Shown: positions 1-64,000 of the stretch, one piece after another
Position numbering within the stretch: position 1 is the first letter of the stretch
How the letters are laid out: each line of letters begins with the position of its first letter
Source of the DNA: Pseudomonadota bacterium
GTDB lineage: Bacteria > Desulfobacterota > Desulfobacteria > Desulfobacterales > Desulfolunaceae
Assembly (NCBI GenBank): GCA_018818835.1
Contig: JAHIRD010000027.1
Coordinates: 62,001-126,000, forward strand
Reading direction: 5' to 3'
DNA length: 64,000 bases
Notes under the pieces: model-generated
What the model was told of the DNA's origin: nothing
Databases searched by the model: none
The model's input: only the letters and a program-made list of their open reading frames with translations
Position numbers and translations under genes: made by a program

Positions 1-2
1 AT

Positions 3-1145
3 CAATCCATATACGGCTTCCGGGGATCGGATTCAGCCTATTTCATGCGTTTTCAAGAGGATTATCCCGGAGCTGACCTAATCAGTCTGAACCGCAATTA
101 CCGCTCCACCGAAACCATCTTAAACGGTGCCTTTCAGATGATTGAACAGGGACAGGCCCGGGAAGACATGCCCCGGACCCGGATCTGGTCCGGCCGGGAT
201 GGTGTAAAAACCATTACGGTGTTGGAAAACCCCACGGAAAAAGCCGAAGGAACAGCCATCGGCAAATGCATCGAACACCTCATGGGTGGCGTGGGATTCC
301 ATTCCATGGATTTTAGCAAAGAAGACCTGCTTGCTGACCTGGATCTTGGATTTTCAGATTTTGCCATATTGACCCGCACCGGAGCCCAGGGCCAGATCAT
401 TGCAGATGCCCTGGGAAAAGGGGGAATTCCCTGTCAGTATGTTAGCCGGGACAGTTTCTGGGGTATTCCGGCCCTCACGGACCTTTTGGCCTGCCTGAAA
501 ATCCTCCACAACATAAACTGCCCGGACCATGAGATACGCGGCCTTGAGCCGGTTCATCCCGGTGGGAGCCAAGCCATCCATGCCCTTATCCACAGCCAGG
601 AAACCCTGAAGGCCCTTGGCCTGAAAGACCAACTCCAGGCCTTGACGACCCTTATCCCCGGCCTTGCACACGGTTTTGCCCCGGAAAAACACCAGAATTT
701 TTTTGAGCACCTGTTGAGCATGGCCGCCCCCTTTGGTACCGATGTGGGCGATTTTCTAAAAACCCTCAGTCTTTGCAGTGATCAGGATCTGTACGATTGG
801 AATGCCGAAAAAGTCTCCATAATGACCATGCATGCCTCCAAGGGCCTGGAGTTCAAGGTGGTCTTCATCGCCGGGTGTGAGAACGGCTTGATCCCCTTCA
901 AGACTATGGGGAGAACCCCCACGGATCCCGAGGAAGAGCGGCGGCTTTTTTACGTGGCCATGACCCGGGCCAGGGACCTTCTGTACCTGTCCTTTTCCAA
1001 AAACAGAACCCATTTTGGCAAGCCCCAAAACACCGAACTGTCACCCTTTGTCCGGGACATGGATCGACGGCTTTTGCGTTTTGAGGTTCCGTCCTTCAGT
1101 CGTCTGGATCAATCGAAAAAACCGGTTCAACTGTCCTTGTTCTGA
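3..1145 (+). CDS. UvrD/PcrA-type superfamily 1 DNA helicase, C-terminal part (5' end outside window)
   Basis: The reading frame is already open at base 3 and enters in helicase motif III (QSIYGFRGSD). It is followed by motif IV (NRNYRST), motif V (MTMHASKGLEFKVVF) and motif VI (EEERRLFYVAMTRARDLL), the classic order of UvrD/Rep/PcrA ATP-dependent 3'-5' helicases. Only about 380 residues of the C-terminal RecA-like half are present, so the Walker A and DEXX box lie upstream of the window. The ATG at 45 is internal, not a start. The protein ends in QLSLF, which matches the bacterial beta-clamp binding pentapeptide (known motif QL[S/D]LF). The inferred role is DNA repair or replication restart; which subfamily (UvrD or a PHP-fused variant) cannot be told from this half. 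Confidence 0.93.
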   Translation, partial: QSIYGFRGSDSAYFMRFQEDYPGADLISLNRNYRSTETILNGAFQMIEQGQAREDMPRTRIWSGRDGVKTITVLENPTEKAEGTAIGKCIEHLMGGVGFHSMDFSKEDLLADLDLGFSDFAILTRTGAQGQIIADALGKGGIPCQYVSRDSFWGIPALTDLLACLKILHNINCPDHEIRGLEPVHPGGSQAIHALIHSQETLKALGLKDQLQALTTLIPGLAHGFAPEKHQNFFEHLLSMAAPFGTDVGDFLKTLSLCSDQDLYDWNAEKVSIMTMHASKGLEFKVVFIAGCENGLIPFKTMGRTPTDPEEERRLFYVAMTRARDLLYLSFSKNRTHFGKPQNTELSPFVRDMDRRLLRFEVPSFSRLDQSKKPVQLSLF

Positions 1146-1180
1146 CACCGGGACACCACATTTTTTGTAAAGGATTATTC

Positions 1181-1657
1181 ATGAAAATCATCACACACAA
1201 GGACATGGCCGCCCTCAAGACCAAGGCCGGTGAAAGCAGCCGCAAACGGATGAATCTCAATGTTCACGAACAGGCATCGGACCCGATTCAACGGCTTTTT
1301 ATCGCTGCCGACCGCACATCGTATTTTCGTGCCCACCGCCATAACCACAGCTGGGAATTTGCCCTTGTTCTCCAGGGTCTTTTTGATGTGCTTGTGTTCG
1401 ATGACACGGGACAACTCACCGAGCGGATTTCCCTGGGACCCCAGGCCCGGGTTGCAGCCTTTGAAATCCCGGCAGGCACCTGGCACGCCTGGATTCCCCA
1501 TGAAGACGGGTCTGTGTTCTTTGAATGCAAACAAGGGCCCTACAATCCCGACACAGCCGCTGAATTTGCCCCCTGGTCCCCTGAAGAAGGTTCAAGCGAG
1601 GTCACCGACTTTGTGCAACGGCTTAAAACACTGGCTGTGGGGGACATGGCGTCGTAA
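1181..1657 (+). CDS. WbuC-family cupin-fold metalloprotein
   Basis: This 158-residue protein has a single cupin barrel. A His-rich stretch (YFRAHRHNHSWEFALVLQG) gives the first cupin motif with metal-ligand histidines and glutamate, and IPAGTWHAWIPHEDG gives the second motif with another histidine. The layout matches the WbuC family, often found with O-antigen or surface polysaccharide genes; the substrate is unknown. It follows the helicase gene by 35 bases in the same direction and a GGA ribosome site precedes ATG 1181. Its last codons (ATG GCG TCG TAA) are supplied by a dispersed intergenic repeat that starts at 1646. Confidence 0.8.
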   Translation: MKIITHKDMAALKTKAGESSRKRMNLNVHEQASDPIQRLFIAADRTSYFRAHRHNHSWEFALVLQGLFDVLVFDDTGQLTERISLGPQARVAAFEIPAGTWHAWIPHEDGSVFFECKQGPYNPDTAAEFAPWSPEEGSSEVTDFVQRLKTLAVGDMAS

Positions 1658-1707
1658 AAAGTCCCATATGCGGCGTTATAGTGTTTCGCCGGACGTTCGA
1701 CATACGC
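1646..1707 (+). repeat. Dispersed repeat of the TCGTAAAAAGTC family, copy 1
   Basis: About 62 bases starting ATGGCGTCGTAAAAAGTCCC and ending in CGACATACGC recur in inverted orientation at 48065-48126. Its first half recurs at 46095-46143. In two of the three copies the repeat supplies the final codons M-A-S-stop of the adjacent gene. No transposase is encoded, so it is a non-autonomous or REP-like element. Confidence 0.8.
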
Positions 1708-1735
1708 TAATAAAACGATTATCAAGGAATCATCC

Positions 1736-2161
1736 ATGACTCTCCCATTGTCCTTACTGCCCCTTGCCGGTTCCATCTGTATTCTCATATCCCTTGTGGA
1801 AGGCTGGCTCCTGGCCCTGATCATCTATGCAGACGTAAAGGCCCTTAAAAAACGCTTCCCCGGCCAGCGCGATCTTGTCCGTTCCCATGTGGATTATGTC
1901 CTGATGGGAGCGCTGCTCTTCGGGTCCTATCTGCTGATCAAACACATGGCCCTGGACCTTCCGCCAACAGCCATCGGAGCCCTTGTTCTGGGCGCTGTGT
2001 ACAACCCCTTTGGTTTTCTTATCAAAGCCGTCAACCCCGACCTGGCCATGGCAAAAAGCAAAGCAGGCCAAGTGGGTATTCTCCTGGGCTTTATCCCCGC
2101 CACCTATGGCTTCGGATACCTGTGCATCAAAATTATGCTGGCCCTTCATGTGCTTGGTTAA
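1736..2161 (+). CDS. Small integral membrane protein, unknown function
   Basis: This protein has 141 residues. Hydrophobic segments near residues 3-28, 47-66, 74-92 and 112-138 suggest four membrane spans. A charged cytoplasmic-type loop (DVKALKKRFPGQRDLVRSH) lies between the first two. No catalytic motif or known family is recognised. It starts 78 bases after the cupin gene, with AAGGAAT before the ATG, and the two may be co-transcribed across the repeat. Confidence 0.6.
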   Translation: MTLPLSLLPLAGSICILISLVEGWLLALIIYADVKALKKRFPGQRDLVRSHVDYVLMGALLFGSYLLIKHMALDLPPTAIGALVLGAVYNPFGFLIKAVNPDLAMAKSKAGQVGILLGFIPATYGFGYLCIKIMLALHVLG

Positions 2162-3330
2162 ACTTTTTCGTTTTTTAGTGTTTATCACCCCACCCGCTGC
2201 CGGTGGTCGCTGAACACGAAGAGCACGGCTCGGCAGAGCCTCAAGCAAAAAGCCTCGTCTCTCACAGAGGCACAAAGATCATGGAGAAGGGCTAAAAGAT
2301 TGGGAATAATAGTTTTTCTTCATGGACTTCATGGTTAAACCGTTTTTTTTAATCCCAGGCACGGCCTGGGATTTTTATACTCACCATGAAGGCCATGAAG
2401 TTTGGGCTGGAGCTGATATCTTTTCTTCATGAACGTCATGCTTCATGGTAAACGTTTGTTTTCTTTTTTTAAACCACCCGTTCGCGTAGCTCACTGAAGG
2501 ACACGAAGAAGGGCAAAAGATTAGCCCCTCTCGTTCCCAGGCTCTTGCCTGGGAATGCCTTTTGAGAGGCTCTGCCTCTCTATGAATCAAGGCAAAACCT
2601 TAAAAAATGCATTCCGAGGATGGAACCTCGGAACAAGGAAGCCGATGTTTTTTCTTAAGTCAACAGCATTGGCCCTGACGGGGGCCAAACCCCTCACTAC
2701 GCTGGGGCCGGCCTTTAGAAAAGTATGATCCGTCGTCGCCAAGGCTATGACGGGACACGCAAACAGATATTGTTTTTTGCCGCTAATGACGCGAATTTTC
2801 GCTAATGTTTAAAAGCAAATATTGTTTTAACTCTCCAAACACCATCATCCATTTGCGTGTCGGGGCGAAGCCTTCACGAAGTCCGATCCAGCTTTTTAAA
2901 GCTTGTCCCCGCGAAGGCGGGGAGCTGGCCGCCGGAGGCATGCTTTTCTCTGCGTCCTCTGCGCCTCAGCGAGATCCATTTCTTTTTTATCGAATAACGT
3001 CAACAATAGAAACTGAGACGCACTATAAACGTTCAGGTCTATAGCGGGTTTGGCGTATTTTTTCTCTCGCAGAGGCGCAGAGGACGGAGAGGAGGGATGA
3101 AAACAGGGGAAAACAGGTTATCTTCAGTTTCTTCACTAATTAAATCTCCTGTTCACAAGAAAACCGAACGCGATAAAACCGCAAAAAGGGGTTTCTCACA
3201 GAGAAACAGAGAAAACTAAGAAGTTTATCCCTTTGGGGGGGTGCTTTTTTATAAAAAAGCTCCGCAAATGAAGCATCCATATCATGTTTATTATAATTTT
3301 ATATTTAATTGCTTTAATTACTTTTTTTTA
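2162..3330. repeat. Gene-free stretch filled with dispersed repeats
   Basis: No convincing gene. Several repeats shared with other intergenic regions can be read. The block around 2455-2520 (a T tract, AAACCACCCGTTCGCGTAGC, then TGAAGGACACGAAG) recurs at 45647-45707. A block at 2849-2950 (CATTTGCGTGTCGGGGCGAA, then the AGCTTTTTAAAGCT palindrome and GCGAAGGCGGGGAGCTGG) recurs in whole or part at 13291, 19295, 39078 and 45788. CCAGGCACGGCCTGG and CCCAGGCTCTTGCCTGGG are short hairpins. Short open frames here are products of the repeats. Confidence 0.7.
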
Positions 3331-3360
3331 TTGACAATACAGTCACTGATCCACTAAAGT
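3331..3360 (+). promoter_or_regulatory. Candidate promoter of the MerR-type gene
   Basis: TTGACA at 3331-3336 and TAAAGT at 3355-3360 are separated by 18 bases, 43 bases before the ATG. The -10 is weak. It lies at the left edge of the AT-rich island. A slightly long spacer is usual for MerR-regulated promoters, so autoregulation is possible. Confidence 0.35.
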
Positions 3361-3402
3361 ATTAACATAATCAAATATTTTTTGTCATATATTGGATAAT
3401 TT

Positions 3403-3885
3403 ATGAAAAAAATATCTAATAAAAATAGGGGCTTCAGTGTAAATGACGTGTGTGAATTGGTAGATGTTTCTGCACGTCAATTACGATATTGGGACAAAGA
3501 AAACCTTGTAAAACCAACTGCAACCAAAGTACGTAAACCAGGTCAATTTCGACGATATTCACTCCAAGATATCATCTGTGTTTTAGTTATTAAATCACTC
3601 CGCGAAAAAGGTATAAGCATACAGCTGATTAAAGAAGGTGTAAGAAGGATTGAGGAGTCTCTTGATATCAAGCACCCACTCTCTAAACTGAGAGTTGCGT
3701 GCTTGTCACATTCGATTTATTTTAAATCAGATGGAAAATATATTGACCCAATTACAGGCCAAATGGCCATTGAACAAGCATTAGAAAAAATTCGTCCAAA
3801 AATAGCAAAACGTAAATTTATACCGGGCAAAAGGGCGATTGAGAATGTGTCAAAGCAATACGATAAACAAATAGCAACATTATAA
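3403..3885 (+). CDS. MerR-family transcriptional regulator
   Basis: This protein has 160 residues. The N-terminal region has the MerR winged-helix layout: the FSVNDVCELVDVSARQLRYW helix-turn-helix, then FRRYSLQDIICVLVIKSLRE and GISIQLIKEGVRRI. The usual long dimer coiled coil and Cys metal site are absent; the C-terminal 80 residues contain YIDPITGQ and a basic tail. It acts as a DNA-binding regulator, probably of the AT-rich genes that follow. It starts the island, whose codon usage is clearly AT-richer than that of the flanking helicase and kinase genes. No strong ribosome site is visible before ATG 3403. Confidence 0.75.
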   Translation: MKKISNKNRGFSVNDVCELVDVSARQLRYWDKENLVKPTATKVRKPGQFRRYSLQDIICVLVIKSLREKGISIQLIKEGVRRIEESLDIKHPLSKLRVACLSHSIYFKSDGKYIDPITGQMAIEQALEKIRPKIAKRKFIPGKRAIENVSKQYDKQIATL

Positions 3886-4024
3886 AATATTTTATAACTT
3901 GAATTGTCTTACCCTGTATGTTAACGTTTCACGTTTTTTTGCTTTTGGGCTTGGTAAGTATGGCTTTTCCACATATATTCTTGTATTATATAAAGTGGTC
4001 TCTGTTATTTGGATTTGAATAAAC

Positions 4025-4444
4025 ATGACTGATAAACGCGAAGAATTTTCTAAGATTGCTAAAAAAATGGCGGCTGGAGATGTCGAAGGCCTATTTTCTC
4101 TTCGGAGTCTGGTTGTTGATTTGCGCTTATCAAAAAATGCTGCAAAGCTTGATGATCCAATGCACTTTTTGGCAATTTATCTATCAAAAAAAATTATATC
4201 AGATGTATGGGAAAATCTTGCGACAGATGCATCTTTCGATTTTGATTTAGAAAAACTGCAAGATTTCGCAAAACAATTTGGCGAAATCTTAATAAATTTA
4301 TTGATAGTTAAGGATGTAAAACAAAATGAATATAGGTTAGGCGAAACCGTTAAATGGTTATTTAAATATTTCTCAGAAATATCCGCAGACCCTATAATTG
4401 TTTTTAAGAAAAAAGGAGAGAACAATGGGCATTATAAAATTTAG
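4025..4444 (+). CDS. Unknown helical protein of the PyrE/PyrF-like island
   Basis: This 139-residue protein is not recognised. It is mostly helical and charged, with no signal peptide or membrane span. It overlaps the start of the phosphoribosyltransferase-like gene by 20 bases, which suggests translational coupling and a joint function. A short AT-rich leader (TATTATATAAAG around 3983) could hold its promoter. Confidence 0.55.
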   Translation: MTDKREEFSKIAKKMAAGDVEGLFSLRSLVVDLRLSKNAAKLDDPMHFLAIYLSKKIISDVWENLATDASFDFDLEKLQDFAKQFGEILINLLIVKDVKQNEYRLGETVKWLFKYFSEISADPIIVFKKKGENNGHYKI

Positions 4445-5129
4445 CTTTCAAAAAGAAAAAGTAAGTGAAAAATTTATGATCGCTCGCAAATTTTTTTTAG
4501 AACCTGGTGTATTAAAAGCCAGCTGTCATGGGTTTCGTATTGGCTCACGCGATGATTATTATTTTGATATCGATAATCTTTTAAATGATCCAATCAAATG
4601 CAGCATTATTCTTTCAATTTATTTACAAAAAATCAATGGGATCTTAAAAAAAGATAGAATTGATTTAATTGCTTTTATAGACAAGGCTTCTGGTGGTAGT
4701 GTTGGGGCCATTCGATTAGCATCTTCTATTTCGATAAATACTGGTATTCCGAACATAATTGTTCGTCCAGGCAAAGAAATTAATTTTGAAAAAATTAAAA
4801 TCCCATTCTCGAAAAGGCCTAACGCCATTGATGGTATCAAAAAGGGATTACAGAAAAGAAAAGTTTTAGTTGTAACTGACCACTGTACTTCCGGCATCGA
4901 AGTTCTTAATGTTGCTGAAGATATTTCAGAGAACAACGGCAACGTTGCGTATGCGATCACTTATACTTTGCGTGAAGATAAATTTCACTTTAGCGATTTT
5001 AAAGAAAAGGGAATTGAAGTTGACGTTGCATATGTCTTAAAAGAAAAGCAATTAAAATCCGAAGCAGATCTTGATAATAATTTGGATATGTATGAAGAAA
5101 AATTTGTCAGTAATTATAAATGTGCATAA
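4425..5129 (+). CDS. Orotate phosphoribosyltransferase-like protein (type I PRTase fold)
   Basis: This protein has 234 residues from the ATG at 4425, chosen because AAAGGAGAGAAC stands directly upstream; an in-frame ATG at 4398 has no ribosome site. Residues 79-113 (LIAFIDKASGGSVGAIRLAS then NTGIPNIIVRP) resemble the core of orotate phosphoribosyltransferases. Residues 147-159 (VLVVTDHCTSGIE) match the PRPP-binding loop, except that the first acidic residue of the usual DD/ED pair is Thr. It may bind PRPP or a nucleotide without being a housekeeping PyrE. A terminator follows at 5197. The nearby OMP-decarboxylase-like gene makes a pyrimidine link likely, but the reaction is not proven. Confidence 0.68.
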   Translation: MGIIKFSFQKEKVSEKFMIARKFFLEPGVLKASCHGFRIGSRDDYYFDIDNLLNDPIKCSIILSIYLQKINGILKKDRIDLIAFIDKASGGSVGAIRLASSISINTGIPNIIVRPGKEINFEKIKIPFSKRPNAIDGIKKGLQKRKVLVVTDHCTSGIEVLNVAEDISENNGNVAYAITYTLREDKFHFSDFKEKGIEVDVAYVLKEKQLKSEADLDNNLDMYEEKFVSNYKCA

Positions 5130-5196
5130 TGCAAATTTCCGGCATATTGCTGAAAGTAAAATCATGGCAAGAAACAAGCATTTTATGTAAAAATTT

Positions 5197-5245
5197 AGAT
5201 GCCAAGATTTTTGGGATCAAAACCTGACTTGGCATCTTTTTTATT
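5197..5245 (+). terminator. Rho-independent terminator after the PRTase-like gene
   Basis: AGATGCCAAG at 5197-5206 pairs with CTTGGCATCT at 5228-5237 (10-bp perfect stem, 21-base loop), followed by a run of T. It separates the first three genes of the island from the following membrane-anchored gene. Confidence 0.8.
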
Positions 5246-5263
5246 TATAATATGTAACTTAAG

Positions 5264-6139
5264 GTGACAAACGTTATTACTAAAGATCTCGGAATTCATA
5301 AAAATACTGATTTTAATAACGAACCCTTTCAAAGTGAAGTTATTTGGAATATCTATATACAAGAAAATAATAAAAGCTTTAAACATAAAATTAAAGTCAA
5401 GATTAACAATGTTGCACCTCAAATACCATCATTCAAAACATACCTACGTATACCTTTTGCTGCTAATCAGGCGATCTCTGATTGTCAAGCTGATTGTACT
5501 ACAATTGCTGATGATCTAAAATATCAAATTACTCCAAATGATGACGGTAGCAAGCTATTCATGTGTGACCTGGAACAAATTATTTCAAGAAATCCTGTCA
5601 AATTAACCAATAAATTAAGTTTATTTTCTCTCTTCAAAGAGAAAAAACCTGAGATATTAATTTCATTTAAACAAGATAATGTTATAGATGATTTAGGGCC
5701 TATGTTTCTTGTAGATTTAACAGACAACTACGTAACTAGCGGATTAAACCCTTCAAATGTTGTTGTTAATATATATTTACCTATAACTAACTTTTTTGTT
5801 TATATAATAAGAGTTCTTTCCTCAAGCTATAAAAATAAATGGCGTATTTTTGAAGTTTTCAATTTCAAAGAAGAAGTGGTAGACCGTTGGAATAATATTT
5901 CTGGATTTAGAAGATTATATTTAAGCTACGTAAATAAGAATAACAGTTTAGAATTCCCAAAGATTGGCTTTGGTTACAAACCCACTAATAATGGAATAGT
6001 AAGCAAATTGTTATATTCTGTTTTCATGTTCATAGCTGGAGTTTTGTCAAGTTTTTTAGCAAATAGAATACGCCCAGAAATATCGGACATGCTCATTAAT
6101 ATTCTAAAGTCGTTAGGGCTTGGCAATTTATTTGGCTAA
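5264..6139 (+). CDS. Unknown protein with a C-terminal membrane anchor
   Basis: About 291 residues from a GTG at 5264; the first in-frame Met is far inside, so an alternative start is needed and the exact one is uncertain. Most of the chain looks soluble, with predicted beta and alpha segments and many Asn and Lys. One hydrophobic stretch near residues 249-266 (LLYSVFMFIAGVLSSFLA) suggests a single membrane anchor close to the C terminus. No family is recognised. Its place between the PRTase-like and OMPDC-like genes, and the shared AT-rich composition, tie it to the island. Confidence 0.5.
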   Translation: MTNVITKDLGIHKNTDFNNEPFQSEVIWNIYIQENNKSFKHKIKVKINNVAPQIPSFKTYLRIPFAANQAISDCQADCTTIADDLKYQITPNDDGSKLFMCDLEQIISRNPVKLTNKLSLFSLFKEKKPEILISFKQDNVIDDLGPMFLVDLTDNYVTSGLNPSNVVVNIYLPITNFFVYIIRVLSSSYKNKWRIFEVFNFKEEVVDRWNNISGFRRLYLSYVNKNNSLEFPKIGFGYKPTNNGIVSKLLYSVFMFIAGVLSSFLANRIRPEISDMLINILKSLGLGNLFG

Positions 6140-6251
6140 TAAATACCAGATGAAATTTTCTTATATTTATGGACTTATTAAATTTAACAGCATATTATTG
6201 ACAAATTTTATTCAATTTATTTTTGTGAACAAACTTTAATAGGGGTGCAAT

Positions 6252-6974
6252 ATGGGCATATTGAATTCAAAATATGGTATAATACCTGCTTGTGACGTTA
6301 AAAACCTAAATGAATTGAAACAACTTGTAAAAAATACATGCGAATTTGATTTTATTCAAGGATATAAAATAGGTATAAATTTAGTCATCATAGAGGGGGC
6401 AAAAAAAACTGTTGAACAAATTCGAGACCTAACAAGTCTTCCTATTATTTATGATCACCAAAAATATGGAAACGATATTCCTGAAGTTTCAAGTGGGTTA
6501 TTCTTAGATCAAATTAAAGCCGCCGGTGTTGATTCAATAATTCTCTTTCCTTTTGCTGGGAATGAAACGTTGAAAGCCACCATAGAAGGCTGCAAGCGCG
6601 TCGGGTTGTTTCCAATAGTTGGCGGAGAGATGACTCACAAAGGGTTTCTTGAATCTGGGGGCGGCTACATTTCAGATGCTGCCCCTTTGAGAATTTATGA
6701 AGATGCCGCAAAATTAGGGGTCGATACTTTTGTTGTACCCGGAACAAAAGTACAACAAATAAAGTATTATGCCGATCGCATTAGAAAAATAATCCCTAAC
6801 CCCACATTTATGTTTCCGGGAATTGGTAAAGGGCAAGGTGGCGATATTGCAGAAGCATTTGAAGCCTCGTTGCCTTCAAAATGCTCTGCCATTATTGGTC
6901 GAGGGATTTACGCCGCAAAAGACATTAACAAAGCCGTTTCCTCACTATGGAAGACAGCTTCTTCTGTGTTATAA
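6252..6974 (+). CDS. Orotidine 5'-phosphate decarboxylase-like protein (HUMPS/OMPDC superfamily)
   Basis: This 240-residue protein has the TIM-barrel pattern of OMP decarboxylases: ACDV with Asp15, GYKIG with Lys39, then IIYDHQKYGNDIP with Asp68, Lys71 and Asp75, and later GGEMTHKGF, FVVPGTKV and IIGRGIYAA for phosphate binding. The Asp-Lys-Asp spacing (D-x2-K-x3-D) is wider than the usual D-x-K-x2-D. From memory this matches a variant subfamily seen in some archaea, with DHQK followed by DIP. In pyrimidine synthesis the enzyme would convert OMP to UMP. A good ribosome site (AGGGGTGC) precedes ATG 6252. The paired PyrE-like gene upstream supports nucleotide chemistry. Confidence 0.75.
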   Translation: MGILNSKYGIIPACDVKNLNELKQLVKNTCEFDFIQGYKIGINLVIIEGAKKTVEQIRDLTSLPIIYDHQKYGNDIPEVSSGLFLDQIKAAGVDSIILFPFAGNETLKATIEGCKRVGLFPIVGGEMTHKGFLESGGGYISDAAPLRIYEDAAKLGVDTFVVPGTKVQQIKYYADRIRKIIPNPTFMFPGIGKGQGGDIAEAFEASLPSKCSAIIGRGIYAAKDINKAVSSLWKTASSVL

Positions 6975-7131
6975 AAAATAACACTGCTGTCCGGTTAAAA
7001 AAATTAAAGGCGCTATAAATGTTTTAAATTAAAAGTAATTATTCCAGCTTTAAAAGGGATCGATTTGAATTCTTGAATTTTGTATAAAATAGCCTTTTGG
7101 TACGAAAAAATCAAACCGAAAGGACTTGGAT

Positions 7132-7191
7132 ATGAATTCAGGAAAAACAATATTTTCGCAGATAATTGACTTTTTGCCCAGAAGAAATTTC
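7132..7191 (+). pseudogene. IS4-family transposase, N-terminal remnant
   Basis: The 20 codons beginning ATG AAT TCA GGA read MNSGKTIFSQIIDFLPRRNF, the usual first residues of IS4-type transposases in these bacteria. They are cut off at base 7192 by the GGGGGACACC repeats. AAAGGACTTGGAT upstream looks like its ribosome site. Only this fragment survives. The rest of 6975-7305 holds the hairpin GTGTTAT-AAAAA-ATAACAC at 6966-6984 and nothing coding. Confidence 0.6.
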
Positions 7192-7277
7192 AGTTCGGGG
7201 GACACCTTGATCCAGTTCGGGGGACAAGTTCGGGGGACACCTTAGTTCGGGGGACACCTTAGTTCGGGGGACACCTT
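7192..7277 (+). repeat. Tandem AGTTCGGGGGACACCTT units upstream of a RAYT remnant
   Basis: Five units of a 17-base word, one of them shortened, stand head to tail (7192, 7214, 7227, 7244 and 7261). A similar word (ATTCGGGGGACATTC) precedes the second transposase remnant at 8887. Such G-rich words are typical cis elements next to REP-associated tyrosine transposases. Confidence 0.7.
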
Positions 7278-7320
7278 ACTTAATTATTCACAATCCCGAA
7301 AGAATTTGATTTTAAAAATC

Positions 7321-7620
7321 ATGGCACGAATAGCAAGGGCAGTGGCTCCGGGAATACCACACCACATTACACAACACGGGAATAGGCGTCAGCAGACATT
7401 TTTCGCCTATATTGAAATGATGTCGGACCGGAGGATTGGCCATAGAGCAGTGCCAGGCCGCATATCAACTGATGCTCAAGATCTGGAAATAGAGATGCTT
7501 AGAAAACACGAAAGGACCGGAAGGCCGATCGGTGATGACTCTTTCATCGAAAGGCTTGAACTGATTCTTGAGCGTATCCTGAAACCCCAAAAACCTGGTC
7601 CAAAAGGAAAAGATAAGTAG
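7321..7620 (+). pseudogene. REP-associated tyrosine transposase (RAYT, Y1/HUH type), internally deleted
   Basis: The N terminus (ARAVAPGIPHHITQHGNRRQ) and C terminus (LRKHERTGRPIGDDSFIERL) are those of a RAYT. The middle, including the catalytic HxH motif, is missing. Compared with the second copy at 8924-9382, the deletion joins AYIEMMS to the DNA that encodes RPEDWPWSSARPHI there. That DNA is read here in another frame as RRIGHRAVPGRIS, so a frameshift accompanies the deletion. It cannot be an active transposase. Confidence 0.8.
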
Positions 7621-7671
7621 GTGTCCGGAATTTCGGAATTCGAATCCTGAATTTTGGGAATTTTGTTTATA

Positions 7672-8157
7672 TCATTTTGTGTTTAATGTTAAACTAAACC
7701 ACTCGCTATCTTTTGTTTTCAAACCGATAATGCTAAAAGGAGCGACGTCACTATTTAATATATCAACGGGTCTTCCTCTAAATGAAAAATCATTCTGTTG
7801 AAGTACTTCATTTCCGCGAATTGTAGTAACTGATATAATTGAATATGTTTTATTTGATAATTTTTCCGAACTAAATTTCAATTCCCAGTTTTCACCTGTT
7901 CTATCTTTAAATCGACAAAGTCCTTCTAAATAATTACCATCAACGTTGCAATATATACCATCCTCAACAATAAATTCACTGTCAGATGTTAATGGCGGTC
8001 GAATCGTTTTATGGCTTAATCCTTTTAATGGTACAACCAACTGTTTTTGTTCAAAATTTATGAGCAGACTGATAGCATTTTTATTATATAATTCAGAGTC
8101 AACGGAGTTAACACAACACACTAAAATAATGACGCATAATAATATTTTTCTTGTCAT
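7672..8157 (-). CDS. Secreted Tai4-type immunity protein (partner of Tae4)
   Basis: The start is placed at the ATG at 8157, because GGAGG lies just upstream and its ATGA overlaps the effector stop; the longer frame to 8193 lies inside the effector gene. The resulting 161 residues begin with a signal peptide (MTRKILLCVIILVCCVNS), so the product should reach the periplasm. Immunity proteins of the Tai4 family are periplasmic and block the amidase there. Assignment rests mainly on the signal peptide and on overlap with the tae4-like gene; no sequence motif is diagnostic. Confidence 0.65.
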   Translation of the reverse strand: MTRKILLCVIILVCCVNSVDSELYNKNAISLLINFEQKQLVVPLKGLSHKTIRPPLTSDSEFIVEDGIYCNVDGNYLEGLCRFKDRTGENWELKFSSEKLSNKTYSIISVTTIRGNEVLQQNDFSFRGRPVDILNSDVAPFSIIGLKTKDSEWFSLTLNTK

Positions 8158-8552
8158 GACAACCTCCAGAACCAAACAGGATTTGCTGACCAATATGAAT
8201 CATTAGCATATGCAGAACCATTCTTCCAAAGGCCGATATGTCCCTGGCCATCAGAGTATGATGGAATATTCATATAACAAATCACACCATTTCCAATGGG
8301 GTTCCCAATTGTTCCTGACCAGCTTTGATCAGGTGTTCCCCATGCTCTTCTTAAAATAGCAGCTAAATCTTGGGCTCCACGAATGGCACCACTGGGAGTT
8401 TTGTGTGCACTGGCAGCTTTAAATGAATTTTTCAGCATAACATCAGCTTTTGTTAATGCCTTACTCATGCGTATAGCACATGTATTCCCATAATCACTAT
8501 CTATTGTAAGTGAATAATTCCGTTCAACACTCGTAAACGTTGGCCTTGCCAT
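8154..8552 (-). CDS. Tae4-type type VI secretion amidase effector
   Basis: This 132-residue protein carries the Tae4 signature NTCAIRMSKAL with the catalytic Cys25, the GHIGLWKNG segment with the catalytic His105, and the terminal PVWFWRL. Asp118 may be the third residue. Tae4 enzymes cut the D-Glu-mDAP bond of peptidoglycan in the periplasm of a competitor after delivery by a type VI system. AAGGAGGTGTA before ATG 8552 is a strong ribosome site. No T6SS structural gene is in the window, so it is an orphan effector with its immunity gene immediately downstream. A second, broken Tae4 tail lies at 10111. Confidence 0.85.
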   Translation of the reverse strand: MARPTFTSVERNYSLTIDSDYGNTCAIRMSKALTKADVMLKNSFKAASAHKTPSGAIRGAQDLAAILRRAWGTPDQSWSGTIGNPIGNGVICYMNIPSYSDGQGHIGLWKNGSAYANDSYWSANPVWFWRLS

Positions 8553-8923
8553 TACACCTCCTTGTTGAATTATAAAACTGGACCCAGTTTCACTTTATAG
8601 GTTATGAATATTAAAATAGTTTAATTTATTATAGTGACCTCACAGGTCTAACATTCTCTAATAATACTATTTCACAACAGAGTTCATGTGATGAAATAAA
8701 TTAAATATTAATACAATGTCAAGACAAAATGTTCAATCAACCGTATAAAGTCGTATGATTTCATCAAAAATTGAAAACAGGAGAAAACAGGGGACGGGCA
8801 AATAATTCTTGTACGGTTTTAACCCCTTCAAACAAGGGCACAGCGCGCAATGATAGATTGTACGTATGTTTTTGCTCAATCGATGATTCGGGGGACATTC
8901 ATGCGAATTCGGGAATTCGGGCA
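8553..8923. repeat. Intergenic stretch with dispersed repeat family 3 (TTTTAACCCCTTCAAACAAG)
   Basis: No gene seen. From about 8797 to 8885 the sequence (CAAATAATTC, GTACGGTTTTAACCCCTTC, AAACAAGGGCAC, GTTTTTGCTCAATCGAT) closely matches 12404-12502 and, in part, 19029-19088. The AT-rich part 8580-8760 probably holds the tae4 promoter on the minus strand, but no clear boxes were found. Confidence 0.65.
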
Positions 8924-9382
8924 CACCACATAACACAACGCGGGAATAGGCGTCAGCAGACATTTTTCAATGATGAGGATTATCTCGCCTATATTGAAAT
9001 GATGTCGGAATGGTGTATGAGGTATCATGTTTCAGTATGGGCATATTGCCTTATGCCAAACCACGTCCATCTTATCCTTGTCCCGGAAACAAAAGACGGA
9101 TTGAATCTTGCTGTTGGTGAAGCTCACCGGCGATACACACGGCGGATAAATTTTCGAGAAGGGTGGCGGGGTCATTTATGGCAGGGTCGGTTCTCATCAT
9201 TTATCATGGACGAGAGATATCTTCTGGCTTGCACGAAATATGTTGAATTAAACCCAGTGCGTGCTGGCTTGGTAAAACGTCCGGAGGATTGGCCATGGAG
9301 CAGCGCCAGACCGCATATCACCGGCAAGGATGATATTCTTGTAAACATCAAACCCTTGTTAGGCCAAGTTTTTAATTTTTAG
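8924..9382 (+). pseudogene. REP-associated tyrosine transposase (RAYT), truncated at both ends
   Basis: From HHITQRGNRRQQTFF onward the frame reads as a Y1/HUH transposase. It includes MPNHVHLILVPE (the HxH metal site), GHLWQGRFSSF and the tyrosine region KYVELNPVRAGLV. The expected N-terminal MARxAR start is lost, and the C terminus stops at ...NIKPLLGQVFNF, about 60 residues short of the end seen in the first copy. The break falls exactly at a GTTAGGC (9358-9364), which fits the integron R' core GTTRRRY and marks the left edge of the cassette cluster. Confidence 0.8.
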
Positions 9383-9409
9383 CGTGCACATAGCGATGTA
9401 ACATTCTTG

Positions 9410-9437
9410 TTGACACTGTAACAAATTATGATACAAT
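9410..9437 (+). promoter_or_regulatory. higBA promoter, possibly giving a leaderless mRNA
   Basis: TTGACA (9410-9415) and TACAAT (9432-9437) are separated by 16 bases. The ATG of the toxin gene at 9445 lies only 7 bases beyond the -10, so transcription would begin at or next to the start codon. No ribosome site is visible before the ATG. Confidence 0.6.
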
Positions 9438-9444
9438 TCCCACT

Positions 9445-9720
9445 ATGATAAAAAGCTTCAAACATAAAGGACTTGCCGTTCTATTTGAAAAAGGACACTC
9501 TTCAAAACTTCGACAGGATTTACAATCACGTTCTTTACGACGGTTAGACGCTTTGGATCAGGCGGAATCATTGACAGAATTAAATATTCCTGGATTTAAT
9601 TTTCATGGTCTTCAAGGAAACCCCAAACGGTATAGCATTCACGTCAATGGCCCGTGGTGCATCACCTTTGAATGGGAAGATGGTGATGCATTAAAAATTG
9701 ATCTTGAACAATATCATTAG
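9445..9720 (+). CDS. higB: HigB-type toxin (RelE superfamily mRNA interferase)
   Basis: This 91-residue protein matches HigB toxins in length and pattern. MIKSFKHKGLAVLFEKG at the start, the LRRLDALDQAESLTEL helix, GFNFHGLQGNPKRYSIHVN and WCITFEWEDGDALKIDLEQY at the end are characteristic. HigB cuts mRNA on the ribosome and is neutralised by HigA. The antitoxin gene follows after 12 bases, the usual toxin-first order of this module. Together they form the first gene cassette of the attC cluster (about 9359-10112). Confidence 0.9.
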   Translation: MIKSFKHKGLAVLFEKGHSSKLRQDLQSRSLRRLDALDQAESLTELNIPGFNFHGLQGNPKRYSIHVNGPWCITFEWEDGDALKIDLEQYH

Positions 9721-9732
9721 AGAGGTAAAACT

Positions 9733-10062
9733 ATGGGAGATATTTTAGCTAAACGCCCTTTAAGAAGACCGCCGACACATCCCGGGGAGATTTTACGGGA
9801 AGATGTACTTAAAGGTCTTGGTTTATCAGTGAGTGAAGCGGCGAGGAGACTAGGGGTTTCACGTCAACAACTCCATCGTATATTAGCTTGTACTCATCCA
9901 ATCACTACTGAAATGGCCCTAAGAATCGGCAAATTTGCAGGTAATGGCCCTGGACTTTGGTTACGTATGCAACAAAATTACGATTTGTGGCATACGACAG
10001 AAAAGATATCCGTTGAGCTTTCCAAAATTCAAACAGTTACAGAGAATAGGCTCGAAGCCTAA
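9733..10062 (+). CDS. higA: HigA-type antitoxin (XRE/HTH)
   Basis: This 109-residue protein has the typical HigA start (PPTHPGEILREDVLKGLGLS) followed by the helix-turn-helix SEAARRLGVSRQQLHRILAC, then the MALRIGKFAGNGPGLWLRMQ segment shared by HigA/VapI proteins. It should bind HigB and the shared promoter. AGAGGTAAAACT precedes ATG 9733. Its stop codon (GCC TAA) lies inside the R'' box GCCTAAC of an attC-like site, as expected for an integron cassette gene. Confidence 0.92.
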   Translation: MGDILAKRPLRRPPTHPGEILREDVLKGLGLSVSEAARRLGVSRQQLHRILACTHPITTEMALRIGKFAGNGPGLWLRMQQNYDLWHTTEKISVELSKIQTVTENRLEA

Positions 10063-10118
10063 CATCGACATGCAATGGAGCGCAAACAGCTCGCGCCCAC
10101 TGATGCCAAGCGTAACGA
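10057..10118 (+). repeat. attC-like recombination site 1 (end of higBA cassette)
   Basis: R'' is GCCTAAC (10057-10063), the exact complement of GTTAGGC at 9358-9364 where the cassette begins. TGGAGCGC and GCGCCCA form the inner stem with one unpaired A, and the site ends in CCAAGCG before the next cassette at 10113. The R' copy at this point (GTAACGA) is degenerate. About 60 bases, a usual attC length. Confidence 0.7.
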
Positions 10119-10164
10119 ATATTATTGGTCTGCAAGCCCTGTATGGTTTTGGAGGTTAAATTGA
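10111..10164 (+). pseudogene. Tae4 effector, C-terminal tail remnant
   Basis: Eighteen codons read RNEYYWSASPVWFWRLN-stop, closely matching the end of the intact Tae4 (SYWSANPVWFWRLS). The rest of the gene is missing and the fragment begins at the attC boundary. This points to a second, recombined effector-immunity cassette. Confidence 0.65.
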
Positions 10165-10448
10165 ACTATATAAAATTCGGCTTTTTTTTATTTTTCTTTA
10201 TATCACTTGGCCATGATGTATTTGCCAACGATTTGAAATTCAATGCGCCTGAATTTAAAAAAATCGAACGCGCCTGTCCAGAGTGCATTGACAATCAAGT
10301 GATGATATGCGGCAATCAAAATATTCCGAAGCACCGTCACCGGTACCCTGTTGTCTACCGCTACACCGTTACTGTTCACGACGTTCACTCTAACCTTCGG
10401 CTCGTATCTCCGATTCTCTCCGACTCGCCTCCATCAGGCTGGGTCTGA
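10161..10448 (+). CDS. Secreted protein, possible second Tai4-like immunity protein (chimeric or broken)
   Basis: The TTG at 10161 overlaps the TGA of the Tae4 tail, with GGAGG four bases upstream, the same effector-immunity junction as at 8157. The first 26 residues are a signal peptide (LNYIKFGFFLFFFISLGHDV then FAN). The next segment contains two Cys pairs (ACPECIDNQVMIC). After about residue 55 composition changes to GC-rich, low-quality sequence (PSGWV end), so the true C terminus seems to be lost. It is the content of cassette 2 (10113 to about 10498). The immunity role is inferred only from position. Confidence 0.45.
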   Translation: MNYIKFGFFLFFFISLGHDVFANDLKFNAPEFKKIERACPECIDNQVMICGNQNIPKHRHRYPVVYRYTVTVHDVHSNLRLVSPILSDSPPSGWV

Positions 10449-10557
10449 GACTTGCCAAACGCTGTGACTACGTGATACATTTGACTCTCTTTTAAGCGTT
10501 TTTTATGCAAATAGACCAAAGTTTATCCTTAATGAATAATTACCGATCGGAATATAT

Positions 10558-10806
10558 ATGAAATTATTAATACGTAACTTAGATCGATTAACTACAGAAG
10601 AAGAGCTGAAAGGTTTGTTTCAAGAGTTCGGTTCAGTTCAATCTTGCACCTTGGTAATTGACCGAGATAGTGGCAAGTCTAAAGGTTTTGCTTTCATTGA
10701 GATGCCAAAGTCAGGCGAAGCAAAATCCGCAATCAAAAATCTAAACAACAAAACTATCGGCAGCAATAAAATACGTGTTAAGAAGGCTGAAGATAAAAAT
10801 GCATAA
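10558..10806 (+). CDS. RRM-domain RNA-binding protein
   Basis: This 82-residue protein is a single RNA-recognition motif. RNP2 is KLLIRNL at residues 2-8 and RNP1 is SKGFAFIEM near 41-49, with the connecting LFQEFGSVQSCTLVIDRDSG. Small bacterial RRM proteins of this type bind single-stranded RNA and are often stress regulated. Its stop codon lies in the R'' box GCATAAC (10801) of the following attC-like site, so it is a cassette gene. The cassette likely begins at the GCGTT at 10496-10500. Confidence 0.9.
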   Translation: MKLLIRNLDRLTTEEELKGLFQEFGSVQSCTLVIDRDSGKSKGFAFIEMPKSGEAKSAIKNLNNKTIGSNKIRVKKAEDKNA

Positions 10807-10921
10807 CAAAACGCTGGAGAGTTACCAGGCTTGCTTCACGGCTTTTTCGGAAGTATCTGATTCATGAAAATTTACTTTTTTTTGGGGTTTAAAAGTCTGG
10901 CCCCTAAGCTCCGCGTTAATA
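10801..10921 (+). repeat. attC-like recombination site 2 (end of RRM cassette)
   Basis: R'' is GCATAAC (10801-10807) and R' is GTTAATA (10915-10921). AACGCTGGAG near the left end pairs with CTCCGCGTT at the right end with one extrahelical T. About 121 bases, similar in size to Vibrio-type attC sites. The region between contains no gene. Confidence 0.65.
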
Positions 10922-10933
10922 TGAGAGAAAGAT

Positions 10934-11236
10934 ATGTCATCTTCAAAAGAAGAATTTGTTGAGGTCATTAAGAAAATTCGCAAGGTGGTAGCATCTGATG
11001 AATGCAAAGAATGCTCTTGCCCAAACATACGATGTGAACTTCACGGCGATTGTTATAATTGCATTCGAGTTTACAGATATGTTGGTCACCATGTTCCAAG
11101 GTGCCTTCAGTTCGTGCTGGACAAGAAGCTGGCCGCCGTTTCAAAAACCATAGAAAAAGAAATGGGAAATAGGCCCAAGACGCCTGATGAGTTTTACGAC
11201 CATTTAAATGCTGTAATGCCCAAAATAGATATTTAA
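10934..11236 (+). CDS. Cys-rich protein of unknown function (cassette gene)
   Basis: This 100-residue protein has a cysteine cluster in its centre (DECKECSCPNIRCELHGDC, then YNCIRV and HHVPRC) that could bind zinc or an Fe-S cluster. A helical C terminus follows. No known family or catalytic motif is recognised. The ATG is 13 bases beyond the attC site. Its stop (ATT TAA) lies in R'' ATTTAAC of the next attC-like site. Confidence 0.6.
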   Translation: MSSSKEEFVEVIKKIRKVVASDECKECSCPNIRCELHGDCYNCIRVYRYVGHHVPRCLQFVLDKKLAAVSKTIEKEMGNRPKTPDEFYDHLNAVMPKIDI

Positions 11237-11332
11237 CATGGCATTTAAGGGGACGCGAACCAGCAAGCCACGAACTCGCAAAACCTGCGGGTTGCCCATT
11301 TTGGCGTGTCGCGCCCCTAAATTCTGTTATGT
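11231..11332 (+). repeat. attC-like recombination site 3 (end of Cys-rich cassette)
   Basis: The best of the three sites. R'' is ATTTAAC (11231-11237) and R' is GTTATGT (11326-11332). The stem ATTTAAGGGGACGCGA (11243-11258) pairs with TCGCGCCCCTAAAT (11309-11322), leaving two unpaired A residues on one arm, like the extrahelical bases that integrase recognises. 102 bases in all. Confidence 0.75.
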
Positions 11333-11352
11333 GGGAAGAAGAGGGAATAGAT

Positions 11353-12258
11353 ATGTTGACGGGTATCCACATTCTAATGACATACACGTGCAACCTTGAA
11401 TGTGACCATTGCTTCCTTTACTCAGGTCCTAATGCGCAAGGTACCATGACACTACCGCAAATCCGTTCTGTGCTCGATGAATCCCTAAAAATTGGCACGG
11501 TGGAATGGATATACTTCGAAGGAGGAGAACCTTTTCTTTTTTATCCCTCAATGCTGGAAGGAGTCAGGCTTGCACGAGATCTGGGATTTAAAGTCGGGGT
11601 AGTGACTAATGCTTATGGTGCAATTTCTAAAGAGGATGCTGAGGTCTGGTTTCGTCCTCTCGCGGCTCTTGGGGTAGCAGACCTCAGTATCAGCGACGAT
11701 TCGTTTCATTATGCGGAAGGCGACAGCCCCGCCAAGCGCGGCCTATCGGTTGCACGCAAGCTCGGGATCCCGACTGCCCCTATTTGCATTCAGAAGCCCT
11801 TTGTTGATGCGATGCCTGGACAAGGGCAGGACAAGGGCGCCCCTGTAATAGGTGGTGGTGCCATGTTCAAGGGAAGAGCTGTCGAAAATCTGACTGCTGG
11901 GCTACCCCGCAGACCCTGCCACGAACTTATTCAATGCCCACACGAAGATCTGCTATCTCCATCACGGGTTCATGTTGACTGTTATGGTCATGTTCATCTC
12001 TGCCAAGGTTTAAGCATGGGCAACATGTGGGAACGTCCACTTTCAGCGCTGGTCCTTGAATACGCGGCGAACTCGCACCCGATATGTGGTCCACTGATCA
12101 AAGGTGGCCCTGCTCTGTTGGCGAGTCATTATGATGTGGACCATGAGGGAACATTCGTTGATGAATGCCACTTCTGCTATCTTGTCCGCCGCGCTCTTGT
12201 CGACACGTTTCCGGAGGATCTTGCTCCAAGGCAGGTCTATGGTCTCGAAGAGAAATGA
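11353..12258 (+). CDS. Radical SAM protein (cassette gene)
   Basis: This protein has 301 residues from the ATG at 11353, which has GAGGGAAT upstream; an ATG at 11329 overlaps the attC R' box. TYTCNLECDHCFLY holds the CxxxCxxC motif for the 4Fe-4S cluster that cleaves S-adenosylmethionine, and FEGGEPFL is the GGE motif. The C-terminal half has further cysteines (RRPCHELIQCPHE, DCYGHVHLCQG, DECHFCYLV), suggesting a SPASM-like auxiliary cluster region. The substrate is unknown. It is the last recognisable gene of the cassette run; no attC site was found after its stop. Confidence 0.85.
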   Translation: MLTGIHILMTYTCNLECDHCFLYSGPNAQGTMTLPQIRSVLDESLKIGTVEWIYFEGGEPFLFYPSMLEGVRLARDLGFKVGVVTNAYGAISKEDAEVWFRPLAALGVADLSISDDSFHYAEGDSPAKRGLSVARKLGIPTAPICIQKPFVDAMPGQGQDKGAPVIGGGAMFKGRAVENLTAGLPRRPCHELIQCPHEDLLSPSRVHVDCYGHVHLCQGLSMGNMWERPLSALVLEYAANSHPICGPLIKGGPALLASHYDVDHEGTFVDECHFCYLVRRALVDTFPEDLAPRQVYGLEEK

Positions 12259-12541
12259 AACCAACTACGAAAAATTGAATTCACTATTACGATATCGATT
12301 CTCGAAACTGAAATTAATTAGTGTTAACAAATCATTTAAAGATATAAATAATGTAAACGTGATTTACTATTGTCAAACTTCAGAATCAGCAAAACCTATT
12401 GGCAAATAATTCGTGTACGGTTTTAACCCCTTCAAACAAGGGCACGGCATGCTGTGACCCTCCATTATACGAATGTTTTTGCTCAATCGATTGACCCTGA
12501 AAACTTGGGAAAAATTGTAAAGAAGATGGGCGTGTCAAATA
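12259..12541. repeat. Intergenic repeat family 3, copy 2
   Basis: 12404-12502 repeats the sequence seen at 8797-8885 (GTACGGTTTTAACCCCTTC, AAACAAGGGCACGGC, GTTTTTGCTCAATCGATTGA). The remainder is AT-rich and holds no gene. No R'' box matching the radical SAM cassette (expected ACATAAC) was found, so the right end of the cluster has been lost. Confidence 0.65.
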
Positions 12542-12799
12542 TCAATGATTAGCTGCTCGATCCAATTCTTCTCGAATTACTTGGCGAATAACCGTTTCGT
12601 CGAGAGATTTTCCGCTCTTCGTAAGATATTCCCTGAGGGCTTCATTAATCATTGTCTGGTAACCATACCCGGATTTTTCCGATCGTGTACGGAAATCATC
12701 AATGATATCCGTATCAAGATACATTGTAATTCTGGTTTTTCCTTTTGTCGGAACAACCTGGCCTCTTTTGGCCTTTGTGAGATCATATTCCTTTTTCAT
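12542..12799 (-). CDS. brnA: BrnA-type antitoxin
   Basis: This protein has 85 residues. GKTRITMYLDTDIIDDFRTR is the ribbon-helix-helix strand and first helix of BrnA antitoxins, followed by SEKSGYGYQTMINEALREYL. The N-terminal linker is basic. BrnA neutralises BrnT and represses the shared promoter. It overlaps the toxin gene by 17 bases, downstream of it, the usual brnT-brnA order. Confidence 0.9.
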   Translation of the reverse strand: MKKEYDLTKAKRGQVVPTKGKTRITMYLDTDIIDDFRTRSEKSGYGYQTMINEALREYLTKSGKSLDETVIRQVIREELDRAANH

Positions 12800-13055
12800 A
12801 TTCTTTCCTTTCCGTTGGCGTTACCTTTCGGGCCGAAATCAAACGGATACTATCTGGGCGGTATGTATAAACAACGGCGATTATTCGACCAACTGCATCG
12901 GAACCAACGGTCACGAATCGTTTTTCACCGGCAACTACATGGTCTTCCATGGTCATGGCAAATGGATCGTAAAGCACAAACTCAGCATCGGGAAAGCGTA
13001 TCCCATGTTTTTTAAAGTTGATTTCAGCTTTATTCGTATCCCACGTTATGTCCAT
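12783..13055 (-). CDS. brnT: BrnT-type ribonuclease toxin
   Basis: The start is set at the ATG at 13055 (MDITWDTNKAEINFKKHGIR), giving 90 residues. The longer frame to 13073 would start inside the -10 box. The conserved BrnT pattern is complete: NFKKHGIRFPDAEFVLYDPF, RFVTVGSDAVGRIIAVVYTY and RLISARKVTPTERKEYE. BrnT is a RelE-fold ribonuclease that stops translation. No ribosome site is visible, in line with a near-leaderless message. Confidence 0.9.
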   Translation of the reverse strand: MDITWDTNKAEINFKKHGIRFPDAEFVLYDPFAMTMEDHVVAGEKRFVTVGSDAVGRIIAVVYTYRPDSIRLISARKVTPTERKEYEKGI

Positions 13056-13062
13056 GTACAAA

Positions 13063-13093
13063 ATTGTATACATACAATGTATGCATATGTCAA
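13063..13093 (-). promoter_or_regulatory. brnTA promoter with palindromic operator
   Basis: On the minus strand TTGACA (13088-13093) and TATACA (13065-13070) are 17 bases apart. The inverted repeat ATTGTAT-AC-ATACAAT (13063-13078) covers the -10 and spacer, a natural binding site for the BrnA antitoxin. Transcription would start about 3 bases before the ATG. Confidence 0.7.
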
Positions 13094-13456
13094 TAATTAT
13101 TAGTGAGACTTTAATGTAATACCCTGAATATAATCAGAAAGTCCCAACAATCGTACTCAAGCTGACCCAAAATACCGAGTTTGGGTATCGTTAAATTTAA
13201 AGAAAAGCAGGGACAGACAAACAGGTTTTGTTTTTTTGTGTGACGACGTTAACATATTCCTATACACCAATCACCATACATAACCCATTTGCCCAGCTTT
13301 TTAAGCTTGTCCCCGCGAAGGCTGGGAAGCTGGCCGCCGGGGGCAATTTCTTCGTGCTCTTCGTGTCCTCCAGTGAGCGACGCGAACGGGTAGTTAAAAA
13401 CATGTGCCTTCGGCAGCCCTTCCGGGGCATATTTATAGAGTTCAGGAATCGACTGT
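13094..13456. repeat. Intergenic stretch with repeat family 2
   Basis: 13291-13400 carries CCAGCTTTTTAAGCTTGTCC, GCGAAGGCTGGGAAGCTGG and TTCTTCGTGCTCTTCGTG, followed by a AGTGAGCGACGCGAACGG block. It matches 19295-19402, 45788-45885 and 2889-2950. No gene seen. Confidence 0.65.
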
Positions 13457-13900
13457 CTACTTAAGCAAGGGGTCGTTTTCGATCTGTTTGATCAGTGCCT
13501 CGTTCCTTTGCATGGTGGCATCCATATTTGCTGCGTCATTGGGGCTCATGGGCGTGGGCTGGGGACCAAAGTGATGGGGTTCATTGAACATTTTATTGAG
13601 CATATTATTTGTTTTCTTCATGGTCCGATTGTATTCGGCCCGTTCTTCCGGGGTCATTTCCGCTTCACCGCTGCCTTGTCCTGTATCCGTACTGTTCGGA
13701 ACCTTCCAGTTATCCCGGTTATTGACATAATTCTGGCCGGCCTGACTGTATGTGCCACCGTGATTTAACGTTGAATTGGCTGAATTCTGTGCTGAAGACT
13801 GTCGTGAATAATGGTCACTGTAAGCGGCCATGGCAGGGTATACGCCAAGCAATCCTGTCACAATAAAACCTGTGATCATCATTAAAAAAGGATGTTTCAT
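13457..13900 (-). CDS. Small secreted protein, unknown function
   Basis: The start at 13900 follows GGAGGTCCCC; a longer frame to 13924 has no ribosome site. The 147 residues open with a signal peptide (KHPFLMMITGFIVTGLLGVY then PAMAA). The mature part is low-complexity and polar, rich in Ser, Asn, Gln and Met (YSRQSSAQNSANSTLNHGG). No catalytic motif is recognised. It stands alone between repeats and the sensor gene. Confidence 0.6.
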   Translation of the reverse strand: MKHPFLMMITGFIVTGLLGVYPAMAAYSDHYSRQSSAQNSANSTLNHGGTYSQAGQNYVNNRDNWKVPNSTDTGQGSGEAEMTPEERAEYNRTMKKTNNMLNKMFNEPHHFGPQPTPMSPNDAANMDATMQRNEALIKQIENDPLLK

Positions 13901-14177
13901 GGGGACCTCCATTTTTTTCGACAAACAAAAGCTTCTTTTTGTTTTTATTTAAGCTTCAGATCACTATCCCTATTTTATAATAGAAGGGCTACTGGATTTC
14001 AAGATAAATTATCCGGTCATGCAGGCAGGAATTTTTGCTTTTATGAGATCATTTGAAATGAGCCGAAAATAATGATATAATCTTTTATCGTTTGTCACGA
14101 GACGCCCGTTCCTCAGAACATCGTATCCCGCGTGATTTCCACCGCCCCTGATACAATCGGGGATTCAAGGAGAAACA

Positions 14178-15011
14178 TTGAAAACAACATCCGGTTTTTT
14201 TATTGGTATGGGAATGATCATTTTTGTTCTTTGTGCCGCGGCTGCAGTCTGTCTGGTGTTTTCCGATCTGATTCCCTCCTGGAACCTGATTAACCTTCCG
14301 GTGCATTCCACCATCGAAACACTGGGGGGGATTTCGGCCCTGCTCATTGCCATGGTTCTGTTACAGCAAAAACGTAAGACAGACAACGAATCCTTTTATC
14401 TTGTGGGCACCGGATTTGCCTGCATGGGCGTGCTGGACACCTTTCATGCCATGTGCATGCCCGGGGATGCCTTTATTTTTCTTCACAGTGCGGCAAGTCT
14501 GGCCGGAGGATTTTTCTTTGCAGGGGTGTTGCTCCCGGACAAGCTTCTTCTACGATATAGAGCCGAACAGAGTTGGATTGCCGGACTTTTTGTGCTCATC
14601 TGCTTCTCGGTGGGTCTTCGCGCTCTGATATTTCCCCAGGATGTCCCCATGATTATCCGCCTTTATGATGGCCAGTTTACCCTCGCGGCCATTCTGTTAA
14701 ATACCTGTGCCAGCCTTTTTTTTCTGGTGTCCGTCCCCAAATTTTATATCAGGTACCGATCCACACAAAATACAGACCACCTTGTATTCCTGCTCCTGGC
14801 CCTTTTTTTCGGCCTGGCCGAAATAATCTTTCAATATTCGGACACCTGGAATGATATATGGTGGGCCTGGCATTTATTACGGTTTATCGCCTACATCATG
14901 ATTCTTTTTTTTGTGGGAAAACGTCATTTTCAGCTGGCCAAGTGTTTCCAGCCAAACCAGAGTCTGTCCCCCAAAAATAGCACAACCATGGGTGAGGCCG
15001 GAAAACAATGA
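14178..15011 (+). CDS. Multi-span membrane sensor-like protein (MASE-type), no output domain
   Basis: This protein has 277 residues from a TTG at 14178 preceded by AAGGAG. About eight hydrophobic segments fill the chain, with LDTFHAMCMPG and histidines between spans. This resembles the membrane sensor modules (MASE3-like) that usually sit before kinase or GGDEF domains, but here the protein stops after the last span and a short polar tail. Its stop overlaps the start of the TauE/SafE gene (ATGA), so the two are translationally coupled. Ligand and output are unknown. Confidence 0.6.
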   Translation: MKTTSGFFIGMGMIIFVLCAAAAVCLVFSDLIPSWNLINLPVHSTIETLGGISALLIAMVLLQQKRKTDNESFYLVGTGFACMGVLDTFHAMCMPGDAFIFLHSAASLAGGFFFAGVLLPDKLLLRYRAEQSWIAGLFVLICFSVGLRALIFPQDVPMIIRLYDGQFTLAAILLNTCASLFFLVSVPKFYIRYRSTQNTDHLVFLLLALFFGLAEIIFQYSDTWNDIWWAWHLLRFIAYIMILFFVGKRHFQLAKCFQPNQSLSPKNSTTMGEAGKQ

Positions 15012-15937
15012 ACACCCCTGATAAACCCAAAAAGCCTTTAAAAATACCGATATGGGGAGCTTTTTTGTTAAACGCCGGGGACTATCTGGCCACATGGTTT
15101 CTCATGGATGGTATTTATATTTATACCATTTTCACCTTTTTCCCGGGCAGCCCCATTTCCAGATTTGAATTTCTCATAGCCCATATCATGGGTATGGTGA
15201 TCGCCACCATAGTGATGTTCGCAGGATTAGGGGCTGGCGTACTCTGGATTCCTATCTTAACCTTTCTGCATGTCAAACCGTCCGAGGCTGTTTCCATTTC
15301 TCTTTTTACCCAGATCACAGGCAAAGGCATTGGGTCCTTTAATTATTTCCGTTCCGGTCTAATTGATATGAAGGTCTCATCGTATTTCATTCCCTTTGCA
15401 TTCATCGGTGTGGCCTTGGGTTATGGTGCGGGATTCATTATCTCCCAGGAATATGAGCGAATGCTCTTGTATCTTTTTGTCGGGGTTGCCTTTTACCTTC
15501 TGGCCTGGATGATCGCCTCTCTCAATCAGAATCCCAACGACTATAAAGGCCCGCCTGACCCCGATGCCCTTAAAAAAAGCCGTATGATTGTCATCATCTC
15601 ATCCTTTTTCACAGGCTTGCTTAGTATCGGCAACAACGACTGGCTGATACCCCACATGGAAAGGCATTTGAACATGAATACCAGCCGGGCCATTGCCACC
15701 GGACTGTTTGTCATGTTCACCTGTTCTTTGTTTTTTCTTTTTTTAACAACCCTCGGTGTTTTCACGGGGATTCAACAATGGCCCCAGAGCTCTCCTGTCC
15801 TTTTTGCCACCTGTAGCGGTGTGATCATGGGCGGACAAATAGGAACACGTCTGGTCCATGTCTCCTGGCTGAAAAATCATCAGAAGCATGCGTTTATACT
15901 GATGTTGTGTTTAAGCATCATCCATCTTTTGTGGTGA
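15008..15937 (+). CDS. TauE/SafE-family sulfite or organosulfonate exporter
   Basis: This 309-residue membrane protein has about eight spans. GLGAGVLWIPILTFLHVKPS followed by EAVSISLFTQITGKGIGSFN is the first TauE/SafE repeat, and the second repeat begins at FFTGLLSIGNNDWLIPHM. Members export sulfite or sulfonates or move anions across the inner membrane; substrate here is inferred only from the family and would suit sulfur metabolism. It overlaps the preceding membrane-sensor gene by 4 bases. Confidence 0.82.
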   Translation: MNTPDKPKKPLKIPIWGAFLLNAGDYLATWFLMDGIYIYTIFTFFPGSPISRFEFLIAHIMGMVIATIVMFAGLGAGVLWIPILTFLHVKPSEAVSISLFTQITGKGIGSFNYFRSGLIDMKVSSYFIPFAFIGVALGYGAGFIISQEYERMLLYLFVGVAFYLLAWMIASLNQNPNDYKGPPDPDALKKSRMIVIISSFFTGLLSIGNNDWLIPHMERHLNMNTSRAIATGLFVMFTCSLFFLFLTTLGVFTGIQQWPQSSPVLFATCSGVIMGGQIGTRLVHVSWLKNHQKHAFILMLCLSIIHLLW

Positions 15938-16430
15938 TATTCTTTATTTTTCTTCGTGCTCTTCCTGACCTTGTAAGATTAAAGTTAAGGTTAAATTAAA
16001 AAAATTAAGTTTCCAGGCTTTGCCTGGAAACTTAATGAAAAAACTGTTTAACTACGAAGGGCTTGAAGAAGGGCAAAAGATTATCCCTGCCGGGGGCCAA
16101 CCCCAGCTTTCGCTGGGGCAGGCTCTTTTAAAAAGGTTGCCAAACATGAATTTTGGGACGAGTCAAATGTCCGCTGTCGAGATGCAAGCACGGGCACGAA
16201 GCATCGATCGATGCCCCTCTGTGAGAGACGAGGCTTTGGTTGTGGCTTTGCCGGGCTGTGCTCTTCGTTTTCTTTAGCAACCAACGGGAGCAGATGGCTA
16301 AAAAACATGTTCCATTTCTCACCGCCCCGGGCATGCGAAGTGCAATTGCGTATTGTGCATGATTGTGTGATAATCCGTAAAAATTAGACTTTATAGAAAA
16401 CCAAGAGGCCGCCGTGATCATCCAGCGCAC
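15938..16430. repeat. Intergenic repeat block
   Basis: 16070-16150 (GGGCAAAAGATTATCCCTGC, CCAACCCCAGCTTTCGCTGG, AAAAGGTTGCC) is the inverted copy of 45537-45615. TTTCCAGGC-TTTGCCTGGAAA at 16010-16031 is a hairpin. The rest shows a GTGCTCTTCGTTTTC-type tail and AACGGGAGCAGATGG. Small frames here are repeat-derived and no gene is seen. Confidence 0.65.
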
Positions 16431-16475
16431 ATGCAGAGCATTTTGCAGAAAACAAAAACCATGGGACGGGATCTG

Positions 16476-17738
16476 ATGGAACCATCCAGGGATCATACAC
16501 CAGGTGTGGTTGTCATCGGAGGCGGGCCGGCAGGATTGATGGCGGCGGAAGTCCTGCTCAAGGGGGGGGCCCGGGTTGATCTCTATGATGCCATGCCCTC
16601 TGTGGGTCGCAAGTTTCTTGTGGCAGGCCGGGGGGGATTGAACCTCACACGATCAGAATCCCTTGATTCATTTCTCTCACACTACGGCCCACGCCAAACG
16701 CAACTGGAGCCCCTCCTCAGGTCCTTTGGGCCGGACACGTTGCGCGCCTGGGTCCAGGATCTTGGTTTTTCCACCTTTGTGGGCACATCCGGCCGTGTAT
16801 TCCCCACGGGCATGAAAGCCGCCCCCATCTGGCGGGCCTGGGTCCTAAGACTTCGTCAATCCGGCCTATCATTGCACCTTCGCCACCGGTGGTGTGGCTG
16901 GGGCCAAAACCAGAGCCTACGCTTTGAATCACCTGACGGAGAGGTTCTTGTTCATTCTGATGCCGTGATTCTGGCTCTGGGTGGGGGCAGCTGGGCTATA
17001 CTGGGTTCCACAGGTGAATGGATCCCCTTTTTAAAAGAACAGGGGATAGCTGTTGCGGATTTAAAGCCTGCCAATTGCGGATTCGATGTTAACTGGAGTG
17101 ACCATTTTAGAGATCGTTTCAGCGGACATCCCGTAAAACCCGTTGTGGTGTCATTTACAAACTCAAACGGAACGATCTTTCGTCAAAAAGGAGAATTCAT
17201 CATCACCCAAACCGGCATCCAGGGAGGTCTGATCTATGCCTTGTCCGCACCCATCCGGGATGAGATTGACACCCATAAAAAGGCCGTGATTCACCTTGAT
17301 TTGACACCGGACCGCTCATTACAAAGTCTGGTTGACAGACTGTCCCAGCCCAGAGGTTCCCGTTCCCTGTCGAGCCATCTTGAAAAAAAAGCAGGCATAA
17401 AAGGTCTGAAAGCCGTCCTACTCAGAGAATATGTCCCCAAAGAGAATTTTAAAGATCCTAATCTCCTGGCATCAGCCATCAAGGGCCTTCCCATCCCCCT
17501 CGTTGCAACACGTCCCCTGGATGAAGCCATCAGCACCGCCGGCGGAGTGGCCTTTGAGGAACTTGATCAAAACCTGATGATCCGGTCCCTACCCGGTGTC
17601 TTCTGTGCCGGAGAAATGCTGGATTGGGAAGCACCCACCGGGGGTTATCTGCTCACAGCCTGTTTTTCCATGGGCCATGCCGTGGCCATGGGTGTTCTCT
17701 CCTTTCTGGCAAATCGAGCCCAGTCCCAGGCCCCATGA
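16476..17738 (+). CDS. BaiN/HI0933-like FAD flavoprotein (TIGR03862 type)
   Basis: About 420 residues from ATG 16476 (GGGA just upstream; ATGs at 16431 and 16461 lack ribosome sites). VVVIGGGPAGLMAAEVLLKG is the N-terminal dinucleotide-binding motif. GRKFLVAGRGGLNLTRSE is the HI0933/BaiN family signature. The C-terminal FCAGEMLDWEAPTGGYLLTA binds FAD. The reaction of this branch is not settled; relatives are called aminoacetone-oxidase-like or NAD(P)/FAD oxidoreductases. It converges with the next gene with one base between the stops. Confidence 0.82.
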   Translation: MEPSRDHTPGVVVIGGGPAGLMAAEVLLKGGARVDLYDAMPSVGRKFLVAGRGGLNLTRSESLDSFLSHYGPRQTQLEPLLRSFGPDTLRAWVQDLGFSTFVGTSGRVFPTGMKAAPIWRAWVLRLRQSGLSLHLRHRWCGWGQNQSLRFESPDGEVLVHSDAVILALGGGSWAILGSTGEWIPFLKEQGIAVADLKPANCGFDVNWSDHFRDRFSGHPVKPVVVSFTNSNGTIFRQKGEFIITQTGIQGGLIYALSAPIRDEIDTHKKAVIHLDLTPDRSLQSLVDRLSQPRGSRSLSSHLEKKAGIKGLKAVLLREYVPKENFKDPNLLASAIKGLPIPLVATRPLDEAISTAGGVAFEELDQNLMIRSLPGVFCAGEMLDWEAPTGGYLLTACFSMGHAVAMGVLSFLANRAQSQAP

Positions 17739-17739
17739 T

Positions 17740-18864
17740 CTATTTTCCAGGCAAGCCCATCTCTGCGGCCTCATCCAGCAATGTGCCCCAGGCCAAACGC
17801 GCTGTTCCATCATCTTTTCGCAAGCCCAGGGAACATAAAAACGTCTTAAAACTCGTGTTTCCGGGCAAACCATAGTAACCCCCGAATCCATCGCACATGC
17901 TCTGGGTAAAATCGTGCAAAAGAAAGAAATTCAAGAACGGTATCCGGGCGCCTGCTGTTTTCCAGGCACTGAAGACATGGTGGACAAATTCGGCTTGCAT
18001 GGCCTCGGAACTGAGATTGGTTTCCGATGCCGGGTAACCCACTTCCTGGAGTATGAGCTTTTTCTCCCCGGCCACGCTCAGCATCTGAGTAAAGTCGTCT
18101 GAAACATCGTCGGGATCACGTGCCGTGATCATCCCTTCCCCATCAGCCTCAAGGGGGTAATACGTGAGGATGATCACATCGCTCATGTCATTGAGGCTCA
18201 AAAGTTCCGATGGTGATTGTAATACCGCACCATCAAAGGTCCCCGTAACTCCTACCTTTATGTCCGGATCAATGCCGTGCACATACTGGACAGCATCATT
18301 GTAAAAGGCTTTGTAATGATCCCATTCTGTGGGATGGGCACGCAGATAAGCATCCACCTCATTTCCAATGGACAGATAGCTTATCCTCTCACAATTTTCC
18401 GGCGTTAGAATCTGATCAAGAAGAGCATGGAACCGAGCCATGACAATAGGGTCATCAAATGCCGCAGCCCCAAGATCAGCCGGGAGTTCCCGGGCCGTGG
18501 TGTTGATCAGTTGAATGCCCAGTAAAGATACCATGCCATGGTTGGCCGCATTGAGAATCGCTCCGTTGAGCTCTCCGAATTTTGTACTGTCATACCCTCC
18601 CTGGTCCGGTTCAAGGGCAGCCCAGGTAAAGGTAGACATCTGCCCCCTGGCCCCTGCATCATAAGCCAGCTCAAAGGCCGCAACAGCCAAGTCAACATAC
18701 TCTTCCGGGGTGGTTGGAAAAGGATTCAGCCTCGGCATGGCCGATATGGACAGCACCCCCGGCAGGCCGGTTTCCGGGGAAATAGGCCCATCCCCACGTC
18801 CCTTGCAACCCGCCCAAGTCATACACAGAAATACAACAGCAAGCATAATTACGCGTCTCATCAT
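17740..18864 (-). CDS. Lipoprotein with a glycosidase-like TIM barrel
   Basis: This 374-residue protein begins with a lipoprotein signal (MMRRVIMLAVVFLCMTWAGC) giving Cys20 as the lipid anchor. The mature part reads as a (beta/alpha)8 barrel: YLSIGNEVDAYL near residue 168 supplies the Asn-Glu pair of clan GH-A glycosidases, and LILQEVGYPASE near residue 270 a second glutamate placed like the nucleophile. The substrate is not predictable. It stands alone on the minus strand and its 3' end abuts the flavoprotein gene. Confidence 0.65.
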   Translation of the reverse strand: MMRRVIMLAVVFLCMTWAGCKGRGDGPISPETGLPGVLSISAMPRLNPFPTTPEEYVDLAVAAFELAYDAGARGQMSTFTWAALEPDQGGYDSTKFGELNGAILNAANHGMVSLLGIQLINTTARELPADLGAAAFDDPIVMARFHALLDQILTPENCERISYLSIGNEVDAYLRAHPTEWDHYKAFYNDAVQYVHGIDPDIKVGVTGTFDGAVLQSPSELLSLNDMSDVIILTYYPLEADGEGMITARDPDDVSDDFTQMLSVAGEKKLILQEVGYPASETNLSSEAMQAEFVHHVFSAWKTAGARIPFLNFFLLHDFTQSMCDGFGGYYGLPGNTSFKTFLCSLGLRKDDGTARLAWGTLLDEAAEMGLPGK

Positions 18865-19502
18865 GGATAGTCATCCTGAATTTAAAATTTATCCGATTAT
18901 CGTTGTCTCTTATGGAATCCTTAAACCACATATTTTTAACAAAATCAAATGATCTGGCCTTTGGCTAACACCTGCCGGGGCTTTTTTTCCCTTCATGTGC
19001 TTGATGGTAAAACTGTTTTTGTTTGATCAGGTTTTAATCCCTTCAAACAAGGGCACGGCGCGCCATACCCCTACATCGATTGACCCTGAATCCAGCCTTA
19101 AAATCTTCATACGTCCCATGCCTCCCATCAGTCCTATAAGACTCATAAAACCCATAGGACTTATGTTTAGAAAATAATCAGAATATTCTGGACATGTGGT
19201 AAGTAAACGATTAAAAAAATAGAAAAATAGGGGACAGGCAAATAATTCAGTTCTGATAGACTAACGAAGAAACAAAAAACCCACTTCTCATTTGTCCAGC
19301 TTTTTAAGCTTGTCCTTGCGAAGGCGGGGAAGCTGGCCGCCGGAGGCATATTTCTTCGTGCTCTTCGTGTTCTTCAGCGACCAACGGGAGCGGGTGGTTG
19401 ATAAAAACTAAGTTCCCAGGCTGAAAGCCTGGGACCGTGTATGATTTTCCCCGTGAACGCATTTACGATCACAATGTGGCAGGTCAACCGGTTTCACGGC
19501 TG
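18865..19502. repeat. Intergenic repeats (families 2 and 3)
   Basis: 19029-19088 repeats family 3 (CCCTTCAAACAAGGGCACGG and ATCGATTGACCCTGAA). 19117-19165 has degenerate CCCAT/CTTATG words similar to the long palindrome at 51719. 19295-19402 is a full copy of family 2. No gene is supported. Confidence 0.65.
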
Positions 19503-19703
19503 TTATGCAGCATTTCCCATGACTAACGTTATTCCCAAACCAAGCATAATCAATGCGGCTCCGGATAAAAATCCGGAAATGAAATTTGGAGACGTAGACC
19601 ATTGTATCCCGCTCTTCCACCAGGTGTGGAAGAGCGATTCGCGTTGTTCCGTACTATTTTCAAAAACCGCTGAAGCCACAGTGAGGTTACCGCAATTAAA
19701 CAT
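19503..19703 (-). CDS. Possible small single-span membrane protein
   Basis: A 66-codon frame with one clear hydrophobic segment near its C terminus (FISGFLSGAALIMLGLGITL). It lies 23 bases downstream of the phosphatase gene on the same strand, so it could be co-transcribed. No ribosome site or family is evident; it may be chance. Confidence 0.3.
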   Translation of the reverse strand: MFNCGNLTVASAVFENSTEQRESLFHTWWKSGIQWSTSPNFISGFLSGAALIMLGLGITLVMGNAA

Positions 19704-19726
19704 TGAAAAAAAACAGCTACTAAACG

Positions 19727-21124
19727 TCAGACCTTGAACCCGATGGCTGTGATGTCGTCCATTTGTCCCTCGCTGCCTTGATAGTCTCTCAGGGCGTGTA
19801 AGATTTCCTGACGCTGAACGGAAAAGGGGCTTTGATAGATGACCTGAATCACCTCTTTAAAGCGCCTGTTCCCGAAACGCAATCGTTTTTTTCCGCCCAA
19901 TTGATCGGTTAACCCATCTGTTTTAAGATAAATACAGCAATCATTGCTGACCTCGACTGTATGATTTGTAAAGATAAAATTCTCATCGGAATCCATGTAG
20001 CCGATGCTCTGTTTATCTCCCTGAATAACAGTGATTTGGCCATGTTCTATATAAAAAAGAGGGATACGGGCTCCGGCGTAGCAAATTGTTTTCTTATCGT
20101 GGTTCACTTCAACCACCGCCGCATCAAGGCCATCATCGACTATTTTCTTACCGGACACATTCTGGAGTGCGTGTTTCATGGAACGATTCAGGCGTTTAAG
20201 AATTTCAGCCGGGCTATGGCACTCTTCATCCAGAATAATTTTTCGGATTTCCGTATAAGCAATCATGGTAAGAAATGCTCCCGGAACCCCATGCCCAGTA
20301 CAGTCCATAAGGGCGATGACTGTTTTTTCAGGGAGCGTGTATGTATAAAAAATATCACCTCCCACAATGTCTTTGGGTATCCAGATAAACAGACTGTCAG
20401 GGCTTATTGTTTTCATCCGGTCCAATCCCGGCAAAAGAGATCGCTGTATCATTTCCGCGTAATGAATGCTGTCCATCATGTGATCATTAAAGGACTGGAG
20501 TGTCGCATGGGTGGTTTCGAGCTCCAAATGAGTATTCTTCATCTCGTCTCTGGACAGCCTGATTTGAGTGTGCTGCTTTCGAATGGTATTGCACATGATA
20601 GCGATAAATGCGGAGGCTGGCAAAAAATTGAAGATAAGCAGCAATTCATTCTTATAATCACCCGGTTGCCCAGCAATAAATATTCCAACATAAGACATAA
20701 TCAGATAATCAACAGTAACAAAGGCAATGACAATAAATGAAATGGTCAGCGGCGATTGGACAAACACAAACGTCATGGCCAGAAGGCAGGTAAACAATGT
20801 CAGAAAACGCAGGTCCTGCATGACATAAAAAAAAACCGTTAAATTGATGATACTGAAGATGATCTGCAAATAGAGCAAGGTATTGATAAAGCGAAGGGTG
20901 ATCTGTTTTTTAACTCTGATGATCACAAACAATATCACATAAAATACGATAACCGAAATATATATATTCACAATAGGTTCAACTGGGAATGAGATGATAT
21001 CCCAGTATTTTGCAAGAGAAACCCATCCCGCCGGAATGTGGTAAACAAGAAGGGCTAATATCGAATAAATTGTTAACGTTTTGCGACGTTTTTTATTGAC
21101 GTAGTCGGGCAGCAAATTTCCCAT
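19727..21124 (-). CDS. Membrane PP2C/SpoIIE-type serine phosphatase (SiaA-like)
   Basis: About 465 residues from the ATG at 21124; a frame open to 21196 gives 24 more residues. Six or so membrane segments fill residues 15-185, then a short coiled coil (RLSRDEMKNTHLELETTHAT) leads to the SpoIIE domain. DIVGGDIFYTYTLPEKTVIA, LMDCTGHGVPGAFLTMIAYT and GQMDDITAIGFKV carry the metal-binding Asp residues of PP2C phosphatases. SpoIIE-type enzymes dephosphorylate anti-sigma-factor antagonists. No partner gene is next to it, so the target is unknown. The membrane part lacks a known ligand domain. Confidence 0.8.
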   Translation of the reverse strand: MGNLLPDYVNKKRRKTLTIYSILALLVYHIPAGWVSLAKYWDIISFPVEPIVNIYISVIVFYVILFVIIRVKKQITLRFINTLLYLQIIFSIINLTVFFYVMQDLRFLTLFTCLLAMTFVFVQSPLTISFIVIAFVTVDYLIMSYVGIFIAGQPGDYKNELLLIFNFLPASAFIAIMCNTIRKQHTQIRLSRDEMKNTHLELETTHATLQSFNDHMMDSIHYAEMIQRSLLPGLDRMKTISPDSLFIWIPKDIVGGDIFYTYTLPEKTVIALMDCTGHGVPGAFLTMIAYTEIRKIILDEECHSPAEILKRLNRSMKHALQNVSGKKIVDDGLDAAVVEVNHDKKTICYAGARIPLFYIEHGQITVIQGDKQSIGYMDSDENFIFTNHTVEVSNDCCIYLKTDGLTDQLGGKKRLRFGNRRFKEVIQVIYQSPFSVQRQEILHALRDYQGSEGQMDDITAIGFKV

Positions 21125-21196
21125 AATCAGAACCTGAATATTAGTTGATGGAAAAAAATTAAATGGCGAACATGTCTGAAGAAGATTATCGATCAT

Positions 21197-21860
21197 CCCA
21201 AAGATAACAGACGTATTGAACAGGACCAGTCAGAGCAATGGGAGCTCTTTCTGCCCCAGGAGTTGTTCTTGCCGTTGATAAAAAAGCTTCTGTTTTCAGC
21301 CAGAAGATATAACAACATATCATGTATTCATAATATAGCCTAATTGAATCCGGCATCTCAGGGAAAAACAGAAAAAAAGGGACATGCAAATTATACAACA
21401 ATACACTTCCCTTATAATATTCCTTCATATATGTTTTTTTTCAAACAAAACAACAACCCCATTTTCTTCATTAATGTAGGTAGCCATCATAAGGAACATT
21501 AATTAAAATGTTCATTTTGCTTTGTGCGTGTCCCATTATTTCTTTATAACTTTCTAAAATAAAAGGAGTATTGAATTTATGCGCGGCTATCGCAGAGGGC
21601 ATTTTCAGGGTATGTTAGCGGTGGGAAAATCGGTGATTAAAAGAGTAAAACAGAGACCACCAAGCTATAATTTACACCATCAAGGTTAGGTGTTGCAGTT
21701 CGCTTGGGAATCGGTGGACAGGGTGATGACCAGAAGGATCAACAAAATTCCTCCTGGTCATCATCCTGGGTCAAATAACAAATAAGGTTTTAGATCATGG
21801 GCTCATTATTCTCGAACCACAACATCTTGAGTAGACCCTTTAAAATGTCGAATGAGCCTT
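21197..21860. other. Long intergenic stretch with one possible 36-codon frame
   Basis: No solid gene. At 21579-21689 on the plus strand an ATG preceded by AAAAGGAG opens a basic 36-residue frame (MRGYRRGHFQGMLAVGKSVI and then KRVKQRPPSYNLHHQG). Neither a family nor a context supports it strongly. AAATTCCTCCTGGTCATCAT at 21746 and GATGACCAGAAGGAT at 21724 form a hairpin. Confidence 0.3.
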
Positions 21861-24308
21861 TTACTTTGTATTTACCCAATAAGTAACCATGTTAAAATAC
21901 TGATCATTAAAATGTTTTGGAATTAACATTAACCCCCAACTAAAAGCATTTTCTGCCCATAATGCTGAATCCACTATACTACCAACGGAACCGCTAAGCG
22001 TAAATCCTGAACTTACAGAACTTTGACAGGAATAACCATGGGAATATCCACCAGAATAATCTATGTCTGCCATAAATAACCTGATGTTATTTGACTCGTT
22101 GACTGTTAAACTATAGTTGTATTGTGTAAAAGAGTCCTGGTCTACCTCATATTCTATGGTTGTTAGTCCATTTCCCTGGGGTACTTTTGCACCTTGAAAG
22201 ATAAACCCTTCACCGTCTGAAATAAATATATCTCTATCCTCTGTCCTATAATAACTGTTGGGGTCTCCAATCGTATGATTTAAAATTTCACTTGGAATCT
22301 GATCATTTTCTGAAACAAGCGAGTTGTATAAATCCACAGAAATAAATAAATATTCCAAAGTTTTGGGAATATTAATAGTAATATTTTTTCCAATTGAGCC
22401 CTCATCTGGTGAGGATAATATTTCGTAAACATAAACATCCAGGGGAACGGCGGTAACAAATACCATATCATTACCAGCATTACAGGTCTCTTCATAACTC
22501 AATGACTGTGATTTTGTTTCTCCATAACCCCATGTAAATTCTTGTTCTAAAGAAACAGATCTTCCACCTCCTAATGATAGTATATTGCAAAAAGGCATTT
22601 CTACATCTGCACTTGCTCCAATCGCCACTCCTACATTAAATCCGTTTGAAAACTCCCAACCCTCTTCAGTACCACTTGTTAGTTTGAAGCTTGTATTACT
22701 TCCGCTTATATCTATAGCATCGTTATAAGGAGGGGATGCCAGGATAGCTAAAATTTTAGGCGTTCCAAATTCAAGTTGTTTTGAAATATATTTTAACGTT
22801 GTGCTATCGTTATCCACATTTGCCAATGCCAACGTAGGATATGTCTTATTCGCTGCTATGGGGATTGTGCTCAATTGCTTATAAACTCCTAAGTTATCCT
22901 GCCCCCATACTTTAAGATATGTGAAATTACACTTGGTTAAATCAAAAGAATCAGATAAATCCTCGGCAATTAAAAAGACTAAGTCATCAATTCCATCTCC
23001 TGTAACATCCCCAGCGACTGAAACATCATGAAACATATTTGAATGTCTGTAGTTTTCATATCCTGTATTAAAAACACCTTCGGTAAATCTGGTAAGCGTT
23101 TTATTATCATATGAGTAAAACTTATCCATTATACCAAATTCTGATCTGGAATCGTTATTAAAATCCCCCGCAACCATCCTTGGGATAAAATAATTACTAG
23201 GTTCATGACGACCGGCACACCATGGCGCAATTTCAGAAACTACATATGAGTCAACAAGAATGGTACATAAAAATTTATCGTCCTTTTCCATCCAGGGATC
23301 AATAATAGTAAGTTGAAGAATATCAACATTGTTTTTTTTTGTACCACCAAATATAATTTCGTTAAGTTTGTCACCATCAAGGTCAGCAATTATGGGCTCT
23401 GCTGAAGAAAAATCAAAAAGACTACCTGTAACCACGGCGTAGTCTAAGGGATCATCATTGGGTTTAATACCAAGCCCTTCAGCACTTCCGGAAAAAATAT
23501 AATACATGCCTGTCTGTCCTGCAGGTTTGCCTGCTGTTAGGACTAAATCACAATAAGTATCACCATCAAGATTTCCAGCCTCCACCCGGGCATATAGGAC
23601 ATTATCAAGATCCGTAAAACTGCCTGTTATTTCGGTTAACTCATCATTAAAAAACAATACAGTGTTATATGAAGACAATACAATCTCAGATTTACCGTCG
23701 TTATTAAAATCACCAGCAGTAAGATCTCTCATAAAATAATAACTATAACTTTCACCACGAGGTAAATTCATATGCGTTATAAAGTCTTGATTTTGAAAAT
23801 TATGAGTCTCAGTTACATCATCATTAATATCTTTAATTGATAATTGGATTGTTTTAGAAGCGATTGAAAAAATAGCTGTCACTATTTCATCATAGCCATC
23901 CCCATCAATATCAGCCGCCACACTTTTCTTAGGCAGGCTCATCCCAGCTCCATTGGAATATTCATTTAAAAGATCGAATGAAGAATCATACGGGTCTTCT
24001 ATCAGCCCGGCCATACTGGTTAATCCTGAGAGTTTAGCACCTTCTAAATATATTTCAAAGTTAGGTTTAAATTTCGTAATTTTACCCCCTAAAGGGTTCG
24101 ACACGTCATCATGGGAACTTGTCGTATTGACGTCAAATCCTAAATCACTTAAAACTTCATGATTACTCTTATCATCTTCTGTAGTTATTCCCCCTGTTAT
24201 ATTCCCGGTTCGATCATCTGAACTTTGACCGCATCCCAGTGTTATGAATACAATACTTACACATAAAAAATATAACCATTTGTATATTTTACAATTTTTC
24301 TTTTCCAT
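21861..24308 (-). CDS. Large FG-GAP/VCBS-repeat lipoprotein
   Basis: About 815 residues from the ATG at 24308, which follows GGAGACGTTA; the in-frame ATG at 24320 has no ribosome site. A lipoprotein signal ends in FITLGCGQSSDD. Six or more calcium-binding FG-GAP-like repeats follow: DIDGDGYDEIVTA, GDFNNDGKSEIVLSS, GNLDGDTYCDLVLTA, DLDGDKLNEIIFGG, GDFNNDSRSEFG and GDVTGDGIDDLVFL. These predict a beta-propeller domain. The C-terminal 350 residues are a different beta-rich domain. It is probably exposed on the outer membrane or in the periplasm and used for binding; no enzyme motif is seen. Confidence 0.75.
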   Translation of the reverse strand: MEKKNCKIYKWLYFLCVSIVFITLGCGQSSDDRTGNITGGITTEDDKSNHEVLSDLGFDVNTTSSHDDVSNPLGGKITKFKPNFEIYLEGAKLSGLTSMAGLIEDPYDSSFDLLNEYSNGAGMSLPKKSVAADIDGDGYDEIVTAIFSIASKTIQLSIKDINDDVTETHNFQNQDFITHMNLPRGESYSYYFMRDLTAGDFNNDGKSEIVLSSYNTVLFFNDELTEITGSFTDLDNVLYARVEAGNLDGDTYCDLVLTAGKPAGQTGMYYIFSGSAEGLGIKPNDDPLDYAVVTGSLFDFSSAEPIIADLDGDKLNEIIFGGTKKNNVDILQLTIIDPWMEKDDKFLCTILVDSYVVSEIAPWCAGRHEPSNYFIPRMVAGDFNNDSRSEFGIMDKFYSYDNKTLTRFTEGVFNTGYENYRHSNMFHDVSVAGDVTGDGIDDLVFLIAEDLSDSFDLTKCNFTYLKVWGQDNLGVYKQLSTIPIAANKTYPTLALANVDNDSTTLKYISKQLEFGTPKILAILASPPYNDAIDISGSNTSFKLTSGTEEGWEFSNGFNVGVAIGASADVEMPFCNILSLGGGRSVSLEQEFTWGYGETKSQSLSYEETCNAGNDMVFVTAVPLDVYVYEILSSPDEGSIGKNITINIPKTLEYLFISVDLYNSLVSENDQIPSEILNHTIGDPNSYYRTEDRDIFISDGEGFIFQGAKVPQGNGLTTIEYEVDQDSFTQYNYSLTVNESNNIRLFMADIDYSGGYSHGYSCQSSVSSGFTLSGSVGSIVDSALWAENAFSWGLMLIPKHFNDQYFNMVTYWVNTK

Positions 24309-24371
24309 TAACGTCTCCATTCTTTGATATATTTTTAAGAAATATCACTAAAAACCAAAATAAAAAGCGTT

Positions 24372-24644
24372 TCAATGTATCCCCTGCAAGGCAGTAACGG
24401 TATTCGTCTGGTTGGAAATTTCTGCAAACAAGCTTGCCAAAGCCGCTTCCAGCGCTTCGATTCTGCCGTCATTGTCATCCACGGCCGTTTTGATGGCGTC
24501 GAAGTTGTCATTCACCTCGTCCGCCACAGCTGGTTCACCTGCGGAGAAACTATTGGGGATAACGACTTCTGCGGCATAAACCGGCGAGAGTCCGAACAAC
24601 GCGACCATGATAGTCAGTATAATAAAATTAGCGTTTGGTTTCAT
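24372..24644 (-). CDS. Small secreted coiled-coil protein
   Basis: This protein has 90 residues. A signal peptide (NFIILTIMVALFGLSPVYAA) is followed by IPNSFSAGEPAVADEVNDNF, a recurrent opening of small exported proteins in these bacteria. A heptad-like helix (VDDNDGRIEALEAALASLFA) then follows. AGAGGGGTACCCTGTA precedes the start. It ends 64 bases before the FG-GAP lipoprotein gene, in the same direction, and may be co-expressed with it. Confidence 0.6.
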   Translation of the reverse strand: MKPNANFIILTIMVALFGLSPVYAAEVVIPNSFSAGEPAVADEVNDNFDAIKTAVDDNDGRIEALEAALASLFAEISNQTNTVTALQGIH

Positions 24645-24779
24645 TACAGGGTACCCCTCTCTTTGTGTGGTGTTTTAAAATTAAATCATGAATCGCCACG
24701 ACAGCATTTCCGCTTCACGCCGACTGCCAGTCGTTCTCTGTTGACGGGACTATCCAATGCCTTTTTATAAAAACATATG

Positions 24780-24945
24780 TAGTGAACAAGTGTTTTGATT
24801 TCAATGGATAGGTGACGAACGGAACTAACTTCGTGACCAACATGTGAAAGTGGGATAAACGGTAGGAAAAGTGTGATAAAAAGCCGCTTAATATCTCACG
24901 CGCAATCAAAAAAATCCTTTTGGCCCTTAATGATCATAAATTCAT
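24780..24945 (+). repeat. Repeat family 4, copy A (about 166 bases)
   Basis: Starts TAGTGAAC and ends in GATCATAAATTCAT. It aligns along its whole length with 29136-29303 in the same orientation, by eye about 85% identical (shared words: GTTTTGATTTCAA, GTGACGAACGGAA, AAGTGGGATAAACGGTAG, CCTTTTGGCCCTTAATGATC). Together the copies bracket the NapH-like gene and the two toxin-antitoxin pairs. 24645-24779 and 24946-25042 hold nothing recognised. Confidence 0.8.
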
Positions 24946-25042
24946 ATGGAAAATGCGCGTAAATGGTCAGATATTTGACCGTCCCTTCGGCTTCATCGAC
25001 ACCGCTCGATGTATTTGGACAGGGTCGTATCCAGGGGGACCG

Positions 25043-26233
25043 TCACATACCTGAATGCGTTTTCTTCTTTTTATCAAAATGACCGGCAGGTGGCTCAGTT
25101 CTTTTTCTTGAAGAAAAACGGATGGATTCGGTGGGACATACGTCTCTGCAGGTATAGCATGCAAAGCAGTCCGGGATTGTTTTTTTATCGCCATGCAGAA
25201 TGGCTTCCATCACGGTTGACGGACAGGCTGTGGCGCACTTCCCGCAGGCGACACATGTGACATAATCCACACTGATCCTGACTCGGCTTACCTTCTCCAC
25301 AAGCCACCCCACCAGACCGAAAGGGCAGAATAAACTGCACCAGGGGCGATAGATGAACAGACTGAAAAACAGGAGAATTCCAACGAAAACCCCACCGATA
25401 AGCCCAAGATGCATGGGCTTATAAATTTTGAACGGGTCAATGGGTGCAATGCAGTCGAAACCCCACACAAAGGCAATCACTGTAAACACAACGAATACAA
25501 GAACCCGGACGGTATTTGTCAGAACAAAAGGCAGCCGGATGTGTTTGCCGATACCGACGTCCTGATGACCGGTCCGGTTAATCCTGAAAATCAGATCCTG
25601 CAACGTCCCGGCCTGACAGCCCCAGGCGCAGATATACTTATTGGCCGAAAACACACTGATCAGAAAAATCATCAGTGCAATCATCCGGGGAGGAAAGATG
25701 GCATGGGTCGTGGCATAAAGATAAATGGCGTCCTTGACCGTGCCCATGGGACCGGGGTCAGGCCCCATCACCACTCCGAAGATCATCACCGATGAAAAAA
25801 GAAGTGAAAACCTGAGGCGGTTCGTCATTTTCCGTTTACGGGATACGATGAACACCATGACCAGAAAAACAAACCAGAGACCAAACTTTACCGGGATTTT
25901 TATCCAGTTCTTGCTGGCATGTTCTGAGGCCAGCGCCATTTTTTTTGTCACACGAGCTGTGATCTGATCATCAGAGCCGAACTCATCCACCGGTTTCCCA
26001 AGATCGGACGGTGACTGAAGGCCGAATACCTCTTTCAGCGCAGCACGGGGCAATCCGTTGGCTTGCCCGAACTCCATGACGGTCATCCCTCTGCTGATGA
26101 TCAGAGACTTTATCGTTGGAGACTGTTCGGGTTTTCCTCCCCACAGTCTCGTTGATGTCTGCGATAAACCGATGACCATCGCAAGGATCAAAATGAAGCC
26201 GATTGCCGTTGTTAATGCCGGATGTCTGTTCAT
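25043..26233 (-). CDS. NapH/NosR-like polyferredoxin membrane protein
   Basis: This 396-residue inner-membrane protein has an N-terminal anchor, five further spans, and the NapH-type motifs CAWGCQAGTLQDL and PWCSLFCPFGL at the membrane face. Two C-terminal 4Fe-4S motifs follow, CVACGKCATACPS and CFACYTCRDVCPT. Such proteins pass electrons from the quinone pool to periplasmic or cytoplasmic partners. The N-terminal SLIISRGMTVMEFGQANGLP segment resembles a periplasmic helical domain of the same family. There is no reductase gene nearby, so its partner is unknown. Confidence 0.75.
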   Translation of the reverse strand: MNRHPALTTAIGFILILAMVIGLSQTSTRLWGGKPEQSPTIKSLIISRGMTVMEFGQANGLPRAALKEVFGLQSPSDLGKPVDEFGSDDQITARVTKKMALASEHASKNWIKIPVKFGLWFVFLVMVFIVSRKRKMTNRLRFSLLFSSVMIFGVVMGPDPGPMGTVKDAIYLYATTHAIFPPRMIALMIFLISVFSANKYICAWGCQAGTLQDLIFRINRTGHQDVGIGKHIRLPFVLTNTVRVLVFVVFTVIAFVWGFDCIAPIDPFKIYKPMHLGLIGGVFVGILLFFSLFIYRPWCSLFCPFGLVGWLVEKVSRVRISVDYVTCVACGKCATACPSTVMEAILHGDKKTIPDCFACYTCRDVCPTESIRFSSRKRTEPPAGHFDKKKKTHSGM

Positions 26234-26709
26234 TTATTTATTCCCATGCTGTTTTGCACCTCTAAATCAGGTGTCGATGTCTTTCCATCACTGATGTGCC
26301 ATTCTTTTTATCACAAACCACTGAAACGGGCAATATGCCAGGGAAGATCGCTATAGCATCCCAGAAATGGATGATCGGCAGTTTCGTTTTCACCATGCGT
26401 GAGTACCCATGACCGATTTAGGTATGGACAGCGGGAATCACCCTCGATTTCGGCGGCGGTCGTGTGGAATCATACCGCGCGGCGACGCACAATGTTTATG
26501 ATTTGAACGGGAAATGGTAATTTAAACGTAGGGTCAAACCGCGATTGGTGATGTGGCACATGCGTGGTTTGACCCACCGTTCAACCCCCCGTTGATGTAT
26601 CAACCGATCATATCTTTCTGTTGACTGCTTGTCACGCAACCAGCTGTTGATCACATTTTCCCTATACAATTGATGGTGGCTTGGCCATTTTATTTGAATA
26701 TCTGAAAGA
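26234..26709. other. Intergenic stretch with a gene remnant and a hairpin
   Basis: 26436-26520 reads GITLDFGGGRVESYRAATHN and then VYDLNGKW-stop with no usable start, probably the tail of a lost gene. GGGTCAAACC (26531-26540) pairs with GGTTTGACCC (26566-26575) in a 10-bp hairpin of the kind that accompanies RAYT elements. Nothing else was seen. Confidence 0.4.
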
Positions 26710-27099
26710 TTAAAGCAGGATATCGATATCGTAATTGGCGAACATCTTGTCCCCGGTGACCACCGGAAGCCGATGGATCATTGCAGTGGCAATGATGAAC
26801 CTGTCGCATGGATCTTTGTGAAAATCCGGCAATTGAACGGATGCACCCGCGATGTGGTGATTGATCGGTATTTCGGAGATGCCATGGAATTCAACTATTT
26901 TTAAGTACCAGCTTTGGGCGTCGCAGGGTAATTCGATTCCCCCTTTTTTGTTTTTCAATGAAATCTCAAATGCTGATATGGATGATACAAAAACTGCGCT
27001 TGCATTCTCAATCCGTTCAAGAGATTGAGGAGTCAGCTCGCCTCCGCCCGCTGCAAGCCATATCAAAGCGCATGTGTCAAGCAAAAGCGGATTAGACAT
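26710..27099 (-). CDS. PIN-domain toxin (VapC-like)
   Basis: This 129-residue protein has the acidic PIN residues in order: LLLDTCALIWLA (Asp8), SAFEISLK (Glu), KDPCDRFIIATAM (Asp) and VVTGDKMF (Asp). The DPxDR and TGD signatures place it in the COG3744 branch that pairs with Phd-type antitoxins. It cleaves RNA. It overlaps the antitoxin gene by 8 bases and both are on the minus strand. Confidence 0.9.
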   Translation of the reverse strand: MSNPLLLDTCALIWLAAGGGELTPQSLERIENASAVFVSSISAFEISLKNKKGGIELPCDAQSWYLKIVEFHGISEIPINHHIAGASVQLPDFHKDPCDRFIIATAMIHRLPVVTGDKMFANYDIDILL

Positions 27100-27316
27100 C
27101 CCAATCCTCTTCAGTTAAGGGTTCCGTTAAATCACAATGGATTTTGATCCGGCTTAAAAAAGGATCAGGTTTTAGCCGGGTTTTTTTTTTGTGCGGAACA
27201 ATTTCCGCGATCGGTTTTCCATTCCGGCAAATAAGATAGGTTTCCCCGGTTGTTTCGATATCAACTAATATGCCGGATAGATTTGTTTTTGTTTCATGGA
27301 TATTGAGCGTTTTCAT
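27092..27316 (-). CDS. Phd/YefM-family antitoxin
   Basis: This protein has 74 residues. MKTLNIHETKTNLSGILVDI and YLICRNGKPIAEIVPHKKK form the Phd/YefM DNA-binding fold, and the acidic tail (CDLTEPLTEEDWDV) should wrap the toxin. A GGAGG site stands 5 bases before ATG 27316. An inverted repeat just upstream is the likely operator. Confidence 0.9.
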   Translation of the reverse strand: MKTLNIHETKTNLSGILVDIETTGETYLICRNGKPIAEIVPHKKKTRLKPDPFLSRIKIHCDLTEPLTEEDWDV

Positions 27317-27331
27317 GGGTGCCTCCAGAAA

Positions 27332-27375
27332 TTAGTCCGATGAACTAAGCTAATGTGACTATATGTTTTTGTCAA
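27332..27375 (-). promoter_or_regulatory. Promoter and operator of the Phd/PIN module
   Basis: On the minus strand TTGACA (27370-27375) is followed after 17 bases by TAGCTT (27347-27352), a weak -10. The inverted repeat TTAGT-N7-ACTAA (27332-27348) overlaps it and is a plausible antitoxin binding site. Confidence 0.5.
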
Positions 27376-27404
27376 TATTTATTTAAAGCTTCTTTGAGAG
27401 GAAG

Positions 27405-27490
27405 TCGGGTCAAGAAGTCGGGTCAAACCTTGATCTTTGATTATAACATTCATTTTCCTGTTCCCAAAATCAATAATCAAGGTTTCATTC
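27405..27490. repeat. REP-like hairpin with GTCGGGTCAA repeats
   Basis: Two AAGTCGGGTCAA words stand next to each other. AAACCTTGAT (27425-27434) pairs with ATCAAGGTTT (27476-27485), followed by CTCTGACCCCA. This is the layout of RAYT-mobilised palindromes; the transposase itself is not here. Confidence 0.55.
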
Positions 27491-27611
27491 TCTGACCCCA
27501 TTCCCAATGATCCGATCCTTATGAATTCTGACGGCTTATGCTATATACACTTGCTATATACATTTTTTTGTTATATATTTCTGTTAGATAGCACATAAAA
27601 GGAGAGGCATA

Positions 27612-27848
27612 ATGGCTTTATTAGGATCAGTATTTGAAAACAATCGAACCCAGGCAATACGGCTCCCTGTGGAAACCCGTTTCCCCGAAGGTGTTAAAAA
27701 AGTCGTTGTACGTGTTGTGGGTCTTGATCGAATTATCTCACCGGCCAATAATACGTGGGATAGTTTTTTTCTGACCAAAGATAGTGTAAGCGATGATTTT
27801 ATGGCCGAACGGGCGTCACAGGATCAATCAGATAGAGAATCCTTATAA
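27612..27848 (+). CDS. vapB: VapB-type antitoxin
   Basis: This protein has 78 residues. The N-terminal [20 protein letters not shown] segment is the swapped-hairpin AbrB-like domain of VapB/VagC antitoxins. The C-terminal half is acidic and should bind the toxin. AAAGGAGAGGCATA precedes ATG 27612. Its stop overlaps the toxin start (TAATG), giving translational coupling. Confidence 0.88.
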
Positions 27849-28246
27849 TGTTGAAATACATGCTGGATACAAATATCGTCATATATGTATTAAAACGCCG
27901 CCCAGTTGAGCTTTTAGACGTGTTTAACCGTCACGCCGGACAGATGTGTATCAGCTCGATAACATTGGCTGAACTGTTGCACGGCGTTGAAAAAAGTGCG
28001 ATGCCGGATCATAACCTGATACAGGTTGAAGACTTTATCTCCAGGTTAGAGGTATTGCCATATGGGGCTAAAGCCGCCTCCCATTATGGTGACATCCGGG
28101 CAAAGCTTGAGAGGAACGGTGCTCCTATCGGCGTTAATGACCTGCATATTGCCGGACACGCGCGTAGTGAAGGATTCGTGCTGGTCACCAACAATGTACG
28201 TGAATTTGAGCGGGTTGAATGTTTACGTTTGGACAACTGGGTTTAA
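27848..28246 (+). CDS. vapC: VapC-type PIN-domain ribonuclease toxin
   Basis: This 132-residue protein has all the PIN acidic positions: YMLDTNIVIYVL (Asp7), SSITLAELLHGVEKS (Glu), IGVNDLHIAGHARS (Asp) and VTNNVREFERV. This matches the MvpT/VagD-like VapC group, which cleaves initiator tRNA in enteric bacteria. It is co-translated with the vapB gene just upstream. Confidence 0.93.
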   Translation: MLKYMLDTNIVIYVLKRRPVELLDVFNRHAGQMCISSITLAELLHGVEKSAMPDHNLIQVEDFISRLEVLPYGAKAASHYGDIRAKLERNGAPIGVNDLHIAGHARSEGFVLVTNNVREFERVECLRLDNWV

Positions 28247-28299
28247 CGGTTTGTGGAAATAATGCGATCATTATGTATGGTGTCTCGAATGGCACTAAC

Positions 28300-28662
28300 T
28301 TAAGTTTTTGCACGTCTTTTCCGTTTTTTAACGGGTGCAGTTGTGTATTGGCATAGAAGAAGTGATATCGCCTTCATTTTCTTGATAATATTTTCTAATT
28401 CGCGATTGTTGTCAATAGCCTTTTGGTAAGATTTGGCTTGACCTGCGGTGAGGTTTATCGTAGTCGTTTTCCCATTTTTTTTGAACGTCCACTGGTAGTA
28501 AGGGCCATAGGTTTTTTCTTTTGACGGATCCTTCGGGGTTTCCCGCACTATTTTTCTTTCTGTAATTGTTCCCTGCAAAACTAATCCTACTTTCCCCAGC
28601 CGCGATACCAGCTGTGAGTACTGTACTTGTAGCTGCTTGGCTATTTTTTTGTCTTCAGTCAT
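28300..28662 (-). CDS. Small basic protein often found beside transposases (DUF6788-like)
   Basis: This protein has 120 residues. YGPYYQWTFKKNGKTTTINL and TAGQAKSYQKAIDNNRELE, with a very basic tail (VKKRKRRAKT), match from memory the small DUF6788 proteins that accompany some DDE transposases. Its function is unknown. It is divergent from the truncated transposase at 28743, and a perfect 13-bp-arm palindrome lies between them. Confidence 0.55.
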   Translation of the reverse strand: MTEDKKIAKQLQVQYSQLVSRLGKVGLVLQGTITERKIVRETPKDPSKEKTYGPYYQWTFKKNGKTTTINLTAGQAKSYQKAIDNNRELENIIKKMKAISLLLCQYTTAPVKKRKRRAKT

Positions 28663-28685
28663 AAATCCCCCGTTTTTTGTTGATT

Positions 28686-28715
28686 TTTATTACAAGTATA
28701 TTTACTTGTAATAAA
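28686..28715. promoter_or_regulatory. Palindrome between divergent genes
   Basis: TTTATTACAAGTA (28686-28698) and TACTTGTAATAAA (28703-28715) are perfect inverted repeats with a 4-base centre. The position, 24 bases from the minus-strand start and 28 from the plus-strand start, suggests a shared operator or an IS end. Confidence 0.5.
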
Positions 28716-28742
28716 TGATGTCAATAAAATTATGGAGGGATT

Positions 28743-29138
28743 ATGAAAAATAAGTCTATCTTATTGGGCCAAAGTAATGGTGCCATGAGGAATAAGCCTC
28801 TTACGGAGATACCTGAGATGTTCAGTCAGTTGATTCAACTACCTGAGGCACAATACGGACGGAAGCGGTTGTTTTCACCACAAAGGACGTTCTGGCTGTT
28901 TTTGTCACAGGTTATTGCCAAAAGTGCTTCCTGCAGAGAAACAGTCAGGAAGTTTCTCGTCTGGCTGGCTGCCGAAAAAGGGGCCGTCGCGTCTCCAGGT
29001 ACTGCAGCCTATTGTAAGGCAAGGGCAAGGCTGGGACAAAAATTTTTAAAAACAATAAACCGGCAGGTGGTTGCTAACGCTTTGGCAATGGCTTGCCGCC
29101 AACGACGTCGTTTTGGCGGACAGAGGCTTCTGCGGTAG
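28743..29138 (+). pseudogene. DDE transposase of the IS4 group, C-terminally truncated
   Basis: The 131 residues match only the N-terminal domain of IS4-type transposases: RKRLFSPQRTFWLFLSQVIA, SCRETVRKFLVWLA and GTAAYCKARARL. The DDE catalytic domain is missing. The frame ends at a TAG that is already part of repeat copy B at 29136, so the gene was cut at the repeat border. GGAGGGATT precedes the ATG, so the fragment could still be translated. Confidence 0.75.
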
Positions 29139-29303
29139 TGAACATATGTTTTGATTTCAACGGATACGTGACGAACGGAAATAACTTCGTGACAAAAATA
29201 TATAAGTGGGATAAACGGTAGTAAAAGTGTGATGAACGGCAGCTTAATAAATCACGCGAAATCAATAAAGATCCTTTTGGCCCTTAATGATCATGAATTC
29301 ATG
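29136..29303 (+). repeat. Repeat family 4, copy B
   Basis: In-line partner of 24780-24945, see that copy for shared words. The rest of the stretch to 29437 holds GTTTAAATTC/GAATTTATTGTTTAAATTC words and presumably the promoter of the regulator gene, but no clear boxes. Confidence 0.75.
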
Positions 29304-29437
29304 CCGTGAATGATTGTTCAGGCGCTCAAACAATGTTCACATTTACATCCGTGTTAATGACATAGCGTTTAAATTCATTCATAAAGATCGAATTTATTGT
29401 TTAAATTCGATTCAAGCCTTGTCTTCGTGGGGAGTTC

Positions 29438-30181
29438 ATGAAAATAAAAGCAATGATTGTCGAGGATGAAGCGATCAATTTACGGGTGCTGGAGAAGATG
29501 CTTCAGCAGTATCCGAAAATCGAGATCGTGGGCAAGGCGGAGAGCCGCAAGGAGGCCCTGGCGATTCTCAAAGAGCGTACTCCCGATGTGATTTTTCTGG
29601 ATATCCTTCTGCCCGATGGCTCGGGTTTTGATATTCTTTCCCATGTGGATGACAAAATCAGCGTTATCTTTACGACGGGACATGGGTCATACGCGGTCCA
29701 GGCGTTTGAAATCAATGCGGTGGATTATCTTTTGAAACCGTTCAGCCATGACCGTCTGGCCGAGGCCATCCGGCGCATGGAGAGCATGAAACAAAAAAAC
29801 CTCTCAAGCAGCAAGGGGGATGAGGGCCCCGTGTTCAAACTCAAGGTGGACCAGCTTCTGGTCAAAACCGGCTCGGAGCAGCGGTTTGTCCGATACTCCG
29901 ATGTCCTCGCCGTTGTTTCGGAAGGAGGGAATTACACCTCCGTGCACTACAGTTGGAAAAAACCGGCCATCATTCGGAAGACCCTCAAAGAATTGGAGGA
30001 GACACTTCCCGTCGGTCAATTTTTCCGTATCCACCGGTCCTGCATCATCAATGCAGCCAAGATTGTCCGTCTTTCCCAAAAAGACGGATATGTTGTCTAT
30101 CTGGACGGGATGGAAGATCCGTATAAGGTGTCCCGCCGCCATGTGGCCGATATCAAAAAAGCCATGACGCCCCCCTCCTGA
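29438..30181 (+). CDS. LytTR-family response regulator
   Basis: This protein has 247 residues. The receiver domain (1-125) has the acidic pair in VEDEA, phospho-acceptor Asp55 in FLDILLPDGSG, Thr in FTTGHGSYAVQAF and Lys in YLLKPF. The LytTR DNA-binding domain (about 140-240) includes FVRYSDVLAVVSEGGNYTSV and GQFFRIHRSCIINAAKI. LytTR regulators bind promoters with repeated short sites and often govern surface or signalling genes. The hybrid kinase gene starts 17 bases later, so the two form one operon, and the kinase is the likely phosphate donor. Confidence 0.92.
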   Translation: MKIKAMIVEDEAINLRVLEKMLQQYPKIEIVGKAESRKEALAILKERTPDVIFLDILLPDGSGFDILSHVDDKISVIFTTGHGSYAVQAFEINAVDYLLKPFSHDRLAEAIRRMESMKQKNLSSSKGDEGPVFKLKVDQLLVKTGSEQRFVRYSDVLAVVSEGGNYTSVHYSWKKPAIIRKTLKELEETLPVGQFFRIHRSCIINAAKIVRLSQKDGYVVYLDGMEDPYKVSRRHVADIKKAMTPPS

Positions 30182-30197
30182 ACACGGAGTTCCCGCT

Positions 30198-33110
30198 ATG
30201 TTTTCGTCCACCTTGTTTAAAAAAATCTTTCTCTATATTTTCTGCGCCATGGCGTTTCTTTTCGTCTGCATTTATTTTCAGACCGTGCCGGTGGTCAAGA
30301 ACAAAGTCTTCAGCCTGGAACGAGAATCGGCAATGACCATTCTCGACAACGTGTATGAAATCGTGGATGCAAAATACCAGGATATCGAGGGCTACAGAAA
30401 AAGCGCACTGGAAGACCACAAACGCGAACTCAGGAATATCGTTCAGATTGCCGAGTCCCATATCCGGAACCGATACACCGATTACACATCGGGGCGTTTG
30501 ACGGAAACCCGGGCCAAAGAAATGGTTCTTCAGGAACTCCGGTCTTTCCTGTACGGCAAAAACGATTACATCTGGGTGGCTGATTACCAGTCCGTGCTCA
30601 TTTCCCATCCGGACAAGGAGCTGTTTAATGCGGATTTTTCAGAGGTGACGGATATTCACGGCAATCTCATCGTCCCGGATCTGGTGAAGGTGGCCCTGGA
30701 TCATGGAGAGGGGTTTCATTCCTACTGGTGGAGACGTCTGGGCTCCACCACGCCCATGGAGAAGCTGAGCTATTCCAAGCATTTCAAGCCGTGGGAATGG
30801 GTGGTCGGCACAGGAGTTTACATCAACGATGTGGAAGAGGAGGTGGATCGCCAGAAAACCAAAATGATCGAGGACCTCAAACAGATCCTTACAACGATCC
30901 GGATCGCGGGAACCGGTTACATGTTTATCTTTGATTCGGACATGACCATGTTGATCCATCCCGATCCCAAACTTGAAGGCACCTTTGGCGGTAATCTGCT
31001 CAACCCCGATACCGGCAAACCGATTTTAAAAGACCTTGTTGCGGTGGCCGGGGAAAGAGGCCGGGATTATGTATACAGATGGAATAAACCGGGAGATAAG
31101 GACAACTTCATCCACGAGAAAATGTCCTGGGTCAGAGAATTCAAGGGGCTTGGCTGGTATATCGCTTCTTCCGTGTATGTGGATGAACTGAACAAAGGCT
31201 CCATGCTCCTCAGGAACAGGATTCTTTTTATTTTTCTGATCACGTTTTTTCTTTTTTTTCTGGTGTCATGTTTTTTTCTTAACCGGCTTCTTGTGCCCGT
31301 TCGGAAACTATACGGCACAGCGGAAGAGGTCATGGCGGGAAATCTGTCGGTCCGGTGCAATATCGACACTAAGGATGAGTTCGGTATGCTGGCCGACGCG
31401 TTCAACAGCATGGTGGCCAAGCTGAGTTCAAACATCCGGGAACTGGATAGCCGTGTCAGGGAGCGGACGGCAGAGCTTTTAAAGGCCAAAGACCTGGCCG
31501 AGTCCGCGGCAAAGGCCAAGAGTACGTTTCTCGCCAACATGAGCCATGAAATCAAAACCCCCTTAAACGCCATTATGGGACTCACCCAATTGACCTGTGA
31601 GACGGATCTGACGGAAAAACAAAACGGCTATGTGGACAAAATCGGAAAATCCGCCCAATCCCTTTCGCTTATTGTTCACGATATTCTTGATTTTTCAAAA
31701 ATCGAGGCCGGAAAGATGGAAGTGATTCGGTCAGAATTCAGCATGGAGGACATGCTCGACCATCTGTCTGAGATGTTTGCTCTGAAGGCACAAAAAAAAG
31801 GGCTGACTCTGGATTATAAGGTGTCTGATCAGGTCCCCGGGCTTCTTTTCGGGGATTCGGTTCATTTGACCCAGGTTCTGATGAATTTGATATCCAATGG
31901 GATCAAGTATACGGATAAAGGCGGCGTGACTGTGACAGTGGATACGGTGGAAGCAGGAGAGCAGGTGGAAGACCCTTCGTGCGTGACTCTGACCGTCTCG
32001 GTGATGGATTCGGGGATTGGAATATCCGGGGACGATATCGGCCGTTTGTTTCAACCGTTCACCCAGATCGACGAATCCATCACCCGGACCCATGGTGGGA
32101 CGGGACTGGGCTTGAGTATTTGCAAGCAGCTGATCGGTCTTATGGGTGGAAACATAGGGGTGGAAAGCAGGCCAAACATAGGAAGCACCTTTGTATTCAC
32201 GTCCGTTTTTGAGAGGGTCTCCGGGGTGACTTCTCCGGCGCGGCTTTATGAAGAACAGAACCTTAAACGGGGCTCTGGCCATGTGCCGGACATCAATCCT
32301 ATCTCCGGGGTCCATATTCTTCTGGTGGAAGATAATGAAATCAACCGTCAGGTGGTCCGCGAATATCTGGAGAACCGGTCGATCCGGGTCACCGTCGCGG
32401 AAAACGGCCGCGAAGCCGTGGATTGTGTGGTAGGGTCGGAGGTGCCTTTCCATGCCATTCTCATGGATATCCAAATGCCCGTCATGAACGGATTGGATGC
32501 GGCAAAAGCTATTCTATCAATAGAAAAAGGGGCCTGGGTTCCCATCATCGCCCTGACCGCCCATGCCCTGGTTGAGGAAAGGGAGAAATGTCTTGATTTG
32601 GGCATGGTTGATTATCTGACCAAGCCCATCAACCCCCAGGCCATCTTGAACACCCTTGTGACATGGATCAAGCCCGGGCATACCCCACCTATCCATGACA
32701 TGGCCATACCGGATAACCATGATTTCATTGGACGGCTTCCCACTTCCGTGCCGGGTATAGACATTGCCGACGGTCTCGCCCGGGTGGATCACGATGAAGA
32801 ACTTTACCTTGAGCTACTGGGAAAATTGAAAGATACCTATACCCATGCCGCAAGAGACATTCGCCATCACATCACTGGGCAGGATATGAAACGCGTTTAC
32901 CACGTGGTTCATTCCCTGAAAGGCGTTGCGGGCAATCTTGGGGCCCATGAGCTTTCAAACAGTGCACAGGCCATCCAGGAGGTTTTGAACGAGGGCGGCG
33001 ATATATCCCATTTATTAGGAACGTTTGAGGAAGCCCTAAGCCGGGTCATGGCCAGTATCGAGGAGTTGGAACAGTTACGTCCCGAAACGTCCGTGGAAAC
33101 CCCTTTATAG
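30198..33110 (+). CDS. Hybrid sensor histidine kinase with two Cache domains, REC and Hpt
   Basis: This protein has 970 residues. An N-terminal membrane helix (9-31) is followed by two periplasmic Cache modules, each with the DYIWVADYQSVLISHPD / GYMFIFDSDMTMLIHPDP pattern. Then come a second helix (near 336-358), HAMP, and HisKA with His450 in ANMSHEIKTPLNAIMG. The HATPase follows (SNGIKYTDKGG, DSGIGISGDD, GGTGLGLSICKQL). A receiver has Asp757 (AILMDIQMPVMNG), and an Hpt domain has His905 in VHSLKGVAGNLG. The protein can run a complete His-Asp-His phosphorelay to the LytTR regulator encoded upstream. Cache domains usually bind small organic ligands; the ligand here is unknown. Confidence 0.93.
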   Translation: MFSSTLFKKIFLYIFCAMAFLFVCIYFQTVPVVKNKVFSLERESAMTILDNVYEIVDAKYQDIEGYRKSALEDHKRELRNIVQIAESHIRNRYTDYTSGRLTETRAKEMVLQELRSFLYGKNDYIWVADYQSVLISHPDKELFNADFSEVTDIHGNLIVPDLVKVALDHGEGFHSYWWRRLGSTTPMEKLSYSKHFKPWEWVVGTGVYINDVEEEVDRQKTKMIEDLKQILTTIRIAGTGYMFIFDSDMTMLIHPDPKLEGTFGGNLLNPDTGKPILKDLVAVAGERGRDYVYRWNKPGDKDNFIHEKMSWVREFKGLGWYIASSVYVDELNKGSMLLRNRILFIFLITFFLFFLVSCFFLNRLLVPVRKLYGTAEEVMAGNLSVRCNIDTKDEFGMLADAFNSMVAKLSSNIRELDSRVRERTAELLKAKDLAESAAKAKSTFLANMSHEIKTPLNAIMGLTQLTCETDLTEKQNGYVDKIGKSAQSLSLIVHDILDFSKIEAGKMEVIRSEFSMEDMLDHLSEMFALKAQKKGLTLDYKVSDQVPGLLFGDSVHLTQVLMNLISNGIKYTDKGGVTVTVDTVEAGEQVEDPSCVTLTVSVMDSGIGISGDDIGRLFQPFTQIDESITRTHGGTGLGLSICKQLIGLMGGNIGVESRPNIGSTFVFTSVFERVSGVTSPARLYEEQNLKRGSGHVPDINPISGVHILLVEDNEINRQVVREYLENRSIRVTVAENGREAVDCVVGSEVPFHAILMDIQMPVMNGLDAAKAILSIEKGAWVPIIALTAHALVEEREKCLDLGMVDYLTKPINPQAILNTLVTWIKPGHTPPIHDMAIPDNHDFIGRLPTSVPGIDIADGLARVDHDEELYLELLGKLKDTYTHAARDIRHHITGQDMKRVYHVVHSLKGVAGNLGAHELSNSAQAIQEVLNEGGDISHLLGTFEEALSRVMASIEELEQLRPETSVETPL

Positions 33111-33209
33111 TGATTGCCAAAATAACGTTTCAAATGAACGTTGCCTCCGGCAGCAGGTTTTTGAAAATCCGGACAAACACAAGCTGAAGTTACGTGGGTT
33201 ATGATGGGC

Positions 33210-33254
33210 AAGCCCACCCTGCGTCTCGCCATGGGGGAGGTGCAGGGTGGGCTT
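33210..33254. terminator. Hairpin between convergent genes
   Basis: AAGCCCACCCTGC (33210-33222) pairs perfectly with GCAGGGTGGGCTT (33242-33254). It lies between the ends of the kinase gene and the hydrogenase gene and may end transcription from both sides. A T tract is lacking, and GTGGGTTATGATGGGCAAGC upstream is a repeat seen in many genomes. Confidence 0.5.
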
Positions 33255-33265
33255 CTGGAAATGTG

Positions 33266-34717
33266 TTATTTTACTTTAGGCCATGATTCCACAAGATTTT
33301 TCCCTGAATCAAAGATGCTGATTGAAATGCCGTGATCGCCATCCAGGCGATGCGTTGCGCAGGACACTCATGGGTCGTAGGCGCGCACCGCCATTTCGAT
33401 CTTGTTCAGGGTACCCTCATCCACTTCCCCGTTTTTAATCAACAGCTTGGCGGCCTGATCCACGCTCATGTTAATGGGCCCCAGATTATGGGTGGTGCCC
33501 ACAATCATATTGGCTCGGGTGATCAGACCGTTTTCATCGGTGGAATAATCATGAATCAGAGTGCCTCTGGGCGCTTCCACACAACCCACCCCTCGGCCTG
33601 CTCGCGGTTCCGCAACGGCCCTGACATTTGGATCCGTAATTTCAGGATCATTGAGCAGGGCAATGGCATGCTCACAGGCATAGACTTCTTCAATCAGCCT
33701 TGCCCAGTGATAGAGCAGTGTTGCCTGGGCCGGTCTGCCGAATTTTTCCCTGAATTCTTCCAGCTCTGCCTGGGCATATGGTGTGGACATATGGTCCGTG
33801 ACGTTGATTCTGGCAAGACAGTTGGATCTGTATATCCCTTTGGGCGCATCAAGATCCATTGAAAACCCTTCCCCCCAGCTCCGGGCATAGGGAAACTTCC
33901 CATAGGACCAGGGCACCACCTGCTCACCGATATAATCAGTATAGTCGGTAACATCAAAGTCGGTATATGTGCCGTCCGGTTTCATAAGCCTGATCTTTCC
34001 GTCATACAGATTCATGGCCCCGTTGTCGTCGACGGTCCCCATGAAACCTGTGTTGATGACGCCCAGCACCTGAATGGTGTCCAGATATTTCGCAAAGACC
34101 TCTTTTTTTGCAAAATCCATGGTAAAGAGCGCAAAATCCAGAATTTCCTGCATTTCTACGAGCATCTCCTTGCGGTCCTTTTCGGTGAGCGGTTTGGCAA
34201 AACCGCCGGTCACACCGGCCACAGGATGAATGGCTTTTCCTGAAAACTTTTCCAGAATCATTTTGGCTTTAAACCGCATCTGCACCACTTTTTTGGCAAG
34301 ATCCGGGTTGGCTTTGACCACACCGATGACATTTCTCACTGCGTAATCACTGTCCGGGCCGATCACAAAGTCAGCGGCCGCCAGAAAGAAAAAGTGAAGC
34401 AGCTTGTCTTCCGCATGGGCGATGGTCTGCATGAGTTCACGCAATTTCTGTCCGGCTGGCGGGGGTGTGACACCGAAGCATTTGTCCACGGCCTTGTTTG
34501 ACGCCAGATGATGATGCCAGGGGCAGATACCGCAGATGCGGTTTACAATCCGGGGAAGCTCCTCGGCCGGCTTTCCCTCCACAAATTTTTCAAACCCCCT
34601 TAGGGATTGAAAATGGACTTTGGAGTCCTTTACATTGCCGTCATCATCCAGATTGATGGCAATGGAAGCATGGCCTTCAATCCGGGTTAGCGGTGAAATG
34701 GTGATTGTTCGAGTCAT
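33266..34717 (-). CDS. mvhA: Selenocysteine-containing NiFe hydrogenase large subunit (MvhA/VhuA type)
   Basis: This protein has 483 residues including Sec, from the ATG at 34717 (AGGAACTCTGT upstream; a frame to 34774 has no site). The N-terminal nickel ligands are in NRICGICPWHHH (Cys62, Cys65). A conventional reading stops at ...AVRAYDP where TGA (33368-33370) stands. Reading on gives Sec-VSCATHRLDGDHG and a TAA at 33266. Thus the L2 motif DPCxxCxxH becomes DPUxxCxxH, as known for NiFeSe hydrogenases. A 33-residue tail follows, normally cut off by the maturation protease. The subunit takes up H2 and feeds electrons through MvhG and MvhD to HdrA. Stopping at TGA would remove two nickel ligands. 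Confidence 0.92.
33335..33351 (-). promoter_or_regulatory. bSECIS-like hairpin of mvhA
   Basis: In the mRNA, 16 bases after the UGA, AUCGCC-UGGAU-GGCGAU forms a 6-bp stem with a 5-nt loop containing GG. Position and loop fit the SelB-binding hairpin of bacterial selenoprotein genes. Confidence 0.75.
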
Positions 34718-34904
34718 ACAGAGTTCCTTTTTATTTGCTTTTGTTCTGCCTCCGGCGGCCCTGCCGGAAGCCAAACTTTATGATAAAGTTTGACAAAACA
34801 CGTTTTTGCCATCCACAGGGCCTTGGCAACCATTCAGCCTAAGACGTCCACCCAAACCATTTGCTCAGCTTTTTAAAGCTGCCCCCAGAGTGGGCTACCC
34901 AATG
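34718..34904. repeat. Spacer between mvhG and mvhA with repeat fragments
   Basis: Contains a partial family 2 copy (CATTTGCTCAGCTTTTTAAA at 34859) and GCCTCCGGCGGCCCTGCCGG. No gene. The mvhA ribosome site AAGGAA is at its left end. Confidence 0.5.
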
Positions 34905-35843
34905 TCACGCCCCGTCTTCTTTGAAGGGAGGCCGAAGCTGTCCGTGGGCACCGGAAAACCTGAGAAGCGATGTGGTTTCAGGCAGGGATGTAATGTCGAT
35001 CCCATTGGAGGCCAGCGCATTGAGCATGTCCATCATCTGATTACCCTCATGTTTTACAGGCCCGTAACATCCCCTGCAAGGCACCCTGACAGAAAGGCAT
35101 CGGGGAGTAATGGTGTTGCCGCCGCAGCCGGCCCGGGTCACCGCTCCCATACAGAGAATGCCCTGCTCCAAAAGGCAACGCATGGTATCCAGAGGTTCGG
35201 CAAAACCGTTGTGCTTAGGTGCTTTAAGAAACCGGGTCAGCTTTTTCAGATCACCTTTGCCCTCACGCCGGGTGGGACAGGTATCACACACGCTTTTGTC
35301 AGACAGGTTCGCCGGTCTGTTTTCCAGCAGAGCCACCAGGGCCTCAAACACCTGGTCCGGATGGGGTGGACACCCTGGAAGGTAGACATCCACATGGATT
35401 TTTTCATCCAGTGCATAGCACGATTCCAAAAGCTCGGGGATGCCGGCCGACGGATAACTGTCAGACGGGTCCGTGGTTTCCGTGGTATAATAGCGGTCCA
35501 GAATCTCGTTGTTGCCATAGGTATTGCACAGGGAGGGTATGCCCCCATGGGTGGCGCAGGTGCCCAGGGCGATGACGATTTTGCATTTTTTCCGGATCTC
35601 CTGAGCCAGCTCCAGATGTTCCTCATTCCTGATGCCGCCACTGATAAGGCCCACGTCCGCCTCAGGCAGGGACAGATGTTTTTGATCACCGAGCTGCCCG
35701 TAATATTTGTTGTCCATGAGCACCGGGATATGGACAAAATCAACCAGATTCAGGACATCCAGGAGCCGTTCTCCCATATCCACAACGGCAATTTCACACC
35801 CGGAGCATGAGTTGAGCCATTCGCTTAATACTTTGACTTTCAT
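34905..35843 (-). CDS. mvhG: NiFe hydrogenase small subunit (MvhG type)
   Basis: This protein has 312 residues with the ferredoxin-cluster ligands of MvhG/VhuG. They include NSCSGCEIAVVDMGERLLDV at the N terminus, ALGTCATHGGIPSL, YLPGCPPHPDQVFEALVALL, and C-terminal clusters around RCLLEQGILCMGAVTRAGCG and VPCRGCYGPVKHEG. It lacks a Tat signal, so the enzyme is cytoplasmic, as expected for the Mvh-Hdr complex. It passes electrons from the Ni site of MvhA to MvhD. GGAGTCACT precedes ATG 35843. It lies 105 bases after the FrhB-like gene. Confidence 0.93.
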   Translation of the reverse strand: MKVKVLSEWLNSCSGCEIAVVDMGERLLDVLNLVDFVHIPVLMDNKYYGQLGDQKHLSLPEADVGLISGGIRNEEHLELAQEIRKKCKIVIALGTCATHGGIPSLCNTYGNNEILDRYYTTETTDPSDSYPSAGIPELLESCYALDEKIHVDVYLPGCPPHPDQVFEALVALLENRPANLSDKSVCDTCPTRREGKGDLKKLTRFLKAPKHNGFAEPLDTMRCLLEQGILCMGAVTRAGCGGNTITPRCLSVRVPCRGCYGPVKHEGNQMMDMLNALASNGIDITSLPETTSLLRFSGAHGQLRPPFKEDGA

Positions 35844-35948
35844 AGTGACTCCTTTATTTCAGCCTTGCTTAACAGTATTTGCATGGTGCTTTTTCACATT
35901 TTAGGCCTTAAAAAATGACTATCCAGAGATACCCTTTATGGGTGAATA

Positions 35949-37064
35949 CTAACTGACGACGTTCACCCCTTTAGAACCCAATGTTTTCAAATTCTTTCGG
36001 GCCGTCTGTTTTTTATCATTGGATGCGACGCGCGTTATGGAGAGCGCTTGACTTGCGTAACCGGCATTTTCCGAAACCAAGAAATCCTCCACCAGCTTGT
36101 TCCGTGCATCCGCAAATACGGCTCGTCCCAGAGGCGTTCTTGTAATGACGGTTGTCCAGCCCTCATCCGCACCTATTCCGCCAAATGAAATATCCGCATA
36201 CTCAGACGCATAATCCATACAAAACCGGCAGGCATACCGTTTCATGAACTCAAGGTCGGAAAGGGGCAACTCTTTAACCTCTCCTTCGCTGCTATGAACC
36301 CTGAAGGTTTCCTTAACATTGAGTTTCTTCACGGCGTTCCAGTCAATGTTATGGGTGTCAGAGAGTTTTTTTCTCTGGATATCCCCAAAAATAAAATTCC
36401 CGGAACAGAACAAACCGAAACAGAATTTAATCGAATCCGACGGCATGATCTCAAGAAGCTCCATCCGGCGCACAGACTGAATCTGACAGGGGGTGCCCAC
36501 CAGGGCCACCCTGCGCAGTCCTTTTTGCATTATGGGTGCAAACTCTTCAATGGATGAATAGGTGCGATACTCTTCATTGATCTGATTCACCCCCTGGGAC
36601 ATGTCAAAATAAAAGCCCGCTGCCTCAAGGATTTCCTCTCTGCTGGTGGCCAGTGTGGGATGTCGCTGAAACCGCCCTGTGGGCCTGGTCACAATGGCTC
36701 CATCTATTTTGCCTGTATCAAACAGGTGCACCAACAGTGCCGTGACCACCCCGCCGTCCGTTGCCCTGGCCCTGATCTGCTCGTCCTTTGCCCTGGCAAC
36801 CGTGGTTTCGATGACCCGTCCCATGGGTGCACTCCAGGCAAGCTTTCGCTTCACTTCCTCTTCCAGCTCTTCAATTTCAGGGCATATGGAGTAACACAAG
36901 CCGCATTCGATGCACTTTTCAATATCACGATATTTGGGAGACCCTTGCTTGTCCAACTCCAGGGCGCCATAGTTCACAGCTGTGCAAAAGGTCACACACC
37001 CTCCGCACCGGTGACAGAGTCCCGGCTTCTGAACCTCCTGAATCAAGTTGAAAAACGTTTTCAT
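35949..37064 (-). CDS. FrhB-like flavin/Fe-S protein (F420 hydrogenase beta-subunit family)
   Basis: This protein has 371 residues. Two N-terminal 4Fe-4S motifs are CHRCGGCVTFC and CIECGLCYSICP. The FrhB core follows: RARATDGGVVTALLVHLFDT, VALVGTPCQIQSVRRME and RYACRFCMDYASEYADISFG. In methanogens FrhB carries FAD and reduces coenzyme F420. In sulfate reducers the same family occurs in Hdr operons and may use another hydride carrier or ferredoxin. GGGAGGCTGT precedes ATG 37064. It sits between HdrCB and MvhG, which suggests a fourth electron port of the complex. Its electron acceptor cannot be told from the sequence. Confidence 0.85.
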   Translation of the reverse strand: MKTFFNLIQEVQKPGLCHRCGGCVTFCTAVNYGALELDKQGSPKYRDIEKCIECGLCYSICPEIEELEEEVKRKLAWSAPMGRVIETTVARAKDEQIRARATDGGVVTALLVHLFDTGKIDGAIVTRPTGRFQRHPTLATSREEILEAAGFYFDMSQGVNQINEEYRTYSSIEEFAPIMQKGLRRVALVGTPCQIQSVRRMELLEIMPSDSIKFCFGLFCSGNFIFGDIQRKKLSDTHNIDWNAVKKLNVKETFRVHSSEGEVKELPLSDLEFMKRYACRFCMDYASEYADISFGGIGADEGWTTVITRTPLGRAVFADARNKLVEDFLVSENAGYASQALSITRVASNDKKQTARKNLKTLGSKGVNVVS

Positions 37065-37129
37065 ACAGCCTCCCGATTTGTTTGCGTGTGTTAAGGCAAG
37101 GTCCGATAAATGGTCTCGGACTTTTTCCT

Positions 37130-38431
37130 TTACAAACCGACCTCAGCCAGATCAGGCCCCAGATAGGTCCGTTCATTTTCCCCAAGCGTCCCCATGGCAA
37201 GACAGATCAGGGTCCACAAATGCACGGTGTGAAATGTGCCTTCAAAATGTTCCGACAAATCATGAATCTGGGAATGGCAGTTATGACAGGGGGTGATGCA
37301 GTAATCTGCACCGGTCTTAATGATCTGATTGAATTTCTGGCTGCCGTAAGCGTGTCGTTCTTCAGGCAATCCGGCCTGGAGAAATCCCCCACCGCCGCCG
37401 CAGCAGAAATTATTGGAGCGGTTGGGAGTCATATCAATGAAATTTTCTTCCCCGACCACTGCTTTGACCACGAAGCGCAGGTCTTCCGCGATGGGGTCCC
37501 CCAGGCTTTTCCGAACCAGCTGGCACGGGTCCTGAACCGTAAATTTCACTTTGCGATTCCGGTTCCAGTCTGAACTGACCTTGAGTTTGCCCTCGCGAAT
37601 CCAGCGGGCGTAATATTCGATGATACTTTTGACTTCAAACGTATGCTGAATGTTAAACTTTTTCAGTCCGGCCCGGACTGCAAAAAATTCGTGACCTCAC
37701 TCGGTGTTGAGCCACACCTTTGCCCCTAGATCATCAACGGCTTTCGCCTTGGTTCTTACAATGGATTCCCAGTCTTTATTGTCACCCATAAACATGCAGT
37801 AGTTCTCGGCTGCCCAGCCTTTACTCCCGTAGGTCCAGTCCGCACCCACAGAGTGCAGAATTTTCCATAGGGGCACCATCTCATCGGGTTCGGTCACCGG
37901 CTCCCTGGAATTCTGATTCAGGAAAAAGGTGGCCCCTGATTTGTCCATGGGGGCCTCCAGGCTTTCAAACCCCGATTGACTGTCACGGACTTCCTCAAGC
38001 ACATCTTCCACAACAAAGACCCAGTCCTCCTCCGACGCACCCATGGCGCTACAGGTATCGTGTTTCAAGGCAAGGTCACAGGAACTGACAATCCCCTTGG
38101 GTTTTTCATCCCTGGGTTTTACGCTGCGCACATTGTATATCAGCTGGGGGATGTCGATCTGCATCGGACACACATAAATGCACCGCTGACACATGGTGCA
38201 CATCCATGCCCACGGACTTGAAAGAATCTCCTCATCCATTCCCATGGATGCCATTCGTAAAAATTTTCTCGGGTCCATATCCGCGAGCCCTGTTGCCGGG
38301 CACCCGGATGAACAGACACCGCAGGTCAGGCACATGTTCAGATTGCCGCCGTCGGGCAGAAGCGCCATGACGGAATCTTTGAACAGGCTCTTTTTTTTCT
38401 GACCGAGTTTGATGACAGGTTCAGTACTCAT
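37130..38431 (-). CDS. Selenocysteine-containing HdrC-HdrB fusion (CCG-domain heterodisulfide reductase-like subunit)
   Basis: This protein has 433 residues with Sec245, from the ATG at 38431 (AAGGGGTAAGT). The HdrC part has two 4Fe-4S motifs, CLTCGVCSSGCP and CTMCQRCIYVCP. The HdrB part is CCG-like. A TGA at 37697-37699 splits the frame after ...KVWLNTE; reading through gives NTE-U-GHEFFAVRAGLKKF, where relatives have NTECGH. The second CCG motif is complete: VQDPCQLVR, NNFCCGGGGGF and CITPCHNCHSQI. Such subunits reduce a disulfide or another thiol acceptor with electrons from HdrA. The split frames would otherwise look like two broken genes. Symbol left open because the fusion resembles HdrD in layout. 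Confidence 0.88.
37664..37680 (-). promoter_or_regulatory. bSECIS-like hairpin of the HdrCB gene
   Basis: Sixteen bases after the UGA, CAGUCC-GGGCC-GGACUG forms a 6-bp stem with a 5-nt GGGCC loop. The stem is extended by U and A runs on either side. Confidence 0.75.
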
Positions 38432-38503
38432 ACTTACCCCTTTTTTCTTGCTGTTGTTATGCACTCGTCAATGCCATCGTCTGTAACGGGTAGATCGCGT
38501 GTT

Positions 38504-38947
38504 TTACCCGGTTTTTCTCTGTTCAGCCTCAACCTTTTCAGCAGCCCGGTTTGCCCCCAGCGCTCTGATTTTTTCCGTAAATTCGGTCACGATCAGCGCA
38601 AACCGGGGGGCTTCGGCCGAAGAGACCCACTGAAGGTCAAACCGCCTCGGATCAATGCCCGAATCCTTTAGCACTATGCGTATGATTTCCCCTCTGTCTC
38701 TGGCTTTATAATTACCATCCAGGTAATGACATTCGCCCAGATGTCAGCCCATAACCAGAACACCGTCAGCCCCTCTTGCAAGGGCCTTCACGATCAGTTC
38801 CGGGTGAACCATACCCGAACACATCACCCTGACGGCCTTCATGTTCGGGGGATACTGTATCCGGGAAACCCCGGCAAGATCCCCGCCAGCATAGGCACAC
38901 CAGTTACACAGAAAACCCACTATCACCGGTTCAAAGGATTGACCCAT
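38504..38947 (-). CDS. mvhD: Selenocysteine-containing MvhD iron-sulfur subunit
   Basis: This protein has 147 residues with Sec68. GFLCNWCAYAGGDLAGVSRI is the diagnostic MvhD start, and VRVMCSGMVHPELIVKAL follows. The frame meets TGA (38744-38746) at GVLVMG; reading through gives U-HLGECHYLDGNYKARDRG, where MvhD proteins have CHPGDCHY. The 2Fe-2S subunit links the hydrogenase to HdrA. The frame ends at TAA 38504. GGAGAACACG precedes the ATG. A Sec at this place is known in the VhuD/FrhD group of methanogens and some deltaproteobacteria. Confidence 0.93.
38711..38727 (-). promoter_or_regulatory. bSECIS-like hairpin of mvhD
   Basis: Sixteen bases after the UGA, AUUACC-UGGAU-GGUAAU forms a perfect 6-bp stem. 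The loop UGGAU is identical to that of mvhA although the stems differ. Confidence 0.8.
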
Positions 38948-39170
38948 ATCGTGTTCTCCTTATTTATTGGTTCCGTTTTAAGCCTCCAGCCGTCCTGCCG
39001 GGAGCAAACCCAGTAGGGGCACGGCGCGCCGTGCCCCAACGTCGATTTCAATGACGATTTTGCAACCATGCAAAACCCATTTGCGTGTCGGGGCGAAGCC
39101 TTGGCGATGACCGATCCAGATTTTTAAAATCTGGCCCCCCCGAAAGGGCCGCCAAAAGCTTTTTGGCAGA
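38948..39170. repeat. Spacer between hdrA and mvhD with repeats
   Basis: Contains GGGGCACGGCGCGCCGTGCCCC (a near-perfect palindrome, 39015-39036). It also holds CATTTGCGTGTCGGGGCGAA at 39078 shared with 2849, and the hairpin CCAGATTTTTAAAATCTGG. No gene. Confidence 0.6.
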
Positions 39171-42100
39171 TCACGATGCCTTGAGTACGGCATCCACCTG
39201 GGCCATCAGCTGATCCAGTGTAAATCCGTGGACCTGGACTCCGCCTTTGGGGCAGGTGGCGGCACAGATTCCGCATCCTTTGCACAATGCGGTATCCGTT
39301 TCTATGCGCTTCTGCATACTCGCATGTCCCTGATATTCCACCAGCCTGATGGCATGATAGGGACACACATCCACGCAAAGGGCACAGCCGTCACACCGAT
39401 CCGTGACAAAGGACGTGATGGGATTCAGTTTCATTTCCGTTTTTGCAAGCAAAACGCCTGCACGGGAAACCGCAGCCATAGCCTGGGCAATGGATTCGTC
39501 AACGGGCTTGGGATAATGACAGAGACCTGCCACAAAAAGCCCGTCAACACTCATATCCACCGGTCGAAGTTTTGGATGGGCTTCATTGATAAACCCGTCT
39601 TCATCCACACTGAATTTAAACAGCTGTGACAGTCCCGAGATACCCGAAGACTCAATGGCTGATGCCAAAACAAGATAATCCGCATAAATGGCAACAGGCT
39701 GCTGAAGAATAGGATCTGTTGCAGTGACAACGATCTTGGCATCCTCACGACGGACATCGGGCTTAGTGTCGGAATCATACTGTATGAAAATAACCCCCAG
39801 CTGTCTGGCCTTGTGATACCAGGTTTCAAACACACCATAGGTGCGAATGTCACGGTAAAAAACGAATACCTGTTTTTCAGGGTCCATTTCTTTCAAGGCG
39901 ATGGCTTTTTTGACGGTATGGGTGCAGCACACCCGGCTGCAGTACGGTCGTTCTTTGTTCCTCGATCCCACACACTGAATAAAAGCCACACACTCTGCCT
40001 TCAGGACAGCATCGCTTTTCCCGGCTGTAAATGCGTCAAATTCCAGATGGGTAAAGACCCCAGGGTCGCTTCCATACATGTATTCGGACGGTTTGGTTTC
40101 ACGTCCACCGGTTGCGACAACCGCCACACCAAAAGAAACGTCCGTCCGGGCGTTTTCCTCTGTCTGAATCAGCCCGGTAAAATTGCCCACAGAGCCTTTG
40201 GCTTCAGCAAGAGTGGCCTTTTTCATCACAGTAATCCGGGCATTGTTTTCCACATCAGCGATCATCTGCTCCAGCGCGGGGCGGAGCGTTTGCCCGTCTG
40301 CGGTTTTTTCCAGATAGTGGGCATTACCGCCCAGTTGATCGCTTTTTTCAATGAGCACCGTATCGTAGCCCAGTTCGGAAAACCCCAGTGCGGCCGTCAT
40401 GCCCGATAAACCGCCGCCGATCACCAGTGCTTTTTGTGTGACAGGCACTGACTGCGATCGAAGGGACGAGGCCAGTGCCACCTTGGCCACAGCCATCCTT
40501 ACCTGATCCTTGGCTTTTTGCGTTGCCATTTCAGGGGTGTTTTTATGAACCCAGGCATTGTGATTTCTGATATTGGCCATTTCCATCAGATAGCCGTTCA
40601 GGCCTGCGTCTTTTAGCGTTTCCTGAAACAGCGGTTCATGGGTTCTGGGCGTGCAGGCTGCGATAACAACCCGGTTCAGATTAAGTTCTTTAACCTTGCC
40701 CCCGATGATCACCTGAGTGTCTGTTGAACAGGTGAACAAATTGTTTTCCACAAACACAACATCGGGAAGGGTTTTCGCGTATTCTGCCACGGCCTTGACA
40801 TCCACCACTCCGGCGATGTTCATACCGCAGGAACAAACAAAAACACCGATACGGGGTTCCCCTTGGTCAACATCCCGCTCTTCAGGATAGGTTCTCTCCT
40901 TTGTCAGGGTGCCTTTGGCAGATGCCAATTCCATGGACACCTTACAGGCTGCTGAGGAGGCCTGTGTCACTGATCGCGGAATGGCCATGGGGCCGGAAAA
41001 ACTGCCCCCGATACAGATCCCCTTTCGTGAGGACTGGGACGGCGAAAACGAATCCGTTCTGGCAAATCCCCATTGATCCAGATCAATCGCGGCGATTTTT
41101 GATAACTTTTCCGCATCAGAAGGCGGCTCCATGCCCACGGACATAACGGCCATGTCAAACAATTCCGTGCGTTTTCCGCCGTCTTTGTCCATCCAGGTGA
41201 TGCTTACACCGCTGCCGTTAGGGCCGGGATCAAAGGTATGGGGCCGTTCACGAATAAATCGGACCCCTTTTTCAGCCGCATCCTCATAATACCGGTCAAA
41301 ATTTTTCCCATGACTCCTGATGTCCATGTAAAAAACTGTCTGGGTGGCATGGGACGGAAGATGGTCTGCCGTGACAAGGCATTGTTTGATGGCATACATG
41401 CAGCAGACACTGGAGCAGTAGCTGCGGTCATGCCGGCTGATACTTCGGGAACCCACGCACTGCAGCCATGCGATGCTAAGCGGTTCCTGGTTGTCCGAAG
41501 GCTTGGCCAGATGCCCCATGAGCGGCCCCCCTGCCGACAGCATCCGCTCATACTCCATCGATGTGACCACATCCGGTATACGGCCGTATCCGGTATAATC
41601 GTATTTTCCGGGATTAAAGGGAACATGGCCCGGTGAAAGAATCACCGCGCCGGTAAGGATCGTTTTTGTGGTTTCAACATCCTCGAAATTAATGGCTCCT
41701 GTTGGACAGAATTTTTCACAGGCCCGGCATTTGCCTTTCTGAAAATAAAGACAGCTTGAGTCGTCAATGGCATATTTGAGCGGTACGGTCTGACCATACT
41801 GTATATAGACCGCCTTCCTTTTGCTGATCCCCATATTGAACTCATCAGCCACCTTTTTTGGGCATTTTTCAGCACACAGACCGCAGGCAATGCATTTGTC
41901 CATGTCCACAAATCGGGGTTTTTGTTTGACTGTGACGGTGTAGTTGCCAACAGAGCCTGCAACCTCCGTAATTTCTGACAGGGTGTGAATTTCAATGTTT
42001 AAGTGCCGACCGCACTCGACCAATTTTGGCGAGATAATTCACATGGCACAGTCGTTGGTGGGAAAGGTCTTGTCCAGCTTGGCCATTGCACCGCCAATGC

Positions 42101-42218
42101 CTGGACTTTTTTCAATTAAATAGACATAAAATCCCGAGTTGGCCAAGTCAAGTGCGGCCTGAATACCCGAGATCCCCCCACCCACAATGAGAACGGACCC
42201 ATTTGGTTTCGCTGCCAT
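39171..42218 (-). CDS. hdrA: Selenocysteine-containing HdrA (electron-bifurcating flavoprotein, long form)
   Basis: This protein has 1015 residues with Sec60, from the ATG at 42218 (AGGTGTCT). The first FAD motif is [18 protein letters not shown], then [10 protein letters not shown] and TGA (42039-42041). Reading through gives [20 protein letters not shown], where HdrA has a conserved cysteine. 4Fe-4S motifs [13 protein letters not shown] and CRACEKFCP follow. A second flavin domain starts near residue 595 ([17 protein letters not shown]), and ferredoxin motifs [12 protein letters not shown] and [12 protein letters not shown] end the chain. HdrA splits electrons between ferredoxin and HdrB. 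Without read-through the gene looks like a 59-residue fragment plus a TTG-started 950-residue frame. Confidence 0.92.
42001..42017 (-). promoter_or_regulatory. bSECIS-like hairpin of hdrA
   Basis: Twenty-one bases after the UGA, GAGUGC-GGUCG-GCACUU forms a 6-bp stem (one G-U pair). Its loop holds GGUC, the word found in the loop of the E. coli fdhF SECIS. Confidence 0.7.
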
Positions 42219-42352
42219 AGACACCTCTTTTTGTTTTGGTGTGGTTGTGGTTCTCCCATTTCCATCTTGTGGTCGCGACAAAAATAAGAGTTCCTGCATT
42301 CGAACATTGTTAACACGTGCCATAAAAAAAATGACCACTACATAACGTGGCC

Positions 42353-42901
42353 TTAAAATGCAAACGTAACTGAAACATTGTCATCCATGGATCTGCCCTT
42401 TTCGTGAATGGGCTTACCCCCCAGATCACGAATAAGTTTTTCCGCAATCACAGGCACTGCTTTCTGAACAGGCAGGGAGAGCCCCGGTGCAACCATATCC
42501 GGGAGTGTTTCAAACTGAACGACCATAAGCCTTATATCGATGGATGTATTTTCTTTGAGTTCTTTCAGCATATTGGTGGTGGGAAATTGATGGAGTGAAA
42601 AATCACTGATTTTTTCCGGACGTATCTGATCCACATCAATGTCGAACAGTTCGCCTGGCCAGCGGCCCGGCATGTCTACAGCATCAAGGATGATGATCTT
42701 TTCCGGCCGCCGATCACTTAAAATGATATCGAAGAGAATCTCACGAATAGAGGTCCCGACATCAATAAACGTGCAGCCGTCAGCCGGTGTATAGTGGGTT
42801 TCCAAATACTGTATGACAGCCGGACCAAATCCGTCATCGCCAAACAGAGGATTACCACATCCAAAAACCAGCGTATGACTTTTGTTGATCAGCTCAATCA
42901 T
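42353..42901 (-). CDS. Hydrogenase maturation protease (HycI/FrcD-like)
   Basis: This 182-residue protein has the HycI/HyaD peptidase pattern: [20 protein letters not shown] with the first nickel-binding acidic residue, [10 protein letters not shown] with the second, and [14 protein letters not shown] with the histidine. The enzyme cuts the C-terminal tail of the NiFe large subunit after nickel insertion. Here the target is the MvhA tail that follows Sec and the CATH motif. It is the first gene of the operon, 135 bases before hdrA. GGAACACTA precedes the ATG. Confidence 0.88.
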
Positions 42902-43023
42902 TAGTGTTCCTTTCCTGTGCTTTCAGAACGTGTGACTGATGTACCCCAAATATGTATCAACGCACGGTGGTGTGAGAATAAAAGGTTCCGTCATTCCGGT
43001 ACGGCTTGGCGCTGTTGTGCCAA

Positions 43024-43072
43024 TTGTGCAAACTGATATTTTTCGTTCAACTTTATAGAATGATTTGCACAA
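43024..43072. promoter_or_regulatory. Inverted TTGTGCAAA / TTTGCACAA sites upstream of the Hdr-Mvh operon
   Basis: TTGTGCAAA (43024-43032) and TTTGCACAA (43064-43072) are a perfect inverted pair, with a further GTTGTGC at 43014. On the minus strand TTGACA lies at 43084-43089 but no well-spaced -10 follows. The site is 123-171 bases before the first gene and may bind a regulator of the operon. Confidence 0.45.
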
Positions 43073-43273
43073 CACATAGGTATTGTCAATACAAAAGTTT
43101 CCAATAACGGACATTGGCAAATGAGGGGGGGGGGAGACTCAATGGGGGGAATGAAAATTATGTTCCTGATTTTATAGATAGTGCATTGATGAACTCGTAA
43201 AAAGTCGACGGATGGTTATTGCGATTTTGATTATCCCGTCAACGGTGATGGACAACCGATAAGTCATTGCACG

Positions 43274-43537
43274 TCACGTCCCTATTTTTTCAAGAAAGTG
43301 TTTGCGCCTGAGCCGGTAGAGGCCTTCATCTTCTTCCACAATGAAATAGGTCCGGGTGTTATCATCATCAAAGCATTCATACAGCCCTGTGAAGTTCCCC
43401 ATCCCGCTGACATTTCTCAGCCTGTGGACATCGTCGTTGAACCGTCTGCAGACAGATACCCAGGGTTCTTCTTTGACGGCGTCTTTTGAAGTGATCACAT
43501 CGGTTTTTTCATCATAATCAACCAACATAGACTTCAT
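43274..43537 (-). CDS. Small protein of unknown function
   Basis: This protein has 87 residues, acidic, with VDYDEKTDVITSKDAVKEEP and GLYECFDDDNTRTYFIVEED. No signal peptide, membrane span or known motif. GGAGCCAAGCC precedes ATG 43537. It is followed on the same strand by nothing close; the PilZ-hemerythrin gene ends 77 bases upstream. Confidence 0.55.
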   Translation of the reverse strand: MKSMLVDYDEKTDVITSKDAVKEEPWVSVCRRFNDDVHRLRNVSGMGNFTGLYECFDDDNTRTYFIVEEDEGLYRLRRKHFLEKIGT

Positions 43538-43614
43538 GGCTTGGCTCCTTAACTAAGGCATTCGGTTTGTAAGTGTCGCCCCCGGTTGTTGGCTTGCGAA
43601 CTGCGTTAGAAATG

Positions 43615-44460
43615 TTAAGCCCCTGCCATCAGTTTGTTCAGTGCACGAATTTTTCCGGGATCAGCATCAATGAGGGGAAAGAGGTTGATCATTTCATTGC
43701 GTGCATGTGTTTTGATAAGACGCATAAATGAATCAACTTTTTCGTTGGAAACCTTTTCGATGGCATTTCCATTTTCAATCAATTCTTTGAGGTAGCATAT
43801 CATTTCTTTGATTTGTTCACGCATGACGATGTGTTCGTGATTGAACGTATCGACGAGTTGGGATATGTCCTGGCTATAATCTCCTGTCAGTGCTGCCTGG
43901 AATAAAATTTTTTCTTCAAATTGAAAATGGGCATTTAAATCCTTTTCCATCAGGTCAAATAAGGTTTCCAGGTTCTTCATGGTGTATTCCTGATCGTTGC
44001 CTTCAAGGATCTTTCGGCATGCAATTACATAATCATTGATGATCTTGTGCTCTTTTGAAAGGGTCAGCACCACATTGCTGATGTTGGAGTCTTTCTCTCG
44101 GAGCAGCTTTCTTGCATTTCCGGTTTCTTCATCGTATTTTTTTAAAAATTCAGATAGATCATCCTGGACTTGTTCTGAGACGTCCATGAATTGAATCCCC
44201 AGCTCATGCCGTTGGGCACCTGTTTCTTTTACGAACGCGACGCGCCCTTTTAACTTAAGGATATTATTGGCAAGGGCCATCTCCAGAAATAGCGTGTTAA
44301 TCACATCTTCCATCTGACAGTCTATTTCGATCAAGACTCCGCCCATGCTGACATTCAAGGTTTTTCCCACGCCTTCCCAATAGACGTCACCGCTTTCATT
44401 CAACAGGGTGTAATAGACAAGATTGGAACTTTGGAACCTTAAAAATTCTCGTTTTTGCAT
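43615..44460 (-). CDS. PilZ domain-hemerythrin fusion protein
   Basis: This protein has 281 residues. The N-terminal 115 residues have the PilZ pattern: KREFLRFQSSNLVYYTLL, TLNVSMGGVLIEID and HELGIQFMDVS. This fold commonly binds c-di-GMP, though the RxxxR box is modest. Residues 130-281 are hemerythrin-like, with histidines and glutamates in SKEHKIINDY, HFQFEEKILF, FNHEHIVMREQ and KTHARNEMINLFP, suitable for a di-iron oxygen-binding site. The combination suggests an oxygen-linked c-di-GMP response in an anaerobe. It lies downstream of the MEMO-family gene in the same direction. Confidence 0.78.
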   Translation of the reverse strand: MQKREFLRFQSSNLVYYTLLNESGDVYWEGVGKTLNVSMGGVLIEIDCQMEDVINTLFLEMALANNILKLKGRVAFVKETGAQRHELGIQFMDVSEQVQDDLSEFLKKYDEETGNARKLLREKDSNISNVVLTLSKEHKIINDYVIACRKILEGNDQEYTMKNLETLFDLMEKDLNAHFQFEEKILFQAALTGDYSQDISQLVDTFNHEHIVMREQIKEMICYLKELIENGNAIEKVSNEKVDSFMRLIKTHARNEMINLFPLIDADPGKIRALNKLMAGA

Positions 44461-44572
44461 GTTTATGTCCTGGGTTTAAGTCCGTTTAAAATGGCATGGG
44501 TTCATGCCGATAATGGCCTTGGCAAACATGGCCTGTTTCATTCCATGCAACCGGGTTGCGCCAGTGCCACCA

Positions 44573-45433
44573 TCAAAACACCATTCCCACATATCCCACG
44601 AGGCTGTCGTCGGGTCGTTTATCATAGCTGGTGGTATAGCCAAGAAGCTCCCCTTTGTCAGCGCCCATGGCCTTTGCTGCGGCGACAACTGCCGCAGCGG
44701 CACCCCCGCAACAGGCATTGTATGCTGTCAGGGCCTCTTTTAAGATTTCTTTTTCGTTCATGGCCACAAGGTGGTTGACCATGCGTTTGTCATTTTCCTC
44801 CTTGACCCATGCCACACCTTTTTTACCGGTTCCTGCGGGTGAAAACCCGTAATTTGGGCCGTAATGCGTCAGGTCGGTGGATCCGATGGCCTTGATGGTC
44901 AGGCCCATGTCCCGGGAAAGGCGAACCACCTCCCGGCCCAGGGTTTCAGCCAGGGCGGTTGGCGGAACACCCAAAGGAATCACGGGCACATCAGGGAAAA
45001 AATATCGAACAAAGGGAAGCTGTAGTTCCAGGGTATTTTCCGGCGGTGCCTCGGAGGCCATTTCGATGGTCAAGTTCAACGTATCTGCTAAAGCCAGGGC
45101 CAGGGGTTCATGGATGCCGATAATCCCAAAGGGTGTTTCAAGGCCCCCTTTGACCATGATTGTGGCCGGATCACGGGGGCCCAGGTGCTTTCCGAACAAT
45201 ACGATCACATCGGGTTTCCGCTTTCCCCTGAGGGTTTTGAAAACATGGCAGGCCAAGGCGCCTGAAAAAAACCAGCCGGCATGGGGAACGATTCCGGCCC
45301 TGTATTCCCGGCCGGGAACAGACCTGATCAATGGATCAGCCAAGAAATCAAGGATGTCTCTCTCACAGGCATGGGCTGTTCCGGGATACCAGCTTCCTGC
45401 GAAATCCGCATGTTTCGTATCCATAGGCTTCAC
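44573..45433 (-). CDS. amrB: MEMO1-family protein (AmmeMemoRadiSam system protein B)
   Basis: This protein has 286 residues. It opens with FAGSWYPGTAHACERDILDF and holds the conserved IVPHAGWFFSGALACHVFKT, VIVLFGKHLGP, STDLTHYGPNYG and YNACCGGAAAAVVAAAKAMG segments of the MEMO family. The family resembles extradiol dioxygenases; in bacteria it often accompanies AMMECR1 and a radical SAM protein, but neither is adjacent here. The biochemical role is unknown. Confidence 0.85.
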   Translation of the reverse strand: MKPMDTKHADFAGSWYPGTAHACERDILDFLADPLIRSVPGREYRAGIVPHAGWFFSGALACHVFKTLRGKRKPDVIVLFGKHLGPRDPATIMVKGGLETPFGIIGIHEPLALALADTLNLTIEMASEAPPENTLELQLPFVRYFFPDVPVIPLGVPPTALAETLGREVVRLSRDMGLTIKAIGSTDLTHYGPNYGFSPAGTGKKGVAWVKEENDKRMVNHLVAMNEKEILKEALTAYNACCGGAAAAVVAAAKAMGADKGELLGYTTSYDKRPDDSLVGYVGMVF

Positions 45434-46054
45434 CTCGGATGGGTTATTCCTGGTTAAATTGCTTTTTTACCACAGAGAACACAGAGGGCCACAGAGTTCA
45501 TCTGCGGTCATTCTTGAATCATCCCTAAATGCATGTTGGCAACCTTTTTAAAAGAGCCTGCCCCAGCGAAAACTGGGGTTGGCCCCCGGCAGGGATAATC
45601 TTTTGCCCTTCTTCGTGCTCTTCGTGTTTTCGTGGTAAAACTGTTTTTTCTTTTTTTAAACCACCCGTTCGCGTAGCTCACTGAAGGACACGAAGAGCAC
45701 GAAGAAAAACCAATAAAATCTTTATATTATTTTTTCGTATGCTTCATTAATGATGTATTCTTACACATCAAATATCATCACATATTTGCCCAGCTTTTTA
45801 AAGCTTGTCCCCGTGAAGGCGGGGAGCTGGCAACCGGATGAATGTTTTCTTCGTGCTCTTCAGTGACCAGAGGGAGCGGGTGGTTATACATTCATTTATT
45901 TTTCATGAAACGCATGAAAGACCATTGGAGCCAAGAGCATAACCAGAAAATGATTTTTACATGTCATCGGAGACTAAAAGACGATCTTCTATTTTGCCAT
46001 AAAATAAGAAAAAAGACACCAAAAAACCTTGGTCAGAATGTCTGACGCTGAGGC
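45434..46054. repeat. Long intergenic repeat block
   Basis: 45537-45615 is the inverted copy of 16070-16150. 45647-45707 repeats 2455-2520. 45788-45885 is a family 2 copy. ACCACAGAGAACACAGAGG at 45470 is a further common repeat word. No gene is supported; the 67-codon frame at 45842 starts inside the repeat. Confidence 0.7.
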
Positions 46055-46137
46055 TCGTAAAAAGTCGACAGATGGATGGCTATGGAAAAAGGTCCATAGG
46101 CCAAACACTATAACGCCGCATATGGGACTTTTTACGA
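46055..46137. mobile_element. 83-bp MITE-like element with TCGTAAAAAGTC inverted ends
   Basis: TCGTAAAAAGTC (46055-46066) and GACTTTTTACGA (46126-46137) are perfect 12-bp inverted ends. The inside half (CCAAACACTATAACGCCGCA) matches copies at 1646 and 48065. Another single end stands at 43195-43206. No coding capacity. Confidence 0.6.
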
Positions 46138-46152
46138 CGCCATCATTATTAA

Positions 46153-47784
46153 TCACAGGGTCCGATTGCAGATAGCGTGAGCTGCGATACGGCCCATGAG
46201 CACGCAGCTTCCCAGGAATGTCCCTTCCAGGGAGCCCTGGCCATGAATGCCGCCGCCGCCGAAGCCGGCGTTTTCACCCACGGAAAACAGACCGGGAATC
46301 ACGTCGCCTTTTTTGGACAACACCCGGCATGCCAGGTCTGTCTGGGCACCCCCCAGGCTTTTTCGACTCAGGATGAACTGACGGACAGCGATGAGTGGAC
46401 GGGCTTTGGGATCGTCGATTCGCTGAAAATTGCACATCCGGATGCGATCACCCCGATACGTTCGAAAATTTGCGATACGGCGCAGTTGGTCATCATTGTG
46501 CAATGATTTGCCCCGTAAGATGTGATCATCATATGCACGGATTTCCGATTTCAGGGTCTCGCCATCCACCATGTACTCGTTGTCCAGACTATTCATCTTG
46601 CGGACAAGTTCATCCATCGTGTCCGCCACCACAAAATCTTCAGACTCCTCAATCAATCGTTTCACCAGCTCGGTATTTCCGAAAAGAACATCTTTGACCA
46701 ACTTGAACTTGTTTTTATAGCGAAAGGCTTTCATGTGTTCACTGCCGGATACGGCCAGCTCCTTGATGGCGATTTTCCAATTCATGATTTGCCAGGAGTA
46801 CTGACCGGGCTGTCTGAGCACCTGTTCCACCAGATACCGGGTGTCCGTATACCCTACCAGGGGCAGGGGGCCCATGATTCTCTGCCCCAGGGCATTCATC
46901 CATAGGGCCGAACGGGGAGGCACCAGGCTCAATCCCTTGTTTTCCATGTCTGCCTTTGGATAGGCGATACCGGCGGCATAATGCCATTGCTTGTCAAGGT
47001 GAGTGATATTACCTCCGATGGCCTCGATGCAATCATGTATCTTTCCGTCCGCATAGGGGTGTGATCCATTCAAAAGCCTGGCGGGAGGATTGCCCCAATG
47101 CTTGTACCAGTGTTTTCGAACCTTGCTCAAATCTCCGCCGCACATGCCGCCTGCTGCGGCAACCAGGGCCTGAGCCTGGGCCGTGAACGATGTGTCACTG
47201 CCTTCCAGTACGCCGCTGCAACCCGTGACGACACCATCGGTGTATTCCAGGTTATTGACCTGATGATTAAACTGGATATCCAAATTTTTCCGATTTGGGT
47301 GGGCGTCCAGGTGTTTCAAAATGGATTCGATGAGACCATAACCCGTTCCCCAGGCAATGTGCCATCGTGGGACGGAATTCCCTGGTTTGTACAGCCCTCG
47401 CTCGGGCCAGTTGACCACGGGGAGAAAGGTCACTTTCCGTTTGGCCAGCCAGTCATGGATCAAATCCCGTGAACGATTCACGTACAGCTCAGCCCATTGT
47501 TTGGGCCAGATGGCATCCTGGTCGAATTGGGCATAACTGTGCCAGTCCGAAAGGGCCAGTTCAGGGCTGTCCTTGATCCCGTTTTTTCGTTGAAGGGGTG
47601 TGTCCACCATCATGATGCCCCCGAAAGAATCCTTGGCCAACCCTCCGAGTTTATCCGCAGTGTCACGTTCGAGAATCAATACCTTTTTATTGAGATCCAG
47701 AAGTTCGAATGCCGTGACGATGCCCGCAAGCCCGCCACCTACAATAATCACATCCGCTGTGTATTTTCTGCTCGTATTTGACAT
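46153..47784 (-). CDS. FAD-binding dehydrogenase (fumarate reductase/KsdD-like, COG3573)
   Basis: About 543 residues from the ATG at 47784, preceded by AAGGGGGGCAG; the frame open to 47895 adds a poor N terminus and overlaps the promoter side. ADVIIVGGGLAGIVTAFELL is the FAD-binding motif, VLILERDTADKLGG follows, and GLFSVGENAGFGGGGIHGQG with SLEGTFLGSCVLMGRIAAHA closes the FAD site. The family contains ketosteroid dehydrogenases and fumarate-reductase-like enzymes; substrate unknown. A perfect palindrome upstream and a TetR gene beyond it point to ligand-induced expression. Confidence 0.82.
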   Translation of the reverse strand: MSNTSRKYTADVIIVGGGLAGIVTAFELLDLNKKVLILERDTADKLGGLAKDSFGGIMMVDTPLQRKNGIKDSPELALSDWHSYAQFDQDAIWPKQWAELYVNRSRDLIHDWLAKRKVTFLPVVNWPERGLYKPGNSVPRWHIAWGTGYGLIESILKHLDAHPNRKNLDIQFNHQVNNLEYTDGVVTGCSGVLEGSDTSFTAQAQALVAAAGGMCGGDLSKVRKHWYKHWGNPPARLLNGSHPYADGKIHDCIEAIGGNITHLDKQWHYAAGIAYPKADMENKGLSLVPPRSALWMNALGQRIMGPLPLVGYTDTRYLVEQVLRQPGQYSWQIMNWKIAIKELAVSGSEHMKAFRYKNKFKLVKDVLFGNTELVKRLIEESEDFVVADTMDELVRKMNSLDNEYMVDGETLKSEIRAYDDHILRGKSLHNDDQLRRIANFRTYRGDRIRMCNFQRIDDPKARPLIAVRQFILSRKSLGGAQTDLACRVLSKKGDVIPGLFSVGENAGFGGGGIHGQGSLEGTFLGSCVLMGRIAAHAICNRTL

Positions 47785-47960
47785 CTGCCCCCCTTGTTTT
47801 CGCGTCAATGAAGAATAATGATTCCAGCCCAACGGACAATGGTATTTTCGTATGATTTTGCTGTCGGCAAAAGGACAGCGGGACTCATGTTTCAAGATTC
47901 ATGCATCATAAGGTGATGGCATGGCTCCACAATGATTCAACGTGGGATTTAGTGAACCCC

Positions 47961-48014
47961 AAAAACAAACCAAACGGTTTGTTTTTTACTATCCAATCAG
48001 TAACGCACTGTAAA
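47961..48014 (-). promoter_or_regulatory. Promoter and TetR-type operator of the FAD dehydrogenase
   Basis: AAAAACAAACC (47961-47971) and GGTTTGTTTTT (47976-47986) form an 11-bp-arm palindrome. On the minus strand TTTACA (48009-48014) and TAGTAA (47986-47991) are 17 bases apart, so the palindrome begins right at the -10. The TetR gene at 48115 is the probable source of the repressor. Confidence 0.65.
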
Positions 48015-48064
48015 GTCAAGATTTATTTACATAGGATAGCCGAAAATTCCTGGATCGTATTTAT

Positions 48065-48126
48065 GCGTATGTCGAACGTCCGACCAAACACTATAACGCC
48101 CCATATGGGACTTTTTACGACGCCAT
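48065..48126 (-). repeat. TCGTAAAAAGTC family repeat, copy 3
   Basis: Minus-strand copy of 1646-1707, with CGTAAAAAGTCCCATATGGG, GCGTTATAGTGTTTGG and CGGACGTTCGACATACGC. It overlaps the TetR stop codon and supplies the last codons M-A-S-stop, as at the cupin gene. Confidence 0.8.
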
Positions 48127-48732
48127 CAGCTTCATGACCAGAGCCACCCATCGCTCCCGCATATCCCGGAAATGATCGGGTCTGTCCTGGGAAACCGATT
48201 GAAAGGAAAGCCCACGCAAAAGATACAGCGACAGGTTCATGATGGTTTCTGCCTTGAGGCCTGGCCGTGAAAGATGATTCAGGTGATTGTTCCAGATTCG
48301 GTCCATCTCATCAAAAAAGCTCCGGATCACCGGAGAAAGCCGGTGATACAGCTCCTTATCCGTCCGGCAGGCCACATTGAACTCCACCCAGACATCCCGG
48401 TAACGACCCTGATAAAATTTTTCCCAGATCATCTCCAGAATATCTGCGATACCCGTTGCTTCGGCTGAAAGATCCTTTGCGATGTCCCGAGCACTGGAGA
48501 GCGCCGTTGACAGAAGGCATTCCGATGCTGAGGCCACCAGATCGTTTTTGCTCTCGTAATGGTGGCGCCAGGCCCCCCTGGAAACACCGGCCCGGTCCAG
48601 AATCCGAGACAAGGATGCCCCATGAAATCCGTAAAGCTGGAGGCAGTCCAAGGTGGCTTCAATCAGCCTTTTCTTCATTAGCTGACTCTTTTCCTGCTGA
48701 CTGATTTTAATATCGATATCCTGGATTACCAT
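48115..48732 (-). CDS. TetR-family transcriptional regulator
   Basis: This protein has 205 residues. The helix-turn-helix is KRLIEATLDCLQLYGFHGAS followed by LSRILDRAGVSRGAWRHHYE, the TetR signature, and SKNDLVASASECLLS begins the ligand domain. It should repress its neighbour, the FAD dehydrogenase, through the palindrome at 47961. The last three residues come from the dispersed repeat, so the natural C terminus may have been replaced. Confidence 0.88.
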   Translation of the reverse strand: MVIQDIDIKISQQEKSQLMKKRLIEATLDCLQLYGFHGASLSRILDRAGVSRGAWRHHYESKNDLVASASECLLSTALSSARDIAKDLSAEATGIADILEMIWEKFYQGRYRDVWVEFNVACRTDKELYHRLSPVIRSFFDEMDRIWNNHLNHLSRPGLKAETIMNLSLYLLRGLSFQSVSQDRPDHFRDMRERWVALVMKLMAS

Positions 48733-48929
48733 GGTACTAAATGTCTCTTTTTAATTTCATTTGATGAAGAAGGGTCGCTAAAAAAATAATGGCCCCCAGT
48801 CTAAGGCCTCTATATCACATTTTATCTGTCATGAAACACGAATTTTTCCCCTGGCTCTCAAGGGGTCTGAAAACAGGATACCCCGCAATATTTACCACCA
48901 TATAATTTTAAGTTATATACATTTTTATG

Positions 48930-48959
48930 TTGACAGCATATAATGTTAGGCGTACCTAA
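48930..48959 (+). promoter_or_regulatory. feo promoter region with DtxR-type operator
   Basis: TTGACA (48930-48935) and the inverted repeat TTAGG-CGTA-CCTAA (48946-48959) lie 38-67 bases before feoA. The repeat is the half-site pair of DtxR/IdeR boxes. The -10 is either TACCTA (17 spacing) inside the operator or the TATAAT at 48939. This predicts iron-dependent repression. Confidence 0.6.
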
Positions 48960-48996
48960 AGAATTATTTTAAACGTAAATCAAACGGGAGCTATTT

Positions 48997-49233
48997 ATGT
49001 CTTTGTTAAGTATGCGGCATATGGGTATGGGACAGGAAGGAATGATTTCTTCTGTAAAAGCAGGGGGAGAAATAGGTCGAAGACTTCGTGATATGGGATT
49101 GATAAAGGGAACGCTGGTCAAGATCCTAAGACGTGCGCCACTGTTTGATCCGGTGGCTATAAGAATCAAGGGATTCACCCTGACCCTGCGAAACAATGAA
49201 GCCGATTACATTGATGTGGAGGTCAAGGAATAA
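48997..49233 (+). CDS. feoA: FeoA ferrous iron transport protein A
   Basis: This 78-residue protein has the SH3-like fold pattern of FeoA: MGQEGMISSVKAGGEIGRRL, RDMGLIKGTLVKILRRAPLF and VAIRIKGFTLTLRNNEAD. FeoA is a small cytosolic partner of the FeoB transporter. The start of feoB follows 2 bases after its stop. Expression is probably iron controlled by the box upstream. Confidence 0.92.
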   Translation: MSLLSMRHMGMGQEGMISSVKAGGEIGRRLRDMGLIKGTLVKILRRAPLFDPVAIRIKGFTLTLRNNEADYIDVEVKE

Positions 49234-49235
49234 CC

Positions 49236-51446
49236 ATGAACACGACCATTGCTTTAGCAGGAAACCCCAACTCAGGAAAAACAACCCTTTTCAACGCCCT
49301 GACCGGCGCTCGACAGCATGTGGGGAATTACCCGGGTGTCACAGTGGAAAAAAAACACGGTGTCTATGTGGAAAACAACCAGCGTCTCACGGTGGTGGAC
49401 CTTCCCGGCACCTATTCCCTCACGGCCTATTCCCTTGAAGAGGTTGTTGCCAGGGATTTTCTTATCAAAGAAAAGCCTTCAGTGGTGGTGAATATCGTGG
49501 ATGCGTCAAACCTTGAACGCCATCTTTACCTGACCGTCCAGTTCATGGAAATGGGCCTTCCGGTCTGTATCGCCCTCAATATGATGGATGTGGCAAGAAA
49601 AATGGGTATCACCATTAACATTCAAGGCCTTTCTGAGGCTCTGGGCATTCCGGTGATTCCCACGGTGGCCCGCAGCGGAAAAGGTAAACTGGAATTGATG
49701 CAGGCTGTAAGATCTGAAACCTTTACTGTGGACATGGCTCCCCTGAACTTATCCTATGGGACAGACCTTGACCTTGCTCTGGACCGGATGGAAGCGCTTA
49801 TCACAAAAAACACCCTGTTGACCAAAACTTACAAGCCACGCTGGCTGGCTTTGAAATGCCTTGAAAATGACGAGCAGATCACTGATCTTTTAAGGGCGAC
49901 CGATCCCATTCTTTTTTCATCAGTGGGCGCCATTGCCCAAACCGTCAGTGCCCATCTGAAACAGACCCTGGACACCGACCCCGAAGCCCTGATAGCCGAT
50001 TACCGGTACGGCTTTATCCGTTCGGTGCTCAAGCAGGGTGTCTGGGAACAGCTGAATGATGATAACCGGCTGTATATCTCCGATGCCATTGACTCATTAA
50101 TGATCAACCGGTTTTTTGGCCCTCTGTTCATGGTTGCTGTGCTGTTTGGACTATATCATTTTACATTCAGCCTCAGTGAGATTCCAGGAGGATGGCTTGA
50201 AAGCCTGTTCGGTTGGATTGGCGGACGTGTGGATGCCCATATGGCTGACGGACTTCTGAAATCACTGATCCAATCCGGCATCATTGACGGGGTTGGGGGT
50301 GTTCTGGGTTTTGCCCCCCTGATCATGTTCATGTTTCTGGGTATTTCCGTCCTCGAAGATACGGGCTATCTGGCCAGAATGGCCTTTATGCTCGACAGGG
50401 TATTCCGGATTTTCGGTCTTCACGGAAGTTCCGTCATGGCCTTTATCGTATCCGGGGGTATTGCAGGTGGGTGCGCGGTTCCCGGGGTTATGGCCAGCCG
50501 GACCTTACGTTCCCCCAAGGAAAGACTGGCCACCCTTCTGACGGTTCCCTTTATGAACTGCGGAGCCAAACTACCTGTGTTCGCCCTTCTGGTCGGTGCT
50601 TTTTTTTCTGAAAATGAGGCATTAATGATGATGGTCATCACCCTGATATCCTGGATAGGCGCCCTGACCGTGGCCAAGGTGCTGCGCATGACCGTGATCA
50701 GGGGGGAGTCCACACCCTTTGTTATGGAGTTGCCTCCCTATAGGCTTCCCACCTTCAAGGGTCTTTTGATCCACACGTCCGAGAGGACCTTTCAGTACAT
50801 CAAAAAAGCCGGAACCGTGATTCTGGGGATTTCGATTCTTCTATGGGCCATGATGACCTTTCCGGGGCTGCCGGATTCCCAGACGCAGGATTTTCAAATG
50901 CAAAAGAAAGCGATCCTGGAATCGGTAAAGACATCTGTCGCAACGGAACTTGCTTTGGCCGGGGACAGTGCTCAATTATCCCCAGAGGCCCGCATTATTT
51001 CGGATAAACTTTATGGTGTTGATGCACATAGAAGCGAAGCCGCACTGAAGCATTCTCTGGCCGGTCGCATCGGTGCATCCTTGGAAGGACTGACCTCTTT
51101 TGCAGGTTTTGACTGGCGCACCAACATCGCTCTGGTAGGTGGGTTTGCCGCCAAAGAGGTCATCGTGTCGACCCTGGGAACGGCCTATTCCATGGGCGAG
51201 GTAGACCCGGACGAATTGTCGTCCCTGGAATCTTCTTTATCGAACAATCCGGCATGGAGTCCCCTTGCGGCCTTCAGCCTGATTATTTTCACCATATTTT
51301 ATGCGCCCTGCTTTGTCACTGTAGTCTGTATTGCCCGGGAAGCCGGGTCCTGGAAGTGGGGGGCCTTTTCCGTGATCTTTAACACAACGATTGCTTTCGG
51401 GCTTTCGGTTCTTGTCTACCAGACAGGGACCTTACTGGGCTTTTAG
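49236..51446 (+). CDS. feoB: FeoB ferrous iron transporter
   Basis: This protein has 736 residues. The N-terminal G domain has GNPNSGKTTLFNALTG (G1), VVDLPGTYSL (G3) and LNMMDVARK (G4). The membrane part (from about residue 285) has FAPLIMFMFLGISVLEDTGY, GGIAGGCAVPGVMASRTLRS, LTVPFMNCGAKLPVFALLVG and a gate region ending with AFSLIIFTIFYAPCFVTVVC. It takes up Fe(II) under anoxia. It is followed by the Cys-rich companion gene. Confidence 0.95.
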   Translation: MNTTIALAGNPNSGKTTLFNALTGARQHVGNYPGVTVEKKHGVYVENNQRLTVVDLPGTYSLTAYSLEEVVARDFLIKEKPSVVVNIVDASNLERHLYLTVQFMEMGLPVCIALNMMDVARKMGITINIQGLSEALGIPVIPTVARSGKGKLELMQAVRSETFTVDMAPLNLSYGTDLDLALDRMEALITKNTLLTKTYKPRWLALKCLENDEQITDLLRATDPILFSSVGAIAQTVSAHLKQTLDTDPEALIADYRYGFIRSVLKQGVWEQLNDDNRLYISDAIDSLMINRFFGPLFMVAVLFGLYHFTFSLSEIPGGWLESLFGWIGGRVDAHMADGLLKSLIQSGIIDGVGGVLGFAPLIMFMFLGISVLEDTGYLARMAFMLDRVFRIFGLHGSSVMAFIVSGGIAGGCAVPGVMASRTLRSPKERLATLLTVPFMNCGAKLPVFALLVGAFFSENEALMMMVITLISWIGALTVAKVLRMTVIRGESTPFVMELPPYRLPTFKGLLIHTSERTFQYIKKAGTVILGISILLWAMMTFPGLPDSQTQDFQMQKKAILESVKTSVATELALAGDSAQLSPEARIISDKLYGVDAHRSEAALKHSLAGRIGASLEGLTSFAGFDWRTNIALVGGFAAKEVIVSTLGTAYSMGEVDPDELSSLESSLSNNPAWSPLAAFSLIIFTIFYAPCFVTVVCIAREAGSWKWGAFSVIFNTTIAFGLSVLVYQTGTLLGF

Positions 51447-51493
51447 GCCCAGGATGACGTGTTCTCAATTCATGTTATAAAAGGAATTACACC

Positions 51494-51658
51494 ATGGATG
51501 AAATTAGTGTGGGTATCATAATAATCATTGCAGGATATTTCAGCCTGAAACGTTTTTTGGACAAACTCAAACCCGGATCAGGCGGCTGCGGAAACGGATG
51601 TTCCTGTGGCTCTGTCACCAAAAACTGTTCGATGCTAAACGACAAAATGCCAAAATAA
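51494..51658 (+). CDS. FeoB-associated Cys-rich membrane protein
   Basis: A 54-residue protein: MDEISVGIIIIIAGYFSLKR gives a single span, followed by the cysteine cluster GGCGNGCSCGSVTKNC. Small proteins of this type regularly follow feoB and may help iron transfer or FeoB stability. AAAGGAATTACACC precedes the ATG; 47 bases separate it from feoB. Confidence 0.82.
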   Translation: MDEISVGIIIIIAGYFSLKRFLDKLKPGSGGCGNGCSCGSVTKNCSMLNDKMPK

Positions 51659-51718
51659 AAAAGCATTCAGGTCCAGCAGAGAATGGAGAATGCTGAGCAC
51701 TGGACGTTATCAACTCTT

Positions 51719-51776
51719 CATAAGTCCCATGGGTCCCATGAGACCCATAGGTCTTATGGGACCCATGGGACTTATG
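51719..51776. repeat. 58-bp near-perfect palindrome
   Basis: The sequence is its own inverted repeat around 51747/51748. Every position pairs except one C-A mismatch in the centre and a G-T. It is built of CCCAT/ATGGG words (CATAAGTCCCATGGGTCCCAT on the left arm up to 51738). It follows the feo operon and may act as a terminator or a REP-like site; a T tract is lacking. Confidence 0.8.
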
Positions 51777-51883
51777 TCAATGTTATCTCATGATTTATTG
51801 AGGTTAAACTGAGGGTTTGCACTCCCCTGAACTCTGTGATAAAAATCGGGTCTTAATCATGATCAACGTGGAAAGGACAATTC

Positions 51884-52066
51884 ATGGGAAAAAGCATCAG
51901 CAAAAAAGATAGTGAAGAGCGGGAACAGGCCTATAAAAGCCTGCCGCCAAGCCTCAGAAATTCATTGACCGACGAAGAGAAGGATCTTTTTCTTCATGCC
52001 GATGTCTGGCCGGACACCCTGTTTGAAAAACTCAGTGAATTTATCATCCAAGGGGATGAAAAATAA
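51884..52066 (+). CDS. Small protein of unknown function next to birA
   Basis: This 60-residue protein is acidic and helical: SLPPSLRNSLTDEEKDLFLH then ADVWPDTLFEKLSEFIIQ. No signal or known family. GGAAAGGACAATTC precedes the ATG. It is 23 bases before birA and probably co-transcribed. Confidence 0.55.
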   Translation: MGKSISKKDSEEREQAYKSLPPSLRNSLTDEEKDLFLHADVWPDTLFEKLSEFIIQGDEK

Positions 52067-52089
52067 CCCGCAAGCATTCAGGGAAATTC

Positions 52090-53073
52090 ATGGATACACG
52101 GGACATACTTTTAAAGGCTTTGAAGAAAAATAAAGGGACATTTGTTTCCGGAGAAGCCCTGAGCCATGAACTGGGCATCAGCCGTGCTGCTGTGTCCAAG
52201 CATGTGGCTATTTTAAAAAACACCGGCTACGCCATTTCCTCAACTCCGGGAAAAGGCTATGTGTTCCGTGAAAACCCGGACCTTCTCCTGCCCGGCGAAA
52301 TCCGCCATGGGCTCGATACAAGAATTTTCGGACACCACCTCATCGACTACCACACCCTGATCACATCCACCAATGACAGGGCCAAGGAACTGGCTTCAGC
52401 CGGAGTCCCAGAGGGGACCCTGGTGCTGGCCGAAGAACAAACTGCCGGACGTGGCCGCAAAGGCCGGCCCTGGTTTTCAACGGCCGGAGACGGGATCTGC
52501 CTTTCCCTGATCCTCAGGCCCCATATGAGTCCTTCCGAGGCGTCGCGGATTACTCTGATGACGGCTGTGGCTCTTTCTGAAACACTCCTTGGCCTTACCA
52601 GGCTTCCCGTTTTGATCAAATGGCCCAACGATATTCTGATCAAGGGGAAAAAACTGGCTGGGATTCTCACGGAAATGAGTATGGAAATGGATCAGGTTGA
52701 CTTTGTGGTGGTGGGCCTGGGCCTGAATGTCAACAGCCCTCCTGATCATTTTAGCCCGGAGGTCAGGGAGATTGCCAGCTCCCTTTTAATTGAAACAGGG
52801 ACAACCTGGAACCGGGCGGCCCTGGTCCGGGAATTCCTGAAATGGTTCGAGAATTACTATTCCTTGATCCAAGGTCAGGGCTTTTCAGCTGTGATGAAAC
52901 GATGGAAAGAACTTTCGGATATCATCGGCAGGGATGTCACCGTGGACATGCTCGGGTCACGCATCCAGGGTTGTGTCGAGGATGTTGATGATGAAGGTGT
53001 TCTGATTTTAAGGGATCCCTCTGGCATTTTTCACCGGGTTATATCCGGGGATGTGCTGCTCAAGGATATCTGA
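52090..53073 (+). CDS. birA: Bifunctional biotin-protein ligase / repressor
   Basis: This protein has 327 residues. The N-terminal winged helix (LSHELGISRAAVSKHVAILK) binds DNA. The ligase domain has TAGRGRKGRPWFS near residues 117-130 (biotinyl-AMP loop), IKWPNDILIKGKKLAGIL and VVGLGLNVNSP. The C-terminal SH3-like domain (DIIGRDVTVDMLGSRIQGCV) completes the enzyme. It charges biotin onto carboxylase or decarboxylase carrier proteins and can repress biotin genes. Confidence 0.95.
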   Translation: MDTRDILLKALKKNKGTFVSGEALSHELGISRAAVSKHVAILKNTGYAISSTPGKGYVFRENPDLLLPGEIRHGLDTRIFGHHLIDYHTLITSTNDRAKELASAGVPEGTLVLAEEQTAGRGRKGRPWFSTAGDGICLSLILRPHMSPSEASRITLMTAVALSETLLGLTRLPVLIKWPNDILIKGKKLAGILTEMSMEMDQVDFVVVGLGLNVNSPPDHFSPEVREIASSLLIETGTTWNRAALVREFLKWFENYYSLIQGQGFSAVMKRWKELSDIIGRDVTVDMLGSRIQGCVEDVDDEGVLILRDPSGIFHRVISGDVLLKDI

Positions 53074-53077
53074 CACC

Positions 53078-53107
53078 TTGACCTTAACTTAAAGCTCATG
53101 CTAATAT
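53078..53107 (+). promoter_or_regulatory. Candidate promoter of motAB
   Basis: TTGACC (53078-53083) and TAATAT (53102-53107) are 18 bases apart, 57 bases before the motA ATG. Confidence 0.45.
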
Positions 53108-53163
53108 TGCTTAGTTTTTCCCATCTATCCATTCTGTCAGTCTTTCATTGTTAAGGAATTTTC

Positions 53164-53934
53164 ATGGATCTTGCCTCGTTATCGGGAATTATTTCCGGCC
53201 TTGTCCTTATTTTCAGCGCCATTTACCTTGGGGGAGATATCCATAATTTCTGGAATGTCCCAGGCCTGATGATCGTGTTCGGCGGCACCATCGCAACCAC
53301 CCTGATCACCTTTGTGTTCAAGGATGTGGTGGCGGCCTTTAAAGCGGCTTATTTTGTGTTTTCCAAGGACAAGGAAGACCCCAACAAAATCCTGGCAACC
53401 ATGCTGAAGCTATGCCATATCAGCCGACGGCAGGGCATTCTTGAGCTGAGCCATGTAAAAACCGATTCCTTGTTTTTAAAAAAAGCCTGCGGTCTGATTG
53501 CCGATGGATCCGAGGAAGACACCATACGTGCGGCCCTTCAAACAGAGATCGAATCCCTTAAAATGAGGCATTTTATCGTTCAAGATGTGTTCCGGAAAAT
53601 GGGCACCTACTCCCCGGCATTCGGTATGCTGGGGACCCTGATCGGGCTGGTTCAGATGCTCAGCACCCTGGACGACCCCACAACCATCGGACCTGCCATG
53701 GCCGTGGCTCTTTTGACCACATTTTACGGCTCCCTTGCGTCAACCTTGGTTTTTCTCCCCATTGCCGGCAAACTGAAAACACGAACCATCATGGAAGTCA
53801 TCAACCTTGAAATCATGCTTGAAGGATCCATTTCGGTTCTGGAAAGCAATAATCCCATGATCGTTTACGAAAAGCTGTCCTCGTTTATTCCCGCGCACAG
53901 CCGTGTACCCTTGCACAAAATGGTGATCAAATAA
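53164..53934 (+). CDS. motA: MotA flagellar motor stator protein
   Basis: This 256-residue protein has four membrane segments. GGDIHNFWNVPGLMIVFGGT and FRKMGTYSPAFGMLGTLIGL with VQMLSTLDDPTTIGPAMAVA carry the conserved stator core, and the cytoplasmic loop (about 60-150) holds the charged residues that contact FliG. MotA and MotB form the proton channel that drives the flagellum. The motB gene follows directly with no gap. Confidence 0.93.
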   Translation: MDLASLSGIISGLVLIFSAIYLGGDIHNFWNVPGLMIVFGGTIATTLITFVFKDVVAAFKAAYFVFSKDKEDPNKILATMLKLCHISRRQGILELSHVKTDSLFLKKACGLIADGSEEDTIRAALQTEIESLKMRHFIVQDVFRKMGTYSPAFGMLGTLIGLVQMLSTLDDPTTIGPAMAVALLTTFYGSLASTLVFLPIAGKLKTRTIMEVINLEIMLEGSISVLESNNPMIVYEKLSSFIPAHSRVPLHKMVIK

Positions 53935-54696
53935 ATGAAAGAGCGTTCATCAAACATCTCACTGACCGACGAGGATAGCTTCAACGAATGGATGACAACC
54001 TATGCAGATCTGATGACCCTGCTGCTGGTTTTTTTTGTGCTTCTCTTTTCCCTGTCCACGTTTAATCTCATTAAATTCAAAGAGATTCTTGAATCCATCC
54101 GGGTGAATCCCGGCCAGGGGGAGCCCACGGCATCCCTGCTTGAATTCATTGAAATTCCTGATATTCTGCAAACCGAACTGACCCTGGAACAACTCACAGG
54201 CCTGAAACCCAAACGCCAGAAAAGCCCCCCCGGTCAGATGCAGGAAGCCGAAGAGATTCTGGATGATATCAATCAGTACATCACCCAGAAACATCTGGGT
54301 GAATATGTGGTCCTTGAAATCCTGGATGGAAAAATTGTGATCCGTATCCATGGGAAAATCCTGTTTCCCACGGGCACGGCCCAGATGGCCATGAATGCCG
54401 AGCCCATTCTGGACGACATCGTCAGTATTCTCAAGGAATACGCGGAATACAACATCAATATCAAAGGATACACGGACAACGTCCCGATTTCGACTGCCCA
54501 ATTCGCCTCAAACTGGGACTTGTCGGCCATCCGAGCAACAGCCGTTCTTAAGCACTTGATAAAAAGAGGAATTTCAGCCAAACGGCTGACTGCCACAGGG
54601 TATGGGGACATGTTTCCCATTGTCCCCAATACCTCGGAGAGAAATCGAGCCATCAACAGGAGAGTGGAATTTGTTCTGGAAAAAGAAAACCAGTGA
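53935..54696 (+). CDS. motB: MotB flagellar motor stator protein (OmpA-type peptidoglycan binding)
   Basis: This protein has 253 residues. The single span WMTTYADLMTLLLVFFVLLF carries the proton-binding Asp25. A linker leads to the OmpA/MotB domain: INIKGYTDNVPISTAQF, NWDLSAIRATAVLKHLIKRG and NTSERNRAINRRVEF bind peptidoglycan and anchor the stator. Its 3' end overlaps the PilZ gene by 26 bases. Confidence 0.93.
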   Translation: MKERSSNISLTDEDSFNEWMTTYADLMTLLLVFFVLLFSLSTFNLIKFKEILESIRVNPGQGEPTASLLEFIEIPDILQTELTLEQLTGLKPKRQKSPPGQMQEAEEILDDINQYITQKHLGEYVVLEILDGKIVIRIHGKILFPTGTAQMAMNAEPILDDIVSILKEYAEYNINIKGYTDNVPISTAQFASNWDLSAIRATAVLKHLIKRGISAKRLTATGYGDMFPIVPNTSERNRAINRRVEFVLEKENQ

Positions 54697-55078
54697 TAAG
54701 TCGCTGCTTGAGTATGACAACGACAACCGTCGCATGAGCTTTCGGCTGGATTCGGACGATGAAAACCCTCTGTTTGCAAAATACGGAGATCACCTGGTTC
54801 GGATGAGGAATATCAGCGCAGGCGGTGTGTCCTTTGACTATGATAAAGGACAGATCGGCGACAAACATCCCATCTGCATCACCTTGCCCGGACCAAAAGG
54901 CATTTCCTTTTCAGGCTCTGCTGAAATCCTGACCCTGTCAAATGAAATCACCTGCCATTGCAGCCTGTCCCATATCAGCGAAGAAATCCGGGAAAGCATT
55001 CATCAGTACATTCTTTACGCACAGATCAACCAGCAACGAGAAAAACGCTTGACCAAGGATCTTTGTACCGGTAACTAA
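54671..55078 (+). CDS. PilZ-domain protein coupled to motAB
   Basis: About 135 residues from a TTG at 54671, chosen because AGGAG stands 8 bases upstream; an ATG at 54602 lies far inside motB with no site. NRRMSFRL, MRNISAGGVSFDYDKG and the C-terminal helix fit a single PilZ domain, a c-di-GMP receptor fold. Overlap with motB suggests it adjusts motor function, similar in idea to YcgR, though the YcgR N-terminal domain is missing. It converges with the next gene: the two stop codons share bases 55075-55078. Confidence 0.75.
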   Translation: MFWKKKTSDKSLLEYDNDNRRMSFRLDSDDENPLFAKYGDHLVRMRNISAGGVSFDYDKGQIGDKHPICITLPGPKGISFSGSAEILTLSNEITCHCSLSHISEEIRESIHQYILYAQINQQREKRLTKDLCTGN

Positions 55079-56541
55079 AAAATTATATTTAAACCCAGAA
55101 CCAGTCCATGGGACAGATTCCGGCGATAAAATTCAACCTCATCGTCATTGTCCGAGACAAATGGCAGGGGCCACATGGGCCACTGGGCATTCATCCCGTA
55201 TCCCAAGGTCATTTCCATCTCAAAGGTGGGCCGCTCCAAGAGGTATTTCAATCCGACTTCCGGGGTGATCCTCATGTTGAACCTGTATATGTTTTCCGAA
55301 AAGGAATAGCTCAAATCCGTGCTTAAAGCATCGATCACTCCACCTGACACCTTGCCGTAAGACAGCCCGCCATAAAGGCCTGCGGTCAGATAGGGAAACA
55401 GATGTTCGGACCGGAAAAGCCCGGTTTTCCCGGCAGCAATCGTGTCATAACGCAAGGCCAGATTCAGGGTGCTCAGCTGAAAGTCTTCGTCAAAACGGAT
55501 GGCCCAAAGAGCTCCGTCTTTGTTTTTACAGGATACAAGGGTGGGGTATTTATCGTGGCTCATGCTAAAGCCCCAGGCCAGGCCGGGTTTGGATCTGTAT
55601 AAAAACTCGCCGTTCAGGGAGCGTGTGGTTATGGTTTGAGTTCTGTTATTATACCTGGCATCCGATTCAATGTTTGCATAATCCAGATTGATGAGAAAGG
55701 GTGTGTCCCTGATATCAAAATACCAGAGAAAACCAAGAGAGTCGGCGCTGTTATCCCCTCCGACCAGGCGGCTTGTGGCCAGATTGAACTGAAAATGAGT
55801 CAAGGTGAGAGTCAACCGATTCATCACAAAGGATTCCTTTTCATAGGTCACGGCCTGTTCTGGATTCAGGGTTTCGTAAAGGGCCTCATAATTCGTTGAA
55901 TCATAGAGGGATTTGGGCTGATATTGCATGCCCCCCACACTCCAGGTCCAGGTTGGCTTGAGGGTCAGGGGTGAGTCTGTTGCTTTTTTCCCCATTTGAT
56001 CCGTGGTATCTGTTTCGTTTTTAGCCCCGTTATCAGTCAGCGGTGTGGGCTCTTCCACTATTTTTTCATGGGCTTTTGTGCTGAATAACATTTTAAGGGT
56101 CTGACTATCCAAACGCCCTGTTTGCTCCAGTTGATGATCTTTCTGGAAATCAATGAGATCCGTCTCGGGGATATCACTTCTTCTCCCGCTGATCGGTCCG
56201 GGGTAATATCCAAGCACCTTCAATTTCTTCTGGGCTTTTTTGATGGCAAGCTCTCGTTTTTTCCGTTTATTTTCCTTAATCACTTTTTCTTCCTCGGCAA
56301 GAAGAGCTGCGCATGTTTCATTATCCAGTTCCCCCGTGGTTTTCAGGTCATAATCGGCCTGAAAGGTTCGGATGGACTTATTGGTGGACGAGCCCATTTC
56401 CCCATCAACAGCATCCGGGAAATAATTCAGGTCCTTTAATATGGTCTGGGCTTTTGTCACGGTGATGCAACCGGCATCGCACAGTGGGGGAAAGAGCGCC
56501 ATCATGAGGATCATGAGGATCAGCGTTTTCATTTTTTCCAT
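55075..56541 (-). CDS. Peptidoglycan-binding protein with a C-terminal beta-barrel-like domain
   Basis: About 488 residues from ATG 56541 (AGGAACGAAGAAC upstream). A signal peptide (KTLILMILMMALFPPLCDAG) is followed by two PG_binding_1 units: KAQTILKDLNYFPDAVDGEM and KAQKKLKVLGYYPGPISGR. A basic coiled linker and a Thr/Pro-rich stretch lead to about 300 residues of alternating strands ending in VLGLNIIF, an outer-membrane-barrel type end with terminal Phe. It may link peptidoglycan to the outer membrane. It follows the GLUG protein gene in the same direction. Confidence 0.68.
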   Translation of the reverse strand: MEKMKTLILMILMMALFPPLCDAGCITVTKAQTILKDLNYFPDAVDGEMGSSTNKSIRTFQADYDLKTTGELDNETCAALLAEEEKVIKENKRKKRELAIKKAQKKLKVLGYYPGPISGRRSDIPETDLIDFQKDHQLEQTGRLDSQTLKMLFSTKAHEKIVEEPTPLTDNGAKNETDTTDQMGKKATDSPLTLKPTWTWSVGGMQYQPKSLYDSTNYEALYETLNPEQAVTYEKESFVMNRLTLTLTHFQFNLATSRLVGGDNSADSLGFLWYFDIRDTPFLINLDYANIESDARYNNRTQTITTRSLNGEFLYRSKPGLAWGFSMSHDKYPTLVSCKNKDGALWAIRFDEDFQLSTLNLALRYDTIAAGKTGLFRSEHLFPYLTAGLYGGLSYGKVSGGVIDALSTDLSYSFSENIYRFNMRITPEVGLKYLLERPTFEMEMTLGYGMNAQWPMWPLPFVSDNDDEVEFYRRNLSHGLVLGLNIIF

Positions 56542-56597
56542 GTTCTTCGTTCCTCTTAAGTTTCTTCTTGGTTCCATTTTATGTTCCAGGCCTTGCC

Positions 56598-59500
56598 TTA
56601 CCAATCATTCAGGGATGAAATAAAGCATCCGCTACCATCCCCTCCGCTGTAAGAATTTGCCTGGCCGGACCCTGTTCTCCCGGCCGTGGTTTCCCATGCG
56701 GTTATGGCCCGATTGTTGGACCAATCAAGCTCGTTTCCTTCAAAATCCACATGACTTTCACTGACAGCGTCAACTTCATCCCACACCTGAACATCCCCTT
56801 TAAAGAGAATGTGGTATGATTCACCTGTTTTGATTTCATCAAAGCCAAGGGGGCCGTCCAAAACCATCCACGTCACGCCCTCATCCAGTGAATAATATGT
56901 ATTAATCAATGAAGGGCTTGTTGTCTCGGAAAGAATCACCGTGTAAGCCGGATTCGGTCCCAGGTTGGTCAGGGTCACATCGCTGGAATAGGTCTTTTGG
57001 CCGATCACGCTGGTTGTTGGGCTGCTTTTGGATACCACAAGGTCAGCGGCCAAGATGTCCCAGATCAAATAGGGCCGACTGATCCCTTCCACCAGATTCC
57101 AGACGGTTATAAAATCCCATCCTTCAAACGAGGCCTGACTGATCATGTCCACTGAATCCAGACCTTCACCACCAGCCGATGTTTCCTGCCCCGAGCCTGT
57201 GATATCCCAGTACGACAACTCAATACCCAGGCCTCCTGAGTTGTCCAGGCCGCCAAAACCGCCGGTCTCATCCGTTCCTGAAACGGCTCCGCTGCTGTAA
57301 CAATTTCTGATCATTTCCGTCGTTGAAATGCTGCCTGCAAAACCACCAGTCCGGGTTTTTCCAAGCACATCACCCCTGGCCATGCTGTTTTTGACATCAC
57401 CGTTCAAGAGACCTACAAAGCCTCCTGTGTCAAGCTCACCATGACAAAAGCCCGTACTAAAACAACCCTTGATTTTACTATTATTCATACCGATGAATCC
57501 ACCCACATGGCTGAGTCCGGTCACAAATCCCGTGGCGACACATTGGATCACTGTTCCATTCTGGAAAAATCCGGTAAATCCACCGACGCCGGCATTTCCC
57601 CGGACAGTCCCCTTGCTTCGGCAAAGCTCCACGCTGCCGTCGGACCCCATACCCAGGAATCCACCCACATGGGTATTGCCATAGACATTGCCCAGGCTCT
57701 GACTGCTTTCAATCAGGCTCCCGCTCATCTGTCCGATGAGCCCCCCAACGTTAGACTGGCCACGAACCTCGACGTCACTTTTCAGGAGACTGACATGGCC
57801 ACCTTGCTGACGTCCGATCAAGCCTCCCACATAGCCCAGGGGGTTTGCGACCGGGCTTGACAGGATCAGGTCAGTCTCCGTATCCTGCGTGAATCCTCCC
57901 CCACAGACCGTGCCCGAGACGGAGCAATTGAGGAGTATGCCCGAGCTTAATCCAGCCAGAAGTCCCACGTATTCGCCTCCGATTACTGAGGCATTTTCAA
58001 TAACAAGGTTTTCAACGATGCCGTCCGGGCCCAGGGTTCCAAACAGACCCACCGGGTCTAAGGCCAAAGGCCTGTTCATGAAAAGACCACGGATCACGTG
58101 ACGTTTACCATCAAGATGACCATTGAACCCGGCAAGGCCGATGGGTTCAAACCCGGCACCCTGGTTCCACACAGATGAAATACCTGCATCCACATCGTTA
58201 ACAAGGATAAATGAAGACGAAAGAAGCTCGCGTGACCCCATGCCCTGGAGCCCATGGACATTACCGATTCGATAGGGGTCATCCACAGTGCCGTCCCCTC
58301 CCTTAAAACGAAAAAAGGGATAGGTCTCATGACCGGCCGTTGTTTCCATGGCCCAGACCGTGATAAAATCCCAGGAGGGAAAAGACGAGGCTTGCATCAT
58401 CTGGGTGGTGCTCAACACCATCATCTGTCCGTCCACTGCCCCGGAACTGATACCCGAGGTATCTCCGTCCCAGACGTTCAAATTAAGGGTGCCGGTGTTT
58501 TCAAAGACAAAGCCCCCCAGGGTGTTCGCATTTCCGGTCATAGGGCCTGTGCTGTAGCAGAATTCAACGGTTCCGGCATTGGCGGCAACAAGGCCTCCGA
58601 CGTAACTCCCACCCGTAACCGGACCTATGCTGTAACAGTTTCTTAAAAAAGCCCCGGGGCCAAGGTCGGTAGGGCCAAGAACGGCGGCGACCAAACCTCC
58701 TGCAATATTTCCTGTGGCCGAGACCGGACCGCTGTTGCTGCTCACAAGGATCTGTGAATCCCCTGAGAATTCCCCGGCCAGCCCCCCTACAAAATGATTA
58801 CCTGTGACCGACCCCGTATTGGCACAATACTGGACAAAAACATTTTCCCCGGCACCAACAAGCCCTCCGGCATAGCTTTCAGACCCCGTTACAGTGCCAC
58901 TTATGGTATTCCGGATTAGTGAAGCGATGGTGCCGAGATTGACACCCTCTGGTGCATTAATAAAGCCTGCTGCATACCCCGCAAGGCCACCCACATGGGA
59001 TATGCCTGAAACAGAGCATGCGCTGAAACAGTCACTGACCATAACCGGGCTTCCGTATATTGATCCGATAAGCCCGCCAACCTTGTCGCCAGCTCCATTA
59101 ACCTGCCCTGAAACCACGGTACAATTGGAAATCAAAACCGATGCTCCAGCCTCGGTGGTATTCATATCCACCATACCCACCAGGGCACCCACATCGGACT
59201 GACCGATAATGGTCACGTTTTCAAGGATCAGGTCCTTGATGGCACATTCACTGCTAACCGCCGAAACGATACTGAAAAGGCCAAGGGAAGAAAGTTCCGG
59301 CCTGTTGATGTAAAGACCTGTAATACGATGATTGTTTCCTTCAAAACTGCCTGTAAATATTCCGATCTGAGAACTATCCATGGTTCCGATGGGCTCAAAA
59401 CCCTGACCATCAGCCCAGGTGGATGTCACCGAGGCATCGATATCATTCATCAGAATGCAGCGGTCGCTTAAATGATTACGTATGTCCTGGAGATCGTCTA

Positions 59501-59609
59501 TGGTGTAGATCTGGAAATCCGCAGAAAAGGCCATTGCAACCCAAACACAGGAAAATATTAGACTAAAAATTACTCTGACCAGCCACCTTTTCATCACATC
59601 ACCGTTCAT
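56598..59609 (-). CDS. Large secreted GLUG-repeat protein with C-terminal GCFI motif
   Basis: About 1003 residues from the ATG at 59609 (GGAG 7 bases upstream); a second start at 59594 is possible. A signal peptide (RVIFSLIFSCVWVAMAFSAD) is followed by some 20 repeats of the GLUG type (GGLIGSI, GGLAGYAAG, GGLVGAGE, GGFTGFFQ, GGFIGMNN), predicting a long beta-helix. Paired FEPIG segments mark two duplicated halves. Residues before the end form a DUF11-like fold (KSSPTTSVIGQKTYSSDVTL). The C terminus reads GGDGSGCFISSLNDW, close to the CFI-box sorting-type tail. It is probably a surface adhesin. Confidence 0.75.
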   Translation of the reverse strand: MNGDVMKRWLVRVIFSLIFSCVWVAMAFSADFQIYTIDDLQDIRNHLSDRCILMNDIDASVTSTWADGQGFEPIGTMDSSQIGIFTGSFEGNNHRITGLYINRPELSSLGLFSIVSAVSSECAIKDLILENVTIIGQSDVGALVGMVDMNTTEAGASVLISNCTVVSGQVNGAGDKVGGLIGSIYGSPVMVSDCFSACSVSGISHVGGLAGYAAGFINAPEGVNLGTIASLIRNTISGTVTGSESYAGGLVGAGENVFVQYCANTGSVTGNHFVGGLAGEFSGDSQILVSSNSGPVSATGNIAGGLVAAVLGPTDLGPGAFLRNCYSIGPVTGGSYVGGLVAANAGTVEFCYSTGPMTGNANTLGGFVFENTGTLNLNVWDGDTSGISSGAVDGQMMVLSTTQMMQASSFPSWDFITVWAMETTAGHETYPFFRFKGGDGTVDDPYRIGNVHGLQGMGSRELLSSSFILVNDVDAGISSVWNQGAGFEPIGLAGFNGHLDGKRHVIRGLFMNRPLALDPVGLFGTLGPDGIVENLVIENASVIGGEYVGLLAGLSSGILLNCSVSGTVCGGGFTQDTETDLILSSPVANPLGYVGGLIGRQQGGHVSLLKSDVEVRGQSNVGGLIGQMSGSLIESSQSLGNVYGNTHVGGFLGMGSDGSVELCRSKGTVRGNAGVGGFTGFFQNGTVIQCVATGFVTGLSHVGGFIGMNNSKIKGCFSTGFCHGELDTGGFVGLLNGDVKNSMARGDVLGKTRTGGFAGSISTTEMIRNCYSSGAVSGTDETGGFGGLDNSGGLGIELSYWDITGSGQETSAGGEGLDSVDMISQASFEGWDFITVWNLVEGISRPYLIWDILAADLVVSKSSPTTSVIGQKTYSSDVTLTNLGPNPAYTVILSETTSPSLINTYYSLDEGVTWMVLDGPLGFDEIKTGESYHILFKGDVQVWDEVDAVSESHVDFEGNELDWSNNRAITAWETTAGRTGSGQANSYSGGDGSGCFISSLNDW

Positions 59610-59879
59610 TCGATATCTCCTGCCCATGGATGATATGCATGATCCAACCTACTGATGGATCATGCCGGATCTTTGACGTTACCCGACCAGATCATGCGTC
59701 GGCACGTGATGTTTTATGAATGGCTTTAAAAAAAATCAAACATACCGTATCAGGCAATTTATTTTCTTTATCGGACGGATTCATAATGGTAACGTCTTTT
59801 ATCATTTGCATCACTATTATAAAAATGACGTTACCTATAAAAACAGAAAAATAATAAAAGTCAAGGGGTTTATCCTGAA
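59610..59879. other. Intergenic stretch with a long hairpin
   Basis: GGTAACGTCTTTTAT near 59789-59803 pairs with ATAAAAATGACGTTACC near 59820-59836 with one bulge. No gene seen. It separates the GLUG gene from the twin lipoprotein genes on the minus strand. Confidence 0.5.
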
Positions 59880-61739
59880 TCATTCCTCCGATTCATTGGG
59901 GTCAACCGGCAACTGGGGAAGATTCTGATAGGTTGATGAGACCACCTGCTTCATCTCCGAATCACTCACAGGGAGGTTGTAAATCTCCTCACCGGCCTGG
60001 TTCATGGCATTTAAATCGAGTACGGTACCAGGAATAAGATCATCTCCTTTGCCAAGATTTCCCTTGATCCCGTACACCACCCACCGTGGCCCTTCCAAAG
60101 ACAAAACCAGGTACGCACAATCCGATACCGCCAGAATGGACTGGGCTCCCAGGTGGGTCATGGCTTCATAGCTCAGAACCACACCGGCTCCAACCTCATA
60201 GCCGCTGGGCACCATGACGGCCTTTGAAAGCTGGTAAAGACCGTAGGCCGAGCCACCGGCAACGGAAGCGGTGGTTCCTGTAACCAAGGTTGTTCCTGCT
60301 ATAATGTTACCAAAAAGATCTGTTCCTGCGGCCACGGTTTCACCGCCCACAAGAACGGTCCCTGACCCGGCGGCCCCGCTGCCCATCACGGCCAGACCCA
60401 CGGTGGTTCCCGTGGCAGCCACCCCTGCAGCGGCCAGGGGGACTCCGATGTACTGGCCAAGGCTTCCTGCAACATGGCCACTGCCTTTAACAATGACACA
60501 GCCGGCCTTGGATGCCCCAACGCTCGTCACGCCGGCCAGGGTACCGCCTCCCAGTGCCGCCCCGGCAATCACAGGGCCGGAGGTGTATTCCATGAGTCCG
60601 TAAATCCCGGCCAGAGCCGCCTCACCGGACGGAGCGGTCAGTTGATACAGGGACTTTGTCGTGTTCCAGGCCACATCAACCGCAATCCGGGCCATGGCCC
60701 GCCCTTCCTCCTCAATGACCATCACCGGAAAAGCCACACAGTTCACACCAATATAACCCAAACCCCCGGCCGTCATCTTCATGGCCGGTTCGATGGTGGC
60801 ATCCCAGAAAAGACCCTGGAGAACCCATCGCAAGGCTTTCAGGCTGGCCAGGGGAATACCTGTGGTATAGCAGCCACTTAACTCATCTCCGGCTTTTGAA
60901 AAGGTATCCCGGACATCATGGGTGTAATCTGTGGCCGTCGATAGAACAAGATCCTTGGTTTTGCCCGAGGCATTGTCCCGCCACAGGTGCTCATGTTCGA
61001 CTATCCGTGAAAAATCAGCCTTATCAAGATTCTCACCCGCGGAATTCATGTTTCGTTTCAACTGATCCGGTATGGCCAGGTATCCCTGAATAAACGAGGT
61101 TCTGGCATTGTCCAGTGAATCCTTGGCTCCGTCTACCCGGTCAGCGTAAAATTCCCTGGAAAAATCGCGGGAATCCCTGATCAGGGCCTTGCCGTTTTCC
61201 GTACCGCGTTCATTGAGATGATCTCCCATACGTGAGGTGTTTTGAACCATATCATGGGCTGCCGCAGCCATATCTATCTGAAGCTGTTTTGAAAAGACCC
61301 AGGAGTCACCGATCAGATCCCCGCCTTTGTCCCAGGAGCGGTCAAGAAGCCACACACTGCTTTCTCTGGAGTTGGTTTTAATAAAATCCGCCATCTCATG
61401 GCCTGTTTCCCGGCTTGCCTTTGCCCCTCTGATCGAAAGTTTCGTGCCTTCGGAAACGATGTAAACGGATTCCGAAGCCTGTTTCAAGGATTTGAGAAGG
61501 GCCTGCCTTGCCCTGAGTCCGGCCATATCCATGACCAGATCAAGGGTATCGGGTCCGGGAGGAATCAGATAAATGGAGCTTTGGGGAACCCTGAATGCCC
61601 CATTCTTATACAAGGAGGCATGGCCCTCCTTGACCAGCTTCCGCGTGTTTTTCAACGGATCATTCGCCTTTCCGGCACAGGACAGGGTTAAAACCAGTAT
61701 TCCGCATGCAAGGGCCAGGCCCCATGGCTTAGTCTTCAT
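59880..61739 (-). CDS. Lipoprotein of unknown family with a Gly/Ala-rich membrane-like region (twin 1)
   Basis: This protein has 619 residues. The lipoprotein signal is WGLALACGILVLTLSCAGKA. Residues 40-290 are helical and charged. From about 310 to 520 the chain is rich in Gly, Ala, Val and Thr (GAALGGGTLAGVTSVGASKA) with several weak hydrophobic segments, as in pore or hairpin-forming proteins. The final 90 residues (YLVLSLEGPRWVVYGIKGNL, PGTVLDLNAMNQAG) form a domain shared with the next gene product. Its start overlaps that gene by 11 bases. No known family is recognised. Confidence 0.55.
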   Translation of the reverse strand: MKTKPWGLALACGILVLTLSCAGKANDPLKNTRKLVKEGHASLYKNGAFRVPQSSIYLIPPGPDTLDLVMDMAGLRARQALLKSLKQASESVYIVSEGTKLSIRGAKASRETGHEMADFIKTNSRESSVWLLDRSWDKGGDLIGDSWVFSKQLQIDMAAAAHDMVQNTSRMGDHLNERGTENGKALIRDSRDFSREFYADRVDGAKDSLDNARTSFIQGYLAIPDQLKRNMNSAGENLDKADFSRIVEHEHLWRDNASGKTKDLVLSTATDYTHDVRDTFSKAGDELSGCYTTGIPLASLKALRWVLQGLFWDATIEPAMKMTAGGLGYIGVNCVAFPVMVIEEEGRAMARIAVDVAWNTTKSLYQLTAPSGEAALAGIYGLMEYTSGPVIAGAALGGGTLAGVTSVGASKAGCVIVKGSGHVAGSLGQYIGVPLAAAGVAATGTTVGLAVMGSGAAGSGTVLVGGETVAAGTDLFGNIIAGTTLVTGTTASVAGGSAYGLYQLSKAVMVPSGYEVGAGVVLSYEAMTHLGAQSILAVSDCAYLVLSLEGPRWVVYGIKGNLGKGDDLIPGTVLDLNAMNQAGEEIYNLPVSDSEMKQVVSSTYQNLPQLPVDPNESEE

Positions 61740-63195
61740 TGTTCCCCCTTAAATCTTCCGGAAGTTTATTAAGCACATTTTCTATAATCTCAGGGTCATC
61801 GGTCACCACCTCAATCTCAAGACCGGGCTGGTTTTTTAGTTTCTCAAGATCAATAACCGTCCCGGCAGGAAGGGCTCCCACCGAATATCCGCCTTTTCCA
61901 TGATCCGATCCCACACGCCCCCTGGCCACGGCAATGACCAGCCTGGGTCCGTCCAGCCCCAGAAAGACAACCGTGTCAACCGTCCCCAGAAAAAGATGCA
62001 CCGGCACGGCTGTCAGGGCGTTATAGCCCAGAACCACGGCTGACGAGGCATGATCAATCAAAACATGGGAACTCCTTTTGGTCACGTCATAGGACACCCG
62101 TGCCATATATTTGCCCGTATCCACGGTTGTATCCACAGCGCTTTTACCGGCCATGTACACCGGCGAGGCGGCGGTAAAGGCCACCTGGTTCACAGCGCCC
62201 AGGCCCGCGCCTCCGGCAAGGGTCACAGGAGCTGCAACCGCGGACACAAGGGCCAGGCTTCCCAGAAATCCGGCTTCCACAGTGGGTGCGATCACATGGT
62301 ATCCTGTTTTCGCGCCATAATAGAGGCTCAGCCCCGTGGCCTCAATGGTGCGACCGCTGATAACGGTCACCGCCGCACCCGGCAGAAAAAGGCCCGTGCT
62401 GGCCCCTTTGGTGCCGTATTCCACCAGACTTTTGGCTCCTGGCTTGGCCAGCCCTTCATAAAATGCCTTGAGGTAACCGCTCAAAATATCCCCCAGGGCC
62501 GAGAGAGTATTTTCCCGGGTCCCGGATTGCTCGTATTCGGCCTTGAAGGCAGATGCCGCATCTTCAAAGGACGCGTCCCATGACAGAGCGATATTCTCTG
62601 AGACCTGACGGTTCACATCCGATGACAGATCACGAATATTCGAAAAATCCTCCTTCAGATGGGCAAAATAGCTTCCCGGCAAAGATTTCAACTCAATTAA
62701 ATCCCTGCCGCTTCGTTTGACAATACTGATGTTTCCCTGTACAAAATGCTGATAGGCTTCCTGGAAATGATCACTGGCAAAATCAAATTCCGCCCCTGTG
62801 AGTTCCCAGCTCCCGGCCAGAATGACTCCGCTGAGGGTGGTTCCGCCCCCCAAAATCCCTACCGATTGATCATAGCTTGTTTTTATATCCTCGCTCACAT
62901 CCGAGCCCAGCTCACGGGTCCGCGAACCAATGTCCTTTGCGATCAGCTTCATGGATTCCCCGGACCGCATGAAAGATTTTTTCTTGGCATAGGCCCAGGC
63001 ATCTTTGCTGGAACTCACCACGAACCACCCCTCATCAAAAAGCATCTGATGACCCCGGATCGTGGCCATGGTAAAGGGAAGGGCCTCATCAAGGCTGGTC
63101 TTTGAAGGGCTGTTTGCCAGGGGGGCCTTTGGGCCGCCGCAGCCAAATCCCACAATCATCAGGCCCACCAGAGCCCATATCCTGAATTGTATCAT
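61729..63195 (-). CDS. Lipoprotein of unknown family (twin 2, paralogue of the next gene)
   Basis: This protein has 488 residues. It has a lipoprotein signal (WALVGLMIVGFGCGGPKAP), a helical region (residues 80-240) with ELGSDVSEDIKTSYDQS, a Gly/Ala/Val-rich hydrophobic region (AALALVSAVAAPVTLAGGAG-like at 300-345) and the shared C-terminal domain (VVFLGLDGPRLVIAVARGRV, PAGTVIDLEKLKNQPG). Both twins carry the same order of domains. It is the first gene of the minus-strand surface cluster and overlaps twin 1 by 11 bases. No known family is recognised. Confidence 0.55.
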   Translation of the reverse strand: MIQFRIWALVGLMIVGFGCGGPKAPLANSPSKTSLDEALPFTMATIRGHQMLFDEGWFVVSSSKDAWAYAKKKSFMRSGESMKLIAKDIGSRTRELGSDVSEDIKTSYDQSVGILGGGTTLSGVILAGSWELTGAEFDFASDHFQEAYQHFVQGNISIVKRSGRDLIELKSLPGSYFAHLKEDFSNIRDLSSDVNRQVSENIALSWDASFEDAASAFKAEYEQSGTRENTLSALGDILSGYLKAFYEGLAKPGAKSLVEYGTKGASTGLFLPGAAVTVISGRTIEATGLSLYYGAKTGYHVIAPTVEAGFLGSLALVSAVAAPVTLAGGAGLGAVNQVAFTAASPVYMAGKSAVDTTVDTGKYMARVSYDVTKRSSHVLIDHASSAVVLGYNALTAVPVHLFLGTVDTVVFLGLDGPRLVIAVARGRVGSDHGKGGYSVGALPAGTVIDLEKLKNQPGLEIEVVTDDPEIIENVLNKLPEDLRGNNED

Positions 63196-63673
63196 TGTGC
63201 ACCGCCTTTACTGTCTCAGACTAGTTTCATCACATCGGGACCACGTACGAATACAAACGTTTGGCTCACCACCAGCTGTTCAGGTAACATCATAAAGCCA
63301 TGTGATGAATACACAAATCCATCGGATTAAGTCAAATTATCTCTTCCGAATTATTGCACTGCATGAGAGATGATTCTCACAAAGACGGAAAGAGAATGAA
63401 AGCACATGACGTTCATGAATAAATACGCCTCCAGCGGCCTTATTTTATCCTTCTTCGTTTTCTTCGTGTTCTTGCGACCTTAGGGAGCGGGTGGTTAATA
63501 AAAATCTGAAAACCTCCTGAATCTTAAAAATCCTCCTTGTTATGGGGTCCTTATTCCCTTATAATGGACATAATTCTACCTTAGGGACAGACCACCTCCT
63601 ACAACAGATGCTGTTTTTAATTGCCGGATATTTCATTTTAACTTTCCAGACATATGGCACGTTCAGGATCACC
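63196..63673. repeat. Intergenic stretch with a family-2 type tail
   Basis: 63452-63503 (TTCTTCGTTTTCTTCGTGTT, AGGGAGCGGGTGGTTAATAA) matches the ends of the repeats at 19355 and 45850. No gene. A promoter for the regulator gene at 63674 is expected here but not clear. Confidence 0.55.
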
Positions 63674-64000
63674 ATGGATGCGTATCAATGTAAAATTTTA
63701 TTTATCGAGGATAATCCCTTTGATTTTAAGCTGACCAGCAAGCTCCTCATGAAAAACAACGGGTACTATTTTATTGAATGGGCCAGCACACTGCTTGACG
63801 GGTCCTTAAAGCTGAAAAGCTCCTGTTTTGATGTGTTGTTGCTGGATCTAAACCTTCCTGACAGTAAAGGAATCACATCCTTATTAAAAATCCGGTCCAT
63901 TGCACCGATGATCCCTGTTATTGTCCTGACCTCCCAGGATGATGAAGAAACAGCCGTTATGGCGTTAAAATCCGGGGCACAGGATTATCTGATCAAAGGT
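63674..64000 (+). CDS. Response regulator receiver domain, 5' part (3' end outside window)
   Basis: The ATG at 63674 opens 109 codons to the window edge. CKILFIEDNPFDFKLTSKLL has the acidic pair, FDVLLLDLNLPDSKGITSLL the phospho-acceptor Asp, VIVLTSQDDEETAVMALKSG the Thr, and AQDYLIKG ends with the conserved Lys. It is a receiver domain; the output domain is not in the window. Confidence 0.92.
   Translation, partial: MDAYQCKILFIEDNPFDFKLTSKLLMKNNGYYFIEWASTLLDGSLKLKSSCFDVLLLDLNLPDSKGITSLLKIRSIAPMIPVIVLTSQDDEETAVMALKSGAQDYLIKG

Follow-up and report, generated by a model that had tools for sequence, protein, structure and literature searches.

The operon analysed here, seven genes on the minus strand of the window (the whole 64,000-nt stretch of DNA under study), most likely encodes a soluble, H2-oxidising and electron-bifurcating Hdr-Mvh complex with four selenocysteine (Sec) subunits. 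We put the probability of this reading at about 0.8, the bifurcation and the assembly into a single complex being deduced from homology and gene order. An operon of this kind was first described in 2006, and the present one is a rearranged form of it. Its genes, in-frame UGA codons and downstream hairpins (loops in square brackets) are listed below.

42353..42901, minus strand: HycI/FrhD-type hydrogenase maturation protease, head of the operon (Pfam HycI, 7.4e-22; NCBIfam TIGR00072, above cut-off)
39171..42338, minus strand: HdrA, two fused modules, type II-like (translation; NF040770 in three stretches, under cut-off; alignments to solved HdrA)
42039..42041, minus strand: HdrA UGA (predicted Sec) codon, DCAMU; aligns with residue 197 of 5odc_A
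42001..42017, minus strand: HdrA putative SECIS hairpin GAGUGC[GGUCG]GCACUU, +21 (21 nt after UGA)
38504..38947, minus strand: MvhD/FlpD, 147 aa (Pfam FlpD, 1.2e-51)
38744..38746, minus strand: MvhD UGA (predicted Sec) codon, MGUHLGECHY
38711..38727, minus strand: MvhD putative SECIS hairpin AUUACC[UGGAU]GGUAAU, +16 (16 nt after UGA)
37130..38464, minus strand: HdrCB (HdrD-like), HdrC-type Fe-S part and one Pfam CCG domain
37697..37699, minus strand: HdrCB UGA (predicted Sec) codon, TEUGH
37664..37680, minus strand: HdrCB putative SECIS hairpin CAGUCC[GGGCC]GGACUG, +16
35949..37064, minus strand: FrhB/FdhB-like flavin and Fe-S subunit, without Sec (Pfam FrhB_FdhB_C, 5.1e-36; FrhB_FdhB_N, 1.1e-20)
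34905..35843, minus strand: MvhG/VhuG small hydrogenase subunit, without Sec (Pfam Oxidored_q6, 1.2e-32; NF045875, 2.3e-68, under cut-off)
33266..34774, minus strand: MvhA/VhuA [NiFeSe] hydrogenase large subunit (Pfam NiFeSe_Hases, 1.3e-34; NF041785, 1.9e-141, under cut-off)
33368..33370, minus strand: MvhA UGA (predicted Sec) codon, DPUVSCATH
33335..33351, minus strand: MvhA putative SECIS hairpin AUCGCC[UGGAU]GGCGAU, +16

Homologues of MvhA, MvhG, MvhD, HdrA and HdrC are all present together in the operon. An HdrB with two CCG domains was not found there, a single CCG stretch being detected by Pfam in HdrCB, against two non-cubane sites in the HdrB of methanogens; in the family-model search this protein resembles the HmcF, TmcB and DsrK models, all under their cut-offs. 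The C-terminal end of MvhA matches the VhuU model NF041786 (4.1e-11, under cut-off), and the true start of HdrA may lie downstream of the annotated GTG.

HdrA, MvhD, HdrCB and MvhA each contain one in-frame UGA at a position where relatives have Cys (4/4 genes). The codon of HdrCB is supported by its TEUGH context, since UGH is the motif given in a review (PMC13188914) for the Fe-S oxidoreductase-like selenoprotein. The original prediction had drawn four hairpins, three of them 16 nt and the fourth 21 nt after the UGA; these hairpins and distances were confirmed, and all four UGAs are in frame. A G is found early in the apical loop of the downstream hairpin in all four window genes. The hairpin of HdrCB can alternatively be drawn with 7 bp and a GGC loop, and the RNA of the MvhA hairpin encodes mainly residues past the CATH motif. 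Of the 5701 codons in the two operons of this genome, 20 have a 6-bp/5-nt hairpin at exactly +16, the Sec sites counted in. The +16 geometry is not peculiar to the window operon; it is also found in 5/5 of the examined HdrCB and MvhD paralogues with UGA that lie outside the operon in this genome.

Judging from their retention among relatives, the four hairpins are very probably SECIS elements. The full +16 stem is present in 43/43 UGA genes versus 1/13 Cys homologues of MvhD, in 31/50 versus 0/8 of MvhA, in 30/30 versus 0/5 of the window-type clade of HdrCB and in 11/17 versus 0/5 of the operon HdrCB genes of both clades, in Sec/Cys splits which depend on few independent losses. Synonymous resampling gave an expectation of 1.45 full stems for MvhD (43 seen, n=43), 1.64 for MvhA (31 seen, n=50) and 0.14 for the two HdrCB clades together (11 seen, n=17); the MvhA row L094, being too short, was excluded from both the resampling and the stem counts. 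UGA-bearing relatives thus keep the stems far above the synonymous expectation, which strongly supports the earlier view of real SECIS elements and of Sec sites in four subunits. Loss of the stems through synonymous drift, set beforehand as the refuting outcome, was checked and did not overturn this view.

The retention is not uniform. Six of the 17 operon HdrCB genes with UGA (both clades) lack the full 6-bp +16 stem: in three the stem is 5 bp with a 4-nt loop, in two it is 6 bp with a 3-nt loop, and one (L056) has a weak stem at +8 only. In MvhA the full stem is missing from 19/50 UGA genes, mostly by loss of the outermost pair, and the genes of loci L103 and L105 have no hairpin of the +16 type. 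The MFE z-scores are weak for MvhA (mean -0.87) and MvhD (mean -0.95), so the evidence in these two genes consists of the register and of synonymous freezing. The pair counts of HdrCB on alignment A2, which took in all rows except L056 (1 of the 17 covered by the separate hairpin count), are mixed: the number of cells paired, the number of cells changed on both sides and the covariation score were each reached by 1/500 shuffles, whereas the pairs changed on both sides were reached by 371/500 and further pair types by 500/500. When three families were aligned together with MAFFT, HdrCB came out one column off, and that alignment was excluded.

In the case of HdrA, two hairpin registers were found. 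The +21 stem is formed in all 28 UGA genes that have Cys as the ninth residue after Sec (1.55 expected), and a 6-bp +16 stem with a 4-nt loop in all 14 that have Val at that residue (0.89 expected); one or the other is present in 42/42 UGA genes (6.44 expected) and in 4/8 Cys genes (1.16 expected), the misaligned row L047 (GAC) being excluded from this count. As half of the Cys homologues retain a hairpin, the SECIS case is weaker for HdrA than for the other three genes. The +16 stem is also possible in 23 of the 28 genes of the Cys (+21) type, among them, by sequence reading, the window HdrA, in which 3/6 pairs of this stem are G-U and the stem overlaps the +21 hairpin. HdrA may therefore be using the +16 register as well.

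The HdrA Sec (Sec100) is borne by module 1 (residues about 44-472), and module 2 (residues about 486-1055) bears the N-terminal domain as well as the ferredoxin clusters at the C-terminus. In the alignment to 5odc_A, Sec100 falls on Cys197 of solved HdrA, and chain 9sfi_A has a non-standard residue X at this position. Within the accessible part of PMC9012536, Cys197 is described as a ligand that one HdrA provides in trans to its partner's N-terminal Fe-S cluster, and complementary losses are described in tandem or fused HdrA. Module 1 of the window protein lacks that N-terminal domain, and module 2 has the domain but, judged by reading, not the Cys; Sec100 therefore probably bridges the two fused HdrA halves.

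By homology, MvhA and MvhG would split H2 at a nickel site with a Sec ligand, and the electrons would travel via MvhD to the HdrA FAD, where they would be split. The low-potential branch would reduce ferredoxin, and the high-potential branch would exit via HdrCB, with a putative disulfide-type acceptor, and/or via the FrhB-like subunit. This scheme follows the methanogen HdrABC-MvhAGD complex (PDB 5odc; also 8rvu and 9sfi), with which the operon shares the MvhA, MvhG, MvhD, HdrA and HdrC-type parts. The solved chains have Cys where HdrA, MvhD and MvhA of the window have the predicted Sec. Unlike the methanogen complex, the window operon has HdrB and HdrC fused with one Pfam CCG domain, an FrhB-like subunit, a two-module HdrA and bacterial SECIS elements within the genes.

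A four-selenoprotein operon, glpC-hdrA-frhD-frhG-frhA, was reported for Syntrophobacter fumaroxidans and Desulfotalea psychrophila (Zhang et al. 2006, PMC1794560), and the novelty of the present operon is for this reason smaller than had been implied. As described in the available portion of that paper, S. fumaroxidans has three copies of the operon and the hdrA genes are adjacent, with fusion events mentioned too. Judged against the same portion, the window operon resembles the published one in having Sec in HdrA, FrhD/MvhD, FrhA/MvhA and an Fe-S oxidoreductase, an FrhG without Sec and a doubled hdrA. It differs in that HdrCB, which is of another clade, lies between mvhD and frhB instead of a glpC in first place, in the extra FrhB-like gene and in the two HdrA modules being joined in one frame. 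A further likeness is the mvhA2DG-hdrA1 cluster of Desulfobacterium autotrophicum HRM2, where a Sec hydrogenase is clustered with a Sec HdrA (PMC2702500, accessible part); hdrD4 is also a selenoprotein in that genome, but the same text names hysAB, not hdrD4, with the cluster.

In the HdrCB tree, whose bootstrap had not settled and which covers neither the S. fumaroxidans nor the D. psychrophila genes, there are two separate clades, of 36 and 17 rows (supports 100/99 and 93/99). The four-Sec set of the window would have arisen when an HdrCB from a separate clade, itself with Sec, took its place between mvhD and frhB. As HdrCB genes of the window type are scattered among FrhB-type operons in a further tree, they may have joined such operons more than once; 24 of the 67 loci were left out of this second tree, either for want of MvhG or MvhA, for MvhG below 45% identity, for want of HdrA or MvhD, or by name (L094, L095, L097). 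Sixty loci were fetched, with one MvhG match (G224) skipped, and a scan of genome contigs with MvhG yielded 5 loci only. Operons with 4, 3, 2 or 1 Sec sites exist among the loci. Two loci are distant (L107 and L108, MvhG 36-37%), and L107 departs from the nested pattern. A four-Sec relative (L046), whose HdrCB occupies the position where FrhB was not found, is present in Desulfoluna limicola ASN36, a named strain whose genome is complete.

A second copy of the operon, also of seven genes and with all four UGAs, is present in the genome. The GC content of its region is 0.52-0.53 versus 0.47 for the window, and owing to this difference the second copy could come from a mixed bin; short repeats common to the regions (80-98% identity) favour one genome, without proving it. 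A Cys-only paralogous operon, suggested as a check by the original prediction, was found in part: another region (C85) carries an HdrCB-HdrA-MvhD cluster with Cys throughout, the only all-Cys paralogue cluster seen, but MvhG and MvhA are missing from it, and the search of this genome for a full Cys-only operon found none. Nor was a close Cys paralogue of the hydrogenase found in the genome, its non-UGA large subunits being three distant ones (29-35% identity).

It is hardly conceivable that sequencing errors or the stops of pseudogenes account for the UGAs and that the hairpins after them formed by chance. The window does come from a draft genome of 334 contigs; however, the UGAs are kept in both own copies and in most relatives, with frames open beyond them, so pseudogenes and assembly errors were rejected, and chance hairpins were rejected by the synonymous resampling, the Cys contrast and the codon background. 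It also seems improbable that the window simply holds the published glpC-hdrA-frhD-frhG-frhA operon, passed down unchanged. The same four selenoprotein families do stand together in what PMC1794560 and PMC13188914 present in their available parts, and 9 of the 62 loci having both MvhG and MvhA show a four-Sec set with the other HdrCB clade, HdrCB preceding HdrA in 7/9. The window HdrCB, however, is only 31-36% identical to the GlpC type, groups in a separate clade from it and sits between mvhD and the FrhB-like gene.

A more elaborate alternative, possible but rather doubtful, is dual decoding, in which the same UGAs would be read as Sec via SelB and tRNASec and as Cys via SelB* and a selC*-type tRNA(Cys,UCA), giving selenium and sulfur forms according to selenium supply. 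For Sec decoding, as the favoured reading requires, both a SelB and a tRNASec with G73 are present in the genome; on another region (C160) a second SelB (selB*, 298 bits) adjoins a tRNA with a UCA anticodon, an 8-bp acceptor stem, A1:U72 and U73, a Cys identity; this tRNA also qualifies as tRNASec-like. C160 (GC 0.468, delta 0.069) is the nearest in composition to the window of 13 other own regions, and on this ground a contaminant origin of the second SelB was rejected. The arrangement is like the selC*/selB*/cysS* system (Mukai et al. 2017, via the accessible parts of PMC7609411 and PMC11415595) in the UCA anticodon, U73, A1:U72 and the position of selB* beside the tRNA; such tRNAs are stated in PMC11415595 to decode Sec UGA codons with Cys. 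As the search found no close Cys paralogue of the hydrogenase, back-up decoding would be useful. On the other hand, no CysRS match, and hence no cysS* downstream of selB*, was found on C160, a second CysRS-like gene lies just under cut-off on C100 only, and the C160 pair is unlinked to the operon. Moreover, selB* at E<=1e-110 is present in only 8/44 Sec-operon genomes versus 11/351 comparison genomes (p 0.0004), the latter including some whose MvhG matches were left unfetched, and this co-occurrence is not independent because 5 of the 8 holders are one family.

If dual decoding were true, one operon would yield selenium and sulfur forms of a bifurcating hydrogenase and a separate Cys operon would be unneeded; given the second SelB and its Cys-type tRNA(UCA), a selenium-dependent switch in one set of proteins can be tested directly. 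As for the favoured reading, a bifurcating Hdr-Mvh complex with four Sec subunits, the four-Sec set occurs with HdrCB from either of two clades. This suggests that Sec was selected at several points along one electron path and is not a single accident that was inherited. The operons with four, three, two or one Sec sites provide comparators for the role of Sec at each step, and the four-Sec relative in Desulfoluna limicola ASN36 makes the question testable.

The operon under study (window 33266-42901, (-) strand) codes, in this order, for a HycI-type protease, HdrA, MvhD, HdrCB (HdrD-like), an FrhB-like protein, MvhG and MvhA. The NCBIfam names of these proteins correspond to matches under curated cut-offs, with the exception of TIGR00072 for the protease, and the Pfam domains named lie above their own cut-offs. 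Upon translation, one UGA was read through in each of HdrA, MvhD, HdrCB and MvhA, and no in-frame UGA was present in the FrhB-like and MvhG genes of the window. As proposed by the original prediction, selenocysteine (Sec) would be present in the nickel-site, relay, flavin and reductase subunits (MvhA, MvhD, HdrA and HdrCB, respectively), and the four hairpins were confirmed in the sequence as drawn there; that of HdrCB can be drawn equally well with 7 bp and a GGC triloop.

Directly downstream, on the opposite strand, window 29438-33110 was seen by eye to encode a response regulator of the LytTR type along with a large hybrid histidine kinase. In addition, short interspersed repeats (about 44-99 bp) are common to the window and contig C15 of the same genome:
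window 2849-2947, 13282-13345, 19289-19348, 39074-39127 and others, repeats shared with C15, some of them in operon gaps.

The main claim of a four-Sec operon is already known, since five-gene operons glpC-hdrA-frhD-frhG-frhA were described in 2006 (three in S. fumaroxidans, also in D. psychrophila; PMC1794560) and the glpC-type operon is presented as a four-selenoprotein-gene operon in a 2026 review (PMC13188914). Our set comprised 67 loci, two from the same genome, five named and 60 from the phylum, the latter taken as best MvhG matches first, with one skipped, from a search that gave an MvhG match at E<=1e-40 in 88 of 395 genomes. The four-Sec set was found in 13 of the 62 loci with MvhG and MvhA, nine having an HdrCB of another clade (in L056 a partial match only, in L098 and L099 at the other end) and four that of the window clade (window, C15, L046, L055). 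A further 22 of the 62 carry UGA in HdrA, MvhD and MvhA and lack HdrCB on the strand concerned within the stretch; FrhB is present in 16 of them. The clades separate in a tree of 56 HdrCB rows (36 rows, support 100/99; 17 rows, 93/99; bootstrap not settled), and both contain Sec and Cys members, hence what sets them apart is recruitment into the operon, and Sec need not differ in origin. When 43 concatenated rows were analysed with FastTree, the HdrCB-bearing FrhB-type operons took three separate positions (window with C15 and L046; L055; L065), which suggests either repeated gain of HdrCB or an old gain followed by losses. In the stretches examined for twenty further window-type HdrCB loci outside known operons, some of these stretches being short, neither MvhG nor MvhA was found; several of the loci adjoin HdrA-MvhD pairs. 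Neither the order mvhD-hdrCB-frhB nor selB* alongside this operon was found reported in the literature searched, most subscription papers being beyond reach.

The hairpins were not lost by synonymous drift, as full stems in UGA-containing relatives far exceed the expectation from synonymous resampling. All six pairs at +16 (nucleotides from UGA to hairpin) were present in 43/43 UGA genes of MvhD (1.45 full stems expected) vs 1/13 Cys genes, in 31/50 vs 0/8 for MvhA (1.64 expected) and, among operon loci, in 11/17 vs 0/5 for HdrCB (0.14 expected). The failures of MvhA mostly concern the outermost pair; of 47 distinct rows, 45-47 form each of the inner five. When the window-type HdrCB set was enlarged, all six pairs occurred in 30/30 UGA vs 0/5 Cys genes, and the next inner pair varies (G-C, U-A or A-U). 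MvhD retains GGU AAU in 37/37 distinct UGA rows, a site at which Cys genes drift, and in its paralogue on C327 both arms are altered together (AUUUCC with GGAAAU). Such a +16 hairpin follows 20 of 5701 codons, Sec sites counted in. Mean folding-energy z-scores were weak for MvhA (-0.87) and MvhD (-0.95) and better for HdrCB (-1.80). The shared geometry, which is indeed present in the window, is not particular to the operon: the +16 stem was found in 5/5 UGA-bearing HdrCB and MvhD paralogues examined outside it in the same genome, and therefore represents a general decoding layout rather than a hallmark.

HdrA is the least clean case of the four. Two classes of hairpin occur among its 30 distinct UGA rows (18 and 12 rows) and track a protein residue (ECGRH vs EVGRH), so that the choice of SECIS alters the protein. 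With Cys ninth after Sec, the +21 stem is formed in 28/28 UGA genes (1.55 expected); with Val, a stem at +16 closing a 4-nt loop in 14/14 (0.89 expected). Of the 28 Cys-ninth genes, 23 can form the +16 stem too, hence the +16 register may be common to all four genes. The two stems are mutually exclusive in the window (42001-42023), and two mutually exclusive hairpins are likewise seen at the HdrA UGA sites of loci L034-L107. At least one stem occurs in 42/42 UGA genes (6.44 expected) and in 4/8 Cys genes (1.16 expected). Because of this weak Cys-gene control, SECIS support is lower for HdrA than for the other three; the overall odds are unaltered, since its synonymous test is strong and the other genes are unaffected.

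Partial states (U, Sec; C, Cys; order HdrA, MvhD, HdrCB, MvhA) were UCUU at two loci, UCCU at one and CCCU at three, and at seven loci Cys occupies all the sites that were read. The events, few and related, give only a hint that MvhD is the first to lose Sec and MvhA the last to keep it; the distant locus L107 breaks the pattern (MvhA Cys, HdrA and MvhD UGA). A second seven-gene copy on C15, 75-90% identical, keeps all four UGAs, and similarity to the window stops near the operon, save for short shared repeats. The flanks of this copy (L174, L034, L175) contain, as judged by eye, a further [NiFe] hydrogenase together with hyp-like maturation genes. As for a Cys-only paralogous operon, raised by the original prediction, a Cys cluster does exist on C85, but the hydrogenase is absent from it in the 18 kb read.

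The genome encodes SelB on C92 and tRNASec with G73 on C317. A second SelB, 32% identical to the first (C160:18003-20068; L043, L176), adjoins a tRNASec-like tRNA with a UCA anticodon, A1:U72 and U73. Such features mark selC* tRNA(Cys), paired with selB* and, in Desulfobacterales, with cysS* (PMC7609411), and selC*-type tRNAs put Cys at Sec UGA codons (PMC11415595); the C160 pair is a candidate reader of UGA as Cys. No cysS* was found beside selB* on C160. Contig C100 carries a second CysRS-like gene (C100:41766-43130, L197; 791-aa frame, 337.6 bits vs a cut-off of 340). Close SelB* relatives (E<=1e-110) occur in 19/395 phylum genomes. In the stretch examined, a tRNA called SeC or Cys was present in 19 of 20 such loci, with U73 in 17 of the 19 and A73 in two (L190 and L195, by eye). 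At L183-L185, L187-L189, L191, L192 and L194, the tRNASec-like tRNA has the Cys anticodon GCA, not UCA; in several loci such tRNAs lie ~1.2 kb from selB.

HdrA consists of two fused modules. In a gap-free alignment, Sec100 of module 1 falls on residue 197 of 5odc_A, and 9sfi_A has a non-standard residue (X) at this position. In HdrA pairs, Cys197 of one protein serves in trans as a ligand of the other's N-terminal Fe-S cluster; where HdrA is tandem or fused, Cys197 and the N-terminal domain are lost in a complementary manner (PMC9012536). Judging by the alignment, the window HdrA fits this pattern (module 1 aligned from residue 50 on; N-terminal domain match at residues 486-646), hence Sec100 probably acts as a selenolate ligand linking the halves. 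The Sec of MvhD, which may be a cluster ligand, corresponds to the first Cys of the GCHxGDCHY motif of solved MvhD, and that of MvhA is the first residue of DPUxxC. The MvhA SECIS codes mainly for residues past CATH. Since [NiFe] hydrogenases are usually cleaved after CATH during maturation, a large share of the residues that it encodes may be missing from the mature protein. MvhA of L082, L092 and L095 ends at RAYNP or RAYAP, ahead of the C/UxxC motif, perhaps a split gene as in VhuA/VhuU. In HdrCB, a part resembling HdrC is combined with a single Pfam CCG domain; in our reading by eye, Sec256 (TEUGH) stands at the would-be end of a first, degenerate CCG-like half. In methanogen complexes, electrons pass from MvhD to the FAD of HdrA and are then split to HdrB and ferredoxin (PMC12350162, PMC9012536). 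By analogy, electrons in the predicted complex of this operon would pass from MvhD to the HdrA FAD and be split there into high- and low-potential branches.
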